A stretch of DNA of 64,000 nt from Arthrobacter sp. APC 3897 (GTDB lineage Bacteria > Actinomycetota > Actinomycetes > Actinomycetales > Micrococcaceae): positions 1 to 64,000 of the forward strand of contig NZ_JASDDG010000002.1 of the NCBI RefSeq assembly GCF_030407495.1, given 5' to 3'. Position numbers and translations under genes: made by a program. Below, piece by piece: positions 1 through 64,000 of the stretch. A model generated the notes under the pieces. That model did not search any database and had not been told where the DNA came from. It saw nothing but the letters and a program-made list of their open reading frames with translations. How positions within the stretch are numbered: the stretch's first letter is position 1; every line of letters starts with the position of its first letter.

Positions 1-1
1 C

Positions 2-208
2 CGCTCCAAGCGGGTCCGAAACATACGCTCCATCCGCCGCGGAGACCATGTGGAAGTACGCAGCGGCGAACAGGTCTACTACCGCGGAGAAGTCCGTGAA
101 ACGGCCCCGGGGTTGGGCACCGTCTGGATCCGCGAGGACGACGGAGGAACCCGCACCGCAATCAGCGTTGAAGACTTCACCATTTGGAAGATCACCGCGA
201 AGCACTAG
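2..208 (+). CDS. C-terminal part of a small hypothetical protein (cut by window edge)
   Basis: An open frame runs from the left edge to a TAG at 206-208 and encodes 68 residues rich in charged residues and beta-type sequence (segments such as GDHVEVRSGEQVYYRGEV and EDFTIWKI). No start codon or ribosome binding site is visible, so the gene probably begins outside the window. The composition suggests a small SH3-like beta-barrel, but I do not recognise the family and assign no function. Confidence 0.5.
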   Translation, partial: RSKRVRNIRSIRRGDHVEVRSGEQVYYRGEVRETAPGLGTVWIREDDGGTRTAISVEDFTIWKITAKH

Positions 209-248
209 CCGCCGCCCCGAATAGCACAGCCGGTTGTTAGGGTCAGGC

Positions 249-398
249 ATGGACCATCCGGCTGACATCCCCGAGTCTTCCTCCGACTACCGTCCGGGCG
301 AGCCGCTGCGTCCATGGGAGGACACCCGCATTGCCGGATTTGACCTCGCCCTGAGAATCCAGGGAGCCCCTATCGTTCCTGCGGTTAGCGGTCCATGA
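249..398 (+). CDS. hypothetical small protein (49 aa)
   Basis: A 49-residue frame starts at ATG 249 and ends at TGA 396-398. The product is acidic and proline-rich at the N-terminus (MDHPADIPESSSDY) with a hydrophobic stretch near the end. It lies 40 bp after the preceding stop and its 3' end overlaps the convergent SDR gene by 14 bp. There is no strong Shine-Dalgarno sequence, so it may be spurious. Confidence 0.3.
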   Translation: MDHPADIPESSSDYRPGEPLRPWEDTRIAGFDLALRIQGAPIVPAVSGP

Positions 399-1143
399 GC
401 GCCCCGGCGCTGAGATTCAGAGTTGCGGCGGTCATGCTTCCGGCTTTGTCTGAAGCAGCAAAGGCTGCAGCATTCCCGACATCTTCCAGTGTTGCCGCAC
501 GCCTCAGCAGAGTGGCGTCCACAATGCTGTTTGCAATGTCTTCTTTTCCGTCCATATCCGGTGGAAGGGACTCGGGAATGCCTCCGCTGCGCAGGGTCAC
601 CACGCGGATGCCGTGGGGCCCAAGCTCCACCGCCAGCTGGCGGCGCATGGCCTCCATGGCCTCAAAAGCGGTGATCAGGCCGCCCAGCCAGAGACCCGGC
701 GAAGGGTTGCCCGAACCTCCAAAAGCCAGGATGACGCCGGAACGCTGCTGCATCATGTGCCGGGCAGCCGCACGCGAGGTCAGGAACATGGTTTGCACTG
801 CGGTGGATACCGGCCGCAGATAGTCCTCCACGTACATATCAACCATCGGTTTGCCCTGCACATCACCGTGTTGAATCACGTTCATGGAGATGTCCAGGCT
901 CCCTGCTGCGGCCGTGACATCGTTGGCGTGCTCATCCACAGCCTGTCCGTTGGTGGCGTCGAGCAGCGCAGTTTCCACCAGCCCTCCGCTTGCCCGGATA
1001 TCCCGGGCCACCTGCTCAAGAGGTTCAGGATGCCGGCCGGCCAGGAAAACGCGTGCACCTTCCCTCGCGAAGGCCCGGGCCACCGCTCCCCCAATCGCTC
1101 CTCCTCCACCGTAGATGACGGCATTTTTCTCATTGAGCAGCAT
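385..1143 (-). CDS. SDR family oxidoreductase, atypical catalytic motif
   Basis: A 252-residue Rossmann-fold protein of normal short-chain dehydrogenase length. I start it at MLLNEKN (ATG 1143); the open frame extends further upstream, but only through low-complexity repeat-derived sequence. The nucleotide-binding loop GGGGAIGG replaces the usual TGxxxGxG and lies near residue 13. The stretch where Tyr-x-x-x-Lys normally sits reads GLITAFEAMEAMRRQLA, so the classical catalytic Tyr and Lys are absent. The following LGPHGIRVVTLRSGG is typical of SDRs. It may use a non-classical mechanism or have a non-redox role. No operon partner is evident. Confidence 0.8.
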   Translation of the reverse strand: MLLNEKNAVIYGGGGAIGGAVARAFAREGARVFLAGRHPEPLEQVARDIRASGGLVETALLDATNGQAVDEHANDVTAAAGSLDISMNVIQHGDVQGKPMVDMYVEDYLRPVSTAVQTMFLTSRAAARHMMQQRSGVILAFGGSGNPSPGLWLGGLITAFEAMEAMRRQLAVELGPHGIRVVTLRSGGIPESLPPDMDGKEDIANSIVDATLLRRAATLEDVGNAAAFAASDKAGSMTAATLNLSAGALMDR

Positions 1144-1162
1144 GGCGGGACCTCTTCGGGTA

Positions 1163-1190
1163 GCTGTGGCTGTGGCTGTGGCTGTGGCTG
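1163..1190. repeat. GCTGTG hexanucleotide tandem repeat
   Basis: About 4.7 copies of GCTGTG run without interruption just upstream of the SDR start (ATG 1143, minus strand). The hexamer sits where the leader of that gene would lie, so copy-number change by slippage would alter promoter or leader spacing without shifting a reading frame. That regulatory role is inference. Confidence 0.75.
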
Positions 1191-1225
1191 TCCATGATGG
1201 CACTGCCCCCACCGGCAAGGACAGG

Positions 1226-1260
1226 CCCACATGCATGAACAGCCCCACATGTATGAACAG
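1226..1260. repeat. 17-bp direct repeat pair, 18-bp period
   Basis: Two copies of CCCACATGYATGAACAG lie at 1226-1242 and 1244-1260 with one mismatch and a single base between them. They are in the gap between the SDR gene and the small minus-strand gene upstream of it. An upstream binding site for the SDR gene or a relic duplication are both possible. Confidence 0.65.
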
Positions 1261-1285
1261 GGGCCCGGAATTCCCCGGGCCCCTG
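1258..1285 (-). terminator. GC-rich hairpin, probable terminator
   Basis: A perfect 11-bp inverted repeat (CAGGGGCCCGG at 1258-1268 and its complement at 1275-1285) with a 6-nt loop lies 53 bp past the stop of the minus-strand small gene at 1338-1622. There is only a weak T-rich tail (TTCATAC), as is common for actinobacterial terminators. Confidence 0.5.
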
Positions 1286-1337
1286 TCCTGCAGTGTTTCT
1301 GTACTGCTGTTTCCTACACTGCTGTCTTCCGGTCCTG

Positions 1338-1622
1338 CTACCAGCGGACCTTCTTTTCCCTCCGCCCCTGTTTCCCGAAACTGTGCGTGGGCTTGTGGTC
1401 CTTGCCCAGGCTCTGCCACCCGGGGAGGGCGGACTCCGCGTCCGCACCCGGAACCGGCGGATCTCCGCCGTCGGCGCCGAGCTTTGCTGCTGCTGCCGGG
1501 GCGATGTTCACCGTTGCCGTTACCGGCAGCTCGGACGTGTTGGCAGAGACGGACGCAACGGGAGAGACGGGGATGCCAAGCCCGGAAAAGGGCGCGGACG
1601 GGTTCTTTTTGGATGATGCCAT
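1338..1622 (-). CDS. hypothetical protein (94 aa)
   Basis: A 94-residue frame whose ATG at 1622 is preceded by GGAG at good spacing, and which is followed by a hairpin terminator candidate; both favour a real gene. The product is disordered-looking: a Lys/Ser N-terminus (MASSKKNPSAPFSG), an Ala/Pro/Val-rich middle and a strongly basic C-terminus ending GRREKKVRW. There is no membrane segment or recognisable domain. The basic tail could bind nucleic acid, but that is speculation. Confidence 0.45.
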   Translation of the reverse strand: MASSKKNPSAPFSGLGIPVSPVASVSANTSELPVTATVNIAPAAAAKLGADGGDPPVPGADAESALPGWQSLGKDHKPTHSFGKQGRREKKVRW

Positions 1623-1815
1623 GGTTGATCTCCGGACTTTTCATAGTACCGGCCGGGAACTGCGCTGATGATGGCCGTCCTGCATAGACAGCATGGACCG
1701 CCTACCCGGGCGATACGGGTGAATGGGGGTCAGCGATAAGAGCGGGTGCTCGGAGCCGGCAATCCGGCCCGGAAGGCACCTACTCGTAAATCAGTTCCAT
1801 GGGCACACCTTAACA

Positions 1816-1855
1816 AGAAAAGGCGGCACCGGGATAGACCCGTGCCGTCTTTTCT
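1816..1855 (-). terminator. intrinsic terminator of putA
   Basis: A stem built from AGAAAAGGCGGCACCGGG pairs, with two small imperfections, with CCCGTGCCGTCTTTTCT on the other arm. It lies 16 bp beyond the putA stop. The A-rich and T-rich flanks give a U-tract in either direction, so it is likely bidirectional. Confidence 0.75.
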
Positions 1856-1870
1856 GTTGCCGAATGCGGT

Positions 1871-4800
1871 CTAGATCAGGGCATCCGAGAGGTGGTTCGG
1901 CGTCCCGAAGCGGTGCGCTGTGATGCTCACGGCCTGCTCATGCAGGAACGGCAGCAGCTCAACGCGCCCGGCCTCGGTGACCGGGTTGGCATAGACGGCT
2001 ACGTCCGGCCGTCCGCCGAGGGCCGTGGCCAGATCCGAGGCGCCGGAGCCGATCAGGCGGATCCGGGTCCCCTGCACAGCCGGGTCAAACGCTGCAGCGG
2101 AAGCCAGCCATTCGGCGTCGTTCTCCTCCGTCACGGGGATTCCCTGTTCCGTCAGGACGGCCCGAAGCGCCAGCGGCAGTTCGACGCCGGTGGAGATCCG
2201 AAGCGTCGATCCGGCCAGCAGTCCGGCAGCGGCCACGCGAACAAGAGCATCCAGCGGCTCGTTCTCGGACAACCGGATGGTGACCGGCAGCGGCCGGTAG
2301 CGGAACACGTTGCGTTCCGCGCTCAGCGCTGACACGTCCTGAGTGGTGCCGAACTCCTCGGCCCACGCCGCGGCATCGCTGCCCAGTGCACGCTGCAGGA
2401 ATCCGGTATCCGCGGTGAAGCTGTTTGAACCTGCGGCAGCCAGGAGCTTGGCAGCGCCCTGATGACGAACCCGGCTTCCGCTGCCGGTGGCCGTTGCCGG
2501 CTCCCATGTGCCCAGGCCCATGAGGTAGTTGGGACCGCCGGCCTTGGTTCCGGCGCCCACCGCTGATTTCTTCCAGCCGCCGAAGGGCTGGCGCTGGACA
2601 ATGGCACCGGTGATGCCGCGGTTGATGTAGAGGTTGCCGGCCGAAATGTTCTCCAGCCACAGGTCCATCTCCGCCGGATCCAGCGAGTGCAGGCCGGAGG
2701 TCAGTCCGTAGTCGATCTGGTTCTGCAGTGCGATGGCTTCTTCCAAGGTGTCTGCGGTCATGACCCCGAGGATGGGACCAAAGTACTCGGTGAGGTGGTA
2801 TTCGGAACCGGGACGAACCCCGGTGCGCACGCCCGGGCTCCAGAGACGGCCGGAATCATCGAGCTGCTTCGGCTCAATGAGCCAGGACTCGCCTTCGCCC
2901 AGCACGGTCAGTCCGCGGAGCAGCTTGCCTTCGGCGGGTTCAATGATCGGACCCATCTGCGTGACGGCGTCCACCGGATAGCCGACCTTGAGCGACTGCA
3001 CGGCGTCCACCAGCTGGTTCCGGAAGCGGGGAGACTTGGCCACCGAACCCACAAGGATCACCAGGGAGGCTGCCGAGCACTTCTGGCCCGCGTGGCCGAA
3101 AGCGGAGGAAACGACGTCGCGCGCGGCCAGGTCAAAGTCGGCGCTGGGCGTGACGATGACGGCGTTCTTTCCCGAGGTTTCCGCCAGCAGGGGCAAATCA
3201 GGGCGGAAGGAACGGAACAGCTCTGCCGTTTCATAGCCTCCGGTGAGGATGACGCGGTCCACGGAAGGATCTGAAATGAGCTGGCGGCCGAGTTCACGCT
3301 CGCCCAGCTGGACCATCTGCAGGACATCGCGGGGAACGCCGGCTTCCCAGAGTGCTTCCACCATGACGGCTCCGCTGCGCGCGGACTGGCGGGCCGGCTT
3401 GATGATCACCGAGGAACCGGCCGCGAGGGCGGCCAGGGTGGAGCCGGCAGGAATGGCTACCGGGAAATTCCAGGGCGGGGTAACCACCGTGAGCCGGGCC
3501 GGGACGAAGCGGGCGCCGTCGATGTTTTCCAGGTCCTTGGCCCGCTCAGCGTAGTAATGCGCAAAGTCGACGGCTTCGGAAACCTCGGGATCCGACTGGT
3601 CCAGGGTCTTGCCGGTTTCATCGGCCATGACCTCCATCAGGTCTGCACGGTGGTCTTCGAGGATGCTGCCTGCTCGGTGCAGGATCTCGGCACGGTCGGC
3701 ACCGCTGAGGGCGGCCCAGCCCCTGCTGGCGGAAACAGCTGTCTCGATGACCGCGGAGAGCGCCTCTTCGTCGGCCACCCGGGCATCGGCAACGGCTGCC
3801 TTGCCCAGCGGTGAGCCTTCGATCCGGCTCAGGATGGAGCGGCCCCAGGCCTGGTTGGCCGGAAGCGAAGGATCGGTGTCCGGAGTGTTGCTGAAGCCCT
3901 GGTTCACGGCGCCGCCGGATACGGCAGGACGCGGCTGGCTGCGGTCCTGGATGCGGTTCGGGGCGGGAACCCGGTCATCCAGGTCTTCCAGCGACGTGAG
4001 GAAACGCAGCTTCTCCCGCTCGAAGAGGGCTTCGTTTTCACTGAGCTCAAAGACGGCGGACATAAAGTTCTCGGAGCTGGCGCCCTCTTCGAGGCGGCGG
4101 ATCAGGTAGGCGATGGCGACGTCGAACTCCGCCGGGTGCACCACGGGCGTGTACAGCAGAAGCGATCCGACGTCACGCTTGACCACCTCGGCCTGGCCGG
4201 TGGCCATGCCGAGCAGCATCTCGAATTCAATGCCCGCGGTCACGCCGCGCTGCTTGGCCAGCAGCCAGGCGAAGGCGATGTCGAAGAGGTTGTGGCCGGC
4301 AACACCGATCCGCACGTTGTCCACGTGCCCGGGCTGCAGCGCGTAGTTGATGACGCGCTTGTAGTTGGTGTCCGTTTCCGCCTTGGAGCCGCAGGTGGCC
4401 AGCGGCCAGTCGTGCAGCGAGGCTTCCACCTGTTCCATGGGCAGGTTGGCGCCCTTGACCACACGGACCTTGATGGAGGCACCGCCGCCGGCGCGGCGGG
4501 CGGCGGCAAATTCCTGCAGGCGCATCATGGCGGACAGCGCATCCGGGAGGTAGGCCTGGAGCACAATGCCGGCTTCCAGGTCCTTGAACTCGGGCATGGA
4601 CAGGAGTTTGGTGAAGACCGCCATGGTCATCTCCAGGTCCTTGTACTCCTCCATGTCCAGGTTGATGAACTTCTTCTGCGCAGAGGAAGCAGCCCGGCGG
4701 TAGAGCGGAGTCAGGCTTTCCACCACGTGGTCCACTGCCTCGTCGAAGGCCCAGTGCGAGTGCGGCGAGACAGTGGAGGAAACCTTGATGGAGACGTAGT

Positions 4801-5341
4801 CGACGTCGTCGCGCGCGAGGAGCTCGTGGGTGCCCTGCAGGCGGCGGGCAGCTTCGTTCTCGCCAAGGACGGCCTCGCCCAGGAGGTTCATATTCAGCCG
4901 GATGCCGTCCTTGCGGATGCCGGCAATCGCTTTTCCGAGCCGGGCGTCGGTGGCGTCCACGATGAGGTGGCCAACCATGCGGCGCAGCACCTTGCGGGCC
5001 ACCGGGATGACAACCTGAGGCAGCGCAGGAGCCATCACCCCGCCGAGGCGGACAGCCGAGCGCATGTACCAGGGCAGGAAGCCGGGAACCCGCGGCGCCA
5101 GGGCGGCAAGGTTTCGGCCCGCCACATGCAGGTCCTCGGGGCGGATAACGCCGTCAACGAATCCCACGGTGAAGTCCAGTCCGGCCGGGTCCTTGAGTAC
5201 TCCGGCAAGCTGGGCAGCGGAGGCGTCCACCGGGACGGACGCTGCTTCGGCGAGCCAGCGGCGGACCAGGGCCACGGCTTCCTCGGCCAGCGCCTGGGGG
5301 GTGTCCGATCCCGCGGTGGTTTCGGTGATGGTGTTGCTCAT
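1871..5341 (-). CDS. putA: bifunctional proline dehydrogenase / L-glutamate-gamma-semialdehyde dehydrogenase
   Basis: A 1156-residue PutA that oxidises proline to P5C in its N-terminal FAD barrel and then to glutamate in its C-terminal NAD-dependent aldehyde dehydrogenase. The PRODH half shows GVAGHNLFDIAFAW and the substrate-binding helix YLIRRLEEGASSEN. The ALDH half begins near residue 500 and has the general base Glu721 in LAETSGKN and the catalytic Cys755 in GQKCSA. A C-terminal tail of about 160 residues follows the ALDH fold, as in long PutAs. There is no N-terminal ribbon-helix-helix domain, so it should not autoregulate. It is divergent from a LysR gene across a 133-bp AT-rich region, the obvious candidate regulator. 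The Shine-Dalgarno sequence is weak. Confidence 0.95.
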   Translation of the reverse strand: MSNTITETTAGSDTPQALAEEAVALVRRWLAEAASVPVDASAAQLAGVLKDPAGLDFTVGFVDGVIRPEDLHVAGRNLAALAPRVPGFLPWYMRSAVRLGGVMAPALPQVVIPVARKVLRRMVGHLIVDATDARLGKAIAGIRKDGIRLNMNLLGEAVLGENEAARRLQGTHELLARDDVDYVSIKVSSTVSPHSHWAFDEAVDHVVESLTPLYRRAASSAQKKFINLDMEEYKDLEMTMAVFTKLLSMPEFKDLEAGIVLQAYLPDALSAMMRLQEFAAARRAGGGASIKVRVVKGANLPMEQVEASLHDWPLATCGSKAETDTNYKRVINYALQPGHVDNVRIGVAGHNLFDIAFAWLLAKQRGVTAGIEFEMLLGMATGQAEVVKRDVGSLLLYTPVVHPAEFDVAIAYLIRRLEEGASSENFMSAVFELSENEALFEREKLRFLTSLEDLDDRVPAPNRIQDRSQPRPAVSGGAVNQGFSNTPDTDPSLPANQAWGRSILSRIEGSPLGKAAVADARVADEEALSAVIETAVSASRGWAALSGADRAEILHRAGSILEDHRADLMEVMADETGKTLDQSDPEVSEAVDFAHYYAERAKDLENIDGARFVPARLTVVTPPWNFPVAIPAGSTLAALAAGSSVIIKPARQSARSGAVMVEALWEAGVPRDVLQMVQLGERELGRQLISDPSVDRVILTGGYETAELFRSFRPDLPLLAETSGKNAVIVTPSADFDLAARDVVSSAFGHAGQKCSAASLVILVGSVAKSPRFRNQLVDAVQSLKVGYPVDAVTQMGPIIEPAEGKLLRGLTVLGEGESWLIEPKQLDDSGRLWSPGVRTGVRPGSEYHLTEYFGPILGVMTADTLEEAIALQNQIDYGLTSGLHSLDPAEMDLWLENISAGNLYINRGITGAIVQRQPFGGWKKSAVGAGTKAGGPNYLMGLGTWEPATATGSGSRVRHQGAAKLLAAAGSNSFTADTGFLQRALGSDAAAWAEEFGTTQDVSALSAERNVFRYRPLPVTIRLSENEPLDALVRVAAAGLLAGSTLRISTGVELPLALRAVLTEQGIPVTEENDAEWLASAAAFDPAVQGTRIRLIGSGASDLATALGGRPDVAVYANPVTEAGRVELLPFLHEQAVSITAHRFGTPNHLSDALI

Positions 5342-5474
5342 GCGGGCAGCTCATTTCAACGTACAACTAATAGGTATTCCTCTAAGTATCCGCACTATTT
5401 CCCGTTAGGCAACGGTACCTTTTCTAAACGATATAGGTTAGATTTACTAATGAATCCAAAGGCAGGAAATTACA
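5342..5474. promoter_or_regulatory. divergent putA / lysR promoter region
   Basis: This 133-bp gap is clearly more AT-rich than its surroundings and separates putA (minus) from the LysR gene (plus). It contains repeated half-sites of the form ACTAAT (near 5366 and 5446) and the pair TAGGTAT / TAAGTAT, which would suit a LysR-type regulator binding both promoters. Assignment of -10/-35 boxes is uncertain. The LysR GTG is preceded by AGGAA at 5464-5468. Confidence 0.5.
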
Positions 5475-6374
5475 GTGCTCGATGTTCGCCGCATGATCCT
5501 TCTCCGTGAGGTCAAAGCCCGCGGGACCCTGGCCGCAGTGGCGGAAGCGCTGGACCTCAGCCCCTCTGCGGTGTCCCAGCAGCTCGGTCAGCTGGAGAAA
5601 TCCGTAGGTGTGGAGCTGCTGCGGAAAACCGGACGCGGCGTGCAGCTGACTCCGCAGGCCGAGATCCTGGTGGCGCATGCCTCCGACATCCTGGAGTCAC
5701 TGGAACGGGCCGAAGCGGACCTCGCCTCGTCCCTGACATCGGTGACCGGGACAATCCGGGTGGCAGTGTTCCAGTCGGCCGCGCTGGCGCTCCTGCCCGA
5801 TGCCCTGCGGATCCTGCGGCGCGAGCACCCTGAGCTGCGGGTGCAAATGGTCCAGCGCGAACCCGAAACGGCGCTCTATGAAACATGGGCCCGGGACTTT
5901 GATCTGGTGATTGCCGAACAGTACCCCGGCCATGCCGCCGTCCGGCATGCCGAACTGGACCGGGTGCACCTGACATCGGACGCCATCCGCCTGGCCGTAC
6001 CGCATGAGGGCCTCCCGCCGGTGCGCACCCTGGCGGACACCGCTGATGTGCCCTGGGTGATGGAACCGCGGGGCGCCGCGTCCCGGCACTGGGCAGAACA
6101 GATTTGCCGGAGAGCCGGATTCGAGCCGGATGTCCGCTTTGAAACGGCAGATCTGCAGGCCCAGATCCGGCTGATCGAGTCCGGCAACGCCGTGGCCCTG
6201 ATGCCGGATCTGGTCTGGACCGGGCGTGAACCCAGCGTGCAGCTGCTGGAGCTGGAGGGTAAGCCGCACCGCAGCATTTTCACGTCGGTGCGGCGGGCCG
6301 GCGCCAACCGGCCGGCGGTCCTGGCGTGCCGTGAGGTGCTTGAGCGCACCGCGCGGCAGGTTGCTGCACCCTAA
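5475..6374 (+). CDS. LysR-family transcriptional regulator
   Basis: A 299-residue protein starting at GTG 5475 (MLDVRRMILLREVKARGTL) with an AGGAA ribosome binding site. Residues 1-60 form the winged helix-turn-helix (AEALDLSPSAVSQQLGQLEK). Residues of about 90-290 form the periplasmic-binding-like effector domain (GTIRVAVFQSAALALLP onwards). Divergent orientation to putA suggests control of proline catabolism, perhaps with proline as effector, although Arthrobacter LysR proteins next to putA need not regulate it. It ends at a strong palindromic terminator. Confidence 0.88.
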   Translation: MLDVRRMILLREVKARGTLAAVAEALDLSPSAVSQQLGQLEKSVGVELLRKTGRGVQLTPQAEILVAHASDILESLERAEADLASSLTSVTGTIRVAVFQSAALALLPDALRILRREHPELRVQMVQREPETALYETWARDFDLVIAEQYPGHAAVRHAELDRVHLTSDAIRLAVPHEGLPPVRTLADTADVPWVMEPRGAASRHWAEQICRRAGFEPDVRFETADLQAQIRLIESGNAVALMPDLVWTGREPSVQLLELEGKPHRSIFTSVRRAGANRPAVLACREVLERTARQVAAP

Positions 6375-6392
6375 TACGGGCGTTAAAGGCAT

Positions 6393-6422
6393 GCGGGGTT
6401 CCGGCAGCTGCCGGAACCCCGC
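6393..6422. terminator. bidirectional terminator, perfect 15-bp palindrome
   Basis: A perfect 30-bp inverted repeat, left arm GCGGGGTTCCGGCAG, lies between the convergent LysR gene (ends 6374) and the PRC-barrel gene (ends 6443). Its symmetrical position between two stops points to a shared terminator. No clear U-tract follows on either side. Confidence 0.7.
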
Positions 6423-6442
6423 CCTCAAATGGTGCCTTTCAG

Positions 6443-7411
6443 TTACCTTCCGCTGCCCGAGCCGCTCTCTCCGGATGTGCCGCCCGACGCGCCGCCGGAG
6501 TGGCCGGACCCGCCATGTGAATCCGTGCCGGAGCTTCGACGGACGCTGTCGTCAATCTCCGTTTCAATCTGCTCCTTGCGGACTTCCTCGGACACGCTTT
6601 CCGAGTCCGTGACGGTTTCCGTATCCATCCGGACGCGCTCCACCGGCACCGTCTTCTTACTGACGACCGGCTCCTCAGCGTGGAGGGTCACTTCATGCTC
6701 CTCTTCGCTGAGCTCCGGCCCGGACATGGCCGAACCTGCAGTGGCATCCGTGACCGGCTCACGCTCAATGCGGACCTCTTCATGGCTGACCGGAACCTCG
6801 GTGGTGACGGTCTCCGTGACGACGTACTTCCGCAGGCGCGCCCTGCCTGTCTCGTGGGACCGGGTGCCCACATCCAGCTGCTCTTCCGAGCGGGTCATGG
6901 CGTCATCCGTGGTGGGGCCGGAGGTATCCCTGCCCACGGTCGAATCCGCTGACATGCCGGACCGCGTCAGGTCGCTGTCCTCCGTGAAGTCCGACCGTTC
7001 GCCGGACCGGGTTCCGACACCCGCCGAATCGGTCATGGTGGAGTCCGTCATGGTGCCTGCATCCATGGTGGCGACGTCATCGCTGCCGTCGTCGTACGTG
7101 AACCCGTAGTACCGGTAAAGGGTCACCTCTTCTTCGGGAGAGATGGATCCGTCGGCTTCGACCTGCGGGGAGTTCTTCACCTCGTCCTTGGAGTAGGGAA
7201 CCAGGACGTCCACACCCTCCACCGTCGCTTCGCTGAGGGGCACGAAGGACTCGTTCGTTCCGAGAATTCCCGTGTTGACCGTAACCCAGGCGGGTTCGTT
7301 GGTCTGGTCATCCAGATAGAACGTTCCAACGGCGCCGATCTTGTCACCGTTGGGGCCCAGGACGTTGCCGGAGCCTGCCATGAGACCTTCAACTTGCTGG
7401 TTGCTGATCAT
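6443..7411 (-). CDS. PRC-barrel and YsnF/AvaK (DUF2382) domain stress protein
   Basis: A 322-residue soluble protein; the start MISNQQVEG (ATG 7411) has an AAGGAG ribosome binding site. Residues of about 5-105 form a PRC-barrel (GSGNVLGPNGDKIGAVGTFYLDD). A Ser/Thr/Asp-rich linker follows, then a DUF2382 domain from about residue 190 to 300, recognised by paired motifs such as KYVVTETVTTEVPVSHEEV and a second Val/Glu-rich repeat. The tail is Gly/Ser-rich. Such proteins are associated with general stress response in Micrococcaceae, but the molecular function is unknown. It is transcribed alone. Confidence 0.85.
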   Translation of the reverse strand: MISNQQVEGLMAGSGNVLGPNGDKIGAVGTFYLDDQTNEPAWVTVNTGILGTNESFVPLSEATVEGVDVLVPYSKDEVKNSPQVEADGSISPEEEVTLYRYYGFTYDDGSDDVATMDAGTMTDSTMTDSAGVGTRSGERSDFTEDSDLTRSGMSADSTVGRDTSGPTTDDAMTRSEEQLDVGTRSHETGRARLRKYVVTETVTTEVPVSHEEVRIEREPVTDATAGSAMSGPELSEEEHEVTLHAEEPVVSKKTVPVERVRMDTETVTDSESVSEEVRKEQIETEIDDSVRRSSGTDSHGGSGHSGGASGGTSGESGSGSGR

Positions 7412-7589
7412 GCTCTTCTCCTTCAGCTGTGAAAACATCGCCGTTGTGCGGCTTGGTTCACGTTGGCCGGAGCCTGAACAGGCATCGTGAAGATACAGGC
7501 AACCGATCAGTCGCCGATCAACCTTCGAGGTAGCGTGCCAAACTCCGGGATGAGCCCTGTGGGGGCTTTTGGTGGGCGGCTGTAGCATC

Positions 7590-7617
7590 AAGCAGGCCTG
7601 AAATCCCAAGCCTGCTT
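7590..7617 (-). terminator. possible terminator in 257-bp gene-free gap
   Basis: An 8-bp perfect stem (AAGCAGGC / GCCTGCTT) with a 12-nt loop lies 52 bp downstream of the acyl-CoA ligase stop. There is no U-tract in the minus direction, so this is weak. The rest of the gap to 7412 presumably holds the promoter of the PRC-barrel gene. It includes two TGATCGG copies 11 bp apart, seen on the minus strand near 7504-7521. Confidence 0.35.
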
Positions 7618-7668
7618 ACTATTCCAACCCACCGCCTTCGGAGCGTCAATAGGCAAAGTGGAAGGGGC

Positions 7669-9357
7669 TTACTCCGCCTCGGTCAGCATTTCGCGCACCT
7701 GGCGGCGGAGCACCTTGCCCAGCAGGGATTTGGGCAGCTCATCGATCGCCACAATCCGGCGCGGAACCTTGTACGGCGTGAGCCGCTCGCGGCACCAGGC
7801 GCGCAGTCCGGCTTCATCCAGTTCCGCACCTTCGGTCAGGACAACAGCCGCGACAACCTGCTCGCCGCCGTCGGGCCGGGGCAGGCCCACCACGGCGACA
7901 TCGGCAATAGCCTGGTTGCTGCGCAGCACTTCCTCCACTTCGGTGGGGGAAACGTTGAAGCCGCCGGTGATGATCAGTTCCTTGCGGCGGTCCACCACCT
8001 TCACAAAGCCGTCGTCATCCACCGTGACGATGTCGCCGGTGCGCAGCCAGCCGCCGTCGAGCAGCACCTGCTCGGTGTCCTCGGTGTTGTTCCAGTAGCC
8101 GGCGAAGACCTGCGGGCCGCGGATGAGCAGTTCACCCGGCACACCGTGCGGCACATCGGAGGAGGGCTGTTCCGGATCGACAACGCGCATTTCGGTGCTG
8201 GGGAAAGGAACACCGATGGTGCCGTTGCGGCGGCTCTCCGCGAACGGATTTCCCAGCGCGACCGGCGAAGATTCGGTGAGGCCGTAACCCTCCACCAGCA
8301 GGCCGCCGGAAACCTCTTCCCAGAGCTTCACGGTGGACGCCGGCAGGGTCATGGCTCCTGAAATGGCGTAGCGGATGGTGGACAGGTCAATGCCGCGCTT
8401 CTTGGATTCCAGCGCGGTCTTTTCATAGATCGGCGGGACGGCGCAGAACACGGTGGGCTTGGATTTCTTGGCAGCATCCATTACCAGGTCCACATCGAAC
8501 TTGGGGAACAGCACCAGCCGCGACCCGGTCAGGATGGAGAAGGTCAGGTAAAGGGTCAGGCCGAAGGCATGGAACATCGGCAGTACGCCGTAAATGACTT
8601 CCTTGCCCTCCTGCGCTCCGTGCATCCAGGCCTGGCCCTGCAGGGCGTTGGAGCGCAGGTTGAAGTGTGTGAGCATGACACCCTTGGGAACTCCCGTGGT
8701 GCCGGAGGTGTACTGCAGCGCGGCCACGTCCCGCACCGACGGGCGGGGATGGGCGCTGTCGATCGGAGCCGAGCTGAGCAGCTTTTCCCAGGACATGGTG
8801 TTTTCGGTTTTTGTCGTGAGCCCCGCGCGGGTGCGGCGGATCGACGGCAGGGGCAGCCGCAGGCCAATACGCTTGAGCCGCGGCATGGCCTTGGTGATGT
8901 CCACGGCGATCACGGTTTTGACGGCAATATCATCGGGGAAGTCCTGGATTTTTTCCACGGCCTTGTCCCAGACGATCGCTACCTGCGCGCCATGGTTTTC
9001 AAACTGGTGGCGAAGTTCGCGTTCCGTGTACAGCGGGTTGTGGCCGACGACGACGGCGCCCAGACGGAGCACGGCGTAGAACGCGATGAGGTACTGGGGG
9101 CAGTTCGGCAGCACGATGGCAACGCGGTGGCCCCGGCGCACGCCCAGCTTCCGGAGCCCCTCGGCGGCACGGCTGATCTGGTCGCCCAGCTCGGTGTAGG
9201 TGGTTTCGGCACCGAAGAATTCCAGCGCCACATTGGACCCGTAGCGGGCAACGGCGTCTTCCACCATGTCCGTCAGTGACTCGGTGGGCAGCTCAATGGT
9301 TGCCGGAACGCCGGGCTGATAGTTCTTGACCCACAGTGGTTCCTGGGCAGCAGTCAT
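7669..9357 (-). CDS. long-chain fatty-acid-CoA ligase (AMP-binding)
   Basis: A 562-residue adenylate-forming enzyme that activates fatty acids to acyl-CoA through an acyl-AMP intermediate. The ATP-binding P-loop TSGTTG is at residues 217-222. The motifs GYGLTESSPV, then GWLRTGDIVTVDDDGF and DRRKELIITGGFNVSP follow in order, with the C-terminal catalytic lysine region PKSLLGKVLRR. The start ATG 9357 has an AAGGAG site. Its length and motif order fit FadD. It is the last of a run of minus-strand genes, 108 bp after the ATP-grasp gene, and probably has its own promoter (TATAGT near 9390 on the minus strand). The exact chain length cannot be read from sequence. Confidence 0.92.
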   Translation of the reverse strand: MTAAQEPLWVKNYQPGVPATIELPTESLTDMVEDAVARYGSNVALEFFGAETTYTELGDQISRAAEGLRKLGVRRGHRVAIVLPNCPQYLIAFYAVLRLGAVVVGHNPLYTERELRHQFENHGAQVAIVWDKAVEKIQDFPDDIAVKTVIAVDITKAMPRLKRIGLRLPLPSIRRTRAGLTTKTENTMSWEKLLSSAPIDSAHPRPSVRDVAALQYTSGTTGVPKGVMLTHFNLRSNALQGQAWMHGAQEGKEVIYGVLPMFHAFGLTLYLTFSILTGSRLVLFPKFDVDLVMDAAKKSKPTVFCAVPPIYEKTALESKKRGIDLSTIRYAISGAMTLPASTVKLWEEVSGGLLVEGYGLTESSPVALGNPFAESRRNGTIGVPFPSTEMRVVDPEQPSSDVPHGVPGELLIRGPQVFAGYWNNTEDTEQVLLDGGWLRTGDIVTVDDDGFVKVVDRRKELIITGGFNVSPTEVEEVLRSNQAIADVAVVGLPRPDGGEQVVAAVVLTEGAELDEAGLRAWCRERLTPYKVPRRIVAIDELPKSLLGKVLRRQVREMLTEAE

Positions 9358-9465
9358 TGAAGAAGCTCCTTCACTTTGAATAATCCTGACTATAGCGACG
9401 CGCCCGGCCCGGAGATAAATTTTTTGTCCTGCACCACGTCTGAGGAGGGCAGAAAAATGCGGGCC

Positions 9466-10428
9466 TTAGCCGGCAACCTCTTTAAGATACTGAGCCAGCG
9501 CCCGGGGTGCCGACCGCGGGGCGGCGGCCTCGACCACGGCGTTGTAGTTGGTGTTGGTGTTTACGTCGTAGGTGAGGATGCGGCCGTCGGCCGTTTCCAT
9601 GAATTCGATGCCGCAGACCTCCAGTCCCGTCCGCTTGGCGAAGTCCAGGTACTTGCCGATGATCGGGTGGTCAAAATCCTCCCGCAGGCTGAAGAGCTGG
9701 GTGTCCTCATCCGGGGCGATCGTGGCGCCGGGCGGCATGATCGGCTTGCCGGTGGACGGGTCAATGGCGCACGCGTCCGCCGGGCAAAGCTGGAATCCGC
9801 CGCGGGCGGTGTCTGCGCGGATGGCATAGATGAACTCCCCGCCCACGATCTCCACGCGGGTGATGAAGGGCTCGGCGGCGTTGATGAACTCCTGAATGAG
9901 GGTGATGCCGTCAGCGGGTTCCTCAAAGTCGGGTCCCGCCACGTAGTCGGCAAGCTCGCCGTGGGACTCGAACTTCCGGACTCCCAGTCCCTTGCCTCCC
10001 TGGTTGTGCTTGGTGATGAAGGGGGCCTGGAATTCCTTGGCTGCGTCCAGAATGGAGTCCCGGCCGACGGCGGCCACTGTGCGCGGAGTATCGATGCCGG
10101 CAGCCCGCAGGGCGGTGAGCTGATCCACCTTGCTCATTTCCAGCTCCAGGATCCGCCGTCCGTTGACCGTCCGCCGCCCGTGGGCTTCCAGCCAGGACAG
10201 CACCGCCCGGGCATAATCCTTGGACAGGCCGTGGTCCCTGGTGTGGGATGAGGCGCTGATCCGGGACCAGAAGATTCCCTCCGGCGGCACGGAGTCCAGG
10301 TCCAGGACGCCGTCGGTCAGCAGCCATTCCTCCACTTCCAGTCCTTCGGCTTCGAAGGCGCGGGCAAACGGCGGAAACCATTCGGGGTTCTCATGCAGGG
10401 CGTAGATCTTAGGGCTGGTCGAACTCAT
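9466..10428 (-). CDS. ATP-grasp domain protein (RimK/glutathione-synthetase-like ligase)
   Basis: A 320-residue ATP-grasp protein. A pre-ATP-grasp domain occupies about 1-100. ATP-binding elements include PFITKHNQGGKGLGV near residue 140, GGEFIYAIRAD near 220, and the Mg-binding segment GIEFMETADGRILTYDVNTNTNYN near 285-305. ATP-grasp enzymes ligate a carboxylate to an amine or thiol. It follows the AbgT transporter gene by 42 bp and is probably co-transcribed with it and the M20 peptidase. That context points to a small peptide or amidated amino acid as substrate or product; the substrate is unknown. Confidence 0.8.
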   Translation of the reverse strand: MSSTSPKIYALHENPEWFPPFARAFEAEGLEVEEWLLTDGVLDLDSVPPEGIFWSRISASSHTRDHGLSKDYARAVLSWLEAHGRRTVNGRRILELEMSKVDQLTALRAAGIDTPRTVAAVGRDSILDAAKEFQAPFITKHNQGGKGLGVRKFESHGELADYVAGPDFEEPADGITLIQEFINAAEPFITRVEIVGGEFIYAIRADTARGGFQLCPADACAIDPSTGKPIMPPGATIAPDEDTQLFSLREDFDHPIIGKYLDFAKRTGLEVCGIEFMETADGRILTYDVNTNTNYNAVVEAAAPRSAPRALAQYLKEVAG

Positions 10429-10470
10429 GTCGCGTTGCCTTTCGATGTAGTGGTTATCCGGATCCAGCGT

Positions 10471-12075
10471 TTAGCCGTCGATGTATATTCCATTGCCCGG
10501 GCCCATAGGCAGGCCGAAAACAAAGAAGACGGTCAGCACGCCTACCCAGGCGAGCCAGAAAAGCACGGTGAAGGGCAGCATGCGGGCAATGACCGTACCC
10601 AGCCCGGCCTGCGGTTCATATTTGCGGAGCATGGTCAGCAGCACAATCATGTAGGGGTTCAGCGGGGTCAGGATCTGGGTGGCGGAGTCCCCCACCCGGA
10701 ACGCACCCTGGATGAAGGCCGGTTCGAAGCCAAGCAGGGCGAACATCGGCACGAACACCGACGCCATCAGCGTCCACATGGCCGAACCGGAAATGATGAA
10801 CAGGTTCAGCAGCGACGCCAGGAGGATGAACCCGATGATGGCGGGGTAGCCGGTCAGCCCGATGGACTCCAGGCCCGAAGCGCCGGCGACGGCCAGCCAG
10901 TTGCCGATTCCCGACCAGTTGAACAGCGCGATGAACTGGCCGAGGATGAACGCCAGCACCAGGAACCCGCTCATGTCCTTGATCGCGGCCCCCATGACCC
11001 GCGGAACATCTTTGCCGGAGGCGATCGTGCCGGTGATCTTTCCATAAATCAGGCCCGGCACGGTGAACATGATGAAGACAATGAAGACGATGGAGCTCAG
11101 CAGCGGTGATTTGGGCAGGTAGCCGCCGTCTTCATTCCGCCAGGGCGAGTCCGGCAGGAGGGCCCCCGTGAGGATGGCGGCGGCGACGACGGCACCGGCC
11201 GCCACTGCCCGGATAACGCCCCGGCGTTCCACGGCAGTGAGGGTGGACGACAGTGCTGCCGCGGGCAGGCCGGCAGGCTGCGTTCCCGGAACGGAGTCCT
11301 CATCGGCGGCAGTTTCCTCGGTGGGCACTTCCTGCCGGCGCAGCCGGGGCTCCAGGATCCTGTCGATGATGAACCCGGTCAGCATGATCAGCACGATCGA
11401 GGACGCCGCGTTGAAGAAGTAGTTGGACAGCGGGTTCACCGGGGAACCCGGATTCGGCAGCGTCTCGGTCACCGCCGTCGTAATGCCCGAGAAGAGGGCA
11501 TCCAGGCTGGTGACGAGCAGGGAGGTGGAGTAGCCCGCGCCGGCGGCGGCAAAGCCGCCCAGGAGACCGGCCACAGGATGGCGGCCGGCGGCCTTGAAGA
11601 CCAGTGCCGCCAGCGGCGGGATGACCACAAACGCGGCATCGGACATGATCGAGCCGGTGACTCCCACGAAGCCGACCGCGTACGGGAGCGCCCACCGAGG
11701 TGCCGACCCGAAGGCCTTGCGGATCAGCGCCGAGAGCAGGCCGGACTTCTCCGCCACCCCCACGGCCAGCAGGATCGGCAGCACCGTAGCCAGCGGGGGA
11801 AAGCCCAGATAGTTGGCTCCGAGGGTGGTGGTGAACCAGCTCAGGCCCTCCGCGGTAAAGAAGCCCTTGATGACCGTTTCCTCGGTCGCCCCGGGAACGG
11901 TCACCACCACATTGGCCCAGGCCATGGCCGTGGAGACCACCGCGACAATCAGGAAAAGGATCAGGAAGAGCATGAACGGGTCCGGCAGTTTATTGCCCAC
12001 GCGTTCAATGCCGCCCAAAAGGCGGTCCGGGAAGTTGGAGCGGGTCCTGACGGATGCAGCGGGATTACTGGTCAT
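10471..12075 (-). CDS. AbgT-family transporter
   Basis: A 534-residue polytopic membrane protein of the AbgT family. The signature segments include FPDRLLGGIERVGNKLPDPF at the N-terminus, GFVGVTGSIMSDAAFVVIPP, and the C-terminal SGSAMWTLMASVFVPM and QILTPLNPYMIVLL. Known members carry p-aminobenzoyl-glutamate or export sulfonamides. It lies 17 bp after the M20 peptidase gene and 42 bp before the ATP-grasp gene, a tight operon. Pairing with an M20 hydrolase mirrors enterobacterial abgT with abgAB, so uptake of an aroyl- or acyl-amino acid for hydrolysis is plausible. Confidence 0.9.
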   Translation of the reverse strand: MTSNPAASVRTRSNFPDRLLGGIERVGNKLPDPFMLFLILFLIVAVVSTAMAWANVVVTVPGATEETVIKGFFTAEGLSWFTTTLGANYLGFPPLATVLPILLAVGVAEKSGLLSALIRKAFGSAPRWALPYAVGFVGVTGSIMSDAAFVVIPPLAALVFKAAGRHPVAGLLGGFAAAGAGYSTSLLVTSLDALFSGITTAVTETLPNPGSPVNPLSNYFFNAASSIVLIMLTGFIIDRILEPRLRRQEVPTEETAADEDSVPGTQPAGLPAAALSSTLTAVERRGVIRAVAAGAVVAAAILTGALLPDSPWRNEDGGYLPKSPLLSSIVFIVFIMFTVPGLIYGKITGTIASGKDVPRVMGAAIKDMSGFLVLAFILGQFIALFNWSGIGNWLAVAGASGLESIGLTGYPAIIGFILLASLLNLFIISGSAMWTLMASVFVPMFALLGFEPAFIQGAFRVGDSATQILTPLNPYMIVLLTMLRKYEPQAGLGTVIARMLPFTVLFWLAWVGVLTVFFVFGLPMGPGNGIYIDG

Positions 12076-12092
12076 GCCGGTCTCATTTCCTG

Positions 12093-13454
12093 TCAGTCGA
12101 AATAGCGGGCAACATCAACCGGTCCGCCGGCAGCGGCAAACTCATCGGCCACGGCACGGCGGAGTTCCGGATCACACAGATAATCAAGGGCGGTCAGCGC
12201 CAGGCCTGCGGCGCCGTCAATTGCCCCCGATTCTGCAGCGGGGGATGCGGCCGCCTCAGCGAAAGCCCGGGTGTGCAGAGCAACGTCCGCCGGTGCAATG
12301 CCGATCAGCGGGTGGATGCCCGGGATACGGTAGCTGACGTTGCCGAAATCCGTGGACGCGGCAATGGTTTCCGACACCACGCCGGCGGGCAGCGGGCTGC
12401 GGCCGCGGCGCTGCTGTGCGCTGACCCAGCGCCCGGTCAGGGCGGTGTTGGTGCGCACCGGAAGCGACGGCGGATGTTCGTCCCAGTCGATGCTGACGCC
12501 GGTGCCGGTCATCAGGGCGGCGCCGCGGGCAATGTCCTCCAGCCGGGAGCTGAGGTCCTTCAGCGTTTCCGGATATTTGGACCGCGCATAGAGTTTCATC
12601 ACGGCCTTTTCGGGGATCACACTGGGACGCTGCCCGCCCTCCGTGATGATGGCGTGGACCCTGTCCACGGGCGGCAGCTGCTGCCGGAGCAGGCCGATGG
12701 CGCTGTAGGCCAGGGATGCGGCATCCAGGGCGTTGCGTCCCATGAACGGCTGGGCGGAGGCATGGGCGGCGACGCCGGAGAAGGTCACGGTCAGCAGCCG
12801 CCGGCCCAGCCAGACCTGCTCGGCCAGGTCCATGGCGTAGGGGTGGACCATAATGGCCGCATCCACGTCATCGAACGCGCCGTTGCGCGCCATGACTTCC
12901 TTGCCGGAATGCCCTTCCTCGGCCGGCGTGCCCAGGAAGACCACGCGGCCAGGGAAGGCCTGCGGGTTTTCCTCCAGCGTTTTGGCCAGCGCAATGAAGG
13001 CTCCCGCTCCGGTGGCCGCTATGACGTTGTGCCCGCACGCATGACCCACCTCCGGCAGGGCATCATATTCGCTGAGGATGGCGATGGCCGGTTCGCTGTC
13101 CGTCCCTGCGTCCAAAGGGGCGGATGCTGAGCCGATTTCGGCCCGGATGGCTGTGGGCAGTCCGTGAACCCCCAGTTCGGCCTTGATGCCGTGGCGCCGC
13201 AGCAGCTCCACGAGGAAAGCGGCGCTGCGGTGCTCTTCATAGGCGGTTTCCGGATCCCCGTGCAGCGTATGCACAACGTCGTTGAGATCCGCAGCCAGCG
13301 CATCCACCTGCGCTTCCACCGCCGCGGACAGCTTGGCGGCTGCCCCGGCATACGGAGATGCCGGGGCCTGCGCCGTTTCCATCCGGCGCCCGGTTTCGGC
13401 GTCGAGCTGGTTGAGGTAAGCGGGACTGGGGTTTGTGGCGCTTGTCATAGCCAC
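12093..13454 (-). CDS. M20-family amidohydrolase (AbgA/AbgB-like)
   Basis: A 453-residue M20D-type metallo-amidohydrolase. The metal-binding motif SEYDALPEVGHACGHN is near residue 145 and the catalytic glutamate pair is in GTPAEEGHSGKE near 190. A dimerisation domain follows (TFSGVAAHASAQPFMGRNALDA). It should cleave an amide bond in a small N-acyl or aroyl amino acid such as p-aminobenzoyl-glutamate. It is the first of a tight minus-strand set with AbgT and ATP-grasp genes. An SDR gene lies 66 bp upstream in the same direction. Confidence 0.88.
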   Translation of the reverse strand: MAMTSATNPSPAYLNQLDAETGRRMETAQAPASPYAGAAAKLSAAVEAQVDALAADLNDVVHTLHGDPETAYEEHRSAAFLVELLRRHGIKAELGVHGLPTAIRAEIGSASAPLDAGTDSEPAIAILSEYDALPEVGHACGHNVIAATGAGAFIALAKTLEENPQAFPGRVVFLGTPAEEGHSGKEVMARNGAFDDVDAAIMVHPYAMDLAEQVWLGRRLLTVTFSGVAAHASAQPFMGRNALDAASLAYSAIGLLRQQLPPVDRVHAIITEGGQRPSVIPEKAVMKLYARSKYPETLKDLSSRLEDIARGAALMTGTGVSIDWDEHPPSLPVRTNTALTGRWVSAQQRRGRSPLPAGVVSETIAASTDFGNVSYRIPGIHPLIGIAPADVALHTRAFAEAAASPAAESGAIDGAAGLALTALDYLCDPELRRAVADEFAAAGGPVDVARYFD

Positions 13455-13520
13455 CCAGACTAAGGGCCGGGCCCCGGAAGGAACGAGCTGGATTACGGCG
13501 TGTTCCGGACCGGCCGGCAG

Positions 13521-14282
13521 CTACCGGCCGCGGCCGGCGATGCGTGCTACGAGCGGCTGCGGGCCCCGGGCGCCGAACCAGGCCAGTGCCTTGTAGCGCT
13601 TGCTGGGAATGGAGATGCCCTTGCCGGCAAACGCATCCGCGAGGCCTTCCCGGACCACGCGTTCGGCATCGAGCCACATCCAGCCCGGGTACACGGTCTT
13701 GTCCATGTCCATGCGCTGGTGGAATTCCGTGTGTACAAAGCCGGGACACAGCGCTGTGACGTGCACACCGCGTCCGCCGTAGTTGATGTTCGCCCAGCGG
13801 CTGAACGTAATGACCCAGGACTTGGCCGCACTGTAGGTGCCGCGCGGAATGAATCCGGCCACGGAGGCCACGTTAATGATGTGGCCCCGGGGTTCCTCCA
13901 TCCTGGAGAGCATCGTGTTCAGGGCGGTGTGGCTGAGCTGCAGCGGTGCGGCCACCAGGACGTTGAGGTGGTCCATTTCAGCCGTCAGCCCGTTGCGTTC
14001 AAAGCTGTTCTTCAGCCCGTAGCCCGCGTTGTTCACGAGCAGGGCAATATCCGGTTTCTCCAGCCGGCGGCTCACCCGTTCAACGCCTTCGGACTCGGCC
14101 AGGTCCGCCGCAATGTACTCCGTCCGGACGGAGTACTCCGCTGCCAGGCGCCCGGCGGATTCCTTCAACCGCTCCTCATTCCGGGCGGTGAGGACCAGGT
14201 TGTAGCCGCGGTTCGCGAGCTGGCGGGCAAATTCGGCACCGATGCCGGACGTGGCGCCGGTGATCAAAGCTGTGGGAGTCAT
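13521..14282 (-). CDS. classical SDR family NAD(P)-dependent oxidoreductase
   Basis: A 253-residue classical short-chain dehydrogenase with all expected motifs: the cofactor loop TGATSGIG at residues 9-16, NNAG near 88, the catalytic Ser in NVASVAGF and Tyr-x-x-x-Lys in YSAAK near 152. The start ATG 14282 has an AAGGTGG site. The fold resembles DltE/YqjQ-type SDRs, whose substrates are mostly unknown. It lies upstream of the M20-AbgT-ATP-grasp set and could be co-transcribed, and it is divergent from the phosphoribosyltransferase gene. Confidence 0.88.
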   Translation of the reverse strand: MTPTALITGATSGIGAEFARQLANRGYNLVLTARNEERLKESAGRLAAEYSVRTEYIAADLAESEGVERVSRRLEKPDIALLVNNAGYGLKNSFERNGLTAEMDHLNVLVAAPLQLSHTALNTMLSRMEEPRGHIINVASVAGFIPRGTYSAAKSWVITFSRWANINYGGRGVHVTALCPGFVHTEFHQRMDMDKTVYPGWMWLDAERVVREGLADAFAGKGISIPSKRYKALAWFGARGPQPLVARIAGRGR

Positions 14283-14419
14283 GGGTCCACCTTTCCACGC
14301 CCACCCTGCTATGCCCGGCAGCCTTTCGCAATCCGCCGCACGGGATGACCGCCGCAGCCTTGCCAGCCGTGCCGGTGCCGCCCTACCGTTTCAAGAAACC
14401 GGCCCCGCTAGGAGGAGCC

Positions 14420-15103
14420 ATGGCACCATTACGCCGGTATCGGGACAGGCAGGACTCCGGAGTCCAGCTGGGCGTAACGCTGGCTCCCTACCTCGGCGCG
14501 CCAAACCTGCTGGTACTGGGCCTGCCGCGCGGCGGCGTTCCCGTGGCCGCCGAAGTCGCCAAGCTGCTCCACGCGCCGCTCGATGTTGTCGCGGTGCAGA
14601 AAGTGGGATTCCCCGGGCAGCCCGAACTGGCCGCCGGAGCTATGGCATGGGTGGCCGGAACAATCACCACCGTGCAAAACGAGGCCGTGCTCGCAGATTG
14701 GCAGCACCCCCTGCGTCCCGGCAGCTCCGCCGCCACCGCGGAGCAGGCCTTTGACGCCGCCGCCACCATTGCGCAGCTGGAGCTGATTCGCCGCGACAAG
14801 CTTTACCGCATGCGCCGGGACCCGCTGAATGTTCACGGCCGCACGGTGGTGCTGGTGGATGACGGGCTGGCCACCGGCGCGTCCATGCGCGCGGCCCTGC
14901 AGGGACTCCGCCGGCAGGATCCCGCCAAGCTGGTGGCGGCGGCGCCAGTGAGCTGCGGTCCGGCGGCCGAAACCGCAGTGGCGCTGGCCGACGACGTCGT
15001 TATCCCGTGGCAGGGGATTGGGCTAACCGCCGTTGGGCAGGCCTACGAGAACTTTGATCAGACCACCGACGCCGAAATCCGGCGCCTCCTCAACCTCCCG
15101 TAA
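14420..15103 (+). CDS. phosphoribosyltransferase-domain protein
   Basis: A 227-residue protein; I start it at ATG 14420, which follows a strong GGAGGAG site, rather than at the longer frame from 14345. The N-terminal signature LLVLGLPRGGVPVAAEVA and the PRPP-binding loop VVLVDDGLATGASMRAAL identify a type I PRTase-like fold of the group often annotated 'predicted phosphoribosyltransferase'. The substrate base is unknown. It is followed 23 bp later by an SGNH hydrolase in the same direction. Confidence 0.85.
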   Translation: MAPLRRYRDRQDSGVQLGVTLAPYLGAPNLLVLGLPRGGVPVAAEVAKLLHAPLDVVAVQKVGFPGQPELAAGAMAWVAGTITTVQNEAVLADWQHPLRPGSSAATAEQAFDAAATIAQLELIRRDKLYRMRRDPLNVHGRTVVLVDDGLATGASMRAALQGLRRQDPAKLVAAAPVSCGPAAETAVALADDVVIPWQGIGLTAVGQAYENFDQTTDAEIRRLLNLP

Positions 15104-15126
15104 GGCACCCGTGAAGGGGAACACCC

Positions 15127-15975
15127 ATGAACAGAGCAGCAGCAGACTGGACCGGAGCCAGGTACGTCGCCCTGGGCAGTTCATTCGCCTCAGCACCCGG
15201 GCTCGGCAGGCCGGTGCCGGGAAGCCCGCCCGAAGCCGGGCGCACCGACGTCAACTATCCCCACCTGCTGGCCCGGCAGCTGCAGCTTTCCCTCACTGAT
15301 GTCACCAGTTCCGGAGCCACCACAGCGGACCTGCTGTGGCGCTCCCAATACGGGCAGGCACCGCAGGCGGACGCCCTTGCTGAGGACACGGACCTCGTGA
15401 CCGTCACCATCGGCGGCAATGACATTGGCTTCGCGGCGTCCATGATGGCGGCAGGCCTGTCTCCGCTTGCCCGCATCAGGCACCTGCCCTCACTCGAAAT
15501 GCTCAAGGCCCTTGCCCCGGCTGTCCTGAACCGGCGGCTGGCGCTGCTTCCTGCGGCCATGGCCTCCGTGGGACAGCTGATCCGCCGCCGGTCCCCCAAC
15601 GCCGTCGTCCTGTTCGTGGAATACCTGACCGTGCTGCCGGTGGACCCGCACATCCGGGTGGCAGGCATGAAACCGGCGCAGGCCGCCGCCGGCCGCGAGC
15701 TGGCAGTGCACCTGGCCCTGGCAACCGAGGCCGGGGCCAATGCCACCGGATGCTCAGTGGTGCGCGTGGCCAAGGCCAGCGCGGACCACTATGCCGGCTC
15801 GGACGATCCGTGGACGGTGGGCGCCTTTGTCCCTGCCGAGGGCGGACCGCTGCCATACCACCCAAACCAGGCAGGGCATGAAGCTGTGGCCCGCATGATC
15901 CGGGACCATCTGGCCCGGTCCGCAGCTACGGGCTCCGGCCGGCCGGAGCGGATCGATGACGAACATATGGATTAG
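15127..15975 (+). CDS. SGNH/GDSL-family hydrolase
   Basis: A 282-residue esterase/lipase-like protein without a signal peptide. Block I carries the nucleophile in ALGSSFASAPG, block III is TIGGNDIGFAA, and the catalytic Asp-His pair sits in DPWTVGAFVPAEG and YHPNQAGHEAV. The start follows AAGGGGAACACCC. Actinobacterial relatives include SGNH esterases acting on lipids or cell-wall esters. It is probably co-transcribed with the preceding PRTase gene and the DinB gene 9 bp downstream. Confidence 0.88.
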   Translation: MNRAAADWTGARYVALGSSFASAPGLGRPVPGSPPEAGRTDVNYPHLLARQLQLSLTDVTSSGATTADLLWRSQYGQAPQADALAEDTDLVTVTIGGNDIGFAASMMAAGLSPLARIRHLPSLEMLKALAPAVLNRRLALLPAAMASVGQLIRRRSPNAVVLFVEYLTVLPVDPHIRVAGMKPAQAAAGRELAVHLALATEAGANATGCSVVRVAKASADHYAGSDDPWTVGAFVPAEGGPLPYHPNQAGHEAVARMIRDHLARSAATGSGRPERIDDEHMD

Positions 15976-15984
15976 ATTGGGCGG

Positions 15985-16533
15985 ATGACTGCGCAGACGC
16001 CCCTGGATCCCCGGACCGAACCGCCCGAAGCCGCCGGCGAGCGCGAGACTCTGACCGGCTTTGTCGAGTACTTCCGGGGCACCGCGGTGATGAAGGCGGC
16101 CGGGCTCAGCGATGCCGACGCCGCCAAACGGCTGCTCCCCTCGCTCACTACGGTGTCCGGGCTCATCAAGCACCTGACCGATGTTGAGCGCTACTGGTTC
16201 CGCACCCGGATGGACGGGCAGCGTGACGTTCCCACAGGGTGGTCTGCCGATGATCCCGACGGTGAATTCCGGGTCAATGACACCGACAGCCTGGCGGACC
16301 TCGTCAAGGATTATGAGGCCGCCTGCCGGGAATCCCGGGAAGTCCTGGCCCGCTATGGCCTGGAGGACCGCTGCCGCGGCCGAAGCGGCGACGACGGTGC
16401 AGGTGACGGTGACGGTGCTGCCGGCGGTCCCACCGTGCGCTGGGTCCTGGTCCACATGATTGAAGAGACCGGCAGGCACTGCGGGCACTTGGATATCCTG
16501 CGCGAGCTCCTGGACGGGACCACCGGGGACTAG
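15985..16533 (+). CDS. DinB family protein (DUF664)
   Basis: A 182-residue four-helix-bundle protein. Conserved metal-site segments are visible: GLIKHLTDVERYWF near residue 57 and WVLVHMIEETGRHCGHLDILRELLDG near the C-terminus, with the three histidines expected of DinB/YfiT metalloproteins. Members are often thiol-dependent transferases (bacillithiol or mycothiol); a mycothiol role is plausible in an actinobacterium but not shown. It lies 9 bp after the SGNH gene. Confidence 0.85.
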   Translation: MTAQTPLDPRTEPPEAAGERETLTGFVEYFRGTAVMKAAGLSDADAAKRLLPSLTTVSGLIKHLTDVERYWFRTRMDGQRDVPTGWSADDPDGEFRVNDTDSLADLVKDYEAACRESREVLARYGLEDRCRGRSGDDGAGDGDGAAGGPTVRWVLVHMIEETGRHCGHLDILRELLDGTTGD

Positions 16534-16658
16534 CAGCCCCACTGTCTGGCCGGTTGGACGGCTGCCCGGCCCGCCAACCCTAGAGATCCGGGCGGCCGGA
16601 GCGGGATAATTTCCGGGAGAACGGGGGCTGACCCGGTCCAACTCTGCGGGAGGTTCCA

Positions 16659-17252
16659 ATGTCCATGTCAGGAAGCACTTTAGGGTTGGGCGGGTTCAAC
16701 CTGGACGTCAGTGGACTGACCCGCAAGGTGGTCCGCAGCATCCGCAGCGGCATGATCATCACCGGGGTCCTGTCGGTGGTCCTGGGTGCACTGGTGCTCT
16801 TCTGGCCCGAGGCCACCCTGGACGTGGTTGCCGTCCTGTTTGGGCTCTATTTCCTTGTTTCCGGCGCCGTCCGTGTGGTGACCGGACTCGTCACTCCGCT
16901 GGGCGGCGGGCTGCGGGTCCTGAACATCCTCATCGGCCTCCTGCTCTTCATTGTCGGCGTGGCAGCGATCCGCAACCCGCTGGCATCCCTGACGGTCCTG
17001 GCCCTGTTCATTGGCATCGCCTGGATTGTGGAGGGCATCATGTCCCTCACCGAGGTGGAGAGCGGAGGATCCCGGTGGTATGCCATCACGTACGGGATCA
17101 TCAGCATCATTGCAGGCGTGGTGGTGCTGTTCCTGCCGGTGAGTTCCCTCGCAGCCCTGGTGGTCTTCGGCGGCATTGCCCTGATCGTGCTGGGAATCGT
17201 TGAAGTGGTGCGGGCCCTGTCCTTCGGACGCGGCATGCCGCTTGCCTACTAG
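16659..17252 (+). CDS. HdeD family (DUF308) membrane protein
   Basis: A 197-residue protein with six hydrophobic helices, e.g. GVLSVVLGALVLFWPEATLDVVA and the repeated pattern GIISIIAGVVVLFLPVSS. The duplicated Leu/Gly-rich helical hairpins are typical of DUF308/HdeD acid-resistance membrane proteins. The start ATG 16659 follows GGGAGG. The biochemical role is unknown. It is probably a single gene. Confidence 0.85.
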   Translation: MSMSGSTLGLGGFNLDVSGLTRKVVRSIRSGMIITGVLSVVLGALVLFWPEATLDVVAVLFGLYFLVSGAVRVVTGLVTPLGGGLRVLNILIGLLLFIVGVAAIRNPLASLTVLALFIGIAWIVEGIMSLTEVESGGSRWYAITYGIISIIAGVVVLFLPVSSLAALVVFGGIALIVLGIVEVVRALSFGRGMPLAY

Positions 17253-17403
17253 GGAACGTCCAGCAAGCATCCAGCAGCTGTTTACACAGCGATAACTTGC
17301 GCGGAAACGCGGTTGTAATACGGGGCACCCACTCTGGAGGGAGCACGGTTTCCACCCGCCGCTCCGGCCCGCCCGGCCGGCCACCCCCGAATGGAGAATC
17401 TCC

Positions 17404-18684
17404 ATGGACTCTGGAAACACCGCCTGGCTGCTCGCCAGTGCCGCCCTGGTTTGCCTGATGATTCCCGGCATCGCGTTCTTCTACGGAGGAATGGTGGGAT
17501 CACGCCGGATCCTGAACATGATGTTGATGTGCTTCGGCGGCGCAAGCCTCGTCGCAGTGCTCTGGGTGCTCTACGGCTACTCGGCAGCCTTCGGCAACTC
17601 GCTGACCGGCGCCGGCCTGCTCGGAAATCCGCTCGAGTTTTTCGGTTTGTCCGAGCTCCTCACCGAGGATCCGGACTCGTCGATTCCCGTGGCGCTTTTC
17701 GCTGCCTTCCAGTTGATGTTTGCCTGCGTGACCACGGCACTGGTGGCCGGCGCCGCGGCCGGCCGGATGAAGTTCGGGGCCTGGATGCTGTTCGCCGGAC
17801 TGTGGGCCACCCTGGTTTACTTCCCCGTGGCCCACTGGGTCTTCGCGTTCAGCAGCGACGACGGATCGGTGACCGGCGGCTGGATCGCCAATCAGCTCGG
17901 CGCGATCGACTTTGCCGGCGGCACGGCCGTCCACATGAACGCCGGAGTCGCTGCCCTGGCGCTCGCCCTGGTCCTGGGCCGCAGCAAGGGCTGGCCGCAC
18001 GCCGCGGGCAAGCCGCACAGCCGCCCGCTGGTACTGCTCGGCGCCGGCCTGCTGTGGGTGGGCTGGTACGGATTCAACGCCGGCTCGGCCCTGAGCGCAG
18101 GGCATTCCGCCGCCGTCGTCTTCCTGAACACTGCGGTGGCCGCCGCAGCCGGGCTCCTCGGCTGGATGCTCATGGACCGGCTGCGGCTGGGCACCTCATC
18201 CTCTCTCGGTGCCGCCTCCGGGCTGATTTCCGCCCTGGTGGCCATCACGCCCGCCTGCGGCGCCGTCAGCCCGCTGGGAGCCCTGGCGATCGGCCTGCTG
18301 GCCGGCCTCGTCTGCTCGCTGGCCATCGAATGGAAGTACCGGCTAGGCTATGACGATTCCCTCGACGTCGTTGGCGTGCACGCGGTTGGCGGGCTGCTGG
18401 GAACCCTGCTGATCGGCCTGTTCGCCACCGATGCAGCCCCCAACGGTGTCAGCGGCCTTTTCTACGGCGGCGGGCTCGAGCTGCTGGGCATCCAGGCCCT
18501 GGCTTCCGCCGCGGTGCTCGTCTACTCCTTCGCCGTCACCTGGGCGATCGCCAAGGTGCTGGCGATGACCATCGGACTGCGTATTCCGGAAGAATCCGAG
18601 CTTCAGGGCATTGATATCGCTGCCCATGCCGAATCCGCGTACCTGAACGAAGAGGAACCTGTGGAGCTGGGCGCCCGCCCGTAG
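17404..18684 (+). CDS. amt: ammonium transporter
   Basis: A 426-residue Amt/Rh channel with about eleven membrane helices. The N-terminus MDSGNTAWLLASAALVCLM and the first twin-His region FAGGTAVHMNAGVAALALA are characteristic, and the second histidine is in DVVGVHAVGGLLGT. The start ATG 17404 has a GGAGAATCTCC leader. No glnK (PII) gene lies nearby, unlike the common amt-glnK operon, so nitrogen control must come from elsewhere. Its stop codon lies in the loop of a strong hairpin. Confidence 0.95.
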   Translation: MDSGNTAWLLASAALVCLMIPGIAFFYGGMVGSRRILNMMLMCFGGASLVAVLWVLYGYSAAFGNSLTGAGLLGNPLEFFGLSELLTEDPDSSIPVALFAAFQLMFACVTTALVAGAAAGRMKFGAWMLFAGLWATLVYFPVAHWVFAFSSDDGSVTGGWIANQLGAIDFAGGTAVHMNAGVAALALALVLGRSKGWPHAAGKPHSRPLVLLGAGLLWVGWYGFNAGSALSAGHSAAVVFLNTAVAAAAGLLGWMLMDRLRLGTSSSLGAASGLISALVAITPACGAVSPLGALAIGLLAGLVCSLAIEWKYRLGYDDSLDVVGVHAVGGLLGTLLIGLFATDAAPNGVSGLFYGGGLELLGIQALASAAVLVYSFAVTWAIAKVLAMTIGLRIPEESELQGIDIAAHAESAYLNEEEPVELGARP

Positions 18685-18700
18685 CCCCGGGCGCCCAGCT
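18665..18700 (+). terminator. hairpin enclosing the amt stop codon
   Basis: A perfect 13-bp stem (AGCTGGGCGCCCG at 18665-18677 with its complement at 18688-18700) holds the amt TAG (18682-18684) in its 10-nt loop. The last codons of amt therefore form the left arm. The adjacent convergent gene ends at 18723, so it probably terminates both. A smaller imperfect hairpin follows at 18705-18722. Confidence 0.65.
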
Positions 18701-18722
18701 GTAGTTTCGGCATCTGCCGGAA

Positions 18723-20528
18723 TCAGCTCTCCAGTGCTTCTTCCTGGCGGAGGTAGGCGGACAACAGGTCCCTGGCGTGCTGCGTCTGCGGCCCTTCCTT
18801 TTCCATCGCCTGCATCATGGACACTGCCTGCGCTTTTCCTCCCGGGAACGGCGGAAGCAGCGGAATGTCAGGATCGGAGAGCACCTCAATAATGCACGGC
18901 CGGTCTGCTGCGAGCGCCTCATCCCAGGCAGCTCCCAGCAGTTGAGGATCCTCCACCCGGATGCCCTTGAAGCCCAGCAGCTCCGCGTAGCCGGCGTAGT
19001 TGAAGTCCGGAAGCGCCTGGCTGTCCGGGAAACGCGGTTCGGTTTCCATCTCCCGCTGTTCCCACGTCACTTCAGCCAATTCCCGGTTATTCAGGACACA
19101 GACAACAAAGCGCGGATCCTCCCACTTTCGCCAGAGCCTGCTGACCGTAATTAATTCGGTGATTCCGGCCATCTGCATGGCGCCGTCTCCGGACAGGGCG
19201 ATGAGCGGACGGTCCGGCCGGGCAAGCTTGGCGGCCAGCCCGTAAGGCACGGCGCAACCCATGCTGGCGAGCGTGCTGGACAGATGCGCGGGAACGCCTG
19301 CCGGCAGCCGCAGCTGGCGGGCGTACCAGTAGACGCTGCTGCCCACATCCACGGCCACCTGGGCGTCCGCGGGCAGGCGGCTGCTCAGCTCATAAACGGC
19401 CCGCTCCGGATTGACCGGATCCGCCGGGGTGAAGGCCCGCTCGCGCGCCAGCTCATGCCAGGCACGCACCGCCTGTTCGACGTCGTTCCGCCAGTCGGAC
19501 GGTCCGCGCTCCTCCAGCAGCGGCAGCAGCGCGTCCAGACTGGCGGCAGCTTCACCGGGAAGCGCCACTTCCACCGGGTACCGGTTGCCGATTGCCGCCG
19601 AGTCGATGTCGATCTGTACCGCCCTCGCTGCCCCGGGCGGCGGGTAAAACTCGGTCCACGGGTCATTGGAGCCAATGATCAGCAGCGTGTCGCAGTTGGC
19701 CAGCGCGTAACCGCTGGCGGAGGTACCCAGGTGGCCCATGACGCCGGCCGCCAGCGGCAGGGACTCGTCCACATACGGCTTGCCGAGCAGGCTGGTGGTG
19801 ACGGCTGCGCCCAGCTTTTCGGCCACGGCAACCACCTGTTCCCGGGCCCCGCGGGCTCCCTGCCCCACGAGCAGGGCTACCTTTTGTCCGCTGTTCAGCA
19901 GGTTGGCGGCGGTCTGCACGTCTTCGTCCCGCGGGAGGATCCGGGCCGGCTGCCAGACCGCAGCGGTGGTGAGCACCCCGTGTTCCTGATCCAGTTCCGG
20001 AGCCGGTGCCTGCTGGACGTCATGAGGCAGGATCACCACGGAGGGAGTGCGGGTGGCGAGGGCCTCTTTGAAGGCCCGGTCAATGACGAGCGGTGCCTGC
20101 TCGGGACTGGACACCTGCTGGCGGAACCCGGAGGCAACGTCCCGGAACAGGTGCATGAGGTCCACTTCCTGCATGTAGCCGGAACCCAAAACGCTCAGGC
20201 TCTGCTGCCCGATGATGGCCACCACGGGCACCGAGTCCATCCGCGCGTCGTACAGGCCGTTAAGCAGATGGATGGCGCCCGGGCCCTGGGTGGAGACCAC
20301 CACGCCCGCTTCCCCGGTGTACTTGGCGTGGCCCACCGCCATGAAGGCTGCGTTCTCCTCATGCCGGGCCTGGACAAACTCCGGTCCGCCGGCACGCCGG
20401 AGGGCGCCCATCAGCGGGTTGATGCCGTCTCCGCTGTATCCGAAGATCCGGCCCACTCCCCATGCCCCGAGCCGCTGGACCACCAGGTCCGCCACCAATT
20501 CCTGTTCATCCTGTGGTCCTGTGCCCAT
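18723..20528 (-). CDS. thiamine-diphosphate enzyme, pyruvate oxidase/dehydrogenase (PoxB) type
   Basis: A 601-residue ThDP-dependent enzyme. I start at MGTGPQDEQ (ATG 20528), which follows GGGAGG; the frame extends about 35 residues further without support. The catalytic Glu region is FVQARHEENAAFMAVG near residue 55, and the ThDP/Mg motif is GDGAMQMAGITEL continuing to VLNN about 30 residues on. The middle domain fits FAD-binding pyruvate oxidases that yield acetate or acetyl phosphate; acetolactate synthase-like alternatives cannot be excluded. It lies 108 bp downstream of a GntP permease gene in the same direction. Confidence 0.85.
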   Translation of the reverse strand: MGTGPQDEQELVADLVVQRLGAWGVGRIFGYSGDGINPLMGALRRAGGPEFVQARHEENAAFMAVGHAKYTGEAGVVVSTQGPGAIHLLNGLYDARMDSVPVVAIIGQQSLSVLGSGYMQEVDLMHLFRDVASGFRQQVSSPEQAPLVIDRAFKEALATRTPSVVILPHDVQQAPAPELDQEHGVLTTAAVWQPARILPRDEDVQTAANLLNSGQKVALLVGQGARGAREQVVAVAEKLGAAVTTSLLGKPYVDESLPLAAGVMGHLGTSASGYALANCDTLLIIGSNDPWTEFYPPPGAARAVQIDIDSAAIGNRYPVEVALPGEAAASLDALLPLLEERGPSDWRNDVEQAVRAWHELARERAFTPADPVNPERAVYELSSRLPADAQVAVDVGSSVYWYARQLRLPAGVPAHLSSTLASMGCAVPYGLAAKLARPDRPLIALSGDGAMQMAGITELITVSRLWRKWEDPRFVVCVLNNRELAEVTWEQREMETEPRFPDSQALPDFNYAGYAELLGFKGIRVEDPQLLGAAWDEALAADRPCIIEVLSDPDIPLLPPFPGGKAQAVSMMQAMEKEGPQTQHARDLLSAYLRQEEALES

Positions 20529-20636
20529 TGCATGCCTCCCTTGAAAGATCAGTGTGCTTGGTATCCCCCACTCTTCCATCCCGATGCCCCGAAATGCACG
20601 TCCGGCGGCATCCTCACCACGTGCCGGCGGCACCGG

Positions 20637-21992
20637 TTAGATGAGGAAGAGGCTGAGAACCCACACCGCGGCAAAGGCGGCACCGCCCTGGACTGCTGTC
20701 GCCGGGGTGAGTGTCCGGTAGGCGGTGGCGGTCGGGATACGGCTGAATTGGGACACCACCCAGAAGTATGAATCGTTGGCATGGGACACCACCATGGCGC
20801 CGGCACCAATGGCGAGGACCGCGAGAACCGGTCCCGCACCGGCGGCCAGGCCCAGAGGTTCCAGCAGCGGCAGCAGCATGGCTGATGTGGTCACCAGTGC
20901 CACGGTGGAGGATCCCTGAGCCGTCTTCAGCGCGGCGGAAATAACGAACGGTACGGCGATGCCCAGCCCCAGGGTCGACAGATTGTCGGAGAGGAAGGCG
21001 GTGATGGAACTCTTGCCGAGGACACCACCAAAGGCCGCTCCGGCGCTGGTGATCAGCAGGATTGGGGCCGCCAAAACTATGGAGTCTGAGATCTGAGTGT
21101 TAAAGGAGGCGAGCTTGCCCTTGCCTCGGAGCAGGAAAACGGCGGCCAGCAGGCCCAGTGCGAGCGCAATGACAGGGGTGCCGATGAACGTGACGGTCGA
21201 GGACAGGTTCCCTTCGCCCATCGGATTGCCGGGCAGCTTGGCAACCGAGGACAGGCAGATGAGCAGGATGGGCAGCAGGATCGGCAGAAAAGCCATGAAC
21301 CCGCTGGGCAGTTTTCCGTACTGGGTCCGGAGATCCTCATAGCTGACATCCTCCTCTTCAGCGGGAACCGGCAGCAGCTCTATGTCCTTTTTCAGGAACC
21401 TGTTGGAGTACAACAGCCCGGCACCTGCGGAGATTGCAGCCACCGCGAGACCCAGTCCGATCAGCAGGCCCAGGCTGTCCACGACATTCAGGTTTGACGC
21501 CGCGGCCAGCGGGCCGGGAGTCGGCGGGACCATCGTGTGCGTGGCGTACAGCCCGGTCATCAGCGCAATGGACATCGCTACCAGGGAGACCTTGGCACGT
21601 TCCGCCATGGCTTTCCTGAGCGAGTTGAGAATGATGAAGCCTGAATCGCAGAACACTGGAATGGACACGATGTAGCCGATGATGCTCATGGTCAGGGTGG
21701 GGAAGCGCGTCCCCAGAACCTTGATCAGGGCGTCCGCCATGGCGATGGCACCGCCGGAACGTTCGAGGATGACACCGATCATTGTGCCGAAAAGGATCAC
21801 CAGGCCGATGTTGCCCATGGTGTTGCCGAAGGCCGTCGTAATGGTGGGAATAATGTCCGCAACCGGGAGGCCGAACGCAAACGCTCCGACAAGGGCAGCC
21901 CCGAGCAATGCCAGGAACGGAGAAATCTTGAATTTTGCCGTAACGGCAACAATGCCAATCACCAGCGCCAGCAATATCAGCAAATCAATCAT
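20637..21992 (-). CDS. GntP-family gluconate:H+ symporter
   Basis: A 451-residue permease with about 12 membrane helices. Family features include GNTMGNIGLVILFGTMIGVILERSG near the N-terminus, HTMVPPTPGPLAAASNLNV in the middle, and the C-terminal SHANDSYFWVVSQFS. Members import gluconate or related sugar acids. The start ATG 21992 has an AAAGGAATTCC leader. No gluconate kinase is adjacent. Confidence 0.9.
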   Translation of the reverse strand: MIDLLILLALVIGIVAVTAKFKISPFLALLGAALVGAFAFGLPVADIIPTITTAFGNTMGNIGLVILFGTMIGVILERSGGAIAMADALIKVLGTRFPTLTMSIIGYIVSIPVFCDSGFIILNSLRKAMAERAKVSLVAMSIALMTGLYATHTMVPPTPGPLAAASNLNVVDSLGLLIGLGLAVAAISAGAGLLYSNRFLKKDIELLPVPAEEEDVSYEDLRTQYGKLPSGFMAFLPILLPILLICLSSVAKLPGNPMGEGNLSSTVTFIGTPVIALALGLLAAVFLLRGKGKLASFNTQISDSIVLAAPILLITSAGAAFGGVLGKSSITAFLSDNLSTLGLGIAVPFVISAALKTAQGSSTVALVTTSAMLLPLLEPLGLAAGAGPVLAVLAIGAGAMVVSHANDSYFWVVSQFSRIPTATAYRTLTPATAVQGGAAFAAVWVLSLFLI

Positions 21993-22153
21993 GGAATTCC
22001 TTTAAAAGGAAAAACTTCAATGTTTATCAACAGGGCAAACAATGGAAGCACGGTTTGAGTGTGATCCCCAACTCAGGTCCGGGCTGCAGACAGAATCGGC
22101 TCTCCGGAGCCGTTGACGCGGCCGGCACCTAAACGCCGCGCAAGCGCACCGCT

Positions 22154-22702
22154 ATGCTCAAAAGCATGGGTAAGGTCATCTACTACGTCGCATCGTCACT
22201 GGATGGCTACATAGCCACCGAAGACAACAAGCTCGACTGGCTGCTGGACTTCGGCTTCGAGGCGTTCCAAACCCACTATGACCAGTTCTTGGCCGGGGTC
22301 GGGTCGCTGGTGATGGGTTCGGTAACCTACGACTTCATCCGTGCGGAGGACCCCGGCTCCTGGACGTACGGCACACTGCCCTGCCAGGTGCTGACGAGCA
22401 GGAAGCTGCAGGCGCCGCCAAACACCGGCGTGCGATTCGCTTCCGGCGACATCCGGGATATCTGTGCAGCGGCGGTGGCGGATGCCGGCCGCCGCAACGT
22501 CTGGGTAGTGGGCGGCGGCCACGTGGCGGCGCAGTTTGCCGACGCCGGCCTGCTGGACGAAGTGCGGGTCACCTATATGCCCGTGGCGCTCGGCAGCGGC
22601 CGCCCGCTGCTTCCCGTGGCAGCACCCACCGGCCGCATGCGGCTGACAGGGACGACGTCGTTCAACGGCGGGGCTGCGGAGCTGCGCTTTTCCGCGGAAT
22701 AG
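22154..22702 (+). CDS. dihydrofolate reductase family protein (RibD C-terminal-like)
   Basis: A 182-residue protein of the YwjB/RibD reductase fold. It has VIYYVASSLDGYIA at the N-terminus and the NADPH-site motif VWVVGGGHVAAQFADAGLLDEV. The start could be ATG 22154 or the internal ATG 22166 (MGKVIYY); neither has a good ribosome binding site. It is not the housekeeping DHFR. The substrate is unknown. A second, divergent copy of the family is at 31465-32013. Confidence 0.85.
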   Translation: MLKSMGKVIYYVASSLDGYIATEDNKLDWLLDFGFEAFQTHYDQFLAGVGSLVMGSVTYDFIRAEDPGSWTYGTLPCQVLTSRKLQAPPNTGVRFASGDIRDICAAAVADAGRRNVWVVGGGHVAAQFADAGLLDEVRVTYMPVALGSGRPLLPVAAPTGRMRLTGTTSFNGGAAELRFSAE

Positions 22703-22846
22703 GTGCCGGCCGCAACGAACACCTGTCCGTTTTCCGGTTCACTGTAGAGTGTGTTGCGTGCGCTCCCTCTGGTGGCCCGCCCCGTTTGCTGCGCACATTC
22801 TCCGCCAGTCTCGCTCTTAGTTCATTTCAAAGCCGAAGGTCATCTC

Positions 22847-23662
22847 ATGGGGACAAACAGCCGTGTACGCAACAACGTTCGCATTCTGGGCAACACTGAA
22901 GGACCGGTTGTGATGTTTGCCCACGGCTTCGGCTGTGACCAGGGCATGTTCCAGCGCATCCTGGACCGTTTCACCCCGGATTACCGTGTGGTCCTGTTTG
23001 ACCATGTGGGGGCGGGCAACTCGGACCCCGAAGCCTACGACCCGGCCAAATACTCCTCGTTGGACGGCTACACCGCCGACGTGCAGGACATCATGGCGGA
23101 TCTGGACCTGCATGATGTGACCTTTGTGGGCCACAGCGTTGGGGGCATGATGGGCGTGGCCGCCGCAGCCGCCGATCCGGCACGGTTCAAGACCCTGGTG
23201 TTCCTCGCCTCTTCCCCCAGCTATATGGACTACCCGGAGGACGGGTATGACGGCGGAACCTCGCAGGAGGACATCCGCGAGCTGCTTGCCTCGCTGGACA
23301 GCAATTACATGGTCTGGGCTGCCGCCATGGCCCCGGTCATCATGGGCAATCCCGACTCACCGCAGCTGCACACCGAGCTGGAGGGAAGCTTCTGCCGGAT
23401 CAATCCCACCGTGGCCCGTGAATTCGCCAAGGTGGCCTTCCTCTCGGACGTCCGGCACCTGCTGAAGGATGTCAGCGTCCCCACTCTCGTCATGCAGTGC
23501 ACGGATGATCTGCTGGCCCCCGTACATGTTGGTGAATACACGCAGCAGCATCTGCCGAACGCAACGCTGGCCGTCCTGAAGGCCACCGGCCACCTCCCCC
23601 ACGTCAGCGCTCCGGAGGAAACTGCGGACACGATCATCAGCTACCTCAACCGCGCCGCCTAG
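22847..23662 (+). CDS. alpha/beta hydrolase, RsbQ-like sensor partner
   Basis: A 271-residue alpha/beta hydrolase strongly resembling Bacillus subtilis RsbQ. It starts MGTNSRVRNNVRILGNTEGP and continues HGFGCDQGMFQRIL. The nucleophile Ser97 is in GHSVGG, with an Asp at 220/221 (QCTDDLLAP) and His249 (TGHLPH), close to the spacing of the B. subtilis triad. RsbQ-type proteins act with PAS-domain signalling proteins in energy-stress sensing. The next gene, 8 bp downstream, encodes a PAS histidine kinase, so a two-protein sensor module is likely. I place the start at ATG 22847; the frame extends upstream without support. Confidence 0.9.
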   Translation: MGTNSRVRNNVRILGNTEGPVVMFAHGFGCDQGMFQRILDRFTPDYRVVLFDHVGAGNSDPEAYDPAKYSSLDGYTADVQDIMADLDLHDVTFVGHSVGGMMGVAAAAADPARFKTLVFLASSPSYMDYPEDGYDGGTSQEDIRELLASLDSNYMVWAAAMAPVIMGNPDSPQLHTELEGSFCRINPTVAREFAKVAFLSDVRHLLKDVSVPTLVMQCTDDLLAPVHVGEYTQQHLPNATLAVLKATGHLPHVSAPEETADTIISYLNRAA

Positions 23663-23670
23663 CCAGACCC

Positions 23671-25284
23671 GTGGACGACGTCCCTGCAACCAAGCCGCTG
23701 CTGGACTACGAAGCCCTCTTCCAGGATGCCCCGGCCGGCTACGTGGTCACGCTCGAAAACGGCACCATCGTGGATGCCAACCGCACCCTGCAGGCATGGC
23801 TGGGGAAAAGCCGCGGCGACCTGGTGGGAGCCAGCTTCCTGAAACTGCTGCCCGTCGGGGACCGCATCCTTTACGCCACCCACGCCTCTTTGCAGATGGG
23901 GGCGGCAGGCGCCCTGGCTGAACTGGCGGTGGACATGATCAGGGCTGACGGTTCCAGAATGCCGTCGCTGCTTTCCGCCCGGCGGGTGCGGGATGCCGGC
24001 GAGGACGGGGCGGCGCTGGACCGGATCATCATCTTCAACGCCTACGAGCGCCGTCTCTATGAGCAGGAGCTGGTGAATACACTGCGCAAAACTGAGGAAG
24101 CCGAGACGGCGCGGGCCAGCGCGGAAGCATCAGTGGCGGCCCAGCAGGAGGTGCTTCGGCAGAAGGACCTGGTCCTGCAGGAAAGCCTCGCCGAGAGCCA
24201 GCGGAAGGAATCCCTGCTGGAGACCATCCTTAACACGGTGGACGTGGGCGTGGTGGTGGTGGATGAGGCCGGAAACAACATCCTCACGAACAGCCGCCAG
24301 GAACACAACCGCAGGCATGCCGTCCGGCCCGGCACACAGGGCCGGGACGAGTGTGACCTGGTGATGTTTGGCCCCGACCGCGTCACTCCCCTGCCGGCGG
24401 ACCTCCGTCCCATCCGCCGAGCCGTTCTCGGCGAGTCCTTTTCCGATCAGCTGGTGTGGTTCGGCGCAGATGAAAAGCAGCAGGGCCTCAGTGTTTCCGC
24501 CCGTTCCGTCCGCGGCGAAGGAGCTTTCCAGGGATCAGTCATTGCTTTCAGTGACGTCACCGGCCTCGTTGATGCGATGCGGGTCAAGGAAGACTTTGTA
24601 GCCAACGTTTCCCATGAACTGCGCACGCCGCTGACATCGATCATGGGGTACCTGGACCTGGCGCTGGAGGACGCCGACGATCTTCCGGGACACATCGCTG
24701 CTTCGCTCAAGGTGGCGCTGCGCAACTCGGAGAGACTGCTGGCCCTCGTGTCAGACCTTCTCACGGCCGCCACCGGCGGCAGCACCGTCTCGCCGGAACC
24801 GGCAGACCTGACCGAGCTGATCCGGAACGCGGTCAGCACCGCAACTCCCCGGGCCGAAATCAACGGGGTTCATTTCACCGCCGATCTGCCGCCCGCGCTG
24901 CCGGACGTCGTCGACCCCCGGCGCATCGGCCAGGTCCTGGATAATCTGCTGTCCAACGCCGTCAAGTATTCTCCCGACGGCGGCTGCGTCCTGATCCGTG
25001 CCCGGCGCACCCGGACCGAGACCCGCATTGAAGTGGCAGATTCCGGCATTGGCATGACCGAGGCGGAGCAGGCCGAGGTGTTCACGAAGTTTTTCCGGTC
25101 CGCCACCGCGCGCAAAGCTGCCATTCCCGGCGTCGGCCTTGGCCTGGTGATCAGCCGCCGGATTGTCGAAGAGCACGGGGGCACCATCACTCTGCGCAGT
25201 GAGGCCGGGCGGGGCACTGTCTTCACCGTCACGCTGCCGCACGGCACTCCCAGTCCCGATTTTGTGCGCGAAGGGCGGCTGTGA
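23671..25284 (+). CDS. cytoplasmic PAS sensor histidine kinase paired with RsbQ-like protein
   Basis: A 537-residue kinase starting at GTG 23671, 8 bp after the RsbQ-like stop, suggesting translational coupling. Residues of about 12-115 form a PAS domain (DAPAGYVVTLENGTIVDANRTLQAWLG) resembling that of RsbP. Residues of about 125-190 are a Glu/Ala/Gln-rich coiled coil, and a second PAS-like domain covers about 190-300. The HisKA box has His315 in NVSHELRTP. The ATPase has N, G1 and G2 boxes (NLLSNAVKYSPDGG, ADSGIGM, GVGLGLVISRRIVEEHGG). There is no membrane segment. No response regulator is adjacent, so its target is unknown. Confidence 0.9.
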   Translation: MDDVPATKPLLDYEALFQDAPAGYVVTLENGTIVDANRTLQAWLGKSRGDLVGASFLKLLPVGDRILYATHASLQMGAAGALAELAVDMIRADGSRMPSLLSARRVRDAGEDGAALDRIIIFNAYERRLYEQELVNTLRKTEEAETARASAEASVAAQQEVLRQKDLVLQESLAESQRKESLLETILNTVDVGVVVVDEAGNNILTNSRQEHNRRHAVRPGTQGRDECDLVMFGPDRVTPLPADLRPIRRAVLGESFSDQLVWFGADEKQQGLSVSARSVRGEGAFQGSVIAFSDVTGLVDAMRVKEDFVANVSHELRTPLTSIMGYLDLALEDADDLPGHIAASLKVALRNSERLLALVSDLLTAATGGSTVSPEPADLTELIRNAVSTATPRAEINGVHFTADLPPALPDVVDPRRIGQVLDNLLSNAVKYSPDGGCVLIRARRTRTETRIEVADSGIGMTEAEQAEVFTKFFRSATARKAAIPGVGLGLVISRRIVEEHGGTITLRSEAGRGTVFTVTLPHGTPSPDFVREGRL

Positions 25285-25340
25285 AAATATCCAAGAGTAT
25301 CCGGCACCCTACCGGGCAGATTCAGCAGGGGAACAAGTCA

Positions 25341-25811
25341 ATGGCCCAGCACGGCATCTCACCCGTCCGCAAGGTGCTGCGGCGCCTGGGATCCTTCTCC
25401 CTCGTCGGCGCAGTGGCCTTTGTTGTGGACGTTTCATTGTTCAACGTCCTGGCTTCAACCGTACTCAATGACAGCCCCATTACCGCCAAGGTCATTTCCG
25501 TTACCGTTGCCACGGCTGTTTCCTGGCTGGGCAGCCGGTACCTAACCTTCCGCAGCACCCGGGGACGGAGCGTCCGCAGCGAAACTCTGCTCTTTGCCCT
25601 GACCAACCTGGTGGGACTGCTCATCGCGACCGGCTGCCTGTTCGTGTCGCACTACCTGCTGGGTTTCACCAGCCAGTTTGCGGACAACATTTCCGGCAAC
25701 GTCATCGGCGTCCTGGCCGGCAACATTTTCCGCTACTTCGCGTACCGCTATGTCGTTTTCACCACGGAAGAGGAACGGGCAGCCCGGACTGCGCTGAAGG
25801 AAAACGCATAG
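25341..25811 (+). CDS. GtrA family membrane protein
   Basis: A 156-residue protein with four hydrophobic helices, including FSLVGAVAFVVDVSLFNVLA and the C-terminal IGVLAGNIFRYFAYRYVVF, the hallmark of GtrA-like proteins linked to cell-surface polysaccharide lipid carriers. I start at ATG 25341, behind AGGGGAA. An alternative GTG at 25281 overlaps the kinase stop and would add 20 polar residues. It may be co-transcribed with the kinase. Confidence 0.85.
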   Translation: MAQHGISPVRKVLRRLGSFSLVGAVAFVVDVSLFNVLASTVLNDSPITAKVISVTVATAVSWLGSRYLTFRSTRGRSVRSETLLFALTNLVGLLIATGCLFVSHYLLGFTSQFADNISGNVIGVLAGNIFRYFAYRYVVFTTEEERAARTALKENA

Positions 25812-25835
25812 GGGCTGCCCGTCCGTGCGGCGACG

Positions 25836-27218
25836 TTACTTCCGCGGCTGCGGCGTGCGGATCAGCTTCTTGTTGACGAACTCATCCATGCCGTAGCGGC
25901 CCAGTTCGCGGCCCACGCCGGAGCGCTTCACGCCGCCGAAGGGCAGGTCCTCCTGGGTTCCGGCGACGCCGTTGATCCAGACCATGCCGGATTCCAGCCG
26001 GTCGGCAACCTCAAGCGCCTTGTCCTCGTCAGCGCTGAAGACGGCGCCGCCCAGGCCGTACGGCGAGCTGTTGGCCAGCTCTACGGCTTCATCGGCGCTG
26101 GATACCTTGTAGATCACAGCGGCCGGGCCAAAGAGCTCCTCCGAGAAGGCACGCATCTCTTCCGTGACACCCGTCAGCACCGTGGGCTGCACGTAGGCGC
26201 CGGGCCCGTCCACCAGGGCACCGCCGGTGTGGAGAGTGGCACCCTTGTCCACGGCATCCTGAATCTGCTCCACCAGGGAATCCGCAGCAGTCTGGGAGGA
26301 CAGCGGCCCGAAGCGGGTGCCCTCGTCCAGGGGATCGCCGGGCTGGATCTTCTGCATCTTGGCGGTGAACTTCTCCACGAAGCCGTCGTAGAGATCCTCC
26401 ATGACAATGAAGCGCTTGGCGGCGTTGCAGGCCTGTCCGGCGTTGCCCATGCGGCCGGCCACAGCGGACTTGACCGTGGCATCCAGGTCCTCGGAGTCCA
26501 GGACAATGAACGGATCGCTGCCGCCCAGTTCCAGCACGTACTTCTTCAGGTTGCGGCCGGCAACCTCGGCAACGGCGGAACCGGCACGCTCCGAACCCGT
26601 CAGGGAGACACCCTGGATCCGGCGGTCTGCAATGATGTCCGCCGCCTGGTCATTGGTGGCGAAAAGGTTGATGTATGCGTCCTTGGGCAGTCCGGCATCA
26701 CGGAAAATCTGCTCCATGGCCAGGGCTGACTGCGGGCAGTTGTTGGCGTGCTTAAGCAGCACGGTGTTGCCCAGCATCAGGTTGGGACCGGCGAACCGGG
26801 CCACCTGGTAATACGGGTAGTTCCACGGCATGATGCCCAGGATTGCGCCGATCGGTTCGGTGCGCACGGTGGCTGAGCCGCCGCCCTTGACGCTCAGTTC
26901 CTCATCGGCCATGAAGCCGGGGCCCTCGGTTGCGTAGTAGTCATAGATGTCTGCGGAGAGGGCAACTTCGCCCTTGGCTTCCCGCAGCGGCTTGCCCATT
27001 TCGGTGGCGATCAGGGCGGCCAGCTCGCTGCTGCGTTCACGGTACAGTTCGGCCACCCGCGCGATGATCTTGCTCCGGGCCTCAACCGGCTGGCTGCGCC
27101 ACGAGGCAAAGGCGCCGTGGGCTGCGTTGATTGCTTCGTTGATTTCGGCGTCGGTGGCTTCGGCGAATTCTTTCAGTGTCTCCCCGGTTGCGGGGTTCAC
27201 GGTTTTGTAAGCAGTCAT
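25836..27218 (-). CDS. NAD(P)-dependent succinate-semialdehyde dehydrogenase-type ALDH
   Basis: A 460-residue aldehyde dehydrogenase starting at [13 protein letters not shown] (ATG 27218, with GAGG close upstream); the open frame adds 19 doubtful residues. The catalytic Glu is in [10 protein letters not shown] and the nucleophile Cys in [15 protein letters not shown]. Cofactor-binding [13 protein letters not shown] and [10 protein letters not shown] are present. The SDPFIVL and GQACNAAKR variants are typical of the short SSADH group (GabD/YneI-like). No GABA aminotransferase is adjacent, so the substrate is inferred. Confidence 0.88.
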
Positions 27219-27368
27219 GGGCCTCACGTTACCGGCGGCCATGGCGGGAGCCACAGCGGTTCGCTCTTGGCTCAAACGTCACTCCTGCCACAATCGACAC
27301 GTGGCATGCCACCTGTCGCAGCCGCCACAGTCCGGCGCGGCTAACGGTACGTCGGCCCATCACTTTGG

Positions 27369-28130
27369 TCAGGTTCCACCGGATTCCGGACGGTTACGGC
27401 GGGAGAATCGGGGCTTGGGAAGGCGCCGGAACCGGGGCCGCGGCCACCCCTGCTCCTTCTGGCGGGTGCCAGGTTTGCTGCGCGGCAGGCGCGGAAACCG
27501 GAGACTCAGCTCACCCGGTCCGGGCAGCCGCCAGCCCCGGCGGCGGGCCACCGTGCAGATGACCGCGGCGGAGACGATGGCGACGGCCATGCCCAGATTG
27601 CGCAGGCCCAGAGCATAAAGAACCGCCATTTCGATGGCGGCAATGAGGGCACCGGTGGCGTAGAGGGTGTTGCCTCCGAATATCGCCGGCACGCGTCCGA
27701 CGGCGATGTCGCGGATCATGCCGCCGCCCACTGCTGTGGCGACGCCGATCAGGATCGCAGGCAGCCACTCCAGGCCAAAGCCCAGGGCCTTGGACGTGCC
27801 GGTGGCCGCCCAGCAGCCAAGGGCGAAGGAATCAATGACGATTAGGAACCTGTTGGCCCATTTCCCCTTGAGCTCAATCAGGTAAGCGATGAACGCACCG
27901 GCAATGGCGGCCAGGAGGTAGGCGGGATCAGTCAGCGCCACCGGGGTGCCGGCCTGCAGGAGGGTGTCGCGCAGGACGCCTCCGCCCAGGGCTGAGGTGA
28001 GCGCCAGGACAACGAAACCCACCGGGTCCATGCGCAGCTGGCGGGCAACGGCTCCGCCGAGCACCCCGTTTGCCAGTACTCCGGCCAGGTCCACGACCCT
28101 GAACACGGCCTCCGGATCCAGAATCTCCAC
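27369..28130 (-). CDS. trimeric intracellular cation channel family (UPF0126/YadS) protein
   Basis: A 253-residue protein with seven hydrophobic helices in two repeats, each carrying a GGG-R-D motif: ALGGGVLRDTLL near residue 50 and AVGGGMIRDIAVGRVPAIF near 135. These mark bacterial TRIC homologues, which form K+-permeable channels. A basic, Pro/Arg-rich tail of about 45 residues (for example PRPRFRRLPKPRFSRRN) extends past the last helix and is probably cytoplasmic. Confidence 0.88.
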   Translation of the reverse strand: MEILDPEAVFRVVDLAGVLANGVLGGAVARQLRMDPVGFVVLALTSALGGGVLRDTLLQAGTPVALTDPAYLLAAIAGAFIAYLIELKGKWANRFLIVIDSFALGCWAATGTSKALGFGLEWLPAILIGVATAVGGGMIRDIAVGRVPAIFGGNTLYATGALIAAIEMAVLYALGLRNLGMAVAIVSAAVICTVARRRGWRLPGPGELSLRFPRLPRSKPGTRQKEQGWPRPRFRRLPKPRFSRRNRPESGGT

Positions 28131-28221
28131 GCCGCTCCCGCTGTTGGTTGATGCCGTGTTTCCCGGCGCCCAGTCTAGCCCGTCAGGCCTGCGGGATCCG
28201 GCAGCATCACCGCTTACTCAG

Positions 28222-28662
28222 TCACCGGAGCGCAAAATGGTCCGCCAGCTTTTCCAGCGTCTGTTCCAGGCTGGCAGGATGCCGGCGGGTGACTCCCATG
28301 ACGCGGTACATGACCCGGTGACGGACGCCGCGGGCATCCCACTGCTCTGTGACGAGGGTACCGCCGTCTGCGGGCTCCAGGAGGTAGCGCCAGACGTGGC
28401 CGCCCATATGCCGCCAGGCAATCCGGCGCCCCTCCTCAAACTCCGTGACCGTGTTGCGGATCTGGTAGGGAACACCCATTTTCATGTCCATGCCGAAGGT
28501 GGCTCCGGGCGCCAGCCGGGCAGGACCGTTGGGCTGCGCGTCGCGGACGGTTCCGGACCCGTCGATAACACTGTGCATGGCCGGGCGGGCCAGCAGATCG
28601 AACACGGATTCCGGCGAGGCAGTAACAAAGCGCTCGCGGCTGATCAGATAGGGGCTGTTCAT
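28222..28662 (-). CDS. SRPBCC family protein
   Basis: A 146-residue START/Bet v1-like hydrophobic-cavity protein (ERFVTASPESVFDLLARPAMHSVIDGSG; TEFEEGRRIAWRHMGGHVWRYLLEPADGGTLV). Its length and motif order fit the polyketide-cyclase/dehydrase-like SRPBCC group. The ligand is unknown. It is downstream of and in the same direction as the NUDIX gene (gap 38 bp). Confidence 0.82.
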   Translation of the reverse strand: MNSPYLISRERFVTASPESVFDLLARPAMHSVIDGSGTVRDAQPNGPARLAPGATFGMDMKMGVPYQIRNTVTEFEEGRRIAWRHMGGHVWRYLLEPADGGTLVTEQWDARGVRHRVMYRVMGVTRRHPASLEQTLEKLADHFALR

Positions 28663-28700
28663 CGGGCCAGTCTAGTGCCAGCTACAGGATCTAGTGCCAG

Positions 28701-29387
28701 CTACGGGGTCCGCTCGTAGAGCCAGCCGTCACCGTCCATGACAAGCCGGTGCCGAGCCTCCGGTTCGCCGGGCGCCTGGGGGTACTCGGCATCCCCGTGC
28801 CACACCATCACCGGAGGCTCCTGTCCGGCTAGCTGGCGGGTCGTGTAGGTCAGCGGCTCCGCAGCTTCGGCGGCCGCGAGCGCGGCAGCAACGGTTTGGG
28901 CCCCGGCCAGTCCGTGCAGGGTGACCCAGGTGGGCGGGTACAGCTCCATGGTCCCCGCCTGCTGCCGGCGGAAGGCCTCGGCTGGGCTTAGCCACACCGC
29001 ATCCACGTGCTCATCGGGGCTGAGGAGGATCTCCCCCTCGGGCGCCCGGGCCAGGAAGAACCACGTCCGGTAGCGGCGCGGGGCTTCGGGCGGCGGCTCC
29101 CAGCAGGAAAGCCGCACCAGGTCCGGCTCCTGCAGGTGCAGCCCGGTTTCCTCTCCGGTTTCCCGCACACCGGCCCGCAGCGCCGCAGCGAGTTCGCCGT
29201 CGTCGTTCGCCGCCGGCTCCGCCGAACCCGCGGGCAGTCCGTAGTCCTCAGGGTCCACCCGTCCTCCGGGAAACACCCAGGCGCCGGCAAAGGATCCCCG
29301 GTGCCGGGGACGCTCCAGCAGCAGCACCTGCAATCCGTCGGGCGCATCGCGCAGCAGCACCACTGTGGCGGCCGTGCCGTGAAGCAT
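28701..29387 (-). CDS. NUDIX hydrolase
   Basis: A 228-residue protein. The Nudix box runs from GGRVDPEDYG through an insert to AALRAGVRETGEETGLHL, with the REtgEEtG core intact. The insertion between the leading Gly and the core resembles the Nudt19/CoA-pyrophosphatase group (NUDIX with a 30-residue insert in the box). The middle VWLSPAEAFRRQQAG fits the same group. The substrate is unassigned. Confidence 0.82.
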   Translation of the reverse strand: MLHGTAATVVLLRDAPDGLQVLLLERPRHRGSFAGAWVFPGGRVDPEDYGLPAGSAEPAANDDGELAAALRAGVRETGEETGLHLQEPDLVRLSCWEPPPEAPRRYRTWFFLARAPEGEILLSPDEHVDAVWLSPAEAFRRQQAGTMELYPPTWVTLHGLAGAQTVAAALAAAEAAEPLTYTTRQLAGQEPPVMVWHGDAEYPQAPGEPEARHRLVMDGDGWLYERTP

Positions 29388-29522
29388 GGTGGAATCCGTT
29401 CGTGAGGGGACAGGACATACGGGACAACCCGGCTGGGAGTCCTCCTGAAGGATGCTAGCCGTTATCGGCGGCAGTAGCCGCAGCCGGACGCGGGCTCTAT
29501 CCTAAAAGCCCCTGGGAAAGCG

Positions 29523-30176
29523 GTGCCCGCCGTGGAAAAGCCGGTACGTGAAAAGTTCGACTTCAAGAAGAACTACCCGGAACTCTACGCTCCGCGGTCC
29601 GGCGACTTTGTGCTGGTTGACGTTCCCGCCCTGCAGTATCTCGCTTATGAAGGCCACGGCGATCCGAACACGTCGCAGGAGTATCAGGGCGCCCTGGAAT
29701 GCCTCTATCCCATGGCGTATACCGTGAAGTTTGCATCCAAAAAGAGCCTTGGCCGTGATTTCACCGTCGGTCCGCTCGAAGGGCTGTGGCGCGCCGCTGA
29801 CATGGACGCCTTTATCCGCGGCGACAAGGATTCCTGGGACTGGACCATGCTGGTGGCCCAGCCCCCGTGGATTACGCCCGACCTGGTTTCGGATTCTCTC
29901 GCTGCGGTTGCCCGGAAGAAAGACCCGCCGGGGCTGGACCGGGTGCGCCTGGTAACGCTTAAGGAAGGCACCTCGGCGCAGATCCTGTACATCGGAGCCT
30001 ACGACGCCGAGGGCCCGGTCCTTGAGCGCCTGCATCACCAGTGGATGCCGGCGCACGCGCTCACCTTCAACGGCGACCATCATGAGATCTACCTCAGCGA
30101 TCCGCGCCGGACCGCGGTGCACAAGCTCCGGACGGTGCTGCGGCAGCCGGTCCGCCCGCTCGGCCCGTCTGCTTAG
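29523..30176 (+). CDS. GyrI-like small-molecule-binding domain protein
   Basis: A 217-residue soluble protein starting at GTG 29523 (an alternative GTG at 29532). The N-terminus VREKFDFKKNYPELYAP and central ASKKSLGRDFTVGPLEGLW, with QPPWITPDLV, match the GyrI-like (SHS2, BmrR effector-type) stand-alone family YdeI-like. It has no DNA-binding domain. Some members are cyclopropanoid cyclohydrolases or bind xenobiotics. The specific ligand is unknown. Confidence 0.82.
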   Translation: MPAVEKPVREKFDFKKNYPELYAPRSGDFVLVDVPALQYLAYEGHGDPNTSQEYQGALECLYPMAYTVKFASKKSLGRDFTVGPLEGLWRAADMDAFIRGDKDSWDWTMLVAQPPWITPDLVSDSLAAVARKKDPPGLDRVRLVTLKEGTSAQILYIGAYDAEGPVLERLHHQWMPAHALTFNGDHHEIYLSDPRRTAVHKLRTVLRQPVRPLGPSA

Positions 30177-30206
30177 CCGGCCCGCCTGTATAAGCGGTCC
30201 GTCTGC

Positions 30207-30689
30207 TTAAGCGGCTTTGCCGGATCCCTGCGGTTTGACGACCGGTGAACACAGCATTGCTTCCAGCCGGTCATCGCTCACCCGCGTCAGGGCGGTGAGC
30301 AGTTTCACGATGCGGGCACGCTGCCGGGGGTCGAAGCGGGTGGCGTCGAGGATGTCGCTGACCCACAGCCCGTCCATGGCCAGCCGGACAATGACGCCGA
30401 TGACTCCGGTGGGCTGTCCGGGATCCAGGTTGTCCCGGTCCAGCCTGCGGTTGAGGTAGACCAGGGACTCGGCAAGGTTGGGGCGCCCGACGGCGGTGGC
30501 CAGCAGCGCCCCCTGGTCAGTGTCACTGTTGGACTCGGCATCGGAGAATGCCTTGATGTAGGCACGGTCCGAGGCTCCCACCCGTTCCCTATCCGAGTCA
30601 GCGAGCTCGCCCAGCTTGTGGACCAGCTCAATAATCATTGCTTCAACGTCCTGTTCGATTTCCTCGACAGGGGCGCCTGGCCTGAACAT
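30207..30689 (-). CDS. TetR-type C-terminal ligand-binding domain without HTH
   Basis: A 160-residue all-helical protein resembling the C-terminal half of TetR regulators (typical segments DRAYIKAFSDAES, VIVRLAMDGLWVSDILDATRFDP and RARIVKLLTALTRV). The usual N-terminal helix-turn-helix of about 50 residues is missing. The ATG at 30689 follows a near-perfect GGAGGAATA site and there is no room upstream for an HTH, because a perfect 25-bp palindrome lies 17 bp before the start. It may be a truncated regulator, a decoy or ligand-binding partner of another TetR, or a remnant. It is divergent from a YczE-type membrane protein gene. Confidence 0.7.
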   Translation of the reverse strand: MFRPGAPVEEIEQDVEAMIIELVHKLGELADSDRERVGASDRAYIKAFSDAESNSDTDQGALLATAVGRPNLAESLVYLNRRLDRDNLDPGQPTGVIGVIVRLAMDGLWVSDILDATRFDPRQRARIVKLLTALTRVSDDRLEAMLCSPVVKPQGSGKAA

Positions 30690-30705
30690 TATTCCTCCAG
30701 CTCAA

Positions 30706-30730
30706 CGGTCAACCGCCGTTCGGTTGACCG
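30706..30730. promoter_or_regulatory. perfect inverted repeat, TetR-type operator candidate
   Basis: Two 10-bp arms CGGTCAACCG and CGGTTGACCG flank a 5-bp centre (CCGTT), forming a perfect 25-bp operator of TetR-like dimensions. It lies between the divergent HTH-less TetR-like gene and the YczE gene. A TATAAC box on the minus strand near 30753 would put it just downstream of the -10. Confidence 0.75.
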
Positions 30731-30858
30731 ACCAGCTTAGCCCGGTTCCGTTATATTCTCAGCTCTTGACTTTCTTGTCCTGGACACTTTCCGCCGCTGC
30801 TCCGTCACCGGGCGGGCTCCGGTTTGAAGTCGGGCAGACAACAGGCTTGTCTTAGTCC

Positions 30859-31503
30859 ATGACATGGATCACCGTACGCCGTGCCGTCCAGCTGCTGGTC
30901 GGCCTGTTTTGCTATGGCTTTGCCATCGGCATGATGATCCAGGCCCATCTGGGCGTTTCCCCCTGGGATGTGCTGGGACAGGGCGCAGCCCGCTCATCAG
31001 GCATCCCGTTCGGCGTGGTGACCGTCCTGATCGGGGCACTGGTGCTGCTGCTGTGGATTCCGCTGCGGCAGAAGCCGGGAATCGGCACCGTCCTGAACGT
31101 CCTGATGATTGGCCCCAGCGCGGAAGTCTGCATTGCCCTGGTATCCGTCCCGGAGCAGCTGTGGGCAAAGGTCCTGCTGTTCACCGGCGGTTTGGTGCTG
31201 CTGGCTGCCGCCACCGGCATCTACCTCGGTGCGCGGTTGGGACCGGGACCGCGGGACGGTCTGATGACCGGAATGCACCGCCGGTTCGGCTGGCCCGTGT
31301 GGGCGGCACGCACCGGCATCGAGGTGGGTGTGCTCAGCGCAGGGTGGGCGCTCGGAGGCACCGTGGGGCTGGGAACCGTGGCCTTTGCCCTGCTGGTGGG
31401 ACCGATGGTCAGCCGGACAATGCCGTTCTTTGATATCCGGGCGCTCGGTCCGCTCCCGGACGTGTCACGTCCGCGGTCCGTAGGTCAGGATGGCATTGCC
31501 TGA
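30859..31503 (+). CDS. YczE/YitT-type integral membrane protein
   Basis: A 214-residue protein with about five membrane helices. It begins TWITVRRAVQLLVGLFCYGF and has the family's GVSPWDVLGQGAARSSGIPFG loop and LGARLGPGPRDGLMTGM segment. Function is unknown; relatives in Bacillus affect export of surfactin-like compounds. No Shine-Dalgarno lies before ATG 30859, so it may be leaderless; TTGAAG lies 17 bp ahead of TTGTCT just upstream. Divergent transcription from a TetR-like ligand-binding protein suggests regulated export of a small molecule. Its 3' end overlaps the convergent DHFR-like gene by 39 bp. Confidence 0.82.
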   Translation: MTWITVRRAVQLLVGLFCYGFAIGMMIQAHLGVSPWDVLGQGAARSSGIPFGVVTVLIGALVLLLWIPLRQKPGIGTVLNVLMIGPSAEVCIALVSVPEQLWAKVLLFTGGLVLLAAATGIYLGARLGPGPRDGLMTGMHRRFGWPVWAARTGIEVGVLSAGWALGGTVGLGTVAFALLVGPMVSRTMPFFDIRALGPLPDVSRPRSVGQDGIA

Positions 31504-32013
31504 CGCGGTTATCTGAGACTCCAGCAGTTTCAACCGGGTCCGCGGGTCCCCGGGCTGGAACAACCGCTCCCCCGAGCCTGCCACCACCGGATGCACCATG
31601 AGCGTCAGTGAATCCAGCAATCCCGCAAAGAGCAGCTGGCGCACCAGGGAAATGCTTCCGTTCACGGCGATGTCCCCGCCGTCGCGCTCCTTGAGCCTGC
31701 GGACAAAGGGTTCCAGCTCTTCGTCCATCAGGTGCGAGTTGTTCCAGCTCAGGTCCTCGCCGGTGAGCGTGCGGGAGGCCACGTACTTTCGAACCGGGTT
31801 GATGAAGTCCCCGAAGCCGTCCCCCGTGTTGCCCGGCCAGTAGCCGGCCCATTCCTGATAGGTGTTCCGGCCCAGCAGCACCGTGTCCTGGCCCGCCAGG
31901 ACAGATTCCATCAGGGGCCCCATATCCTCGTCAAAATGGTCGAATTGCCACTCTCCCGGGTTCTCCACCACGCCGTCGATGGAGCTAAAGAGTGCCGCCG
32001 TCACCTTGCGCAT
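31465..32013 (-). CDS. dihydrofolate reductase family protein
   Basis: A 182-residue RibD-C/DHFR-like reductase. The start ATG 32013 (MRKVTAALFSSIDGVVENP) follows AGGAGGATCCG. Motifs include DTVLLGRNTYQEWAGYWPG, GDIAVNGSISLVRQLL and LLDSLTLMVHPVVAGSGERLF. It is related to but distinct from the copy at 22154. The substrate is unknown. Its stop lies inside the convergent YczE coding region. Confidence 0.87.
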   Translation of the reverse strand: MRKVTAALFSSIDGVVENPGEWQFDHFDEDMGPLMESVLAGQDTVLLGRNTYQEWAGYWPGNTGDGFGDFINPVRKYVASRTLTGEDLSWNNSHLMDEELEPFVRRLKERDGGDIAVNGSISLVRQLLFAGLLDSLTLMVHPVVAGSGERLFQPGDPRTRLKLLESQITASGNAILTYGPRT

Positions 32014-32156
32014 CGGATCCTCCTGCAGCTGCCGGTTTGTTGTACGGGTCCGCCGAATCGGGCTTACCCCGTGAAGGTACCGCAAGACTCTTCCGGGCGG
32101 GAAGGAGCGGACCTAAGATGGCCGTGCCGGTTCACCCTTCCGCAGGAGGAAACATC

Positions 32157-32501
32157 ATGGTTGACGGCCCGTCTTCAAGCCCCGGAACGCAGGGACAACC
32201 TGCCGGCTACGGCAATGTTCCGGTGATTTTCGCTGCGGTGCTGGCCGCCGTGGCCGGCGTGGCGGTGGCTGTCTTTTCCACCGGCGGAACGGAACGGGAA
32301 TTCCGGTGGGAGCTGGGACTCGCCGCTGCCTGCGCAACATTCATCGTGTCCCTGCTGATTTTTCTGCTGCTGATCCTTACGTCCCGCCCCAACCCCGAAG
32401 AGCTGGGCAGGGGCACCGGCGTCAGGAGGAGCTTCGGTTCCCTTCCGGACGCGGCCGACGGCGATGACGGGTACCGCCCGGACGGCACCAACCCGCGCTA
32501 G
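32157..32501 (+). CDS. small two-helix membrane protein (hypothetical)
   Basis: A 114-residue protein starting at ATG 32157 after AGGAGGAAACATC. Two hydrophobic helices (VPVIFAAVLAAVAGVAVAVF and FIVSLLIFLLLILTS) are separated by a short charged loop with EREFRW, and the C-terminus is polar (DAADGDDGYRPDG). No family recognised. Its TAG stop shares 4 bp (CTAG) with the convergent TetR gene stop. Confidence 0.7.
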   Translation: MVDGPSSSPGTQGQPAGYGNVPVIFAAVLAAVAGVAVAVFSTGGTEREFRWELGLAAACATFIVSLLIFLLLILTSRPNPEELGRGTGVRRSFGSLPDAADGDDGYRPDGTNPR

Positions 32502-33127
32502 GAGCTAAAGATCCGGCCCAGAAGTACCCCCGCGCGCCGCATGATTCCGGCGTCCGGCCACACGTCGTCGTGCTCCAGATGGTTCTGCTGCAGCACCACC
32601 CGGACCACCCCCAGCGCCAGTCCCACCACCATGCCGGCCTCCGCGCCCAGATCCGGTTCGGACCGGCGGAGACCCGCAGCGGTGTAACGTTCCACCACTA
32701 GGTCCGTCAGCTGTTTCTCATGGTCCGCCATCCATTCGTTCTGCTTCGAAAAGAGTTCGGGCGAGGCCATGATGGCCTTCATTCTGCGGCCGGCCAGCTC
32801 CGGATCGGGCTGGCCGGCCACCAGGGCGGAAACCACGGCCGCAGCAAGGCTCAGGACCACCGGGGTGCCGTGGTCCGGCAGGAACTTCCGGGCAACGGCA
32901 TCCCGCATTTCGGCCGGCGGCAGGCCCAGGAACACACCCTCCTTCGAACCGAAATAGTTGAAGAACGTCCGCTGGGACACCATGCATGCTGCGCAGATCA
33001 TGTCCACCGTGACGTTGTCATAACCCCGTTCCAGGACCATCGCCACGGCCGTTCGTTCGATCTCGGACCGGGCAGCCGCGCGCTTGCGGGCACGCAGTCC
33101 GCCGGATGCTTGAGCAGCGGAATCCAT
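32498..33127 (-). CDS. TetR/AcrR-family transcriptional regulator
   Basis: A 209-residue regulator; I choose ATG 33127 (MDSAAQAS) because AGGAAGG precedes it. The frame is open up to 33160. The helix-turn-helix is at about residues 15-60 (MVLERGYDNVTVDMICAACMVSQRTFFNYFGSKEGVF, with the classic TFFNYFGSKE). The C-terminal ligand domain follows. It lies 41 bp after the MacB-type permease gene and in the same direction, so it probably represses the ABC exporter operon upstream of it. Confidence 0.9.
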   Translation of the reverse strand: MDSAAQASGGLRARKRAAARSEIERTAVAMVLERGYDNVTVDMICAACMVSQRTFFNYFGSKEGVFLGLPPAEMRDAVARKFLPDHGTPVVLSLAAAVVSALVAGQPDPELAGRRMKAIMASPELFSKQNEWMADHEKQLTDLVVERYTAAGLRRSEPDLGAEAGMVVGLALGVVRVVLQQNHLEHDDVWPDAGIMRRAGVLLGRIFSS

Positions 33128-33168
33128 CACTGTGCCTTCCTCCCCCATCCGGCCTTCCATGTCCGCCG

Positions 33169-34440
33169 CTACTCGTACCGCAGGGCGTCGATGGGGTTCT
33201 GCCGGGCTGCCCGCCGGGCCGGCAGCGTGCCGGCCAGGAAAGCAATCAACATGACAACGCCAATAATGGTGGCCACGGCGGCCGGCGTAAACAGCATGAT
33301 ATTCAGCCCGGGCAGGGCCGACAGTACGGTGTTGGACAGGACGGAGCTGATGGCCGTGCCGAGCCCCATCGCGACACCAGCCCCAAGAGCGGAACCGAGG
33401 AAGCCAATGAAGATCGCTTCGAAGCTGAACAGGGCGAAGATCTTGCCGCCGCCCATGCCCATGGCCTTCATCAGGCCGATCTCCCGGGTGCGTTCCTGCA
33501 CGCTCATCAGCAGGGTGTTGACGATGCCGAAGCCGGCGGCAATCAGGGCAATGACGGCGAAGGCGTTCAGGACACCGATGATGCCGTTGATGACGGTCTG
33601 GATGGCGCCAATCTGGTCCGCCACGGTCAGACCGGTAAAGCCCTGGTCGGCGAGGTCTGACTTGATGCCGTCCAGCTCCTCCGCGCTGATGTCGGTGGAC
33701 AGGTAGGCCACGGAGGTAATGTAGCCGCTGGGAACACCGGCCGGCATGCCGGTCTTCTGCAGGGCATCCATTTCGGTGCGCAGATCTTCGTTGAAACCGA
33801 CGCCGTCGCCGAACAACGAGTCATTCTGCACGCCGGCCACCACGGCATCCACGGTGTGCCGGGTTCCGGCGTAATCCGTCACGGCGATGGAGACGGTCTT
33901 TTCCAGTGCTGCCTCGGCGTCGGTGAAGCCCATCGGTTCCAGGTACGAGGACGGAAGCAGCAGCTCAGGCGATCCGCTGCCGTCTTCGAGCTGCCGCCCG
34001 GCGGCCAGGTCCGCGTCTGCCAGCCCGATCATCGGGTTGACGCTCAGCTCAAACCGGGTCCCGCCGTCGTATTGGATGTAATCCGGTGCCAGCATGGCGG
34101 CCGGTTCCACCTTGTCGATGCCGTCAGTGGCGCGGATGGCCTCGATGTCCGCGTCGGAGAGCAGCGTGAAGTTGCCCTGGGTGGCGGCGCCGTCGGGATC
34201 GTATTCCCGGGGTCCGTCGTCGGACGCTCCGGCTTCCGCAGCGGGTGAAACAGTGAGCAGGTCATCGCCGCCAATGGCCCCAATCTGCTTGTCGATATAG
34301 TCCGAGACGCCAGCGCCGATTGCGCTGGTGAGGGTCAGCGTGAACGCGCCGATGAAGATGGCGACGACGGTCAGCGCGGTGCGGACCTTGCTGCGGAAGG
34401 TGTTGGAGATGGCAGAACGGAGAATGTCGCCGAAGGTCAT
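33169..34440 (-). CDS. ABC transporter permease, MacB/FtsX type
   Basis: A 423-residue permease with one N-terminal helix (ALTVVAIFIGAFTLTLTSAIG), a large extracytoplasmic domain of about residues 45-270, and three C-terminal FtsX helices (including IGVLNAFAVIALIAAGFGIVNTLLM and a final PAAVATIIGVVMLIAFLAGTLPARRAARQNPIDALRYE). This mechanotransmission architecture moves peptides, lipoproteins or drugs rather than importing nutrients. It overlaps the ATPase gene by 4 bp (ATGA), so they are translationally coupled. Confidence 0.92.
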   Translation of the reverse strand: MTFGDILRSAISNTFRSKVRTALTVVAIFIGAFTLTLTSAIGAGVSDYIDKQIGAIGGDDLLTVSPAAEAGASDDGPREYDPDGAATQGNFTLLSDADIEAIRATDGIDKVEPAAMLAPDYIQYDGGTRFELSVNPMIGLADADLAAGRQLEDGSGSPELLLPSSYLEPMGFTDAEAALEKTVSIAVTDYAGTRHTVDAVVAGVQNDSLFGDGVGFNEDLRTEMDALQKTGMPAGVPSGYITSVAYLSTDISAEELDGIKSDLADQGFTGLTVADQIGAIQTVINGIIGVLNAFAVIALIAAGFGIVNTLLMSVQERTREIGLMKAMGMGGGKIFALFSFEAIFIGFLGSALGAGVAMGLGTAISSVLSNTVLSALPGLNIMLFTPAAVATIIGVVMLIAFLAGTLPARRAARQNPIDALRYE

Positions 34441-35159
34441 GCGGAGGCCCCTGTGGTGATGGTGGTTGAAGTGAGTTCATCGGCGGACACTTCCCGGCCG
34501 TCCCTGATGTAGAACTGGCGGCTGCAGCGTGCGGCAAGGTCGGTGTCGTGGGTGACCGTGATCAGGGTGATGCCCTGCTCCCGGTTCAGGTCAAAGAGGA
34601 TGTCTTCCACGACGGCGCCGGTGGCCGTGTCCAGGTTGCCGGTGGGCTCGTCGGCAAAGATGACCGAGGGGTTGTTCACCAGGGCCCGGGCGATGACCAC
34701 GCGCTGCTTTTGTCCGCCGGACAAATCCGTGGCCTTGTTCCTGGCCTTGTCCGCCATTTCCAGGCGCTCCAGGGCTTCCATGCCGCGCTTTCTGCGTTCG
34801 GCAGGCTTCACCCCGGCAATCATCAGCGGCAGCACGACGTTGTCCAGCACGGAGGAGTTGGGGGTGAGGAAGAACTGCTGGAACACGAACCCGAAGTCCC
34901 GGTTGCGCAGTTCGTTCAGCTCGTTCCTGCCCAGCGAGCGGGCGTCCTGTCCTTTAACCGAGATGGTGCCTGCATCGGGGGTGTCCAGCAGGGCGAGCAA
35001 ATGCATGAGCGTGGACTTGCCCGAGCCGGACTTGCCGACAATGGCCAGGGATTCGCCGGCCCCAACAGCAAGGCTGACCCCTTTGAGGGCGTCAAAGCGG
35101 TTCTCCCCCTGCCCGTACGACTTGGTCAGGTCCTGTGCGCTGAGTACGTGTGGTGTCAT
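34437..35159 (-). CDS. ABC transporter ATP-binding protein (MacB/LolD type)
   Basis: A 240-residue ATPase with Walker A GKSGSGKSTLMHLL near residue 37, Q-loop FVFQQFFLTPNSS, signature LSGGQKQRVVIARAL, Walker B VIFADEPTGNLD and H-loop TVTHDTD. The LDTATG and FFLTPNSS features are typical of the MacB/LolD group. It is the first gene of the operon with the FtsX-type permease and TetR regulator. A pair of 11-bp direct repeats lies 24 bp upstream of its start. Confidence 0.94.
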   Translation of the reverse strand: MTPHVLSAQDLTKSYGQGENRFDALKGVSLAVGAGESLAIVGKSGSGKSTLMHLLALLDTPDAGTISVKGQDARSLGRNELNELRNRDFGFVFQQFFLTPNSSVLDNVVLPLMIAGVKPAERRKRGMEALERLEMADKARNKATDLSGGQKQRVVIARALVNNPSVIFADEPTGNLDTATGAVVEDILFDLNREQGITLITVTHDTDLAARCSRQFYIRDGREVSADELTSTTITTGASA

Positions 35160-35182
35160 GCCGTCCAGCCTATGTGCAGTTC

Positions 35183-35210
35183 CTGCAAGTTTGCCGGGAC
35201 TGCAAGTTTG
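35183..35210. repeat. 11-bp direct repeats upstream of the ABC operon
   Basis: CTGCAAGTTTG occurs at 35183-35193 and exactly again at 35200-35210 (17-bp period), 24-51 bp upstream of the ABC ATPase start. The location is right for a regulator site of the operon, or for the divergent esterase gene promoter at 35296. Confidence 0.6.
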
Positions 35211-35295
35211 TTCTCAGGTACAGCAGTTTCCGTTCTTTACACCGCACGGATGCAGCGGTTAACTCGAACCCAAGCCACAAGGAGAGGGAACCCGG

Positions 35296-36093
35296 ATGTC
35301 TGCGCTCTCATTAGTCCCGGCACTGATCCTGCTGGCTGCCGGCGCCTTCATTCCGGGATGCCGCCCCGTGCGTCCCACTGACGGCGGACCCCTGGCAACC
35401 CGCCTGCCTGCCCGCCCGGGAACAGCTCCGGAACTCTCGGTCCCCGGCCGGTCCGTCGGCACTGGGAACGCCGGACAACCGGACCTGCACACGGTAGGCG
35501 GCGGCGACGCACTGCTCCGGCTTCCGGCGGTTCCTTCCGGTTCGCCGGGGCCGACGGAGGATCCCCTGCCGCTGCTGGTCATCCTGCACGGTGCCGGGTC
35601 GGATGCGGCCAGGGGGATGTCGCAGCTGGCGGTGCTGGCCGATGAACTCGGCGTCGTGCTGCTGGCACCGATTTCCCGGTCCAGCACCTGGGATGCGGTG
35701 CGGGGAAGGTACGGCGACGACGTGCGCCGGATCAACAGTGCATTGGAGGACACGTTCGCCAGGGTGCGCATCGATCCCCGGCGGATCGGTGTTGCCGGTT
35801 TTTCCGACGGCGCCTCCTATGCTCTGGGCCTCGGGCTGGCCAACGGAGATTTATTTTCCCGTGTCCTGGCCTTTTCTCCGGGTTTCATCCCCGGCGGGCC
35901 GAGCCGCGGGGGTCCGCGGTTCTTCGTCTCCCACGGCATCGGCGACGACATCCTGCCCATCCATGTGACCGCCCGCAAAATTGTGCCGGCGCTGGAGAGC
36001 GACGGGTACCCGGTCACCTACCGGGAGTTCGACGGCGGCCACGCCGTTCCGCCGCAGATCGCCCGGGAGGCGCTGGACTGGCTGGGCTGGTAG
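35296..36093 (+). CDS. secreted alpha/beta hydrolase (LpqC/PHB-depolymerase-like)
   Basis: A 265-residue protein with an N-terminal hydrophobic signal (residues of about 5-20), then Cys22 in FIPGC, a weak lipobox. The hydrolase body carries LLVILHGAGSDAARGM (oxyanion), the nucleophile in GVAGFSDGASYAL near residue 172, Asp in HGIGDDILPI and His in FDGGHAVPPQIA. The start follows AGGAGAGG-like sequence. It resembles LpqC/feruloyl-esterase-type carboxylesterases. It is divergent from the ABC operon. Confidence 0.83.
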   Translation: MSALSLVPALILLAAGAFIPGCRPVRPTDGGPLATRLPARPGTAPELSVPGRSVGTGNAGQPDLHTVGGGDALLRLPAVPSGSPGPTEDPLPLLVILHGAGSDAARGMSQLAVLADELGVVLLAPISRSSTWDAVRGRYGDDVRRINSALEDTFARVRIDPRRIGVAGFSDGASYALGLGLANGDLFSRVLAFSPGFIPGGPSRGGPRFFVSHGIGDDILPIHVTARKIVPALESDGYPVTYREFDGGHAVPPQIAREALDWLGW

Positions 36094-36147
36094 CAGCGGA
36101 ACCGGCGAAGGTCAGGCAGCACCCCACCCGCACGCAGGTCCGGTGAG

Positions 36148-36927
36148 CTAACTGATCAGCGAAGCGCCCTGCTCGGCGAGCAGCACCAGTGACAGGCAGA
36201 CCATCAGGACGCCGCTGGCCGCAGTGACGGCGCGGGCACCGGCCGGGCGTGAGCGCAGCAGCCGCCGGGCAGCGAGAGCCACAGAGGTGTAGACCAGCAC
36301 TGAGACACCAAAGTGGGACAACCCCAGGATGAGGGTCTGCAGCGGTACGGCCATGCCTGCATCGGCGTCGACAAACTGCGGAATGAGCGCCAGATAAAGC
36401 AGCAGCGCCTTGGGGTTGGTGCCGCTGGTGCCCAGTCCCTTAAAGAAGTCCCGCCGCGCTTCGCTCCGGGCAGGAACAGGGTGAGCTGGCTCGGAGCGGA
36501 CCCGAAGCGGCCGGGACAGCGTAGCCAGGGTGCTGGGCGCGGCCGGCTGCCGGGCTGCATCGCCGGGCATACTTGAATCTCGGGAAGCACTTGAATCTCC
36601 GGGCACACCTGGGGCGCCGGGAGCCGCCGTCGTCGTAAATCCCGCCGAACGCCAAGTACGCAGCGTGGAAATCCCCAGCCAGAGCAGGTAAGCCGCCCCG
36701 AGCAGTGTCAGGCCGGCCAGAAGTTGCGGAGTGGCGGCGATCAGCGCTGCGAGACCTGCGACGATCAGTGCGGTGTGGAAAAGATAGCCGGCGGACAGCC
36801 CGGCCACGGCCGGTGCAATTCTTTGGGCGCGCAGGCCGGAGGAGATGCAATAGGCCCAGTCGGCCCCCGGAGTCATGGCCAGGGTGACGGAGACGATCGC
36901 GAAGCCTGCGAATTGCTGAAATTCCAT
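36148..36927 (-). CDS. LysE/RhtB-type amino acid exporter with linker insert
   Basis: A 259-residue exporter. The first helices carry FQQFAGFAIVSVTLAMTPGADWAY, the LysE hallmark of TPGPD-type residues (here TPGAD). A Pro/Ser-rich insert of about 60 residues (around 100-160) separates the third helix from the conserved DFFKGLGTSGTNPKALLLYLALIPQF. It contains an 18-nt tandem duplication. Normal LysE proteins are about 210 residues, so the insert accounts for the extra length. It is divergent from an Lrp-type gene, the usual LysE/Lrp arrangement. Confidence 0.88.
   Translation of the reverse strand: MEFQQFAGFAIVSVTLAMTPGADWAYCISSGLRAQRIAPAVAGLSAGYLFHTALIVAGLAALIAATPQLLAGLTLLGAAYLLWLGISTLRTWRSAGFTTTAAPGAPGVPGDSSASRDSSMPGDAARQPAAPSTLATLSRPLRVRSEPAHPVPARSEARRDFFKGLGTSGTNPKALLLYLALIPQFVDADAGMAVPLQTLILGLSHFGVSVLVYTSVALAARRLLRSRPAGARAVTAASGVLMVCLSLVLLAEQGASLIS
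36571..36606. repeat. in-frame 18-nt tandem duplication in the LysE linker
   Basis: Two 18-nt units begin with ACTTGAATCTC at 36571 and 36589. The unit is six codons, so it adds a hexapeptide without shifting the frame (RDSSMP / GDSSAS on the minus strand). It lies inside the Pro/Ser-rich linker of the LysE gene. Confidence 0.6.
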
Positions 36928-37007
36928 CCCTCAACCCTAGGGATTCCATGGCAGGAAGTGCTGACCCGGTTAGGCCCTCGCACAGGCCCCAACGATACGA
37001 TTCTTGC

Positions 37008-37484
37008 GTGATTGACGCTATTGACCATGAAATTTTGCGCCTGCTTCAACAAGACGGGCGGATGAGTGCCACGGCGCTCGCTGCCGAGGTGGGGCTGACG
37101 GTTGCCCCGTGCCACCGCCGCATCAAGGAGCTTGAACGCAAGGGAGTGGTGTCGGGTTATCGTGCCGTAGTTGACCCGGCGGCCGTCGGCCTGAGTTTCC
37201 AGGCCCTGGTGTTTGTGACCCTGCGCGACCGCGCGCAGATGCTGGCATTCGAGGAGGCAGTGGGCCGCCACGGGCAGATTGTGAAGGCGGACCGGCTCTT
37301 CGGTGATCCGGATTTTCTGCTCAAGGTTGTTGCTGCGGATCTCCCCGGCTACCAGAAGTTCTACGACGAGGTGCTCGTGGGCCTGCCGGGAATCGAGAAG
37401 CTCACCAGCACCATCGTGATGAAAACCGTGAAGGAAGAAGCCGGTCTGCCGCTGAAGGGCGAGAGGCGCGGCCTGGTCCCGTAA
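37008..37484 (+). CDS. Lrp/AsnC-family transcriptional regulator
   Basis: A 158-residue regulator starting at GTG 37008 (MIDAIDHEILRLLQQDGRMS). The HTH (ALAAEVGLTVAPCHRRIKELERKGVVSGYRAVVD) covers residues of about 5-60 and the RAM effector domain follows (AVGLSFQALVFVTL). Divergent from the LysE exporter gene, it probably activates export in response to an amino acid. The upstream frame to 36948 is not supported. Confidence 0.92.
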   Translation: MIDAIDHEILRLLQQDGRMSATALAAEVGLTVAPCHRRIKELERKGVVSGYRAVVDPAAVGLSFQALVFVTLRDRAQMLAFEEAVGRHGQIVKADRLFGDPDFLLKVVAADLPGYQKFYDEVLVGLPGIEKLTSTIVMKTVKEEAGLPLKGERRGLVP

Positions 37485-37494
37485 ATTGGAAGCC

Positions 37495-38169
37495 ATGCCA
37501 GTCCAGTCCGAACATCTCACCGTGGCGGCCGGTGAGGCAGAAGTCAGCGCCGTCTACGCACGCCCCGAAGATCCCTGGGCATTCCTGGTGGTGGCGCACG
37601 GCGCCGGCGCCGGCATGGAGCACCCGTTCCTCACCGGGTTTACCGATGCCATGAACAACGGCGGCGTGGCCACGTTGCGGTTCAACTTTCCATACCGGGA
37701 GGCGGGGAAGAAGTTCCCGGACCGGCCTCCCGCCGCCATCGGGACCTGGCGCGCGGTGATGGACGCGGCTGAGGTCCGTGCCGGCGGCTTACCGGTGTGG
37801 GCGTGTGGAAAGTCCTTTGGCGGCCGGATGGCGTCGATGGCTGTGGCCGAGGGGATGCCCGCAGCTGGACTGGTATTCCTGGGCTACCCGCTGCATCCCC
37901 CGGGCAAACCGGAAAAGCTGCGCGACGAGCATCTGTACGGCCTGACCCTGCCCATGCTGTTCCTGCAGGGCACCCGGGATCCGTTTGCCCTGCCGGGCGA
38001 GCTGGAACCGGTGGCGGAACGGATCGGGCCCGGCGCCGCCGTCGAACGCGTTGACGGCGCAAACCACATGTTTGAAGTGCGAGGGAACAAGCGGCCGCAG
38101 GACCAGATTGGTGCGTCCCTGGCGGCGCCGGTGCTGGAGTTCATGCGCGGCCGTTCCAGCTCCAGCTAA
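37495..38169 (+). CDS. alpha/beta hydrolase (KANL3/Tex30-like family)
   Basis: A 224-residue cytosolic hydrolase-fold protein. It starts MPVQSEHLTVAAG, 10 bp after the Lrp stop. LVVAHGAGAGMEHPF holds the oxyanion region, WACGKSFGGRMAS the nucleophile Ser near residue 107, and LQGTRDPFALPGE plus GANHMFEV the acid and base. These match the Tex30/KANL3-like hydrolases, of unknown substrate. It may be co-transcribed with the Lrp gene and the flavin reductase. Confidence 0.85.
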   Translation: MPVQSEHLTVAAGEAEVSAVYARPEDPWAFLVVAHGAGAGMEHPFLTGFTDAMNNGGVATLRFNFPYREAGKKFPDRPPAAIGTWRAVMDAAEVRAGGLPVWACGKSFGGRMASMAVAEGMPAAGLVFLGYPLHPPGKPEKLRDEHLYGLTLPMLFLQGTRDPFALPGELEPVAERIGPGAAVERVDGANHMFEVRGNKRPQDQIGASLAAPVLEFMRGRSSSS

Positions 38170-38179
38170 GCTCACGCGT

Positions 38180-38809
38180 ATGAGAACGGACTTTGATCCG
38201 GCCGCCCTGGGCGGCCGCAGTTTCTACCGGCTGCTCACCTCCGTGGTGGTGCCGCGCCCCATCGCCTGGGTTTCCACGGTCTCGGCCGGCGGCGTGGACA
38301 ACCTGGCGCCGCATTCCTTCTTCACCGTCGCGTCGGTCAACCCGCCGGTGGTGTCCTTCACCTCGGTGGGTGAGAAGGATTCGCTGCGCAACATCCGCGA
38401 GACGGGCGAGTTTGTCATCAGCCTCGCCCCGGAGAACCTCTTTGAGGCGGTCAACGCCACCGGCACCGGTTTCACCCCGGGTGTCAGCGAGTTCGACGCC
38501 GCAGGCATTGCCCGTGAGCCCAGCGCCACGGTCCGCCCTCCCCGCGTTGCCGGCTCCCCGGCTGTCCTCGAATGCCGGCTGCATGAAATCCATCCGGTGG
38601 GCGACTGTTTTGTGGTGTACGGCGAAGTGACCCTGGCGGCTGTCCAAACGGACATGCTCGACAGCGATTCCCACCCGCGCATCGACAAGCTGCGGCCGCT
38701 CTCCCGGCTGGGTTTGAACGAGTGGGGCACTATCGGCGAGGTCCGGGAAATTACCCGGATTCCCGCCGAGGAATGGCCGGGCCATTACCGGGGCGGGCAG
38801 GTCCGGTAG
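38180..38809 (+). CDS. flavin reductase family protein (FMN-binding split barrel)
   Basis: A 209-residue split-barrel flavoprotein. It has RPIAWVSTVSAGGVDNLAPHSFFTVAS (flavin binding) and VVSFTSVGEKDSLRNIRETGEFVIS. It resembles short flavin-reductase/flavoredoxin-like proteins that reduce FMN with NAD(P)H or accept hydride from a partner. The start ATG 38180 lies 10 bp after the hydrolase stop. Confidence 0.88.
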   Translation: MRTDFDPAALGGRSFYRLLTSVVVPRPIAWVSTVSAGGVDNLAPHSFFTVASVNPPVVSFTSVGEKDSLRNIRETGEFVISLAPENLFEAVNATGTGFTPGVSEFDAAGIAREPSATVRPPRVAGSPAVLECRLHEIHPVGDCFVVYGEVTLAAVQTDMLDSDSHPRIDKLRPLSRLGLNEWGTIGEVREITRIPAEEWPGHYRGGQVR

Positions 38810-38840
38810 GACGCACGCGATTTCCCGCGCAGCCGATCCG

Positions 38841-39446
38841 CTACGGCGTTTTCCGGCGTTGGAGCCAGGGCTGAAGCAGCCCGGTAACCCAGGGCAGCAC
38901 CCAGTACGCCATGATCGGCGTCAGGATAGCGGTGGTAATGAACACGCGCAGCGGCATCAGCAGCGAATCCCACCACTCGGGCAGCAGCAGGCCCACCAGG
39001 GCCGTGAACGCCAGGTTCACGGGGAAGAAGCCCAGCCAAATGGCAATGGCCTGCTTCCAGCGAGGCGGCTTGACCGGTGTCTCGAGATCCGTGGAAACGG
39101 ACGGTGCGTCAAACCAGCCCTCGATCCCGGTACGGCGCAGGACGTGGCGGTCCTCCACCATGTCACGGCCCCGTTCCAGCCAGGCGAGGCGGGGTTCGGA
39201 ATGCTCCCAGGCGTCCAGCGCCTCCTCGTCGGCGAAGCGGTAGAGCATGTGCCATTCATCGGACTCGGCGGAGGTGCGGACCCAGCCCGAGCCCAGGAAA
39301 CCGGGCCAGCTGTTGGCGAGGTTGACGCCTTCCTGGACCCAGTGGGTGGCCTCGGGCACACGGAGGGGATCGACCCGCCGGGTGATGGAGACCGTTACCG
39401 CCCCCGGCCCGCGCAGCGGGAGGGCATCAGCGTGCGTTGAAGTCAT
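38841..39446 (-). CDS. ABM-domain protein fused to a two-helix membrane tail
   Basis: A 201-residue protein with an N-terminal antibiotic-biosynthesis-monooxygenase-like ferredoxin fold (GAVTVSITRRVDPLRVPEATHW through HMLYRFADEEALDAWEHSE). A C-terminal membrane part has helices FFPVNLAFTALVGLLLPEWW and FITTAILTPIMAYWVLPWV. This architecture is common in actinobacteria and in YmjF-like proteins; the catalytic role is unproven. Confidence 0.85.
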   Translation of the reverse strand: MTSTHADALPLRGPGAVTVSITRRVDPLRVPEATHWVQEGVNLANSWPGFLGSGWVRTSAESDEWHMLYRFADEEALDAWEHSEPRLAWLERGRDMVEDRHVLRRTGIEGWFDAPSVSTDLETPVKPPRWKQAIAIWLGFFPVNLAFTALVGLLLPEWWDSLLMPLRVFITTAILTPIMAYWVLPWVTGLLQPWLQRRKTP

Positions 39447-39516
39447 GCTTCCCAGTATCCGGGGAGCATGACGCCGACGGCGAATCGGGTGCGGGATCCC
39501 ACAGGCAGCCCGTGCA

Positions 39517-39873
39517 TCAGTAGGGTGTGTGCTGGTGCAGGGCTAGTTTCCATTCCCCGCCTTCCCTGACATACACGCTGCTGAGCAGGGCCGTGTACGG
39601 GGTTCTTTCGCGGTCTGCGCGCACCTTGTAGGTGAGGAATCCGGCGTCGGAGCCCAGAAGGGATTCCTTCGGATCGATGATCTCGAAGGCAGACCACGGC
39701 GGGCCTCCCATCGATTCGATGATCTGGTCCCGGCTGGTGATCCGCAGGCCGCCGGTCAACATGATTACCGGCTCCCGCGCCAGAACCTTTGAATAGAACG
39801 CGGTGGCTTCCGCGGGCCCCGCGCAGAGGGCGTGCCACCCCTCGGTTTCCAGCGCCACAAGTTCGTTTTCCAT
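39517..39873 (-). CDS. NTF2-like (DUF4440/SnoaL-type) protein
   Basis: A 118-residue NTF2-fold protein (ALETEGWHALCAGPAEATAFYSKVL through EGGEWKLALHQHTPY). The C-terminal WKLALHQ is typical of nuclear-transport-factor-2-like enzymes and binding proteins. It faces, head to head at 150 bp, a monooxygenase whose N-terminus is itself an NTF2-like domain. The ligand is unknown. Confidence 0.85.
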   Translation of the reverse strand: MENELVALETEGWHALCAGPAEATAFYSKVLAREPVIMLTGGLRITSRDQIIESMGGPPWSAFEIIDPKESLLGSDAGFLTYKVRADRERTPYTALLSSVYVREGGEWKLALHQHTPY

Positions 39874-40022
39874 GGCTCAGTAGCTTAGACCTGCCGCTCG
39901 GCTCAGCAACAGGGCATCCCGGTTGCCGCATCCCTCTCTACCGCTCCGTGGTTCCGAAGTGTTTACTGAAGCTTCGCGACTCAGGATTTGGTGTTCCCCA
40001 AACCCGCCACAAAGGAGTGGAG

Positions 40023-41825
40023 ATGGCTGACAGTTCACAGGCCCGGCTGGACGAATCGGTTCGCAGCTGGCTGGGCAACCTCGACACCGCACTCGCAGAC
40101 CGGAACTCCGCAGCGGCGGCCGGCTTGTTCGAGGAGGACGGACTGTGGCGGGATTTCGTCTCCTTTACCTGGAACCTCAAGACACTGGAGGGCAGGCAGC
40201 AGATCGCCAACATGCTCGATTCCGTCCTCGAGGACGTGCAGCCCTCCGCCTGGACTCTGGCGGAGCCTGCCGCCGGTGACGCCGGAACCACCGAAGCCTG
40301 GATCACGTTCGAGACCGCTGCCTCCCGCGGCTGGGGCCACCTGCGGCTGCGCAACGGCAAAGCCTGGACCCTGCTGACCACCATGCAGGAACTCAAGGGG
40401 CATGAAGAACAAAAGGGAACCACCCGGCGCAAGGGAGTGGAGCACACCATTGAACGCGGCCGGAAATCCTGGCTCGAGGAAAGGCAGGAGCATCAGGCAC
40501 GGCTGGGCTATGAGGAGCAGCCGTACTGTGTCATCGTGGGCGGCGGCCAGGGCGGAATTGGGCTCGCCGCACGGCTTCGCCGGCTCAACGTTCCCACCAT
40601 TGTGATCGAACGGAACAAACGGGCCGGTGACTCCTGGCGCAAGCGCTACAAGTCCCTGGCCCTGCATGACCCGGTCTGGTATGACCATCTCCCCTACCTC
40701 AAGTTCCCGGACGACTGGCCGGTCTTCGCGCCCAAGGACAAGATTGGCGACTGGCTGGAGCATTACACCGCCCTGATGGAGCTGGATTACTGGTCCGACA
40801 CGGAATGTCTCGGTGCGCAGTACGACGACGGCGCGGGCACTTGGGAGCTAAAGGTCCGGCGCGGGGGCAAGGACGTCACGCTGCAACCGCAGCAGCTGGT
40901 GTTCGCCTTGGGAGTCTCCGGATATCCCAACGTTCCGGAGTTCGAAGGCTCCGGCGCATTCCTCGGCGAGCAGTACCACTCCTCGCAGTACCCGGGCGGC
41001 GGAGACCAGACCGGCAAGAAGGCACTGGTCATCGGCTCGAACAACTCGGCCCATGACATTGCCGCGGACCTTTGGGAGCACGGTGCGGACGTCACGATGC
41101 TGCAGCGCTCCTCCACCCACATTGTCCGCAGCGAATCGTTGATGGAGTATGCCCTCGGCGACCTCTACTCGGAGCGCGCCGTGGAAGCCGGAACCACCAC
41201 GGAAAAAGCTGACATGCTCTTCGCGTCCCTCCCCTACCGGATCCTGCCGGAGGCACAGATCCCCATCTATGAGCAGATAGCCGAGCACGACGCCGGGTTC
41301 TATGACCAGCTGCGCGCCGCCGGGTTTAATCTCGACTTCGGCGAAGACGGGTCCGGATTGTTCCTGAAATACCTGCGGCGCGGTTCCGGCTACTACATTG
41401 ACGTAGGTGCTTCCCAGCTGATCATCGATGGGCGGGTGAAGCTGAAGCAGGGGCAGGTCACCAAGTTCACGGGCAACGGAGCGGTGCTCGACGACGGCAC
41501 CGAACTGGACGCGGACATCGTCATTTACGCCACCGGATACGGATCCATGAACAACTGGCTGGCGGACCTGATCTCCCCGCAGACAGCCGATCAGGTGGGC
41601 AAATGCTGGGGCTTCGGTTCCGGGACCACCAAGGATCCCGGGCCCTGGGAAGGGGAGCTGCGCAATATGTGGAAACCCACCAATGTGGAGAATCTGTGGA
41701 TTCACGGCGGGAACCTGCATCAGAGCCGGCACTACTCACTGTTCCTGGCACTGCAGCTCAAGGCCCGGATGGAGGAGCTGCCCACCCCGGTCTACGGACT
41801 GCAGCCGTCCCACCATTCCCGGTAG
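40023..41825 (+). CDS. flavin-containing monooxygenase with N-terminal NTF2-like domain
   Basis: A 600-residue protein; ATG 40023 follows AAAGGAG. Residues of about 5-130 form an NTF2-like domain (DRNSAAAAGLFEEDGLWRDFVSF). From about 155 the FMO part begins with the FAD Rossmann motif VIVGGGQGGIGLAARL, a second nucleotide-binding motif ALVIGSNNSAHDIAADL near 343, and a C-terminal QSRHYSLFLALQLKAR. YUCCA-type or Baeyer-Villiger-type oxidation of a hydrophobic substrate is likely. The long upstream frame to 39789 overlaps the divergent gene and is not used. Confidence 0.9.
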   Translation: MADSSQARLDESVRSWLGNLDTALADRNSAAAAGLFEEDGLWRDFVSFTWNLKTLEGRQQIANMLDSVLEDVQPSAWTLAEPAAGDAGTTEAWITFETAASRGWGHLRLRNGKAWTLLTTMQELKGHEEQKGTTRRKGVEHTIERGRKSWLEERQEHQARLGYEEQPYCVIVGGGQGGIGLAARLRRLNVPTIVIERNKRAGDSWRKRYKSLALHDPVWYDHLPYLKFPDDWPVFAPKDKIGDWLEHYTALMELDYWSDTECLGAQYDDGAGTWELKVRRGGKDVTLQPQQLVFALGVSGYPNVPEFEGSGAFLGEQYHSSQYPGGGDQTGKKALVIGSNNSAHDIAADLWEHGADVTMLQRSSTHIVRSESLMEYALGDLYSERAVEAGTTTEKADMLFASLPYRILPEAQIPIYEQIAEHDAGFYDQLRAAGFNLDFGEDGSGLFLKYLRRGSGYYIDVGASQLIIDGRVKLKQGQVTKFTGNGAVLDDGTELDADIVIYATGYGSMNNWLADLISPQTADQVGKCWGFGSGTTKDPGPWEGELRNMWKPTNVENLWIHGGNLHQSRHYSLFLALQLKARMEELPTPVYGLQPSHHSR

Positions 41826-41921
41826 CCCGGTCCGCAGCCCTGGTATCCGCCGTTTCCGCACGTTCGTGATGCAGGCCGCACCCCCTGTAAATCCCGGCAG
41901 CGCTTTCGGTAAGCTGACGCC

Positions 41922-42731
41922 ATGCTGAAGAGAGTGGCAAAGAAAGTCGCGGTGGCAGCACTCATTTTTACGGCCGTTGCTGCAGGCTTGGTGACCGTGG
42001 TGGGTTACGGTGCACTTCAGCTTGTCCAGGCTGCGGTGTTCGGTGACGACAGCGTTCCCTCCGTGTGGTCCTTTATTGCCGCCTTCATGGCGCCGTCGCT
42101 TTTTATCGGAGCTCTGGTGCTGCTGACGGTGGGCGTGCGTTCCTCGAGGCGCCGCGCCCGGGCGGCGCAGAGCCGGCGCAGCGATGCCGCTGCGCAGGCC
42201 GAGTCCTGGCGGCGGCTGTACCTGAGAAGGGACGAGTTGCTGGTGCGGTGGTCCCGTTACGAGACTGACGTTGCCCTGATGATCGACTATCCCGTCATGA
42301 CGGACTACACGGACCCGGTGGTCCGGGATGTCATTGTTGCCATGCAGGGCATCCGTGCCGCCGAAGCCGAGGCACTGGATCTGGACCGCGGTCCGGCCGA
42401 AACGTCCAAGCTGTTCCGCGCGGTCAACAGGTTTGAGGTCGCCTTCCTGACAGCCGAAAAACACGCCCGCCGCTGCGGGCAGTCCAAGCTCAATCCCGCC
42501 GAACGCAGTAAGCTCGCCGGCGCCCGGCAGGCACTGAACATCATCCTTGACGGAGCAGCGACGCCGTCTGAGGTGGACGCCGCTTATCGAAGCCTGCGGG
42601 GTTCGCTGCGCGGGATCATCGATCTGCCGGACCGGGCTGTCGCTGATCTGGAGGCACACACCCGGCAAAGCCTCGGTGTGAAACACCACGGTTCGTCACC
42701 GGCACCCGCCGCTGCAAACCGGGCCGCCTAA
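41922..42731 (+). CDS. membrane protein with coiled C-terminal domain (hypothetical)
   Basis: A 269-residue protein with two N-terminal helices (VAVAALIFTAVAAGLVTVVGYGAL and SFIAAFMAPSLFIGALVLLTVG), then an Arg/Ala-rich helical region (RRRARAAQSRRSDAAAQAESW) and a helical soluble C-terminus (KLFRAVNRFEVAFLTAEKHA). No recognised domain. The start ATG 41922 has no strong Shine-Dalgarno. Possibly cell-envelope associated. Confidence 0.75.
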   Translation: MLKRVAKKVAVAALIFTAVAAGLVTVVGYGALQLVQAAVFGDDSVPSVWSFIAAFMAPSLFIGALVLLTVGVRSSRRRARAAQSRRSDAAAQAESWRRLYLRRDELLVRWSRYETDVALMIDYPVMTDYTDPVVRDVIVAMQGIRAAEAEALDLDRGPAETSKLFRAVNRFEVAFLTAEKHARRCGQSKLNPAERSKLAGARQALNIILDGAATPSEVDAAYRSLRGSLRGIIDLPDRAVADLEAHTRQSLGVKHHGSSPAPAAANRAA

Positions 42732-42741
42732 CCCTAACCGG

Positions 42742-42975
42742 CTACCGGCCATTCCCGCGGGGATACTCATCCTCGTCGGCATCTCCGCTTTCCGCACTCT
42801 GTTCCAAGCGGTCCGCTTCCGAACCATCAGCACGCAGCGGATCCCCGTGCGCCTGCACCGGGTCTTTGACTCCGGCATCCTCCTGCGCATCGGGAACGGC
42901 AGGCGTTTGCTGCTCCTGGACGTCGGCCTCATTTTCGGTCGGGACAGCTGGGCGGTCATCTTTTGCTGCGGACAT
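42742..42975 (-). CDS. acidic disordered hypothetical protein (77 aa)
   Basis: A 77-residue, very acidic protein (MSAAKDDRPAVPTENEA to DADEDEYPRGNGR) with no hydrophobic core. A good AAAGGAGAAGG ribosome binding site precedes ATG 42975, which supports a real gene. No family recognised. It ends 10 bp from the convergent membrane-protein gene. Confidence 0.65.
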   Translation of the reverse strand: MSAAKDDRPAVPTENEADVQEQQTPAVPDAQEDAGVKDPVQAHGDPLRADGSEADRLEQSAESGDADEDEYPRGNGR

Positions 42976-43016
42976 CTGCCTTCTCCTTTGCCGGAAACGT
43001 CTTCCTGATGCGAGAG

Positions 43017-43967
43017 CTAGAGGCTTTCCGTGAAGTGTGGTCCGCTGTTCACGAAGAACTCGGACAGGTCCCCGTAAGGGTTCACGGCCGGGTCGGCGTC
43101 GAATCCGTTGTACTGCTTCCGCAGACCAATGACGGCGCGGGCGGGCTCATCTGTGATGTCCGTGTCGCGGGCTAGACCCCACGGACCGAGTTCCGCCTCA
43201 AGCACCCGCTGTGCATCCGGCGCGTGCAGGTCACGGGCATCGGCAATGAGGTCAGCTGCCTCTTCCCGGTTGGCTGGCTCCAGCACCCAGGCCAGCGCAG
43301 CCTCATACGCCTCCCGGAAGCGGCGCGCAGTATTCCGGTTTTCGGCGTACCACTGCCCGTTCCAGGCAGCCACACTCCCGATGTAGGGCATGTTGAGCAC
43401 TGACTCGTCGGCCAAATGATTCATGCCCTGTTGCCCTGCCAGCGCTTCAAGACCGTCGCTCAGAAGGGTGGCGGCGGCGTAGCCGTCTGTCATCTTTCGA
43501 TAGCGTTCGGCGACATTGCCCTGGCTCACCACGGTGTAGTCGACGCCGCGGCGGAGCCCTGCTTTGTCGAGGATGGAGTAGAGAACATACGCGTAACCGC
43601 TGTTGGCTGCGTCCACCGCCACCTCGCCTCCGCGCACCGCTTCCAGGGACGTAATTTCCGGCGGACTCATGACGCTCAGGCCCATCCCCAGGTCCAGGGC
43701 GAAATCAGCAAGGACGTTGAGTGTGCGTCCCAGGTCATTGGAGGCGTTGCACCGGTAGTTCAGCACGGTGTCGAAGGACGCCTGCAGGACGTCGTAGGCC
43801 CCGGCGTCGAAATCTCTGAACTGCTGCTCGGAGGACTCCACCTGTTCCAGGGATACCTGCACGTCGTTGGCGGCGAAAAATCCCTTCTTTTCCCCTGCCG
43901 CCAACGCGGGCGAAATGGAGAAAACACCCATTCGCAGGGGATTCGCGCTGCTGCCTGGCTGTGCCAT
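43017..43967 (-). CDS. periplasmic-binding-like protein (SsuA/THI5-like), no export signal
   Basis: A 316-residue protein of the NMT1/THI5/SsuA type II substrate-binding fold (LRMGVFSISPALAAGEKKGFFAANDVQVSLEQVESSEQQF; ITSLEAVRGGEVAVDAANSGYAYVLYSIL). The chosen ATG 43967 is preceded by AAGG. There is no signal peptide or lipobox, and no ABC permease or ATPase is adjacent. It may act in the cytosol as a binding or enzyme-like protein, or partner a distant transporter. The frame is open to 44300 without a signal peptide either. Confidence 0.8.
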   Translation of the reverse strand: MAQPGSSANPLRMGVFSISPALAAGEKKGFFAANDVQVSLEQVESSEQQFRDFDAGAYDVLQASFDTVLNYRCNASNDLGRTLNVLADFALDLGMGLSVMSPPEITSLEAVRGGEVAVDAANSGYAYVLYSILDKAGLRRGVDYTVVSQGNVAERYRKMTDGYAAATLLSDGLEALAGQQGMNHLADESVLNMPYIGSVAAWNGQWYAENRNTARRFREAYEAALAWVLEPANREEAADLIADARDLHAPDAQRVLEAELGPWGLARDTDITDEPARAVIGLRKQYNGFDADPAVNPYGDLSEFFVNSGPHFTESL

Positions 43968-44091
43968 AGAAGGTCCTTGATCTCTTGAAGGAAACCCCCG
44001 GTCCATGTTCCAGCGTAGGGAGGCGCCCCGGGTAGGAAAAGAACCCACGGCAATAAGGACCATCGGCACCCTGATGCGGCACACTGAACCC

Positions 44092-44466
44092 ATGGGGATG
44101 TGCGGACGGATCAGGACCGCGGAGCTGGAGCTTCTGGCGCCGTCCACGCGGTCAAATGCAACACGCCTGCGGCAGTTGCTGCACCCTGAGTTCCTGGAAA
44201 TCGGACGTTCGGGACAGCGGTGGACACGGGAGGACATGATTGAGTCCTTCAGCGCCCGGGATCGGCAGCCTGCCCCGGAGACTGATGAATGGGACTTCAC
44301 GGCCCTGGCCGCGCACCTGGTCCTGGTGACCTACCGGATCCGCGTCCGGGCCACGCCGAATTCCCGGTACCGGCACAGCCGGCACACCTCCGTATGGGAC
44401 ACCTCCTCAGGCCAGCCGCGCCTCCGCTTCCACCAGGGAACTCCCGTCCTGCCGAGCAGCATCTGA
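44092..44466 (+). CDS. DUF4440/NTF2-like family protein
   Basis: A protein of about 124 residues of the SnoaL/DUF4440 kind (TAELELLAPSTRSNATRLRQLLHPEFLEIGRSGQRWTREDMIESF). The start is uncertain: ATG 44074, 44092 or 44098 are all in frame and none has a Shine-Dalgarno. It is divergent from the binding-protein gene and convergent with tmRNA. Function unknown. Confidence 0.8.
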   Translation: MGMCGRIRTAELELLAPSTRSNATRLRQLLHPEFLEIGRSGQRWTREDMIESFSARDRQPAPETDEWDFTALAAHLVLVTYRIRVRATPNSRYRHSRHTSVWDTSSGQPRLRFHQGTPVLPSSI

Positions 44467-44484
44467 AACAGGAGACCGAACACA

Positions 44485-44512
44485 AGAGGCCCGCCCCGCG
44501 GGGCAGGCCTCT
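44485..44512 (-). terminator. terminator of tmRNA (and of the convergent DUF4440 gene)
   Basis: An inverted repeat of 12-13 bp per arm with one mismatch (left arm AGAGGCCCGCCCC) and a short GCG loop, 13 bp beyond the tmRNA 3' end. On the minus strand a T-rich tail (TTGTGTTCGG) follows. Confidence 0.8.
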
Positions 44513-44525
44513 CATGTTGGCTTTG

Positions 44526-44892
44526 TGGAGATGGGGGGAATCGAACCCCCGTCCGATGTTGTATTGCCAGGGCTTCTCCGGGCGCAGCATGCGTCGGATT
44601 TTCTTGGCCCCAGCCATCTTGCAAGCGAGTGGCTGATCCGGGCCCAGCCGTCCAAAAGTCCCGAACACCCAGACGGCGAAGGTGTTCAGCAGTGGCCCTC
44701 TAAACGACGCCAGGATCCGGAGCGAGAGCGACTCCGGGCTGACGGACTACTCCGGCTGGTTAGGCAGCGAGAGCGAAGTCAGTGCGCATAGGTTTGGCAC
44801 TTATTTTTTTGCAGAGAACGTTAACGAGATAACTCTGCGTTCTCGGCCCGCTTCCCCTGACTCAACAGACATCGTCGAAACCGATCATCCCC
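44526..44892 (-). ncRNA. ssrA: transfer-messenger RNA (tmRNA)
   Basis: A 367-nt tmRNA that rescues stalled ribosomes. The tRNA-like part is clear: 5' GGGGATG pairs with 3' CATCTCC, and the T-arm GGGTTCGATTCCCCC is intact. The sequence after the 5' end, GATCGGTTTCGACG, is the conserved start of the D-arm region. The resume codon GCC at 44798 opens a 12-residue tag, AKPMRTDFALAA, ended by TAA at 44760-44762. The genome reads ACA rather than ACCA after the acceptor stem, so CCA is not encoded and must be added. No smpB is in this window. Confidence 0.97.
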
Positions 44893-44998
44893 GTATTCAG
44901 TTGCCAACCCACAGGTCCGCCGTCGCCGGCGTCCACACATAATAACGACACGGACCCGCAGATGATTCCCGGGGCGGGGCCCTGCACGGGTTCGGCGC

Positions 44999-45493
44999 TC
45001 AGTGGCTGGTGGTTCCCTGCCGCGATTCCAGGCTAGGCGCAATCCACGCGTCTGACACCGTTCCGGTGACCCATGCGTAGACGACTTTATGCAGGACGTC
45101 GACCGCCCTTTCCTTCGGCGGCCAGGTGGCCGGCGGAGCGCCGACGCCGGTGGCGTTCTCCAGGGTTTGGTCCGTTGCCAGCCGCACCATGGTGAACCCG
45201 GTATTGGCCTCGGCCCCGCGGATACCGGTCACGGACCAGAGACCCCGCAGCGCACCAAGCACCGCACCCGTTCCCCAGTGCATGGCATGGTTCCAGACCG
45301 GCGGCTGCGCATCCGGAGCAGGGTGCCTGCCCAAGAGACTCAGCAGAGTCCGGGCGGGGACATAGGAGTTGGGGCGGTTGGTGATTGCCTGTTCGAGTTT
45401 CTCGCCCGCCGTCATCACGGCAACGCCGGCCAAACCTGCGGCAGCGCCCTGCCCGGCGGCCTTCAAGAGCATACGTCCACGGGATTCTGTCAT
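44999..45493 (-). CDS. hypothetical envelope-associated protein (DUF1440-like)
   Basis: A 164-residue protein starting at MTESRGRMLL (ATG 45493, AGGAGGCAGAC before it). A hydrophobic Gly/Ala helix (AGQGAAAGLAGVAVMTAGEKLEQAI) is followed by a globular region (HAMHWGTGAVLGALRGLWSV; KVVYAWVTGTVSDAW). The pattern resembles small two- or three-helix membrane proteins of unknown function in Micrococcaceae. It is 23 bp after, and probably in an operon with, the small membrane gene at 45517. Confidence 0.7.
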   Translation of the reverse strand: MTESRGRMLLKAAGQGAAAGLAGVAVMTAGEKLEQAITNRPNSYVPARTLLSLLGRHPAPDAQPPVWNHAMHWGTGAVLGALRGLWSVTGIRGAEANTGFTMVRLATDQTLENATGVGAPPATWPPKERAVDVLHKVVYAWVTGTVSDAWIAPSLESRQGTTSH

Positions 45494-45516
45494 GTCTGCC
45501 TCCTGTCTCTGCCGAG

Positions 45517-45816
45517 CTAGCGGCGGCGCCCGAAAACCAGCGAAGCAGCCGCCGTGGCAGCGGTGACCGTGTAGACGGAGGGCCAGGCACCGAGTTTCTT
45601 TGCCAGCGGGTGGGACAGTCCGAAAGCTGCCACATAGCCGGCGGTCAGGGCAGCGGCCGTGCCGGTGCCGGCGTCGCGCTTCCACATCATGAAGGCCGCA
45701 GTGCCCGCTGCAGCCAAAACCGCCCCGCCGAGCTGGCGGTTTCCGGTATCCCGGGCAGTCTTATAGCCGCCGATCAGGCCGGCGCTGGAAACGAGGGAGG
45801 TCAGAAGTGCACTCAC
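45517..45816 (-). CDS. small membrane protein (99 aa)
   Basis: A 99-residue protein with three hydrophobic helices (LGGAVLAAAGTAAFMMW; TAAALTAGYVAAFGLSHPLA; SVYTVTAATAAASLVF). It lies 23 bp upstream of the DUF1440-like gene and is probably co-transcribed with it. No family assigned. Confidence 0.7.
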   Translation of the reverse strand: MSALLTSLVSSAGLIGGYKTARDTGNRQLGGAVLAAAGTAAFMMWKRDAGTGTAAALTAGYVAAFGLSHPLAKKLGAWPSVYTVTAATAAASLVFGRRR

Positions 45817-45927
45817 AGGGTTTTCTCCTCTTGGCTGCTGATTACTGCTCCCAGCCTATCCCTCCGCAGCGGTGCCGGGGTGTGTCTAGACTGTGAGCAA
45901 ACCGCCCCCAACACCGAAGGACCGCGC

Positions 45928-46869
45928 ATGCCGACAACGCCCCAGACTCTGCTCGCCCAGGACGCCGCGGTGGAGAAGGTGGCGACCGGAGCACGGTGGG
46001 CCGAGGGCCCGCTGTGGGTTCCGGCCCGTTCCGCCGTACGCTTCAGCGACATCCCGGGCAACCGGATCCTGGAGTACCGCGAGACCACGGGTGCCCTGGA
46101 GGTTTATGCTGCGGATGCCGAGTTTGCCAACGGCCGCGCCCTGGACCGCGACGGCGCGGTGATCCAGTGCTCGCACGGCCGGCGCGCTGTTGAGCGGGAC
46201 ACCGGGACCGCGGCTGATGCCGTTCCCGCCGTTTCCACGCTGGTGAACTCCTGGAACGGCCGGCGGCTGAACTCGCCCAACGACGTCGTGGTGAAGTCCG
46301 ACGGCACCATCTGGTTTTCCGATCCTTCCTACGGCATCCAGAAGGAAGAGGAGGGCCACCTGGGCCGGGAGGAATACGGCGACCGCTGGGTGTTCCGCTT
46401 CGATCCGTCCAGCGGGGAACTGACTCCGGCCGTCATAGACGTAGAGGTCCCCAACGGGCTGGCCTTCTCGCCCGATGAATCCATCCTCTATGTCTCCGAC
46501 ACCTCGCTGGGAACCCCTGCCCTGGACGGCGGGCAGCGGCTGCATGGCCATGCCATCCACGCGTACGACGTCGTCTCCGGCCGGTTTGCGCGAAACGGCC
46601 GGACTTTTGTGGAGGTTGGGCCGGGAGTTCCCGACGGTTTCCGGGTGGATGTGCACGGGAATATCTGGTCTTCCTCGAAGGGGGGCGTGCAGGTCTTTTC
46701 GCCCGAGGGTAAACGCATCCTGCAGATAGCGGTCCCGGAAACAGTCAGCAATGTCTGCTTTGGCGGCGACGACGGCCGCACCCTCTACATGACCGCGTCC
46801 ACCAGCCTGTACCGGATCCGGACCACCGTCACCGACGCTGCGGCTGCGCTGCGCACCGCCGGAGCGTAA
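45928..46869 (+). CDS. SMP-30/gluconolactonase-like beta-propeller hydrolase
   Basis: A 313-residue six-bladed propeller protein starting at MPTTPQTLLAQ (ATG 45928). Diagnostic motifs: GARWAEGPLWVP near residue 22 (metal-binding Glu), NSPNDVVVKSDGTIWFSDPSYG near 118 (Asn/Asp), and PNGLAFSPDESILYVSDTS near 178. Such enzymes hydrolyse sugar lactones; the exact substrate is unknown. No sugar operon is adjacent. Confidence 0.92.
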   Translation: MPTTPQTLLAQDAAVEKVATGARWAEGPLWVPARSAVRFSDIPGNRILEYRETTGALEVYAADAEFANGRALDRDGAVIQCSHGRRAVERDTGTAADAVPAVSTLVNSWNGRRLNSPNDVVVKSDGTIWFSDPSYGIQKEEEGHLGREEYGDRWVFRFDPSSGELTPAVIDVEVPNGLAFSPDESILYVSDTSLGTPALDGGQRLHGHAIHAYDVVSGRFARNGRTFVEVGPGVPDGFRVDVHGNIWSSSKGGVQVFSPEGKRILQIAVPETVSNVCFGGDDGRTLYMTASTSLYRIRTTVTDAAAALRTAGA

Positions 46870-46909
46870 CGGCGGGCGCAGGGAAGCCTGCTGAGTCTGC
46901 GGCTTCTGT

Positions 46910-47272
46910 TTAGTCTGCGGCTCTTTGGCTTCCGGCCGGTTCGCTTCCTCCGGCAGGGCGGTAACTCCACAGCTCGGCACTGATCCCGACCGGCCGGGCC
47001 CTGCGGGAATCTGCGGAGGTGCCGCCGTCGGCCGTCTCCTGTCCGTGTCCCCGGCCAAAATTCTTCGATGACACCCAGTCCTGGAAGGACTTCTCATCCC
47101 GCCACCGGGTCACCACCAGCCAGGTGGTGCGCTCGTCAGTGGGCTGCAGGAGTTCAAACCCTTCAAACCCCTCCTGTCCGTCTACGGCACCGGCGCGTGC
47201 GGCGAACCGCCGGGCCAGCTCGTCTCCGGAGTCAGCGGGAACAGTGATGGCGTTGATCTTCACGATGCTCAT
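46910..47272 (-). CDS. ABM-domain heme-degrading-like monooxygenase (MhuD/HmoA type)
   Basis: A 120-residue protein (MSIVKINAITVPADSGDELARRFAARAGAVDGQEGFEGFELLQPTDERTTWLVV). It closely follows the actinobacterial MhuD-like pattern, including FEGFELLQP and VVTRW. Such proteins bind or degrade heme. A disordered C-terminal tail of about 30 residues is added (GGSEPAGSQRAAD). Confidence 0.85.
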   Translation of the reverse strand: MSIVKINAITVPADSGDELARRFAARAGAVDGQEGFEGFELLQPTDERTTWLVVTRWRDEKSFQDWVSSKNFGRGHGQETADGGTSADSRRARPVGISAELWSYRPAGGSEPAGSQRAAD

Positions 47273-47323
47273 GGCCCATTATCCCCACATCCGCGGGTGT
47301 GCAGGTGTGCCGGTGCGGGGTTT

Positions 47324-47411
47324 GCTACCCTAGGTAGCCAAGACCGGATCCCGGTCTCCGGACGACGGTTCAGTACCCGGACAGCGACAAGACTGGCCAA
47401 AGGATTTAGTC
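47324..47411 (+). promoter_or_regulatory. guanidine-III (ykkC-III) riboswitch and leader of the SMR pair
   Basis: The core at 47358-47398 matches the guanidine-III aptamer: CCGGACGA, then GTACCCGG, CAG and GACAAGAC in the same order and spacing as in characterised members. The two CCGG segments (47358-47361 and 47377-47380) can pair as the conserved pseudoknot. The SD AAAGGA (47399-47404) follows directly and ATG 47412 starts the first SMR, so guanidine binding should free translation. Two short hairpins precede it, GCTACC/GGTAGC at 47324-47338 and GACCGG/CCGGTC at 47342-47356. Confidence 0.9.
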
Positions 47412-47726
47412 ATGGCATGGGTCGTCCTTGTTCTTTCCGGCATGCTGGAGGCCGTCTGGGCCACCGCTCTGGGCAGATCACAAAACTTTCGAAAAGTCTG
47501 GCCTACGGTGATCTTTGCCGCCGGCCTCATCCTAAGCATGGCTGGCCTCTCCTTCGCCATGCAGAGCATCCCCGTGGGCACTGCCTACGCCGTGTGGGTT
47601 GGCATCGGCGCTGTCCTCACAGCGGGCTACGCGATGGCCTTCGGCGGCGAACGAGCCACCGTAATGAAAGTCTTCCTCCTGCTGGGCGTTGTGGGCTGTG
47701 TTGTGGGCCTGAAAGTGGTGAGCTGA
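47412..47726 (+). CDS. SMR-family exporter subunit, guanidinium type
   Basis: A 104-residue, four-helix small multidrug resistance protein. Helix 1 has the conserved Glu13 in GMLEAVWATALG, with Trp16, and helix 3 the GIGAVLTAGYAM pattern of guanidinium (Gdx/SugE-like) subunits. It starts 14 bp after the riboswitch core and is separated by only 2 bp from a second SMR gene, so they likely form a heterodimer of opposite topology. Confidence 0.92.
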   Translation: MAWVVLVLSGMLEAVWATALGRSQNFRKVWPTVIFAAGLILSMAGLSFAMQSIPVGTAYAVWVGIGAVLTAGYAMAFGGERATVMKVFLLLGVVGCVVGLKVVS

Positions 47727-47728
47727 AC

Positions 47729-48094
47729 ATGCCGTGGATTGTTCTTCTCCTGAGCGCCGTCCTGGAAGCCGTGTGGGCGACAGCTCTGGACGCATCGGCC
47801 GGATTCACAGTCCTTGGCCCCACTCTCCTCTTCCTCGCGGCGGGCATCGCGTCGATGGTTGGCCTGTCCTACGCCATGAACTCCATTCCGCTTTCCACCG
47901 CCTACGCGGTGTGGACCGGGCTCGGTGCGGTCCTGACGGTCGCGTATGCCATGGTGTTCGGCAACGAACAGCCCGGACTGCTGAAGATTCTTTTCCTGGC
48001 CGGAATCATTGGCTGTGTGGTCGGCCTGAAGTTTGTGGAGTCCGCTCCAGAAGACAAGAGCCCAGATACTGTTCAGGCGGACCCGGCGGGTTGA
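47729..48094 (+). CDS. SMR-family exporter subunit, partner of the preceding SMR
   Basis: A 121-residue SMR protein (MPWIVLLLSAVLEAVWATALDASAGF), with Glu13 and Trp16, GLGAVLTVAYAMVFG in helix 3 and a short acidic tail (ESAPEDKSPDTV). It begins 2 bp after the first SMR stop. The pair is under a guanidine-III riboswitch, so guanidinium export is the expected job. Confidence 0.92.
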   Translation: MPWIVLLLSAVLEAVWATALDASAGFTVLGPTLLFLAAGIASMVGLSYAMNSIPLSTAYAVWTGLGAVLTVAYAMVFGNEQPGLLKILFLAGIIGCVVGLKFVESAPEDKSPDTVQADPAG

Positions 48095-48159
48095 TACTTC
48101 TCTGAGCGCGGCAGTGCTTCGGCGTACCGCGGCATCGGCAGCGATGATCGGAGTCTTCC

Positions 48160-49623
48160 ATGTCCACAGCGGAAAGTGCGTCTTCTTCCCTCTTCCGGCG
48201 CAAGCCGATCGACGAGGTCGAAGACGAAAAGAGCGGCAGCAAACTCTTCAAAAGCCTGGGGCTCTGGCAGCTCACAGCCATCGGCGTCGGCGGCATCATT
48301 GGCATCGGCATCTTCACCCTTGCAGGGTTGGTGGCCAACGGCGGGCCTGACGCCGCCGGCGTCGGTCCGGGCGTACTCATTTCGTTCCTTGTCGCGGGGC
48401 TGGCAAGTGCCGCAGCAGCCTTGTCCTACGCGGAATTTGCCGGAATGGTCCCGCGCGCCGGTTCCGCCTACACCTACGGCTACGTGGCCCTGGGCGAGGT
48501 CATCGGCTGGTTTATCGGCTGGGACCTGCTCCTGGAATACACCGCCATTGTGGCCGTAGTCGCCATCGGCATTTCAGGTTATTTCACCGAATTCATGAGC
48601 GGAATCGGCATTGATGTTCCGGCTTGGATGCAGGGCACCGGCGACACTGTGGAGGGCGGGGTAGTGAATGTGCCGGCCCTGGTGGTCTGCCTCTTCATTA
48701 CCTGGATCCTCAGCCGGGGCACCAAGACTTTTGGACGCTTCGAGCTGGTGGCGGTTGGCCTGAAAGTACTGCTGATTCTCTTCATCGTGGGACTGGGATT
48801 TTTCTTCGTAAATACAGACAACTACACGCCGTTCCTGCCCAACGGTTTCGGTGCTGTCTTCACCGGTGCGGCTACGGTGTTCTTCGCGGTGTTTGGATAT
48901 GACGCGATGAGCACGGCTGCTGAAGAAGCCACGGACGGCAAGAAACACATGCCCAAGGCCATCCTGCTTTCGCTGGCCGTGGCCATGGTCCTGTACGTCC
49001 TGGCAACACTGGTTCTGACGGGCATGCAGAATTACACCGAGATCAGCCCGACCGCCGGATTCGCCTCCGCTTTCCAGGCCGTGGGGCTGCCGGTCATTGC
49101 CACCGTCATCTCCGCCTTCGCCGTGCTGTCCATCCTCACCGTGATGCTCACCTTCCTGCTCGGCGTCACCCGGGTCTGGTTCTCGATGAGCCGCGACGGG
49201 CTGCTTCCGGCCTGGTTTTCAGGAACGGACCGGCACGGTACGCCGCAGCGGGTCACCTGGATTGCCGGGATTGTCTCGGCTCTGCTCGCCGGAGTGTTTC
49301 CGATCCGTGCCGTGGCCGATCTAACCAACATCGGCATCCTGGCAGCATTTGTGGTGGTTTCGGTGGCCGTGATTGTCCTCCGGCGGCGCCAGCCGGACAC
49401 TCCTCGGGAGTTCCGCCTTCCGTTGATGCCCTGGATTCCGGCCTTCGGTGTGCTGTCTTCGGGGTTCCTGATGCTGCAGCTGCACTGGGAGACCTGGCTG
49501 CGTTTTGCCGTCTGGCTCGTCATCGGCATTGTCATCTACTGGTTCTACGGCCGCCGCCACTCACTGCTGAATCCGAACAGTCCGCGTCTGGCCAAGCCGC
49601 CGCCGGCTCCGGAAACCGCTTGA
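48160..49623 (+). CDS. APC-superfamily amino acid permease
   Basis: A 487-residue permease with about twelve helices. Helix 1 has the Gly-rich GVGGIIGIGIFTLAGLVA, and helix 2-3 carry SYAEFAGMVPRAGSAYTYGYVALGE. These are typical of cationic amino acid transporters of the YfnA/CAT type. A basic N-terminus (RRKPIDEVEDEKSG) precedes it. It is 65 bp after the SMR pair and may be read from it, but has no obvious link to guanidine. Confidence 0.9.
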   Translation: MSTAESASSSLFRRKPIDEVEDEKSGSKLFKSLGLWQLTAIGVGGIIGIGIFTLAGLVANGGPDAAGVGPGVLISFLVAGLASAAAALSYAEFAGMVPRAGSAYTYGYVALGEVIGWFIGWDLLLEYTAIVAVVAIGISGYFTEFMSGIGIDVPAWMQGTGDTVEGGVVNVPALVVCLFITWILSRGTKTFGRFELVAVGLKVLLILFIVGLGFFFVNTDNYTPFLPNGFGAVFTGAATVFFAVFGYDAMSTAAEEATDGKKHMPKAILLSLAVAMVLYVLATLVLTGMQNYTEISPTAGFASAFQAVGLPVIATVISAFAVLSILTVMLTFLLGVTRVWFSMSRDGLLPAWFSGTDRHGTPQRVTWIAGIVSALLAGVFPIRAVADLTNIGILAAFVVVSVAVIVLRRRQPDTPREFRLPLMPWIPAFGVLSSGFLMLQLHWETWLRFAVWLVIGIVIYWFYGRRHSLLNPNSPRLAKPPPAPETA

Positions 49624-49642
49624 GCCGGGGACCAGGTGCTCC

Positions 49643-50839
49643 TCAGGTCTCCGCAACTGCAGCGGTGCGTGCGGTCATCCTGCGAAGGACCAGGCCCAGA
49701 ACCACGCATAGAAGATAACCGGATGCCACGAACAACCAGCCGGCGAGGAATCCTCCCGAATACTGCAGCAGCAGTCCCATGGCCAGCGGACCCGAGGCGA
49801 ATCCGACGTACATTCCCAGCGAGACCACACCGGACGCCGCTCCCACCCGGGCGGGCTCCACCTCCCGCATGGCTCCGGCCATAACCACCACATTCACCCC
49901 AAGCACCGTGGCGCCGTGAAGGGCTACTCCGGCCCACATAAGCACGGGCATGCCTGTTTGCCCGGCGAGCAGCAGAAGCGCCGTTCCTCCAATGGCTCCC
50001 AGCGCCAAGATGAGCAGCAGCGATGCCACCCCGGTTCCGCCTGCAATCCGCCGTCCCCACATCACCCGGGCAGCCACGCCCACCACTCCGGCCGCGGCGG
50101 CGGCTGCTCCGGCCATCAGCAGTGAAAAGTCCAGCTCCCGCTGGGCAAACATCGGCAGGTAAACGTTGGTGGCCTGCATACCGGCACCCGAAAACAGCGC
50201 AAACCCGGCCAGCAGCCAGACCGTGGGCGGAAACGGGTCCCGCGGACCGGAAGCCGCGCCCGTCGTCGGCGGTGCCGGCGCCGACGACGGCAGTTTGTTC
50301 CACGAATACATCAGGAGCCCCGCCATGACGACGGCGGCTCCCGCGGCCGCGCCGCGCCATCCGACCAGCAGCGCTGCAGCCGGGAAGAAGAGGCTGGAAA
50401 ACAGCTGGCTTGCCTGCACTCCGGACTGCTTGATCCCCAACCAGCCGGGACGCCGGACGGGGTCCACCTGATGCGCTATCACCCTGTTGGTCGTGGGATT
50501 GGAAATCGCCTGTGCCGGTCCCGCCAACCCCACGGCAATCAGAAGCCAGAGATAACTTCCGGACACCGCCATCAGCGTGAGTGCGACAGCTGTGCCTCCG
50601 AAAATCAGGCTGAGCTGGGCGCGGCCGGAAATCCTGTCACTAAGCCTGCCCAGAGACACTGATGACAGTGCCGCGCTGAGGAAACAAACAGTGGCCAGCA
50701 ACCCAAACTGCGCTTCACTGATACCCAAATCGCCGATGATGAGCGTGCTGGTGGCGCTGATGCCGTAATTCATGACAGGTCCGGCAGCCATTGCGCACAC
50801 CAGCACAAACAAGAGTCCGGGACCCGCTTTGTTGTTCAC
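49643..50839 (-). CDS. MFS transporter (CynX/drug-type)
   Basis: A 398-residue twelve-helix MFS protein. I use GTG 50839 (MNNKAGPGLLFVLVCAMAAG) because GAAGGG lies 7 nt upstream; ATG 50890 would add a hydrophilic stretch. The MFS loop SLGRLSDRISGRAQLSLIFGG is conserved, as is the second-half MWGRRIAGGTGV. Substrate unknown. It ends 20 bp from the convergent APC permease. Confidence 0.85.
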   Translation of the reverse strand: MNNKAGPGLLFVLVCAMAAGPVMNYGISATSTLIIGDLGISEAQFGLLATVCFLSAALSSVSLGRLSDRISGRAQLSLIFGGTAVALTLMAVSGSYLWLLIAVGLAGPAQAISNPTTNRVIAHQVDPVRRPGWLGIKQSGVQASQLFSSLFFPAAALLVGWRGAAAGAAVVMAGLLMYSWNKLPSSAPAPPTTGAASGPRDPFPPTVWLLAGFALFSGAGMQATNVYLPMFAQRELDFSLLMAGAAAAAAGVVGVAARVMWGRRIAGGTGVASLLLILALGAIGGTALLLLAGQTGMPVLMWAGVALHGATVLGVNVVVMAGAMREVEPARVGAASGVVSLGMYVGFASGPLAMGLLLQYSGGFLAGWLFVASGYLLCVVLGLVLRRMTARTAAVAET

Positions 50840-50931
50840 TTTCTGCCCTTCTCGCAACGACACAGTACATTCTGACTCACCGGTGAACATTGCACTGACA
50901 AATAAGGGCTATCATCTGCTTAGGGCCGGTA

Positions 50932-50945
50932 TAACAGGCCTGTTA
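50932..50945. promoter_or_regulatory. 14-bp perfect palindrome in divergent promoter
   Basis: TAACAGGCCTGTTA is a perfect palindrome, 16 bp ahead of the small membrane gene start (ATG 50961) and about 90 bp from the MFS start. It could be an operator for either. No regulator gene is adjacent. Confidence 0.45.
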
Positions 50946-50960
50946 GCTGGGGGAGTAGAA

Positions 50961-51362
50961 ATGGGCGGGGAGTCTCAAACAGTGCCTTCTGTGCGGAAAA
51001 AATCCGCCATGCTTTTTCGTCGCGGGCGAACCATGCTGGTGGTTGTGGGTGTCTTCTGGCTCTGGCTGCTGCTGGGCAGTGCGAACTTTATTGCCGGCCT
51101 TTTTGATTCCCCCTTCTACGCAATGCTGGCCCTTTACGGCCTGGCCGTGGTGACCCTCATTTCACTGGGCGTTGCAGGAACGGCAACTTACTACGTGGTG
51201 GTTAATAAGCCTGCACGCACGGAACCCTCCGCCGGCAGCTCCGCCCGTCCCGGTCTTTCAGAACTTGCGCCCGTTATCCGCCTCGTCCCGCGCCGGGTTG
51301 CCGACCACAGTGCAGCGCTCGCCGATAAAGCTGCTGCCAAGTGGCGGGATCTGGCCTCCTAA
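50961..51362 (+). CDS. small membrane protein (133 aa)
   Basis: A 133-residue protein with two membrane helices (MLVVVGVFWLWLLLGSANFIAGLF and YAMLALYGLAVVTLISLGVAGTATYYVV), then a polar C-terminus (ARTEPSAGSSARPGL ... ADKAAAKWRDLAS). GGGGGAG precedes ATG 50961. The family is not recognised; possibly envelope-associated. Confidence 0.75.
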   Translation: MGGESQTVPSVRKKSAMLFRRGRTMLVVVGVFWLWLLLGSANFIAGLFDSPFYAMLALYGLAVVTLISLGVAGTATYYVVVNKPARTEPSAGSSARPGLSELAPVIRLVPRRVADHSAALADKAAAKWRDLAS

Positions 51363-51443
51363 CCTCCGGGTCTTTTAACTCCGGGCGTCGGTCCGGAATC
51401 TGCGGCCTGCCAAAGTGTCAGTGCCCCACGGCAGGCTGGTGCC

Positions 51444-51743
51444 ATGACAGTCACTCACGCTCCTTACCGCCGCGAGCCGTACATCCGCTTGCGCACGACG
51501 TCATCCGTCATAGACGGCAAGGCAGCCGCCTGGACCCGGGCCTCGGTGCTCCTGCACTGGGTTGACGGCCTCGGGCGCGCCCACAACCGCTGGGTGCCGG
51601 CCGAAAACGTCCTCCGCCTCGGCCGGGACGAGTCATCGTGGCAGGACCCCTATGACGACTGGGCCTTCTACTATCCTGCCGCTGCCGCTTCCGCGGGTTC
51701 TTCTCCGGAACGAGCCGTAGGTCTTCTGTCCACGGCTGCCTGA
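51444..51743 (+). CDS. hypothetical protein (99 aa)
   Basis: A 99-residue soluble protein (YIRLRTTSSVIDGKAAAWTRASVLLHWVDGLGRAHNRWVPAENVLRL) with a beta-rich, Trp-rich first part and an Ala/Ser C-terminus. A comparable 'small beta' composition is seen at the left window edge (2-208), but no clear homology. Function unknown. Confidence 0.6.
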   Translation: MTVTHAPYRREPYIRLRTTSSVIDGKAAAWTRASVLLHWVDGLGRAHNRWVPAENVLRLGRDESSWQDPYDDWAFYYPAAAASAGSSPERAVGLLSTAA

Positions 51744-51853
51744 CTTCCTTCCGTGCCCGTTCCCTTGACACCGGCCGGAGTCCGCATGCTTATGGAGGTA
51801 CGGGCGGTTCGGCCCACGGGAGCAACCACTGGAGCCGATGAGCGGAGCAGAGC

Positions 51854-52222
51854 ATGGAATTCAAGGGCATCATTGAAGCAGCCGGTGAGCTGGTGGACCT
51901 TGCCGGGGTAGCCGTCATCATTGTGGGCGCTGTCCTCGCAACGGTGTCCGTGGTTCGAACCCTTCTGCGGCGGACGGGCCGCCCCGTCTACGAGACATAC
52001 CGGCAGCAGTTGGGCCGGTCCATCCTGCTGGGGCTGGAGCTTCTGGTTGCAGCCGATATCATCCGGACCGTGGCGGTAACTCCCACTTTTGAATCGCTCG
52101 GGGTGTTGGCGCTCATCGTCCTGATACGGACTTTCCTCAGCTACACCCTGCAACTGGAAGTCACCGGGCGGCTGCCCTGGCAACAGGTTCGCCCGGCCGA
52201 AGCCGCACGCCCGCCAGGATAG
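51854..52222 (+). CDS. DUF1622 family membrane protein
   Basis: A 122-residue protein with three helices (VDLAGVAVIIVGAVLATVSVV; LGRSILLGLELLVAADIIRTVAV; ESLGVLALIVLIRTFLSYTLQLEV). The GLELLVAADIIRTV and RTFLSYTLQLE motifs identify DUF1622. Function unknown. Confidence 0.88.
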   Translation: MEFKGIIEAAGELVDLAGVAVIIVGAVLATVSVVRTLLRRTGRPVYETYRQQLGRSILLGLELLVAADIIRTVAVTPTFESLGVLALIVLIRTFLSYTLQLEVTGRLPWQQVRPAEAARPPG

Positions 52223-52233
52223 GCGACTGCCTA

Positions 52234-52719
52234 TCAGGCGCGGCGGTCATCCCGCACCGAGACCACGAGCAGAGCCACGGTCAGCCCCAGCGTCAGTATC
52301 CCTACGGGGTTGGCCAGTGCCGCTGAGAACCCTACCGCTTCCGTTCCGACCAGCGCCGACATTACTGAGCCGTCACGCCCGGGGCCTCCGCCGACGTCGG
52401 GCACCAGGAAGCCAAAGGCGCCACCTGCCAGCCACAGCCCGAGCAGAAGAAAGGACGTACGCAAGGGTGCTCCGAAGCGTGGCCGCCGGGCGGCGGCCAC
52501 GGTGATGCGTGCTGCCGACACCAGCATCAGAATGGCCAGCAGCGGCCCAACAGTTGCCGCAAAGATCACCACCAGGTTCCCTCCGACACCAAACAGCATC
52601 CGTCCTGCGGTGACCCACAAAGGAATCAGCAAAGCCATGGGCAGGCTTAACGCTGCTGCAACAGCAGAAAAAACGGTTGCGGGACGGACCGTGGACTGTG
52701 CCGGGGATGTCGTGCTCAT
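52234..52719 (-). CDS. membrane protein (161 aa), hypothetical
   Basis: A 161-residue protein with four helices (FSAVAAALSLPMALLIPLWV; NLVVIFAATVGPLLAILMLV; FLLLGLWLAGGAFGFLVPDVG; GILTLGLTVALLVVSV). No recognised family. It ends 12 bp from the convergent DUF1622 gene. The 223 bp after its start, up to 52942, hold no gene. Confidence 0.72.
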   Translation of the reverse strand: MSTTSPAQSTVRPATVFSAVAAALSLPMALLIPLWVTAGRMLFGVGGNLVVIFAATVGPLLAILMLVSAARITVAAARRPRFGAPLRTSFLLLGLWLAGGAFGFLVPDVGGGPGRDGSVMSALVGTEAVGFSAALANPVGILTLGLTVALLVVSVRDDRRA

Positions 52720-52942
52720 GGTTTAAGGCTAGGCGAGGTTCATGGCTCATCATGTCTCCAAGCAGGCACCAGGACGTACCGCGTCCGTACTACTTGGGGC
52801 GGGTACGGATCCCCCCGCATGTCATCACAGGGGATGAGGCTATTTGTCCTGACGAAACCCTATTCTGGAAGGGCGTCCACCCCCCAATAAACGGCGCGAC
52901 CCCGTTCATTGTTTGTTCTGACTCCGTTCATGATGAAAGAGC

Positions 52943-53236
52943 ATGGTTTTCGTTATGCCTATCGAATACCTGATGTGGGCTCCGCTGGTGGTGCTGTCAT
53001 TGGTTCTGTACCTCACTCTGGCTGTGGCAGCGCTCTTCAGCCTGGCCGGTTCCTCGTGGGTCTCCAGCTCTGCGCGGCGTGGGTGGACGCTTGCTGTTGT
53101 GCTGCTTCCGGTGGCGGGGTCGGTGCTGTGGCTGGCAGCTTCTCATCGTCAGACAGCGGCCTTCCCCACCGACGACGGCGATCAGCCCCCGACGTTCGAG
53201 GGGCCGGACGTTCTCTTCGAGATTCGCGATCCGTAA
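52943..53236 (+). CDS. PLDc_N-like small membrane protein
   Basis: A 97-residue protein with two helices: APLVVLSLVLYLTLAVAALF and the WTLAVVLLPVAGSVLWLA signature of the cardiolipin synthase/phospholipase-D N-terminal module (PLDc_N). There is no catalytic HKD part, so it is a stand-alone membrane module. ATG 52943 or 52955 could be the start. Confidence 0.65.
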   Translation: MVFVMPIEYLMWAPLVVLSLVLYLTLAVAALFSLAGSSWVSSSARRGWTLAVVLLPVAGSVLWLAASHRQTAAFPTDDGDQPPTFEGPDVLFEIRDP

Positions 53237-53252
53237 GGGCCGTCCAGCGAAG

Positions 53253-53277
53253 CAACGACGGCCCAGGCCCGTCGTTG
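53253..53277. terminator. bidirectional terminator between convergent genes
   Basis: A perfect 9-bp stem (CAACGACGG at 53253-53261, CCGTCGTTG at 53269-53277) with a 7-nt loop lies between the stop of the PLDc_N-like gene (53236) and the HNH gene (53317). Confidence 0.65.
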
Positions 53278-53316
53278 GAACGAGCTTCAATTCGGAACGA
53301 GCTGTCGGGACGAGTG

Positions 53317-54885
53317 TTAAAAGGGTGGTGGGTGATCGCCGTCGTCAGGGAGCTCGTCGGCAGGGATCCAGCCCGACATCGGGATTGGTGCGCACTTCGC
53401 GGCGTCTTTATCCGGTTCCCGGCATGGTCCGGCATTTGATCCGGTGGTCGTTCCGGCGGCGGCCAGGGTGAGGTGCGGATCGGTCCGGTAGGTCCGCCCG
53501 CCGGGCGACGTCCACTCAATGATCCCCGGGACTCGCTGCCGGGCTTTCCAGAAACCCCGGGACTTGAACATGTGATGCCGCCGGCACAGATGTTCCAAAT
53601 TGTCGTGGTCCGTGGCCCCGCCGTGGGACCACGGTGTGGTGTGGTCAATCTCGGAGATCACGGCATTGGTCCGGCATCCCGGGAACCGGCACGTCCCGTC
53701 CCGGGCCCGGAGCCAGCGCTGCAGCCCGGGAGGAACTTTCCGCCGCCGTCCGACCCGCAGAACCTCGTCCGTGTCCGGGTGCCGTTCCACCGGTGTCCAG
53801 CGGGCTGCCTCCCGGGCCAGCCGGCGGGCGGCTTCCGGACCGATCGGCCCGTACCCGTGCAGCTCCGCAGGCTGCTCATCAGCCCCGAACAGAGTTTCAG
53901 CGGTGATCAGCACCAGAATCTCAGCCCGCGCCCGCGTACGGTCTTTAGCGGCGCGGTTGCCCGTGCTGGGGCTGTCGTGGGTGTCCCGGTCGTCGCGGCA
54001 TCCCTTCCGGTCACTTCTGTCGAAGCCGCCGCTGTCGGTCACGTCGTCCCCAGGGTCACCCTCGAGCAGGTCAGCCAAAATATCCGCCCGTAACTGGTCC
54101 ACACCCCGCGGGTCCCCGGATGCCTGCTCACCCCGCGCCGCAGTACTCAACTGCGTGTAAATCAACTGCGCCCGGGCTGCCGGCAACAACGCCGACAACC
54201 ACGACATCCCGTCCTCATCCGGCACCAAACACACCCGCCGCGCCTCGAACGCACTCTTATGCCGGACCGGAATGGTCTCCGGATACCGGCCCTCCCGCAT
54301 CCTGCGGGCCTTCACCCGGAACTGCGGACACGTCTGACCCTCGGCAGCCAGCTCCAGCAGACCCGCCTCAAACCCCGCAAGCTCAGGGCCGGGCACGTAC
54401 TGGGACTGATCCAGCACCGCTTGGACATGCCCGTAACTCAGGGTGCCTTGTTCCAGGCGCGTCAGGGTGGCGGTATGCGTGGTGCAGAGCCGTCCGGCGT
54501 CACTCATCAGCATCTTCGCGGTGTTCGTGGGCAGGTGCAGGATGGCTGCGGCTTCCTCCGCTGCCAGACTGAAGGTCAGGGCCGGATCCTCCCGGCCCAC
54601 TTCCTGAAGCAGATCGTCGCGGAAGAGGGTTTCCATCCGGTGCAGGACTTTAGCCTGCTGGGCCTGAGCCCACCGGGTCAGGGAATCCAACCGGGACAAC
54701 ACCGCCCCGGCCTCATCCTGGGTTAGGAACTGAACACCCTGCACCGCCAGCGAACCCGTGAACCCGTCACGCCCCGGGGCAACATCAGCAGCGGCTTCAA
54801 AGACCGACCGGCTGGCCCCAGCATGCGGCCCGGCACCGGTTAAATCGCCAGTGCCGCTGCTTCGGAAAGATCCGTCCTGATCCAT
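53317..54885 (-). CDS. HNH endonuclease with DUF222 domain (13E12-type)
   Basis: A 522-residue protein. DUF222 covers about 30-400 (ALSRLDSLTRWAQAQQAKVLHRM; GTLSYGHVQAVLDQSQYV). The HNH nuclease lies near residue 420-450 with ARDGTCRFPGC, then ISEIDHTTPWSHGGATDHDNLEHLCRRHH. Such genes occur in many copies in Micrococcaceae and act as nicking or homing-like endonucleases of unclear role. The start ATG 54885 lies downstream of a tandem repeat array. Confidence 0.9.
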   Translation of the reverse strand: MDQDGSFRSSGTGDLTGAGPHAGASRSVFEAAADVAPGRDGFTGSLAVQGVQFLTQDEAGAVLSRLDSLTRWAQAQQAKVLHRMETLFRDDLLQEVGREDPALTFSLAAEEAAAILHLPTNTAKMLMSDAGRLCTTHTATLTRLEQGTLSYGHVQAVLDQSQYVPGPELAGFEAGLLELAAEGQTCPQFRVKARRMREGRYPETIPVRHKSAFEARRVCLVPDEDGMSWLSALLPAARAQLIYTQLSTAARGEQASGDPRGVDQLRADILADLLEGDPGDDVTDSGGFDRSDRKGCRDDRDTHDSPSTGNRAAKDRTRARAEILVLITAETLFGADEQPAELHGYGPIGPEAARRLAREAARWTPVERHPDTDEVLRVGRRRKVPPGLQRWLRARDGTCRFPGCRTNAVISEIDHTTPWSHGGATDHDNLEHLCRRHHMFKSRGFWKARQRVPGIIEWTSPGGRTYRTDPHLTLAAAGTTTGSNAGPCREPDKDAAKCAPIPMSGWIPADELPDDGDHPPPF

Positions 54886-54918
54886 GTCCTCAGGCTTTCA
54901 CCCGGCACCGACACTTCC

Positions 54919-54980
54919 GTCCCGAAAACGGCTCTCGACGTCCCAAAACGGGCACTTTCGACACCCTCAAAATACTCGAC
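54919..54980. repeat. tandem imperfect repeats upstream of the DUF222-HNH gene
   Basis: Unit 1 (54919-54939, 21 nt, starts GTCCCGAAAACGG and ends CTCGAC) is directly followed by unit 2 (54940-54962, 23 nt, GTCCCAAAACGG to TTTCGAC). A degenerate third unit, ACCCTCAAAATACTCGAC, follows to 54980. Beyond it TTTCTGGA occurs twice, near 54983 and 55003. They lie 34-95 bp upstream of the endonuclease start. Confidence 0.65.
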
Positions 54981-55147
54981 TTTTTCTGGAACTACTTGTC
55001 GGTTTCTGGACTTACTCAACGGGATGACCTCCGCCAGCTCCCCTGACCACATACTCAAAGGCTCCGCAGATCTGCCTGCATACCCCAAGATCCAGCCCCG
55101 GCGCGGCATGAACCATCCCCATTGTTCGACAACCCCGTCACATAATC

Positions 55148-55161
55148 TTCGGTGCACCGAA
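55148..55161 (+). promoter_or_regulatory. palindromic operator candidate before mntH
   Basis: TTCGGTGCACCGAA is a perfect 14-bp palindrome 21 bp before the Nramp start (ATG 55183). It follows a CATAAT -10-like box (55141-55146). Palindromes at this place are typical of Mn/Fe-responsive repression (DtxR/MntR family); the regulator is not in the window. Confidence 0.6.
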
Positions 55162-55182
55162 CTTTCATGCTACGTTGCTGTC

Positions 55183-56487
55183 ATGAGCCGTAAGACCGCA
55201 CTCCTGAGGCCTGCCAAACCGGCAACAGGCAAGACTTCCCCCGTGCCCGCTTCATCGCCCACGAAGCCCGGCAGACCCAAACGCATGATCTGGATGCTGG
55301 GACCCGCACTGGTTGCAGGCGTTGCCTACTTGGACCCCGGAAACGTGGCCAGCAACATGACCGCGGGGGCCAGGTTCGGGTACCTGCTTGTATGGGTTGT
55401 GGTTGCCGCCAACATTATGGCGTGGCTCATCCAGTACCTTTCCGCGAAACTTGGACTGGTTACCGGCAAGTCGCTGCCCGAGCTGCTGGGAGAACGTCTG
55501 GGCCGCAAAACCGGACGCCGGCTCTACTGGCTGCAGGCCGAACTCGTAGCAATGGCCACCGACGTTGCAGAGGTCATCGGCGGCGCCGTTGCCTTATGGC
55601 TGCTGTTCGACCTGCCGCTGCTTCTGGGCGGGGTCATCACGGGTGTCATCTCCATGGCCGTTCTGGCCCTTCAGGGCAGCGGACGCCACCGCACTTTTGA
55701 ATACGTGATCGTATCCATGATGGCGATTATCGCCGTCGGTTTCACAGCTGGCATCGTCATCTCCCCGCCCGACGCCGGCGGCGTCGCAGACGGCCTCATC
55801 CCCCGCTTCGAGGGAAGTGAATCCGTGCTGCTCGCAGCATCCATTCTTGGCGCCACTGTCATGCCGCACGCCATTTACGCGCATTCCGCACTGACCCGGG
55901 ACCGATTCCCTGACCGCACCGCCTTCCTGACAACTCCCCGGCTGATCCGCGCCACCCGCTGGGATGTCACCATTGCACTGGCCGTAGCGGGAACCGTGAA
56001 CCTGGCGATCCTGCTCCTGGCAGCCAGCTCCCTCCAGGGCGTCGCCGGAACCGACACCTTGGAAGGTGCTCACGCTGCAATCGCCGCATCCCTTGGCGGC
56101 GCCGTCGCCACCCTCTTTGCCGTTGGCCTGCTGGCCTCGGGACTGGCATCCACCTCAGTGGGCGCCTACGCCGGCGCCGAAATCATGCAGGGACTGCTGA
56201 AGGTCCGCATGCCAATGCTGCTGCGACGCCTGATCACGCTCATTCCCGCATTGCTGATCCTGGCGGCCGGGGTGGACCCCACATGGGCACTGATCCTCAG
56301 CCAGGTCATCCTGTCCTTCGGCATTCCGTTTGCCCTGATTCCGCTGGTTTGGCTGACCTCGCGCCGGACCCTGATGGGCGTCCACACTAACCGTTGGTGG
56401 ACCACCGCGCTGGGGGTCGCAGTGGCCATCCTGCTGGTGGGCCTGAACATCACGCTGCTCGTCCTGACGTTCACCGGCGCTGCGTAG
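55183..56487 (+). CDS. mntH: Nramp-family divalent metal ion (Mn2+) transporter
   Basis: A 434-residue proton-coupled metal importer with eleven helices. The metal-site motif AYLDPGNVASNM is in helix 1 near residue 46, and MPHAIYAHSAL is in helix 6 near residue 227. I start at MSRKTALLRPAK (ATG 55183), although the frame opens at 55024 through the operator region. It is likely regulated by metal through the palindrome at 55148-55161. Confidence 0.93.
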   Translation: MSRKTALLRPAKPATGKTSPVPASSPTKPGRPKRMIWMLGPALVAGVAYLDPGNVASNMTAGARFGYLLVWVVVAANIMAWLIQYLSAKLGLVTGKSLPELLGERLGRKTGRRLYWLQAELVAMATDVAEVIGGAVALWLLFDLPLLLGGVITGVISMAVLALQGSGRHRTFEYVIVSMMAIIAVGFTAGIVISPPDAGGVADGLIPRFEGSESVLLAASILGATVMPHAIYAHSALTRDRFPDRTAFLTTPRLIRATRWDVTIALAVAGTVNLAILLLAASSLQGVAGTDTLEGAHAAIAASLGGAVATLFAVGLLASGLASTSVGAYAGAEIMQGLLKVRMPMLLRRLITLIPALLILAAGVDPTWALILSQVILSFGIPFALIPLVWLTSRRTLMGVHTNRWWTTALGVAVAILLVGLNITLLVLTFTGAA

Positions 56488-56490
56488 CGC

Positions 56491-56520
56491 CGGGGAGGGT
56501 GCGGGAGGGTGCGGGAGGGT
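56491..56520. repeat. 10-bp triplicate at mntH 3' end
   Basis: Three tandem copies of a 10-mer, sSGGGAGGGT (CGGGGAGGGT once, GCGGGAGGGT twice), just after the mntH stop. A purine-rich tract such as this could form a G-rich structure or be a slippage site; nothing more can be said. Confidence 0.6.
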
Positions 56521-56591
56521 TCACCGCCACAGCACGACGACGACGGCGGCAGGGTTCGCAACACTCAACCTCTGCTGAGCCGTTCACCCGT

Positions 56592-57569
56592 CTAGTCGTT
56601 CACCGTCCCCTCCACCAGCGCGGTGGCAATGCTGTCAGCATCCTGCACCGCAGCCAGATACCGTTCCGCGTCCAGTGCTGCGGCGCACCCGGTGCCGGCA
56701 GCAGTGATGGCCTGGCGGTAGCGGTGATCCACGGCATCACCGCACGCGAAAACGCCGTCGGCGGAGGTCGCCGCAGTGGGGGCAGCCACCGTAATGTACC
56801 CCTCCGGATCCAGATCCACCTGTCCGTGCAGCAGCTCGGTGCGCGGCACATGGCCGATGGCGACAAACAGTCCGGCAGCCGCCAGTTCCCGCCGCTCACC
56901 CGTGACCGTGTCGGTGAGGGTTACCCCCGTAACTTTGTCCTCGCCGTGCACCGCAGTCACTTCACTGTTCCACTCAAACCGGATCTTTTCGTGGCTTTTG
57001 GCCCGCGTGGCCATGATGCGTGAGGCGCGCAGCTCGCCGCGCCGCACAATGACCGTGACAGACCGTCCGAACCGGCTCAGGAACAGAGCTTCCTCCATGG
57101 CCGAGTCCCCGCCCCCAACCACCAGGATGTCCTGGTTCCGGAAGAAGAAGCCGTCACAGGTGGCACACCAGGAAATGCCGCGGCCGTTGAGCCGTTTCTC
57201 CTCCGGCAGACCCAGTTCCTTATATGCGGATCCGGTGGCCAAAATGACGCTGCTGGCCTTGTACTTGTCTCCGCTGCCTGTCTCCACCCGCTTCACGTGC
57301 CCGCCCAAATCCACCGACACGACGTCGTCGTACTGCACCACGGCGCCGAACTTCTCGGCCTGCCGGCGCAGGCTGTCCATCAGGTCCGGCCCCTGGATTC
57401 CGTCCGGAAACCCGGGAAAGTTCTCCACTTCCGTGGTGTTCATCAGGGCCCCGCCGGCGGTCACCGACCCGGCCAGGACCCGCGGTTTCAGACCTGCACG
57501 GCCGGCGTAAATGGCGGCCGTATATCCGGACGGACCGGAGCCGATAATGATGACCTGATCGGTATTCAT
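56592..57569 (-). CDS. trxB: thioredoxin reductase
   Basis: A 325-residue FAD/NADPH flavoprotein. GSGPSGYTAAIYAGRAG is the FAD motif near residue 12, WCATCDGFFF the redox-active CxxC near 134, VVGGGDSAMEEALFLSR the NADPH motif near 153, and ACGDAVDHRYRQAITAAGTGCAAALDAE the C-terminal FAD motif. The start ATG 57569 follows AAGGAG. No thioredoxin gene is adjacent. Confidence 0.94.
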   Translation of the reverse strand: MNTDQVIIIGSGPSGYTAAIYAGRAGLKPRVLAGSVTAGGALMNTTEVENFPGFPDGIQGPDLMDSLRRQAEKFGAVVQYDDVVSVDLGGHVKRVETGSGDKYKASSVILATGSAYKELGLPEEKRLNGRGISWCATCDGFFFRNQDILVVGGGDSAMEEALFLSRFGRSVTVIVRRGELRASRIMATRAKSHEKIRFEWNSEVTAVHGEDKVTGVTLTDTVTGERRELAAAGLFVAIGHVPRTELLHGQVDLDPEGYITVAAPTAATSADGVFACGDAVDHRYRQAITAAGTGCAAALDAERYLAAVQDADSIATALVEGTVND

Positions 57570-57683
57570 AAAGTGCTCCTTGGCAGGCGGAAAGCTCGGA
57601 AACCGGAAGCGTTCTGAATCCCAGTGTGACCGCCCCGGCCCCGGCCGGGAAGAAGTCCGTGCCGGCACCCTCATAATGGAGCG

Positions 57684-58232
57684 ATGCCTACTCCCGCACG
57701 TCAACGCCCTGCCGTCCATCTGGTGCAGCTGCCCCTGCCCGCCATCGATGCGTTGGCCCGCGGCGACCTGGAAACAGCCAACCGGCACTCACCCGTGGCC
57801 CTGACGCGGCACTTTTCCGTCGACCGGCTGGCGGTATGGAAAATTCGCAGCCTTCAGTTGGCCGCAGCACCCGACGACGCCGGCTGGGTCACCGGGGCGC
57901 TGATCGACGGTGCATCGGGACAGGCCGTGGGGTGCGCCGGTTTCCACGGACCACCGGATGCGGTTGGGATGGTGGAACTCGGATATTCGGTGGATCCGGT
58001 GTTCCGCCGGAGCGGCTATGCACGGGCGGCACTGGAGTTGCTGCTGGCCCGGGCCGCCGGTGAACCGGACGTCCGCACCGTGCGGGCCACGATCAGTCCG
58101 GATAATGAAGCTTCCCGGCACCTGGTGCTGCAGTACGGGTTCGAAGAAAACGGGTCCCAATGGGATGAGGAAGACGGACCGGAGATCATTTTCGAAGTGG
58201 CCGCAGGCAACCAGTCCGCACAGCATCAGTAG
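57684..58232 (+). CDS. GNAT family N-acetyltransferase
   Basis: A 182-residue acetyltransferase with an acetyl-CoA site in YSVDPVFRRSGYARAALELLL and the following AGEPDVRTVRATISPDNEASRHLVLQYGFEENG (RimI-like B-motif). Acceptor unknown. A related GNAT pseudogene starts 9 bp further on. Confidence 0.87.
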   Translation: MPTPARQRPAVHLVQLPLPAIDALARGDLETANRHSPVALTRHFSVDRLAVWKIRSLQLAAAPDDAGWVTGALIDGASGQAVGCAGFHGPPDAVGMVELGYSVDPVFRRSGYARAALELLLARAAGEPDVRTVRATISPDNEASRHLVLQYGFEENGSQWDEEDGPEIIFEVAAGNQSAQHQ

Positions 58233-58241
58233 GCTGGCCTG

Positions 58242-58932
58242 ATGCTTTCCGAAAATCTCTTCGCCCATCAGGCCACTGACCACAGCACGGCTGCGCCTGG
58301 AACCGCTGGGACCTGAGCATTTCGACGGCGCCTGGGCGGCTCTCCAGGATCCGGAAGCACGCCGGCTGACCGGAACCCACGCCGAGTTCACTCCGGAACT
58401 GATTGAGGCCTGGCTGGCAGGGCTCGCCGCGCAGCATGACCGCGCAGACTGGACCGTCATCCGCCGTGCAGACGAACTGCACCCGGAGGAACGGTATTTG
58501 GGCGAAGTGGTGTTGAACGATTTCGATGCCCACAACGAGTCGGTGGGATTCCGGATTGCTTTGTCCCCGGCAGACGTGCGGGGCAGGGGTACGGCACCGA
58601 GGCCACCGCCGCCGTCGTCGGGCATGCGTTTGATGACCTGGGACTTCACCGGGTCGCGCTCGTTCAATCCGCGCGCCCGGCGGGCCTATGAAAAAGCCGG
58701 GTTCACGGTGGAGGGACGCCGGCGCGCCGCCCTGCTGTGGGACGGCGCCAGGGTGGATGTGGTCAGCATGGGCATCCTCGCAGGCGATCCGCGGCCGGCC
58801 GCGCCGGGCCCACTGCCGGAATCAGGCGATACGGCGCCGGATCTGGACGGCAGCCAGCAGGGTGAACACCACCGTCATGGCAGCCAGGATGAACACCACG
58901 TAGGTATTGGTGACGGCCCAGTCCCCCACTGA
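58242..58932 (+). pseudogene. GNAT N-acetyltransferase pseudogene, three indels
   Basis: Homology runs in three frames. From ATG 58242 (MLSENLFAHQ) the frame is lost after one extra G near 58271. RLRLEPLGPEHFDGAWAAL, VVLNDF and RIALSPADV then continue in a second frame. A missing G near 58580 moves the acetyl-CoA motif (GQGYGTEATAAVVGHAFDDLGLHRVAL) into a third frame. An apparent 11-nt loss near 58655 restores the second frame (NPRARRAYEKAGFTVEGRRRAALL) and it reads on to 58932, over the 3' end of the convergent ABC permease. Confidence 0.8.
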
Positions 58933-59700
58933 CGCAGTGATGCCGAAGATCTCCTCGAGTTCGGTGGCGGCAGCCGGCTGGTCCGCTGCCAGGACCTGCA
59001 GCGAGTCCGCCGTCATCTCCTGGCGGATCGGCAGCGCAGCCTGCATGAACGGCAGGGCGCTGACGACGGTGCGCACGCCTTCGGGCAGCGCCCCCACCGG
59101 AATATAGGCGCCGGCCAGGAACCCCAGAATGGTGCCCACAATGGTGGAGAGGGCTGAGTACGCTCCCGCAGTTCGCACAAACGAGACCGCAAAGGAGCTC
59201 AGCGCTGCAAACGCCAGGCAGCTGAGGGCCAGGAAGCCGTAAACGGTGGCGATCTGCCCGGCGCTAAAACTGATCCCGTCCACCAGGTACAGATAGGCCA
59301 GACTGATGATCAGCACCACCGTGGTCATAATCAGCGCCACAACACCGGCGGAGGACAGATAACCCAGGATCAGTTGTTCGCGGCGGATCGGCGAAACCAT
59401 AAAATCCCGGAAACGGCCCGACGACGAATCCTCCACAAACACGTTCAGGGCGCCGAGACCGGTGGTAATGGAGGTAATGCCGACAATGCCGGCGAACATC
59501 CAGGTGTCCACGAAACCCTTGACGTCATCCCGCGTTGCTCCCGGGAAGGACTGCTGAAGATCATCAATCTGGGTGCTCCCGAGAAACAGCGTGTAGAGCA
59601 GGAACAGGATCAGCGCCGAAAGCAGCGAGAAAAACACGCCCATCCGGTCACGGAAGAACAATCGCAGGTTGCGCAGCATCAGGTTGCCGACAATGTTCAT
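58822..59700 (-). CDS. ABC-2 type transporter permease
   Basis: A 292-residue permease with six helices, including MGVFFSLLSALILFLLYTLF and VVALIMTTVVLIISLAYLYL, and the segment FLAGAYIPVGALPEGVRTVVSALPF of drug-exporter ABC-2 proteins. Its gene overlaps the ATPase by 4 bp (ATGA). It is probably an efflux pump half. Confidence 0.9.
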   Translation of the reverse strand: MNIVGNLMLRNLRLFFRDRMGVFFSLLSALILFLLYTLFLGSTQIDDLQQSFPGATRDDVKGFVDTWMFAGIVGITSITTGLGALNVFVEDSSSGRFRDFMVSPIRREQLILGYLSSAGVVALIMTTVVLIISLAYLYLVDGISFSAGQIATVYGFLALSCLAFAALSSFAVSFVRTAGAYSALSTIVGTILGFLAGAYIPVGALPEGVRTVVSALPFMQAALPIRQEMTADSLQVLAADQPAAATELEEIFGITASVGDWAVTNTYVVFILAAMTVVFTLLAAVQIRRRIA

Positions 59701-60653
59701 GCGCCCTCCCCCTCGTGTCCGGTCAGCGCCAGGAAAACGTCATCCATGGTTCCGTGACGGAACTCAAAATCCTGCACGGCGTCACCGTGCTCCGCCAGAA
59801 TCCTGCGGGCCGTCTCCGCGGTGTCGACGACGAGCCGCACCACCCCGCCGTCGTCCTCATCGCGGATGCCGGCCCCCGCAGCGGTTGCCAGCGCCAGCAG
59901 CGCCGGACGGTTGTCGGTGGTGATGCTCAGGACGGAGTTGCTGTGCCGGGCGCGCAGCTGGGCGGGCGTGCCGTCCGCGATGATGCGGCCGCGTTCAATA
60001 ATGCACACCCTGTCCGCTTCCTCGGTTTCCTCCATGTAGTGCGTAGTGAGGAAGACGGTGAGCCCGTGCCTGTCCCGCAGTTCGCGGATGGTGGACCAGA
60101 CCATGGCACGGCTGGCCGGATCCAAACCGGCGGTGGGTTCGTCCAGAAAGAGGATCGACGGCGAGTGCAGCAGTGCGCGGGCAATGTCCACACGCCGCCG
60201 CTGCCCGCCGGAATAGGTGCCGTAGCGGCGGTCTACGAAGTCGTCGATCCCGATCAGGGCGCTCAGCTCCTGGATCCGGGCATCGTTGGCCGCTGTGTCG
60301 GCCGAATAAAATTTAGCCCTCGTCCGCAGGTTTTCGCGGCCAGTCAGCAGCGGGTCCAGCAACGAATCCTGGAAAACGACTCCGATGTCCTTGCGGACTT
60401 GGCCGGCCGCGCTGCGTACATCGTGCCCGCTGACGGTTGCTTCACCGGCGTTGAAGGGAATGACCGTGGTGAGACAGGAAATAGTGGTGGATTTTCCGGC
60501 GCCGTTAACGCCCAGAAAGGCGAAGACGGTGCCGGGCTGCACCTCGAAGGAAAGGTCGTCAACGGCTGTGGCGGCACCGTATTTCTTGGTCAACCCACGG
60601 ACGGATATAGCGGTGTCTCCGGCTATTGCCACGATTACCCCGACTCTTCCCAT
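59697..60653 (-). CDS. ABC transporter ATP-binding protein, DrrA-type
   Basis: A 318-residue ATPase with Walker A NGAGKSTTISCL, signature TYSGGQRRRVDIARALLHSP, Walker B ILFLDEPTAGLD and H-loop TTHYMEET. The DrrA-type long C-terminus (IIADGTPAQLRARHSNSVLSITTDNR) is present. The start is ATG 60653 or, possibly better, GTG 60632 (MAIAGDTAISVRGLTKKYG). With the permease it forms a doxorubicin-type exporter. No regulator is adjacent. Confidence 0.92.
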   Translation of the reverse strand: MGRVGVIVAIAGDTAISVRGLTKKYGAATAVDDLSFEVQPGTVFAFLGVNGAGKSTTISCLTTVIPFNAGEATVSGHDVRSAAGQVRKDIGVVFQDSLLDPLLTGRENLRTRAKFYSADTAANDARIQELSALIGIDDFVDRRYGTYSGGQRRRVDIARALLHSPSILFLDEPTAGLDPASRAMVWSTIRELRDRHGLTVFLTTHYMEETEEADRVCIIERGRIIADGTPAQLRARHSNSVLSITTDNRPALLALATAAGAGIRDEDDGGVVRLVVDTAETARRILAEHGDAVQDFEFRHGTMDDVFLALTGHEGEGA

Positions 60654-60686
60654 TCTTCCGGCGGCATCCTCCGGGCTGGGGAAAGT

Positions 60687-61241
60687 CTAGCCGGAGAGCT
60701 GGCGCAGATCGTCCCATTCAAAGGGCGTAGTCTCGTTGTTTTCCCAATCCTGCCGCAGGATGGCGTAGGCCACCGATGCCACCCGCGTACCGTCTGCCGC
60801 GGGCCAGCCGAGGCGGTAGTGGGCTTCTTTGAGGAACCCCGACCGGACAAAGGTCTTCCGCATGGCAATGTTGTCCTCCCGGGTCTGGCCTTCGAACCGC
60901 ACCGGTTCCGGGTACGTTTCAAACACCAGTGAGCACAGGGCCTTCAGGATCTGCGGGCCGAGTCCCCGGCCGCGGAAGTCCTCCGCCAGCCGCAAATCGA
61001 ACATGGGGGTGTCATCCTCCAGGTCATCAAGCACTACCATTCCCACGGTTTCCGCGTCAGCGAGGATCCACCAGCCCGCCGATTCCGCAGACCAGAATCT
61101 GCCGCTGTCCACCGTTTCCCGTGCCGACTCCGCCGTGTGCTGTGCCGTCATGTGGAAAGGGAAACTGTTTGATGTCAGGAATTGCACAATGGCTTCCGCC
61201 TCAGACGCAGATTCAGCCATGGGTCGAAAATCAATAACCAT
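60687..61241 (-). CDS. GNAT family N-acetyltransferase
   Basis: A 184-residue protein. The acetyl-CoA segment DLRLAEDFRGRGLGPQILKALCSLVFETYPE and FEGQTREDNIAMRKTFVRSGF are typical of GNATs. An N-terminal extension covers about 60 residues. It is 33 bp upstream of the exporter genes in the same direction. Acceptor unknown. Confidence 0.85.
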   Translation of the reverse strand: MVIDFRPMAESASEAEAIVQFLTSNSFPFHMTAQHTAESARETVDSGRFWSAESAGWWILADAETVGMVVLDDLEDDTPMFDLRLAEDFRGRGLGPQILKALCSLVFETYPEPVRFEGQTREDNIAMRKTFVRSGFLKEAHYRLGWPAADGTRVASVAYAILRQDWENNETTPFEWDDLRQLSG

Positions 61242-61321
61242 GGTGGGAGCCTATCCGACACCAGTAGGGTGTTGATCATTAGGTGTCCACGAGCATTTCA
61301 GCCCAGACTTGGGGGAGATTC

Positions 61322-62001
61322 ATGAGACGAGTTGTTTCAACCGGGGAAATTACCGTTGAGTCGGCGGCACGGAATCTCCATGATTATTTCACCGAACTCA
61401 TGCCCCGTACCGGCAGGGTCCGCAGCAGTTCCCGGTTCGATTCCTGGGCCGGCGGCGGCGATGCCCCGGACGTGGTGAACCGCTTCACGGCCGACGACGT
61501 TGTGGCCGCGTCCTTCCGTTGGTCAAGATTCCGGCGCGGGCGGCCGTTGCCCTGCTGGAAACGCGGGCCGGGGACATATCCGACCTGCTGGCTTCCATAC
61601 CGGCGAACGTCGATCTGCCGGATGCAGACCCGGTTCAGGACCTGGGTGCGGGCAGCCCGGCCCGCCGGCTGTGGAACCTCCTGCGCGGCCGGGACGACGA
61701 CGGCGGCTGGGGCGTGGGCCCGAGCACCGCCAGCAAACTCCTTGCCCGCAAGCGGCCCCGGCTGATTCCGGTCTACGACTCCATCATCCGCCGCGTCACT
61801 GCGCTGCCCGGTCCCAAGGACCAGTGGGAATACTGGCACACCTCCTTTGCGGACGGGGTTCTTTCCGAACGGTTGACGGAGATCCGCGCCAAGTCGGGCA
61901 TCACCGAGCCCATTTCCGACCTTCGGGTGCTGGACATCGTATTGTCCATGCACGGCAAGCGGCAGGGGTTCCTTCAGCAGGAGGAGGATCTGGAGTCTTG
62001 A
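61322..62001 (+). pseudogene. DUF6308 family protein, interrupted by one frameshift
   Basis: ATG 61322 follows GGGGGAG and encodes MRRVVSTGEITVESAARNLHDYF to VVAASF, then the frame is lost at about 61517. From there VKIPARAAVALLETRAGDISDLLASIPANVDL through LLARKRPRLIPVYDSIIRRV continues in another frame to TGA 61999-62001. The break is at TTCC-GTTGG, where one missing C would rejoin the frames as ASFPLVKIP. This could be a real mutation or an assembly error; DUF6308 has no known function. Confidence 0.78.
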
Positions 62002-62198
62002 GCACCCTCCCGTCCCCCTCCGGCGGTGCCGGGATCACTGTCCGCCCGGGTCCCGCCAGCCCGTGGCTGGGCACCCCGCCGGGAATTACTGCGCTCACGG
62101 CACTGGTCCTGTCCCTTGTTGTTGTGCCGCTGTTTTTTCCGCTGGCCGGGCTCGCTCTGGTACTCGCGGTCGCGGCACTGGTCCGGCGGCACCGCTGA
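61998..62198 (+). CDS. small membrane protein (66 aa), TTG start
   Basis: A 66-residue protein starting at TTG 61998, which overlaps the DUF6308 stop and follows AGGAGG at good spacing. One long hydrophobic segment (TALTALVLSLVVVPLFFPLAGLALVLAVAALV) and an Arg/His end. Expression would be coupled to the frameshifted gene. No family known. Confidence 0.6.
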   Translation: MSTLPSPSGGAGITVRPGPASPWLGTPPGITALTALVLSLVVVPLFFPLAGLALVLAVAALVRRHR

Positions 62199-62422
62199 TC
62201 CGCAGCCGGCTACAACCTCGGTGTCCGTTCCCGCCGGGGAACCCTAACCAAAGGAAAGGGCGGCCGACCCTTCGCCGCACTTTGATATTTCTCCCGTTTA
62301 ATGCGGCTGCAGATGAGATGAAAACGTTACTGGCTGCAAGCATATTTCGGCCTCGGTTGTGAGGCATTCTTTGACGTACGTGAACTCGCAGGTTCACTGC
62401 CGCCTTCCGAAAAAGGATTCCC

Positions 62423-63439
62423 GTGCATCATTCTCCGCGCGCTGCTGCGCTCCTTGCCGCTTTGTGTTTCTCCATCGTCCTCAGCGGGTGCGGTTCGTCC
62501 GGCGAAGCTGAAGACCCGGCCCCCGCCAATGACTCACCCCTGGCTGAATTCATGTCCTCCGCCTATGAGAGCGGGATGAGCCAGGAGGAGCAGGAGAAGG
62601 AATACGCCGAGCGGGAGCGCAAGCGGGAGGACCTCGTGGCGCAGTGCATGACGGAGGAGGGGTTCGAGTACACCCCGAATGTCCAGGACGTCTCCTTTTC
62701 CATGGGAACGGAAACGGAGTGGAATCCTGACTCCCGGGAATGGGTGTCCCAGTACGGCTACGGAATGATCAATTACCCCGGCCGGGATGACGAGCCCGTG
62801 GCCAGCGAACAGGAATACGTCGATCCGAACGCTGATTATGTCTCCAGTTTGTCGGAATCTGAGCGAACCGCCTTCTATGAGGCGCTGCACGGCCCCACGC
62901 CCGACGAAGAGGACATGCCCGCCGAGGGGGAAATGGTGGAATGGGACTGGACCACCGCGGGCTGTTACGGATGGTCGGAGAACGAAATAAACGGCGACGA
63001 CGCCGACACCACCGAGAAGCACCAGCCGCTGATTGACTCCATGAATACCCTCTACGAGGACATGATGAGTTCCCCGGAACTCACCGAGGCCGATGCCGAG
63101 TGGTCCTCCTGCATGGCTGATGCGGGACACCCGGGCTTCACGGCTCAGCTGGATGCACAGAACAGCATCAATGAAAAGATGAACTCCGCCTACGACGGGA
63201 TGAGCGCCGGCAGCAGCGCCACCGCCGAGGCTGTTGAACCCGGCGCAATGGTCGAACCGGACATGGACGGGCTGGCCGAGGAAGAAATCGCCCTCGCCCT
63301 CGCTGACCTGGACTGCCGGGAGAAGACAAATTACCGGGACACCATGGAGAGCGTGCAGTTCGAGCTCGAGCAGCAGTTCATTGATGACCATAAGGCCGAG
63401 CTGGAAGCTTTCCGCGCGGACATCGAGCAGGGCAACTGA
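62423..63439 (+). CDS. secreted lipoprotein, acidic (hypothetical)
   Basis: A 338-residue lipoprotein. The signal ends at the lipobox LSGC with Cys23. GTG 62423 follows AAAGGA. The mature chain is very acidic (SQEEQEKEYAERERKRED; YAERER; ESERTAFYEALHGPTPDEED) and repeats short Cys-containing segments (LVAQCMTEEGFEYTPN; SSCMADAGHPGF) and Met/Glu/Trp motifs. Its stop abuts the start of a membrane-fusion-type adaptor gene. Function unknown; probably part of an envelope complex. An inverted pair GTGAAC/GTTCAC lies at 62380-62397 upstream. Confidence 0.78.
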   Translation: MHHSPRAAALLAALCFSIVLSGCGSSGEAEDPAPANDSPLAEFMSSAYESGMSQEEQEKEYAERERKREDLVAQCMTEEGFEYTPNVQDVSFSMGTETEWNPDSREWVSQYGYGMINYPGRDDEPVASEQEYVDPNADYVSSLSESERTAFYEALHGPTPDEEDMPAEGEMVEWDWTTAGCYGWSENEINGDDADTTEKHQPLIDSMNTLYEDMMSSPELTEADAEWSSCMADAGHPGFTAQLDAQNSINEKMNSAYDGMSAGSSATAEAVEPGAMVEPDMDGLAEEEIALALADLDCREKTNYRDTMESVQFELEQQFIDDHKAELEAFRADIEQGN

Positions 63440-64000
63440 GTGGCGGGGATTGGACGCAAAGGTGCCGGCCGGCAGGCGGACCAGGCATCGGGTCTGGGGC
63501 TGCTCCTCGACGAGGAACCGGAGCAGGCCCGGGAGCAGGACGTTCCCGCGCGCTCATCAGCCCGGGCAGGCGTCATCACTGTTTTCCAGCGCAACCGGAC
63601 GCTCTGGATTGTGGCCGCGGCCGCCGTTCTGAGCCTGATTGCCGGTCTGCTGCTGGGGCGGACGCTGATCGGGCCGGCTGACGCAGCAGGCGCGGCCGAG
63701 CCTCCGGCACCGGGTCTGGTGACCGTTCCCGTGCAGTTTGGCCAGCTCAGCAATGACGTGACCATCCGCGGGGAGGTGGCCTATGCGGACCCGGTGGAAG
63801 TGCGCATTGACACCACCTCCATCGCAGGCCCCGCCGTCGTGACGGGCCAGGTGCCGGACGTGGGAGCGGAATTCAAGCCCCTGTCGATAGCCCTTGAGGT
63901 TGCCGGCCGGCCCGTCATTGTCCTGCCCGGAGAACTCCCTGCCTACCGGACCCTCTCCCTCGGCGCATCGGGCCCGGATGTGGTCCAGTTCAAGACGGCG
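63440..64000 (+). CDS. peptidoglycan-binding/HlyD-type membrane-fusion adaptor (partial)
   Basis: The frame starts at GTG 63440 immediately after the lipoprotein stop and runs off the window. A basic, Glu-rich cytoplasmic start is followed by a helix (TLWIVAAAAVLSLIAGLLLG near residue 55), then VPVQFGQLSNDVTIRGEVAYADPVEVRIDTT and TLSLGASGPDVVQFKTA, the start of a peptidoglycan-binding repeat. This fits the HlyD-like adaptor family of tripartite export systems, which in Arthrobacter is usually followed by ABC ATPase and permease genes. Confidence 0.8.
   Translation, partial: MAGIGRKGAGRQADQASGLGLLLDEEPEQAREQDVPARSSARAGVITVFQRNRTLWIVAAAAVLSLIAGLLLGRTLIGPADAAGAAEPPAPGLVTVPVQFGQLSNDVTIRGEVAYADPVEVRIDTTSIAGPAVVTGQVPDVGAEFKPLSIALEVAGRPVIVLPGELPAYRTLSLGASGPDVVQFKTA

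Follow-up and report, generated by a model that had tools for sequence, protein, structure and literature searches.

A stand-alone TetR effector domain

Within the 64,000 nucleotides of Arthrobacter sp. APC 3897 DNA analysed here (the window), the open reading frame at 30207..30689 (minus strand, stop codon included) encodes a TetR ligand/effector domain with no helix–turn–helix (HTH) domain. It is a real stand-alone effector-domain gene under selection and a member of a family of such genes, as judged by recurrence in 30 genomes, purifying selection and the lack of any concealed HTH. TetR proteins are usually treated as one-component regulators, with sensor and HTH in a single chain.

The frame opens with an ATG and its product is 160 residues long. 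Residues 41–136 match PF17937 (TetR_C_28; E 1.2e-18, 67.7 bits against a curated cut-off of 26.4), and the same Pfam search returned no TetR_N HTH (PF00440) in the protein; two further Pfam rows (E 0.077 and 0.14) lie under their own cut-offs. All 25 members of the HTH-less family that were tested match PF17937. Four bases 5′ of the ATG, the sequence reads as a Shine–Dalgarno GGAGG (30694..30698, minus strand), retained in 7/7 genomes of the window's clade. The first-pass annotation, which described a C-terminal half of TetR only, preceded by a strong ribosome binding site, was thus right on both points. A label of 'TetR family regulator' would be misleading for these HTH-less genes.

That annotation also raised two ways in which the frame might deceive: a frameshift or assembly error hiding an HTH, or close relatives that are full-length. 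Neither survived a six-frame scan with an HTH profile. The profile was derived from the TetR proteins of the genome itself, whose loci it recovers by construction (37/37), and it found 4/4 full-length TetR_C_28 controls (48.8–60.1 bits). The 450 bp 5′ of the ATG (30690..31139, minus strand, in the window) hold no HTH in any frame in the window or in the other distinct ortholog contexts (0/29; best score 5.1 bits, E 0.047), ruling out a frameshift or split gene, and no ortholog is full-length. The same profile, applied to 48 further TetR_C_28 loci, of which 45 are distinct (L020, L025, L070–L074, 12 others and 29 fetched from a further 72), detects a same-frame HTH in every one. Among 73 matches in 63 of 296 genomes, no open frame is as short as that of the window protein (164 amino acids; the others have at least 176).

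A conserved family in the Micrococcaceae

The closest named relatives are 19 HTH-less loci, 17 from Arthrobacter and two from Kocuria; the 20th (L020) is a full-length TetR from an Anaerolineae bacterium. The HTH-less gene occurs in 16/29 genomes of the window's genus and in 30/395 sampled Micrococcaceae genomes (5/32 genera). All of these matches have E ≤4.9e-73, with none between that value and the 1e-12 limit among the nine candidates scored per genome. In a phylum-wide sample (396 genomes, likewise nine candidates each) the window gene is joined only by five distant relatives in four genomes (E 8e-10 to 7e-6), all full-length. Other profile searches scored up to 24 or up to 16 candidates per genome, and with such limits weak relatives may be missed. 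The plasmid collection yielded only a full-length Cupriavidus relative, in two records (full length checked in one). The HTH-less TetR-fold family is real and conserved and, in the sampled genomes, confined to Micrococcaceae; no description of an HTH-less TetR family appeared among the papers listed by our searches of the open PMC library.

G239 and G269 have the same upstream context; with these two counted as one, the 30 orthologs become 29 distinct ones, in which the start codon sits at the same position (ATG in 27, GTG in two). Across 14 ortholog pairs dN/dS is 0.012–0.289; the gene is under purifying selection, and the HTH-less form does not originate in a recent truncation. The idea of a decaying remnant, or a misassembled full-length TetR gene, has the missing HTH as its sole supporting point. 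It is refuted for practical purposes by orthologs in 30 genomes of five genera, an identical start in 29/29 contexts, dN/dS far under 1 and upstream frames free of any HTH.

All 29 proteins are acidic (pI 4.4–4.9) and retain the RLA-DGLW core of the ligand/dimer domain; the tryptophan W109 is invariant. With full-length TetR_C_28 regulators (PF17937; CgmR) the family has in common a C-terminal effector domain, the R/LA-DGLW core and the predicted fold. It differs in its missing N-terminal HTH, in sequence (18–32% identity to 45 aligned full-length ligand domains) and in ten invariant residues of its own: E12, V15, F48, N54, Q59, N80, D84, M105, R118 and F119, the N-terminal ones of which depend on the alignment to those 45 domains. 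The protein begins at the HTH/α4 border in a register that is uncertain over the first ~12 residues, which automatic alignment spreads out; alignment by hand places the start 0 to ~11 residues before the end of Y-H-F. A lysine in PSK/SK opens α4 in full-length relatives, and the window protein has no lysine before residue 25.

An AlphaFold model (pLDDT 81.6), made from 25 close sequences plus 45 full-length ligand domains, contains helices only and no strand; the 25 close sequences alone gave no usable model. The model aligns with TetR chains, the nearest solved fold being CgmR of Corynebacterium glutamicum (2yve, 2zoz). The Foldseek E-value is weak, and Foldseek alone gave no match at E ≤ 0.001. 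Together, the PF17937 match and the model alignment point to a predicted TetR-type C-terminal effector/dimer domain.

Genomic neighbourhood

Convergent to the gene lies a stand-alone GyrI-like small-molecule-binding protein (29523..30176, plus strand; PF06445, E 5e-14). This pairing sets two ligand domains without an HTH next to one another and is seen in the window's clade only; a PF06445 match is absent from the HTH-less protein itself in the Pfam search. The divergent neighbour encodes the membrane protein YczE (30859..31503, plus strand; NF052291, E 7.9e-72). A published analysis connects a family of membrane-protein genes with MocR regulators (PMC4944035). No MocR gene was noted beside the window's yczE.

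Within the genus (n = 29), 15 genomes carry both yczE and the HTH-less gene, 12 carry neither, G014 has the HTH-less gene only and G016 has yczE only. Outside it the association is not seen, yczE being found in 10/14 genomes with the HTH-less gene versus 232/352 without. We considered YczE as a functional partner and rejected it, as shared loss of linked genes explains the co-occurrence. At the G019 locus (L187, 13510–14744) both genes are missing, with 29 bp separating the GyrI-like match from the reductase match; the G008 locus retains the HTH-less gene and has lost yczE. This joint loss and the loss of yczE alone make a fixed operon partner unlikely. G019 is also a natural null for the two genes. 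In G005 and G001, yczE is adjacent and convergent to the HTH-less gene; in G012 it is ~6 kb off, with ABC transporter genes between.

Neighbours elsewhere vary (GNAT, ABC permeases, MFS, DnaB, FUSC, a TPP enzyme and an AHSA1 protein), and no gene is common to all 19 loci within flanks of ≤5 kb and crude ORF calls, the neighbour picker having overlooked the HTH-less gene itself in three loci. A dnaB gene lies upstream in two Arthrobacter loci (L007, 3519–4889; L009, 2055–4889) and ~3.7 kb away in one from Kocuria (L018, 1–1308). Its presence in all three argues that, in these loci at least, the HTH-less gene came by descent and not by transfer, and the dnaB vicinity is perhaps the older place of the gene. 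The DnaB helicases of L009 and L018 carry an intein-like insert, and that of L007 does not; the insert begins after GK and ends in HNS, both hallmarks of inteins. Further along the window, on the minus strand, a TetR regulator weakly like MftR (32498–33160) stands beside a MacB/LolD-like ABC exporter pair (33169–35159).

Predicted promoter and leader palindrome

Upstream of the ATG is an exact inverted repeat of 25 bp (30706..30730, minus strand), with 10-bp arms and a 5-nt centre or loop, CGGTCAACCG-CCGTT-CGGTTGACCG. The first-pass annotation had its perfection and length right and its distance from the ATG slightly wrong (16 bases rather than 17). Beyond it we predict a −10 element, TAAGCT (30734..30739, minus strand), with a footprint in relatives (TAGACT in most), and, across a 17-bp spacer, a −35 element placed from the sequence, CTGAGA (30757..30762, minus strand). 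A pattern search detected the −10 in 24/29 contexts and gave none in five; visual inspection shows GCTGAG/CTGAGA at −35 in many members of the genus, and the −35 is absent in G008. The palindrome starts three bases past the −10 hexamer and so covers the expected transcription start, which would place about eight of its ten base pairs inside the RNA. In the window, the HTH-less gene would be transcribed alone, from this σ70-like promoter conserved in relatives.

The palindrome, exact or with one or two arm changes, occurs in seven genomes only: three of them (the window's, G007 and G024) have the exact sequence, three (G023, G003 and G008) have one arm base changed and G002 has two. Throughout these seven the leader is strongly conserved from the −10 to the ATG. 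Perfect inverted repeats with arms of at least 10 and loops of 3–8 are not rare in the window (six distinct, or nine entries with nested ones, versus a mean of 0.9 entries in 20 length-matched first-order Markov sequences). The bare palindrome is not unusual there; it is notable for its place near the start codon and its conservation in seven genomes.

Pairing was then counted in mRNA sense. Across five distinct versions of the palindrome, 49/50 cells are paired; G·U replaces the original pair in three columns, and in no column do both sides change. Pair measures in the window's clade equal those of shuffles, so that count alone proves nothing. Two sister groups carry other stems at the same place in the leader, where one pair reads G-C, G-U and A-U in G005, G013 and G012, and the same series recurs in G004 plus G015, G011 and G006; as this is one position, the argument is modest. 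For the second hairpin group, pairs were counted on hand-anchored arms, the automatic alignment having misplaced one gap, and G001, whose stem is imperfect and does not fit the sister series, was omitted. Overall, 6/7 non-Watson–Crick cells are G·U, one being common to G002 and G003. Among the 24 leaders with a −10, the 5′ stem has at least 7 bp in 14, 4–5 bp in five and is absent or imperfect in five; z-scores run from −3.3 to +0.6.

These substitutions tilted towards G·U, and the different stems of sister species, favour a hairpin in the mRNA leader, which in our judgement is probably what the palindrome is, and likelier than an operator. The alternative is an operator through which a TetR or another dimeric regulator, encoded at a different locus, would control the HTH-less gene and perhaps yczE. 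It draws on the perfect symmetry, the 10-bp arms, the position directly after the −10 and the fact that across seven genomes the arms are largely kept and the centre varies. We regard it as doubtful. A scan of the 3.79-Mb assembly, proposed by the first-pass annotation, found no second copy with fewer than three mismatches (two sites have three). The best site near the genome's 37 TetR genes has five mismatches, within the 3–6 given by 40 scrambled palindromes. Other clades lack the palindrome, several having a different stem there, and its departures lean to G·U in mRNA sense. Nor does the operator appear to have outlived a lost HTH, as had been suggested: HTH-less proteins occur in both Arthrobacter and Kocuria, a wider range than the seven close genomes with the palindrome, which therefore looks younger than the loss of the HTH. 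The palindrome is most likely a 5′-proximal stem-loop of the gene's own mRNA leader, and as such would control stability or translation.

Candidate functions and known systems

Lacking an HTH, the protein cannot act as a classical TetR repressor; with the TetR route to DNA closed, it would either hold a ligand or make ligand-dependent contact with another protein. We rank ligand holding, as a buffer or sponge that sequesters its ligand, as the likelier of these. Our best explanation is an independent effector-binding TetR-fold protein, consisting of the TetR_C_28 ligand domain from α4 onward and expressed through the promoter and leader hairpin described above; we hold it tentatively, at a little under even confidence. 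Such a protein would most likely dimerize through the usual TetR helices and bind a small hydrophobic or cationic molecule.

The second route, by which the protein would form ligand-dependent hetero-oligomers with a full-length TetR or other regulator and lower its DNA binding, seems rather unlikely, although the ligand/dimer core RLA-DGLW is kept and the genome offers 37 loci with TetR_N matches. None of the 37 matches the HTH-less family profile (best E 0.24), leaving no close full-length sibling among them, and no full-length TetR_C_28 gene adjoins. The genome's sole other TetR_C_28 regulator (G000:C12:93985-94554; P0002), a distant one at 20% identity, is present in 29/29 genus genomes, with or without the HTH-less gene; it does not track the gene, which speaks against it as a partner. 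The earlier suggestion of a partner or decoy for another TetR hence gains no positive support. Precedents exist in CerN/CerM, TrlR/TraR and FleT/FleQ (PMC11655674); identity between CerN and CerM is just 31%, so a missing close sibling weakens the antagonist reading without excluding it.

More improbable still is a repurposed enzyme, its former ligand pocket now catalytic on a xenobiotic. We know of no TetR-fold enzyme, which counts against this, and no catalytic motif was identified. In its favour are the family-specific invariant polar residues N54, Q59, N80, D84 and R118 and the example of some stand-alone GyrI-like proteins, a subfamily of which turned into cyclopropanoid hydrolases (PMC5684135).

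For the preferred independent effector-binding protein, a functional parallel is Cass2, which binds benzalkonium, TPP and chlorhexidine (KD 0.1–0.2 µM) and for which either drug sequestration or pairing with a DNA-binding partner was proposed (PMC3048380). Cass2 likewise has its effector domain encoded alone, with no DNA-binding domain; it is carried on integron cassettes, where the HTH-less gene was not seen, and has the AraC-effector fold, a β-barrel, in contrast to our all-helical model. With helices only and no PF06445 match, the HTH-less protein may work like Cass2 and is not a Cass2. The truncated LuxR antagonists CerN and TrlR are also regulator homologues that kept the ligand domain and lost the HTH; they belong to another protein family and have a known full-length partner (PMC11655674), whereas none was found here. 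STM3175/YgiV and AlbA resemble the proposed sponge in protecting by binding, and the ligand domain of STM3175 alone suffices to increase albicidin tolerance (PMC10414762); both proteins still have an HTH, and their folds are others.

It is possible, a shade less firmly than our best explanation, that this lineage-specific TetR-fold family is a counterpart of Cass2 and CerN, its domain cut at the α4 border, fixed as a gene in its own right and furnished with its own RNA leader hairpin, acting either as a small-molecule sponge or by antagonizing unrelated TetRs under ligand control. The family makes the choice between these two roles for TetR ligand domains testable, and its small acidic domain lends itself to ligand screens. 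As a conserved sensor-only family, it shows that the ligand half of TetR can be useful alone.
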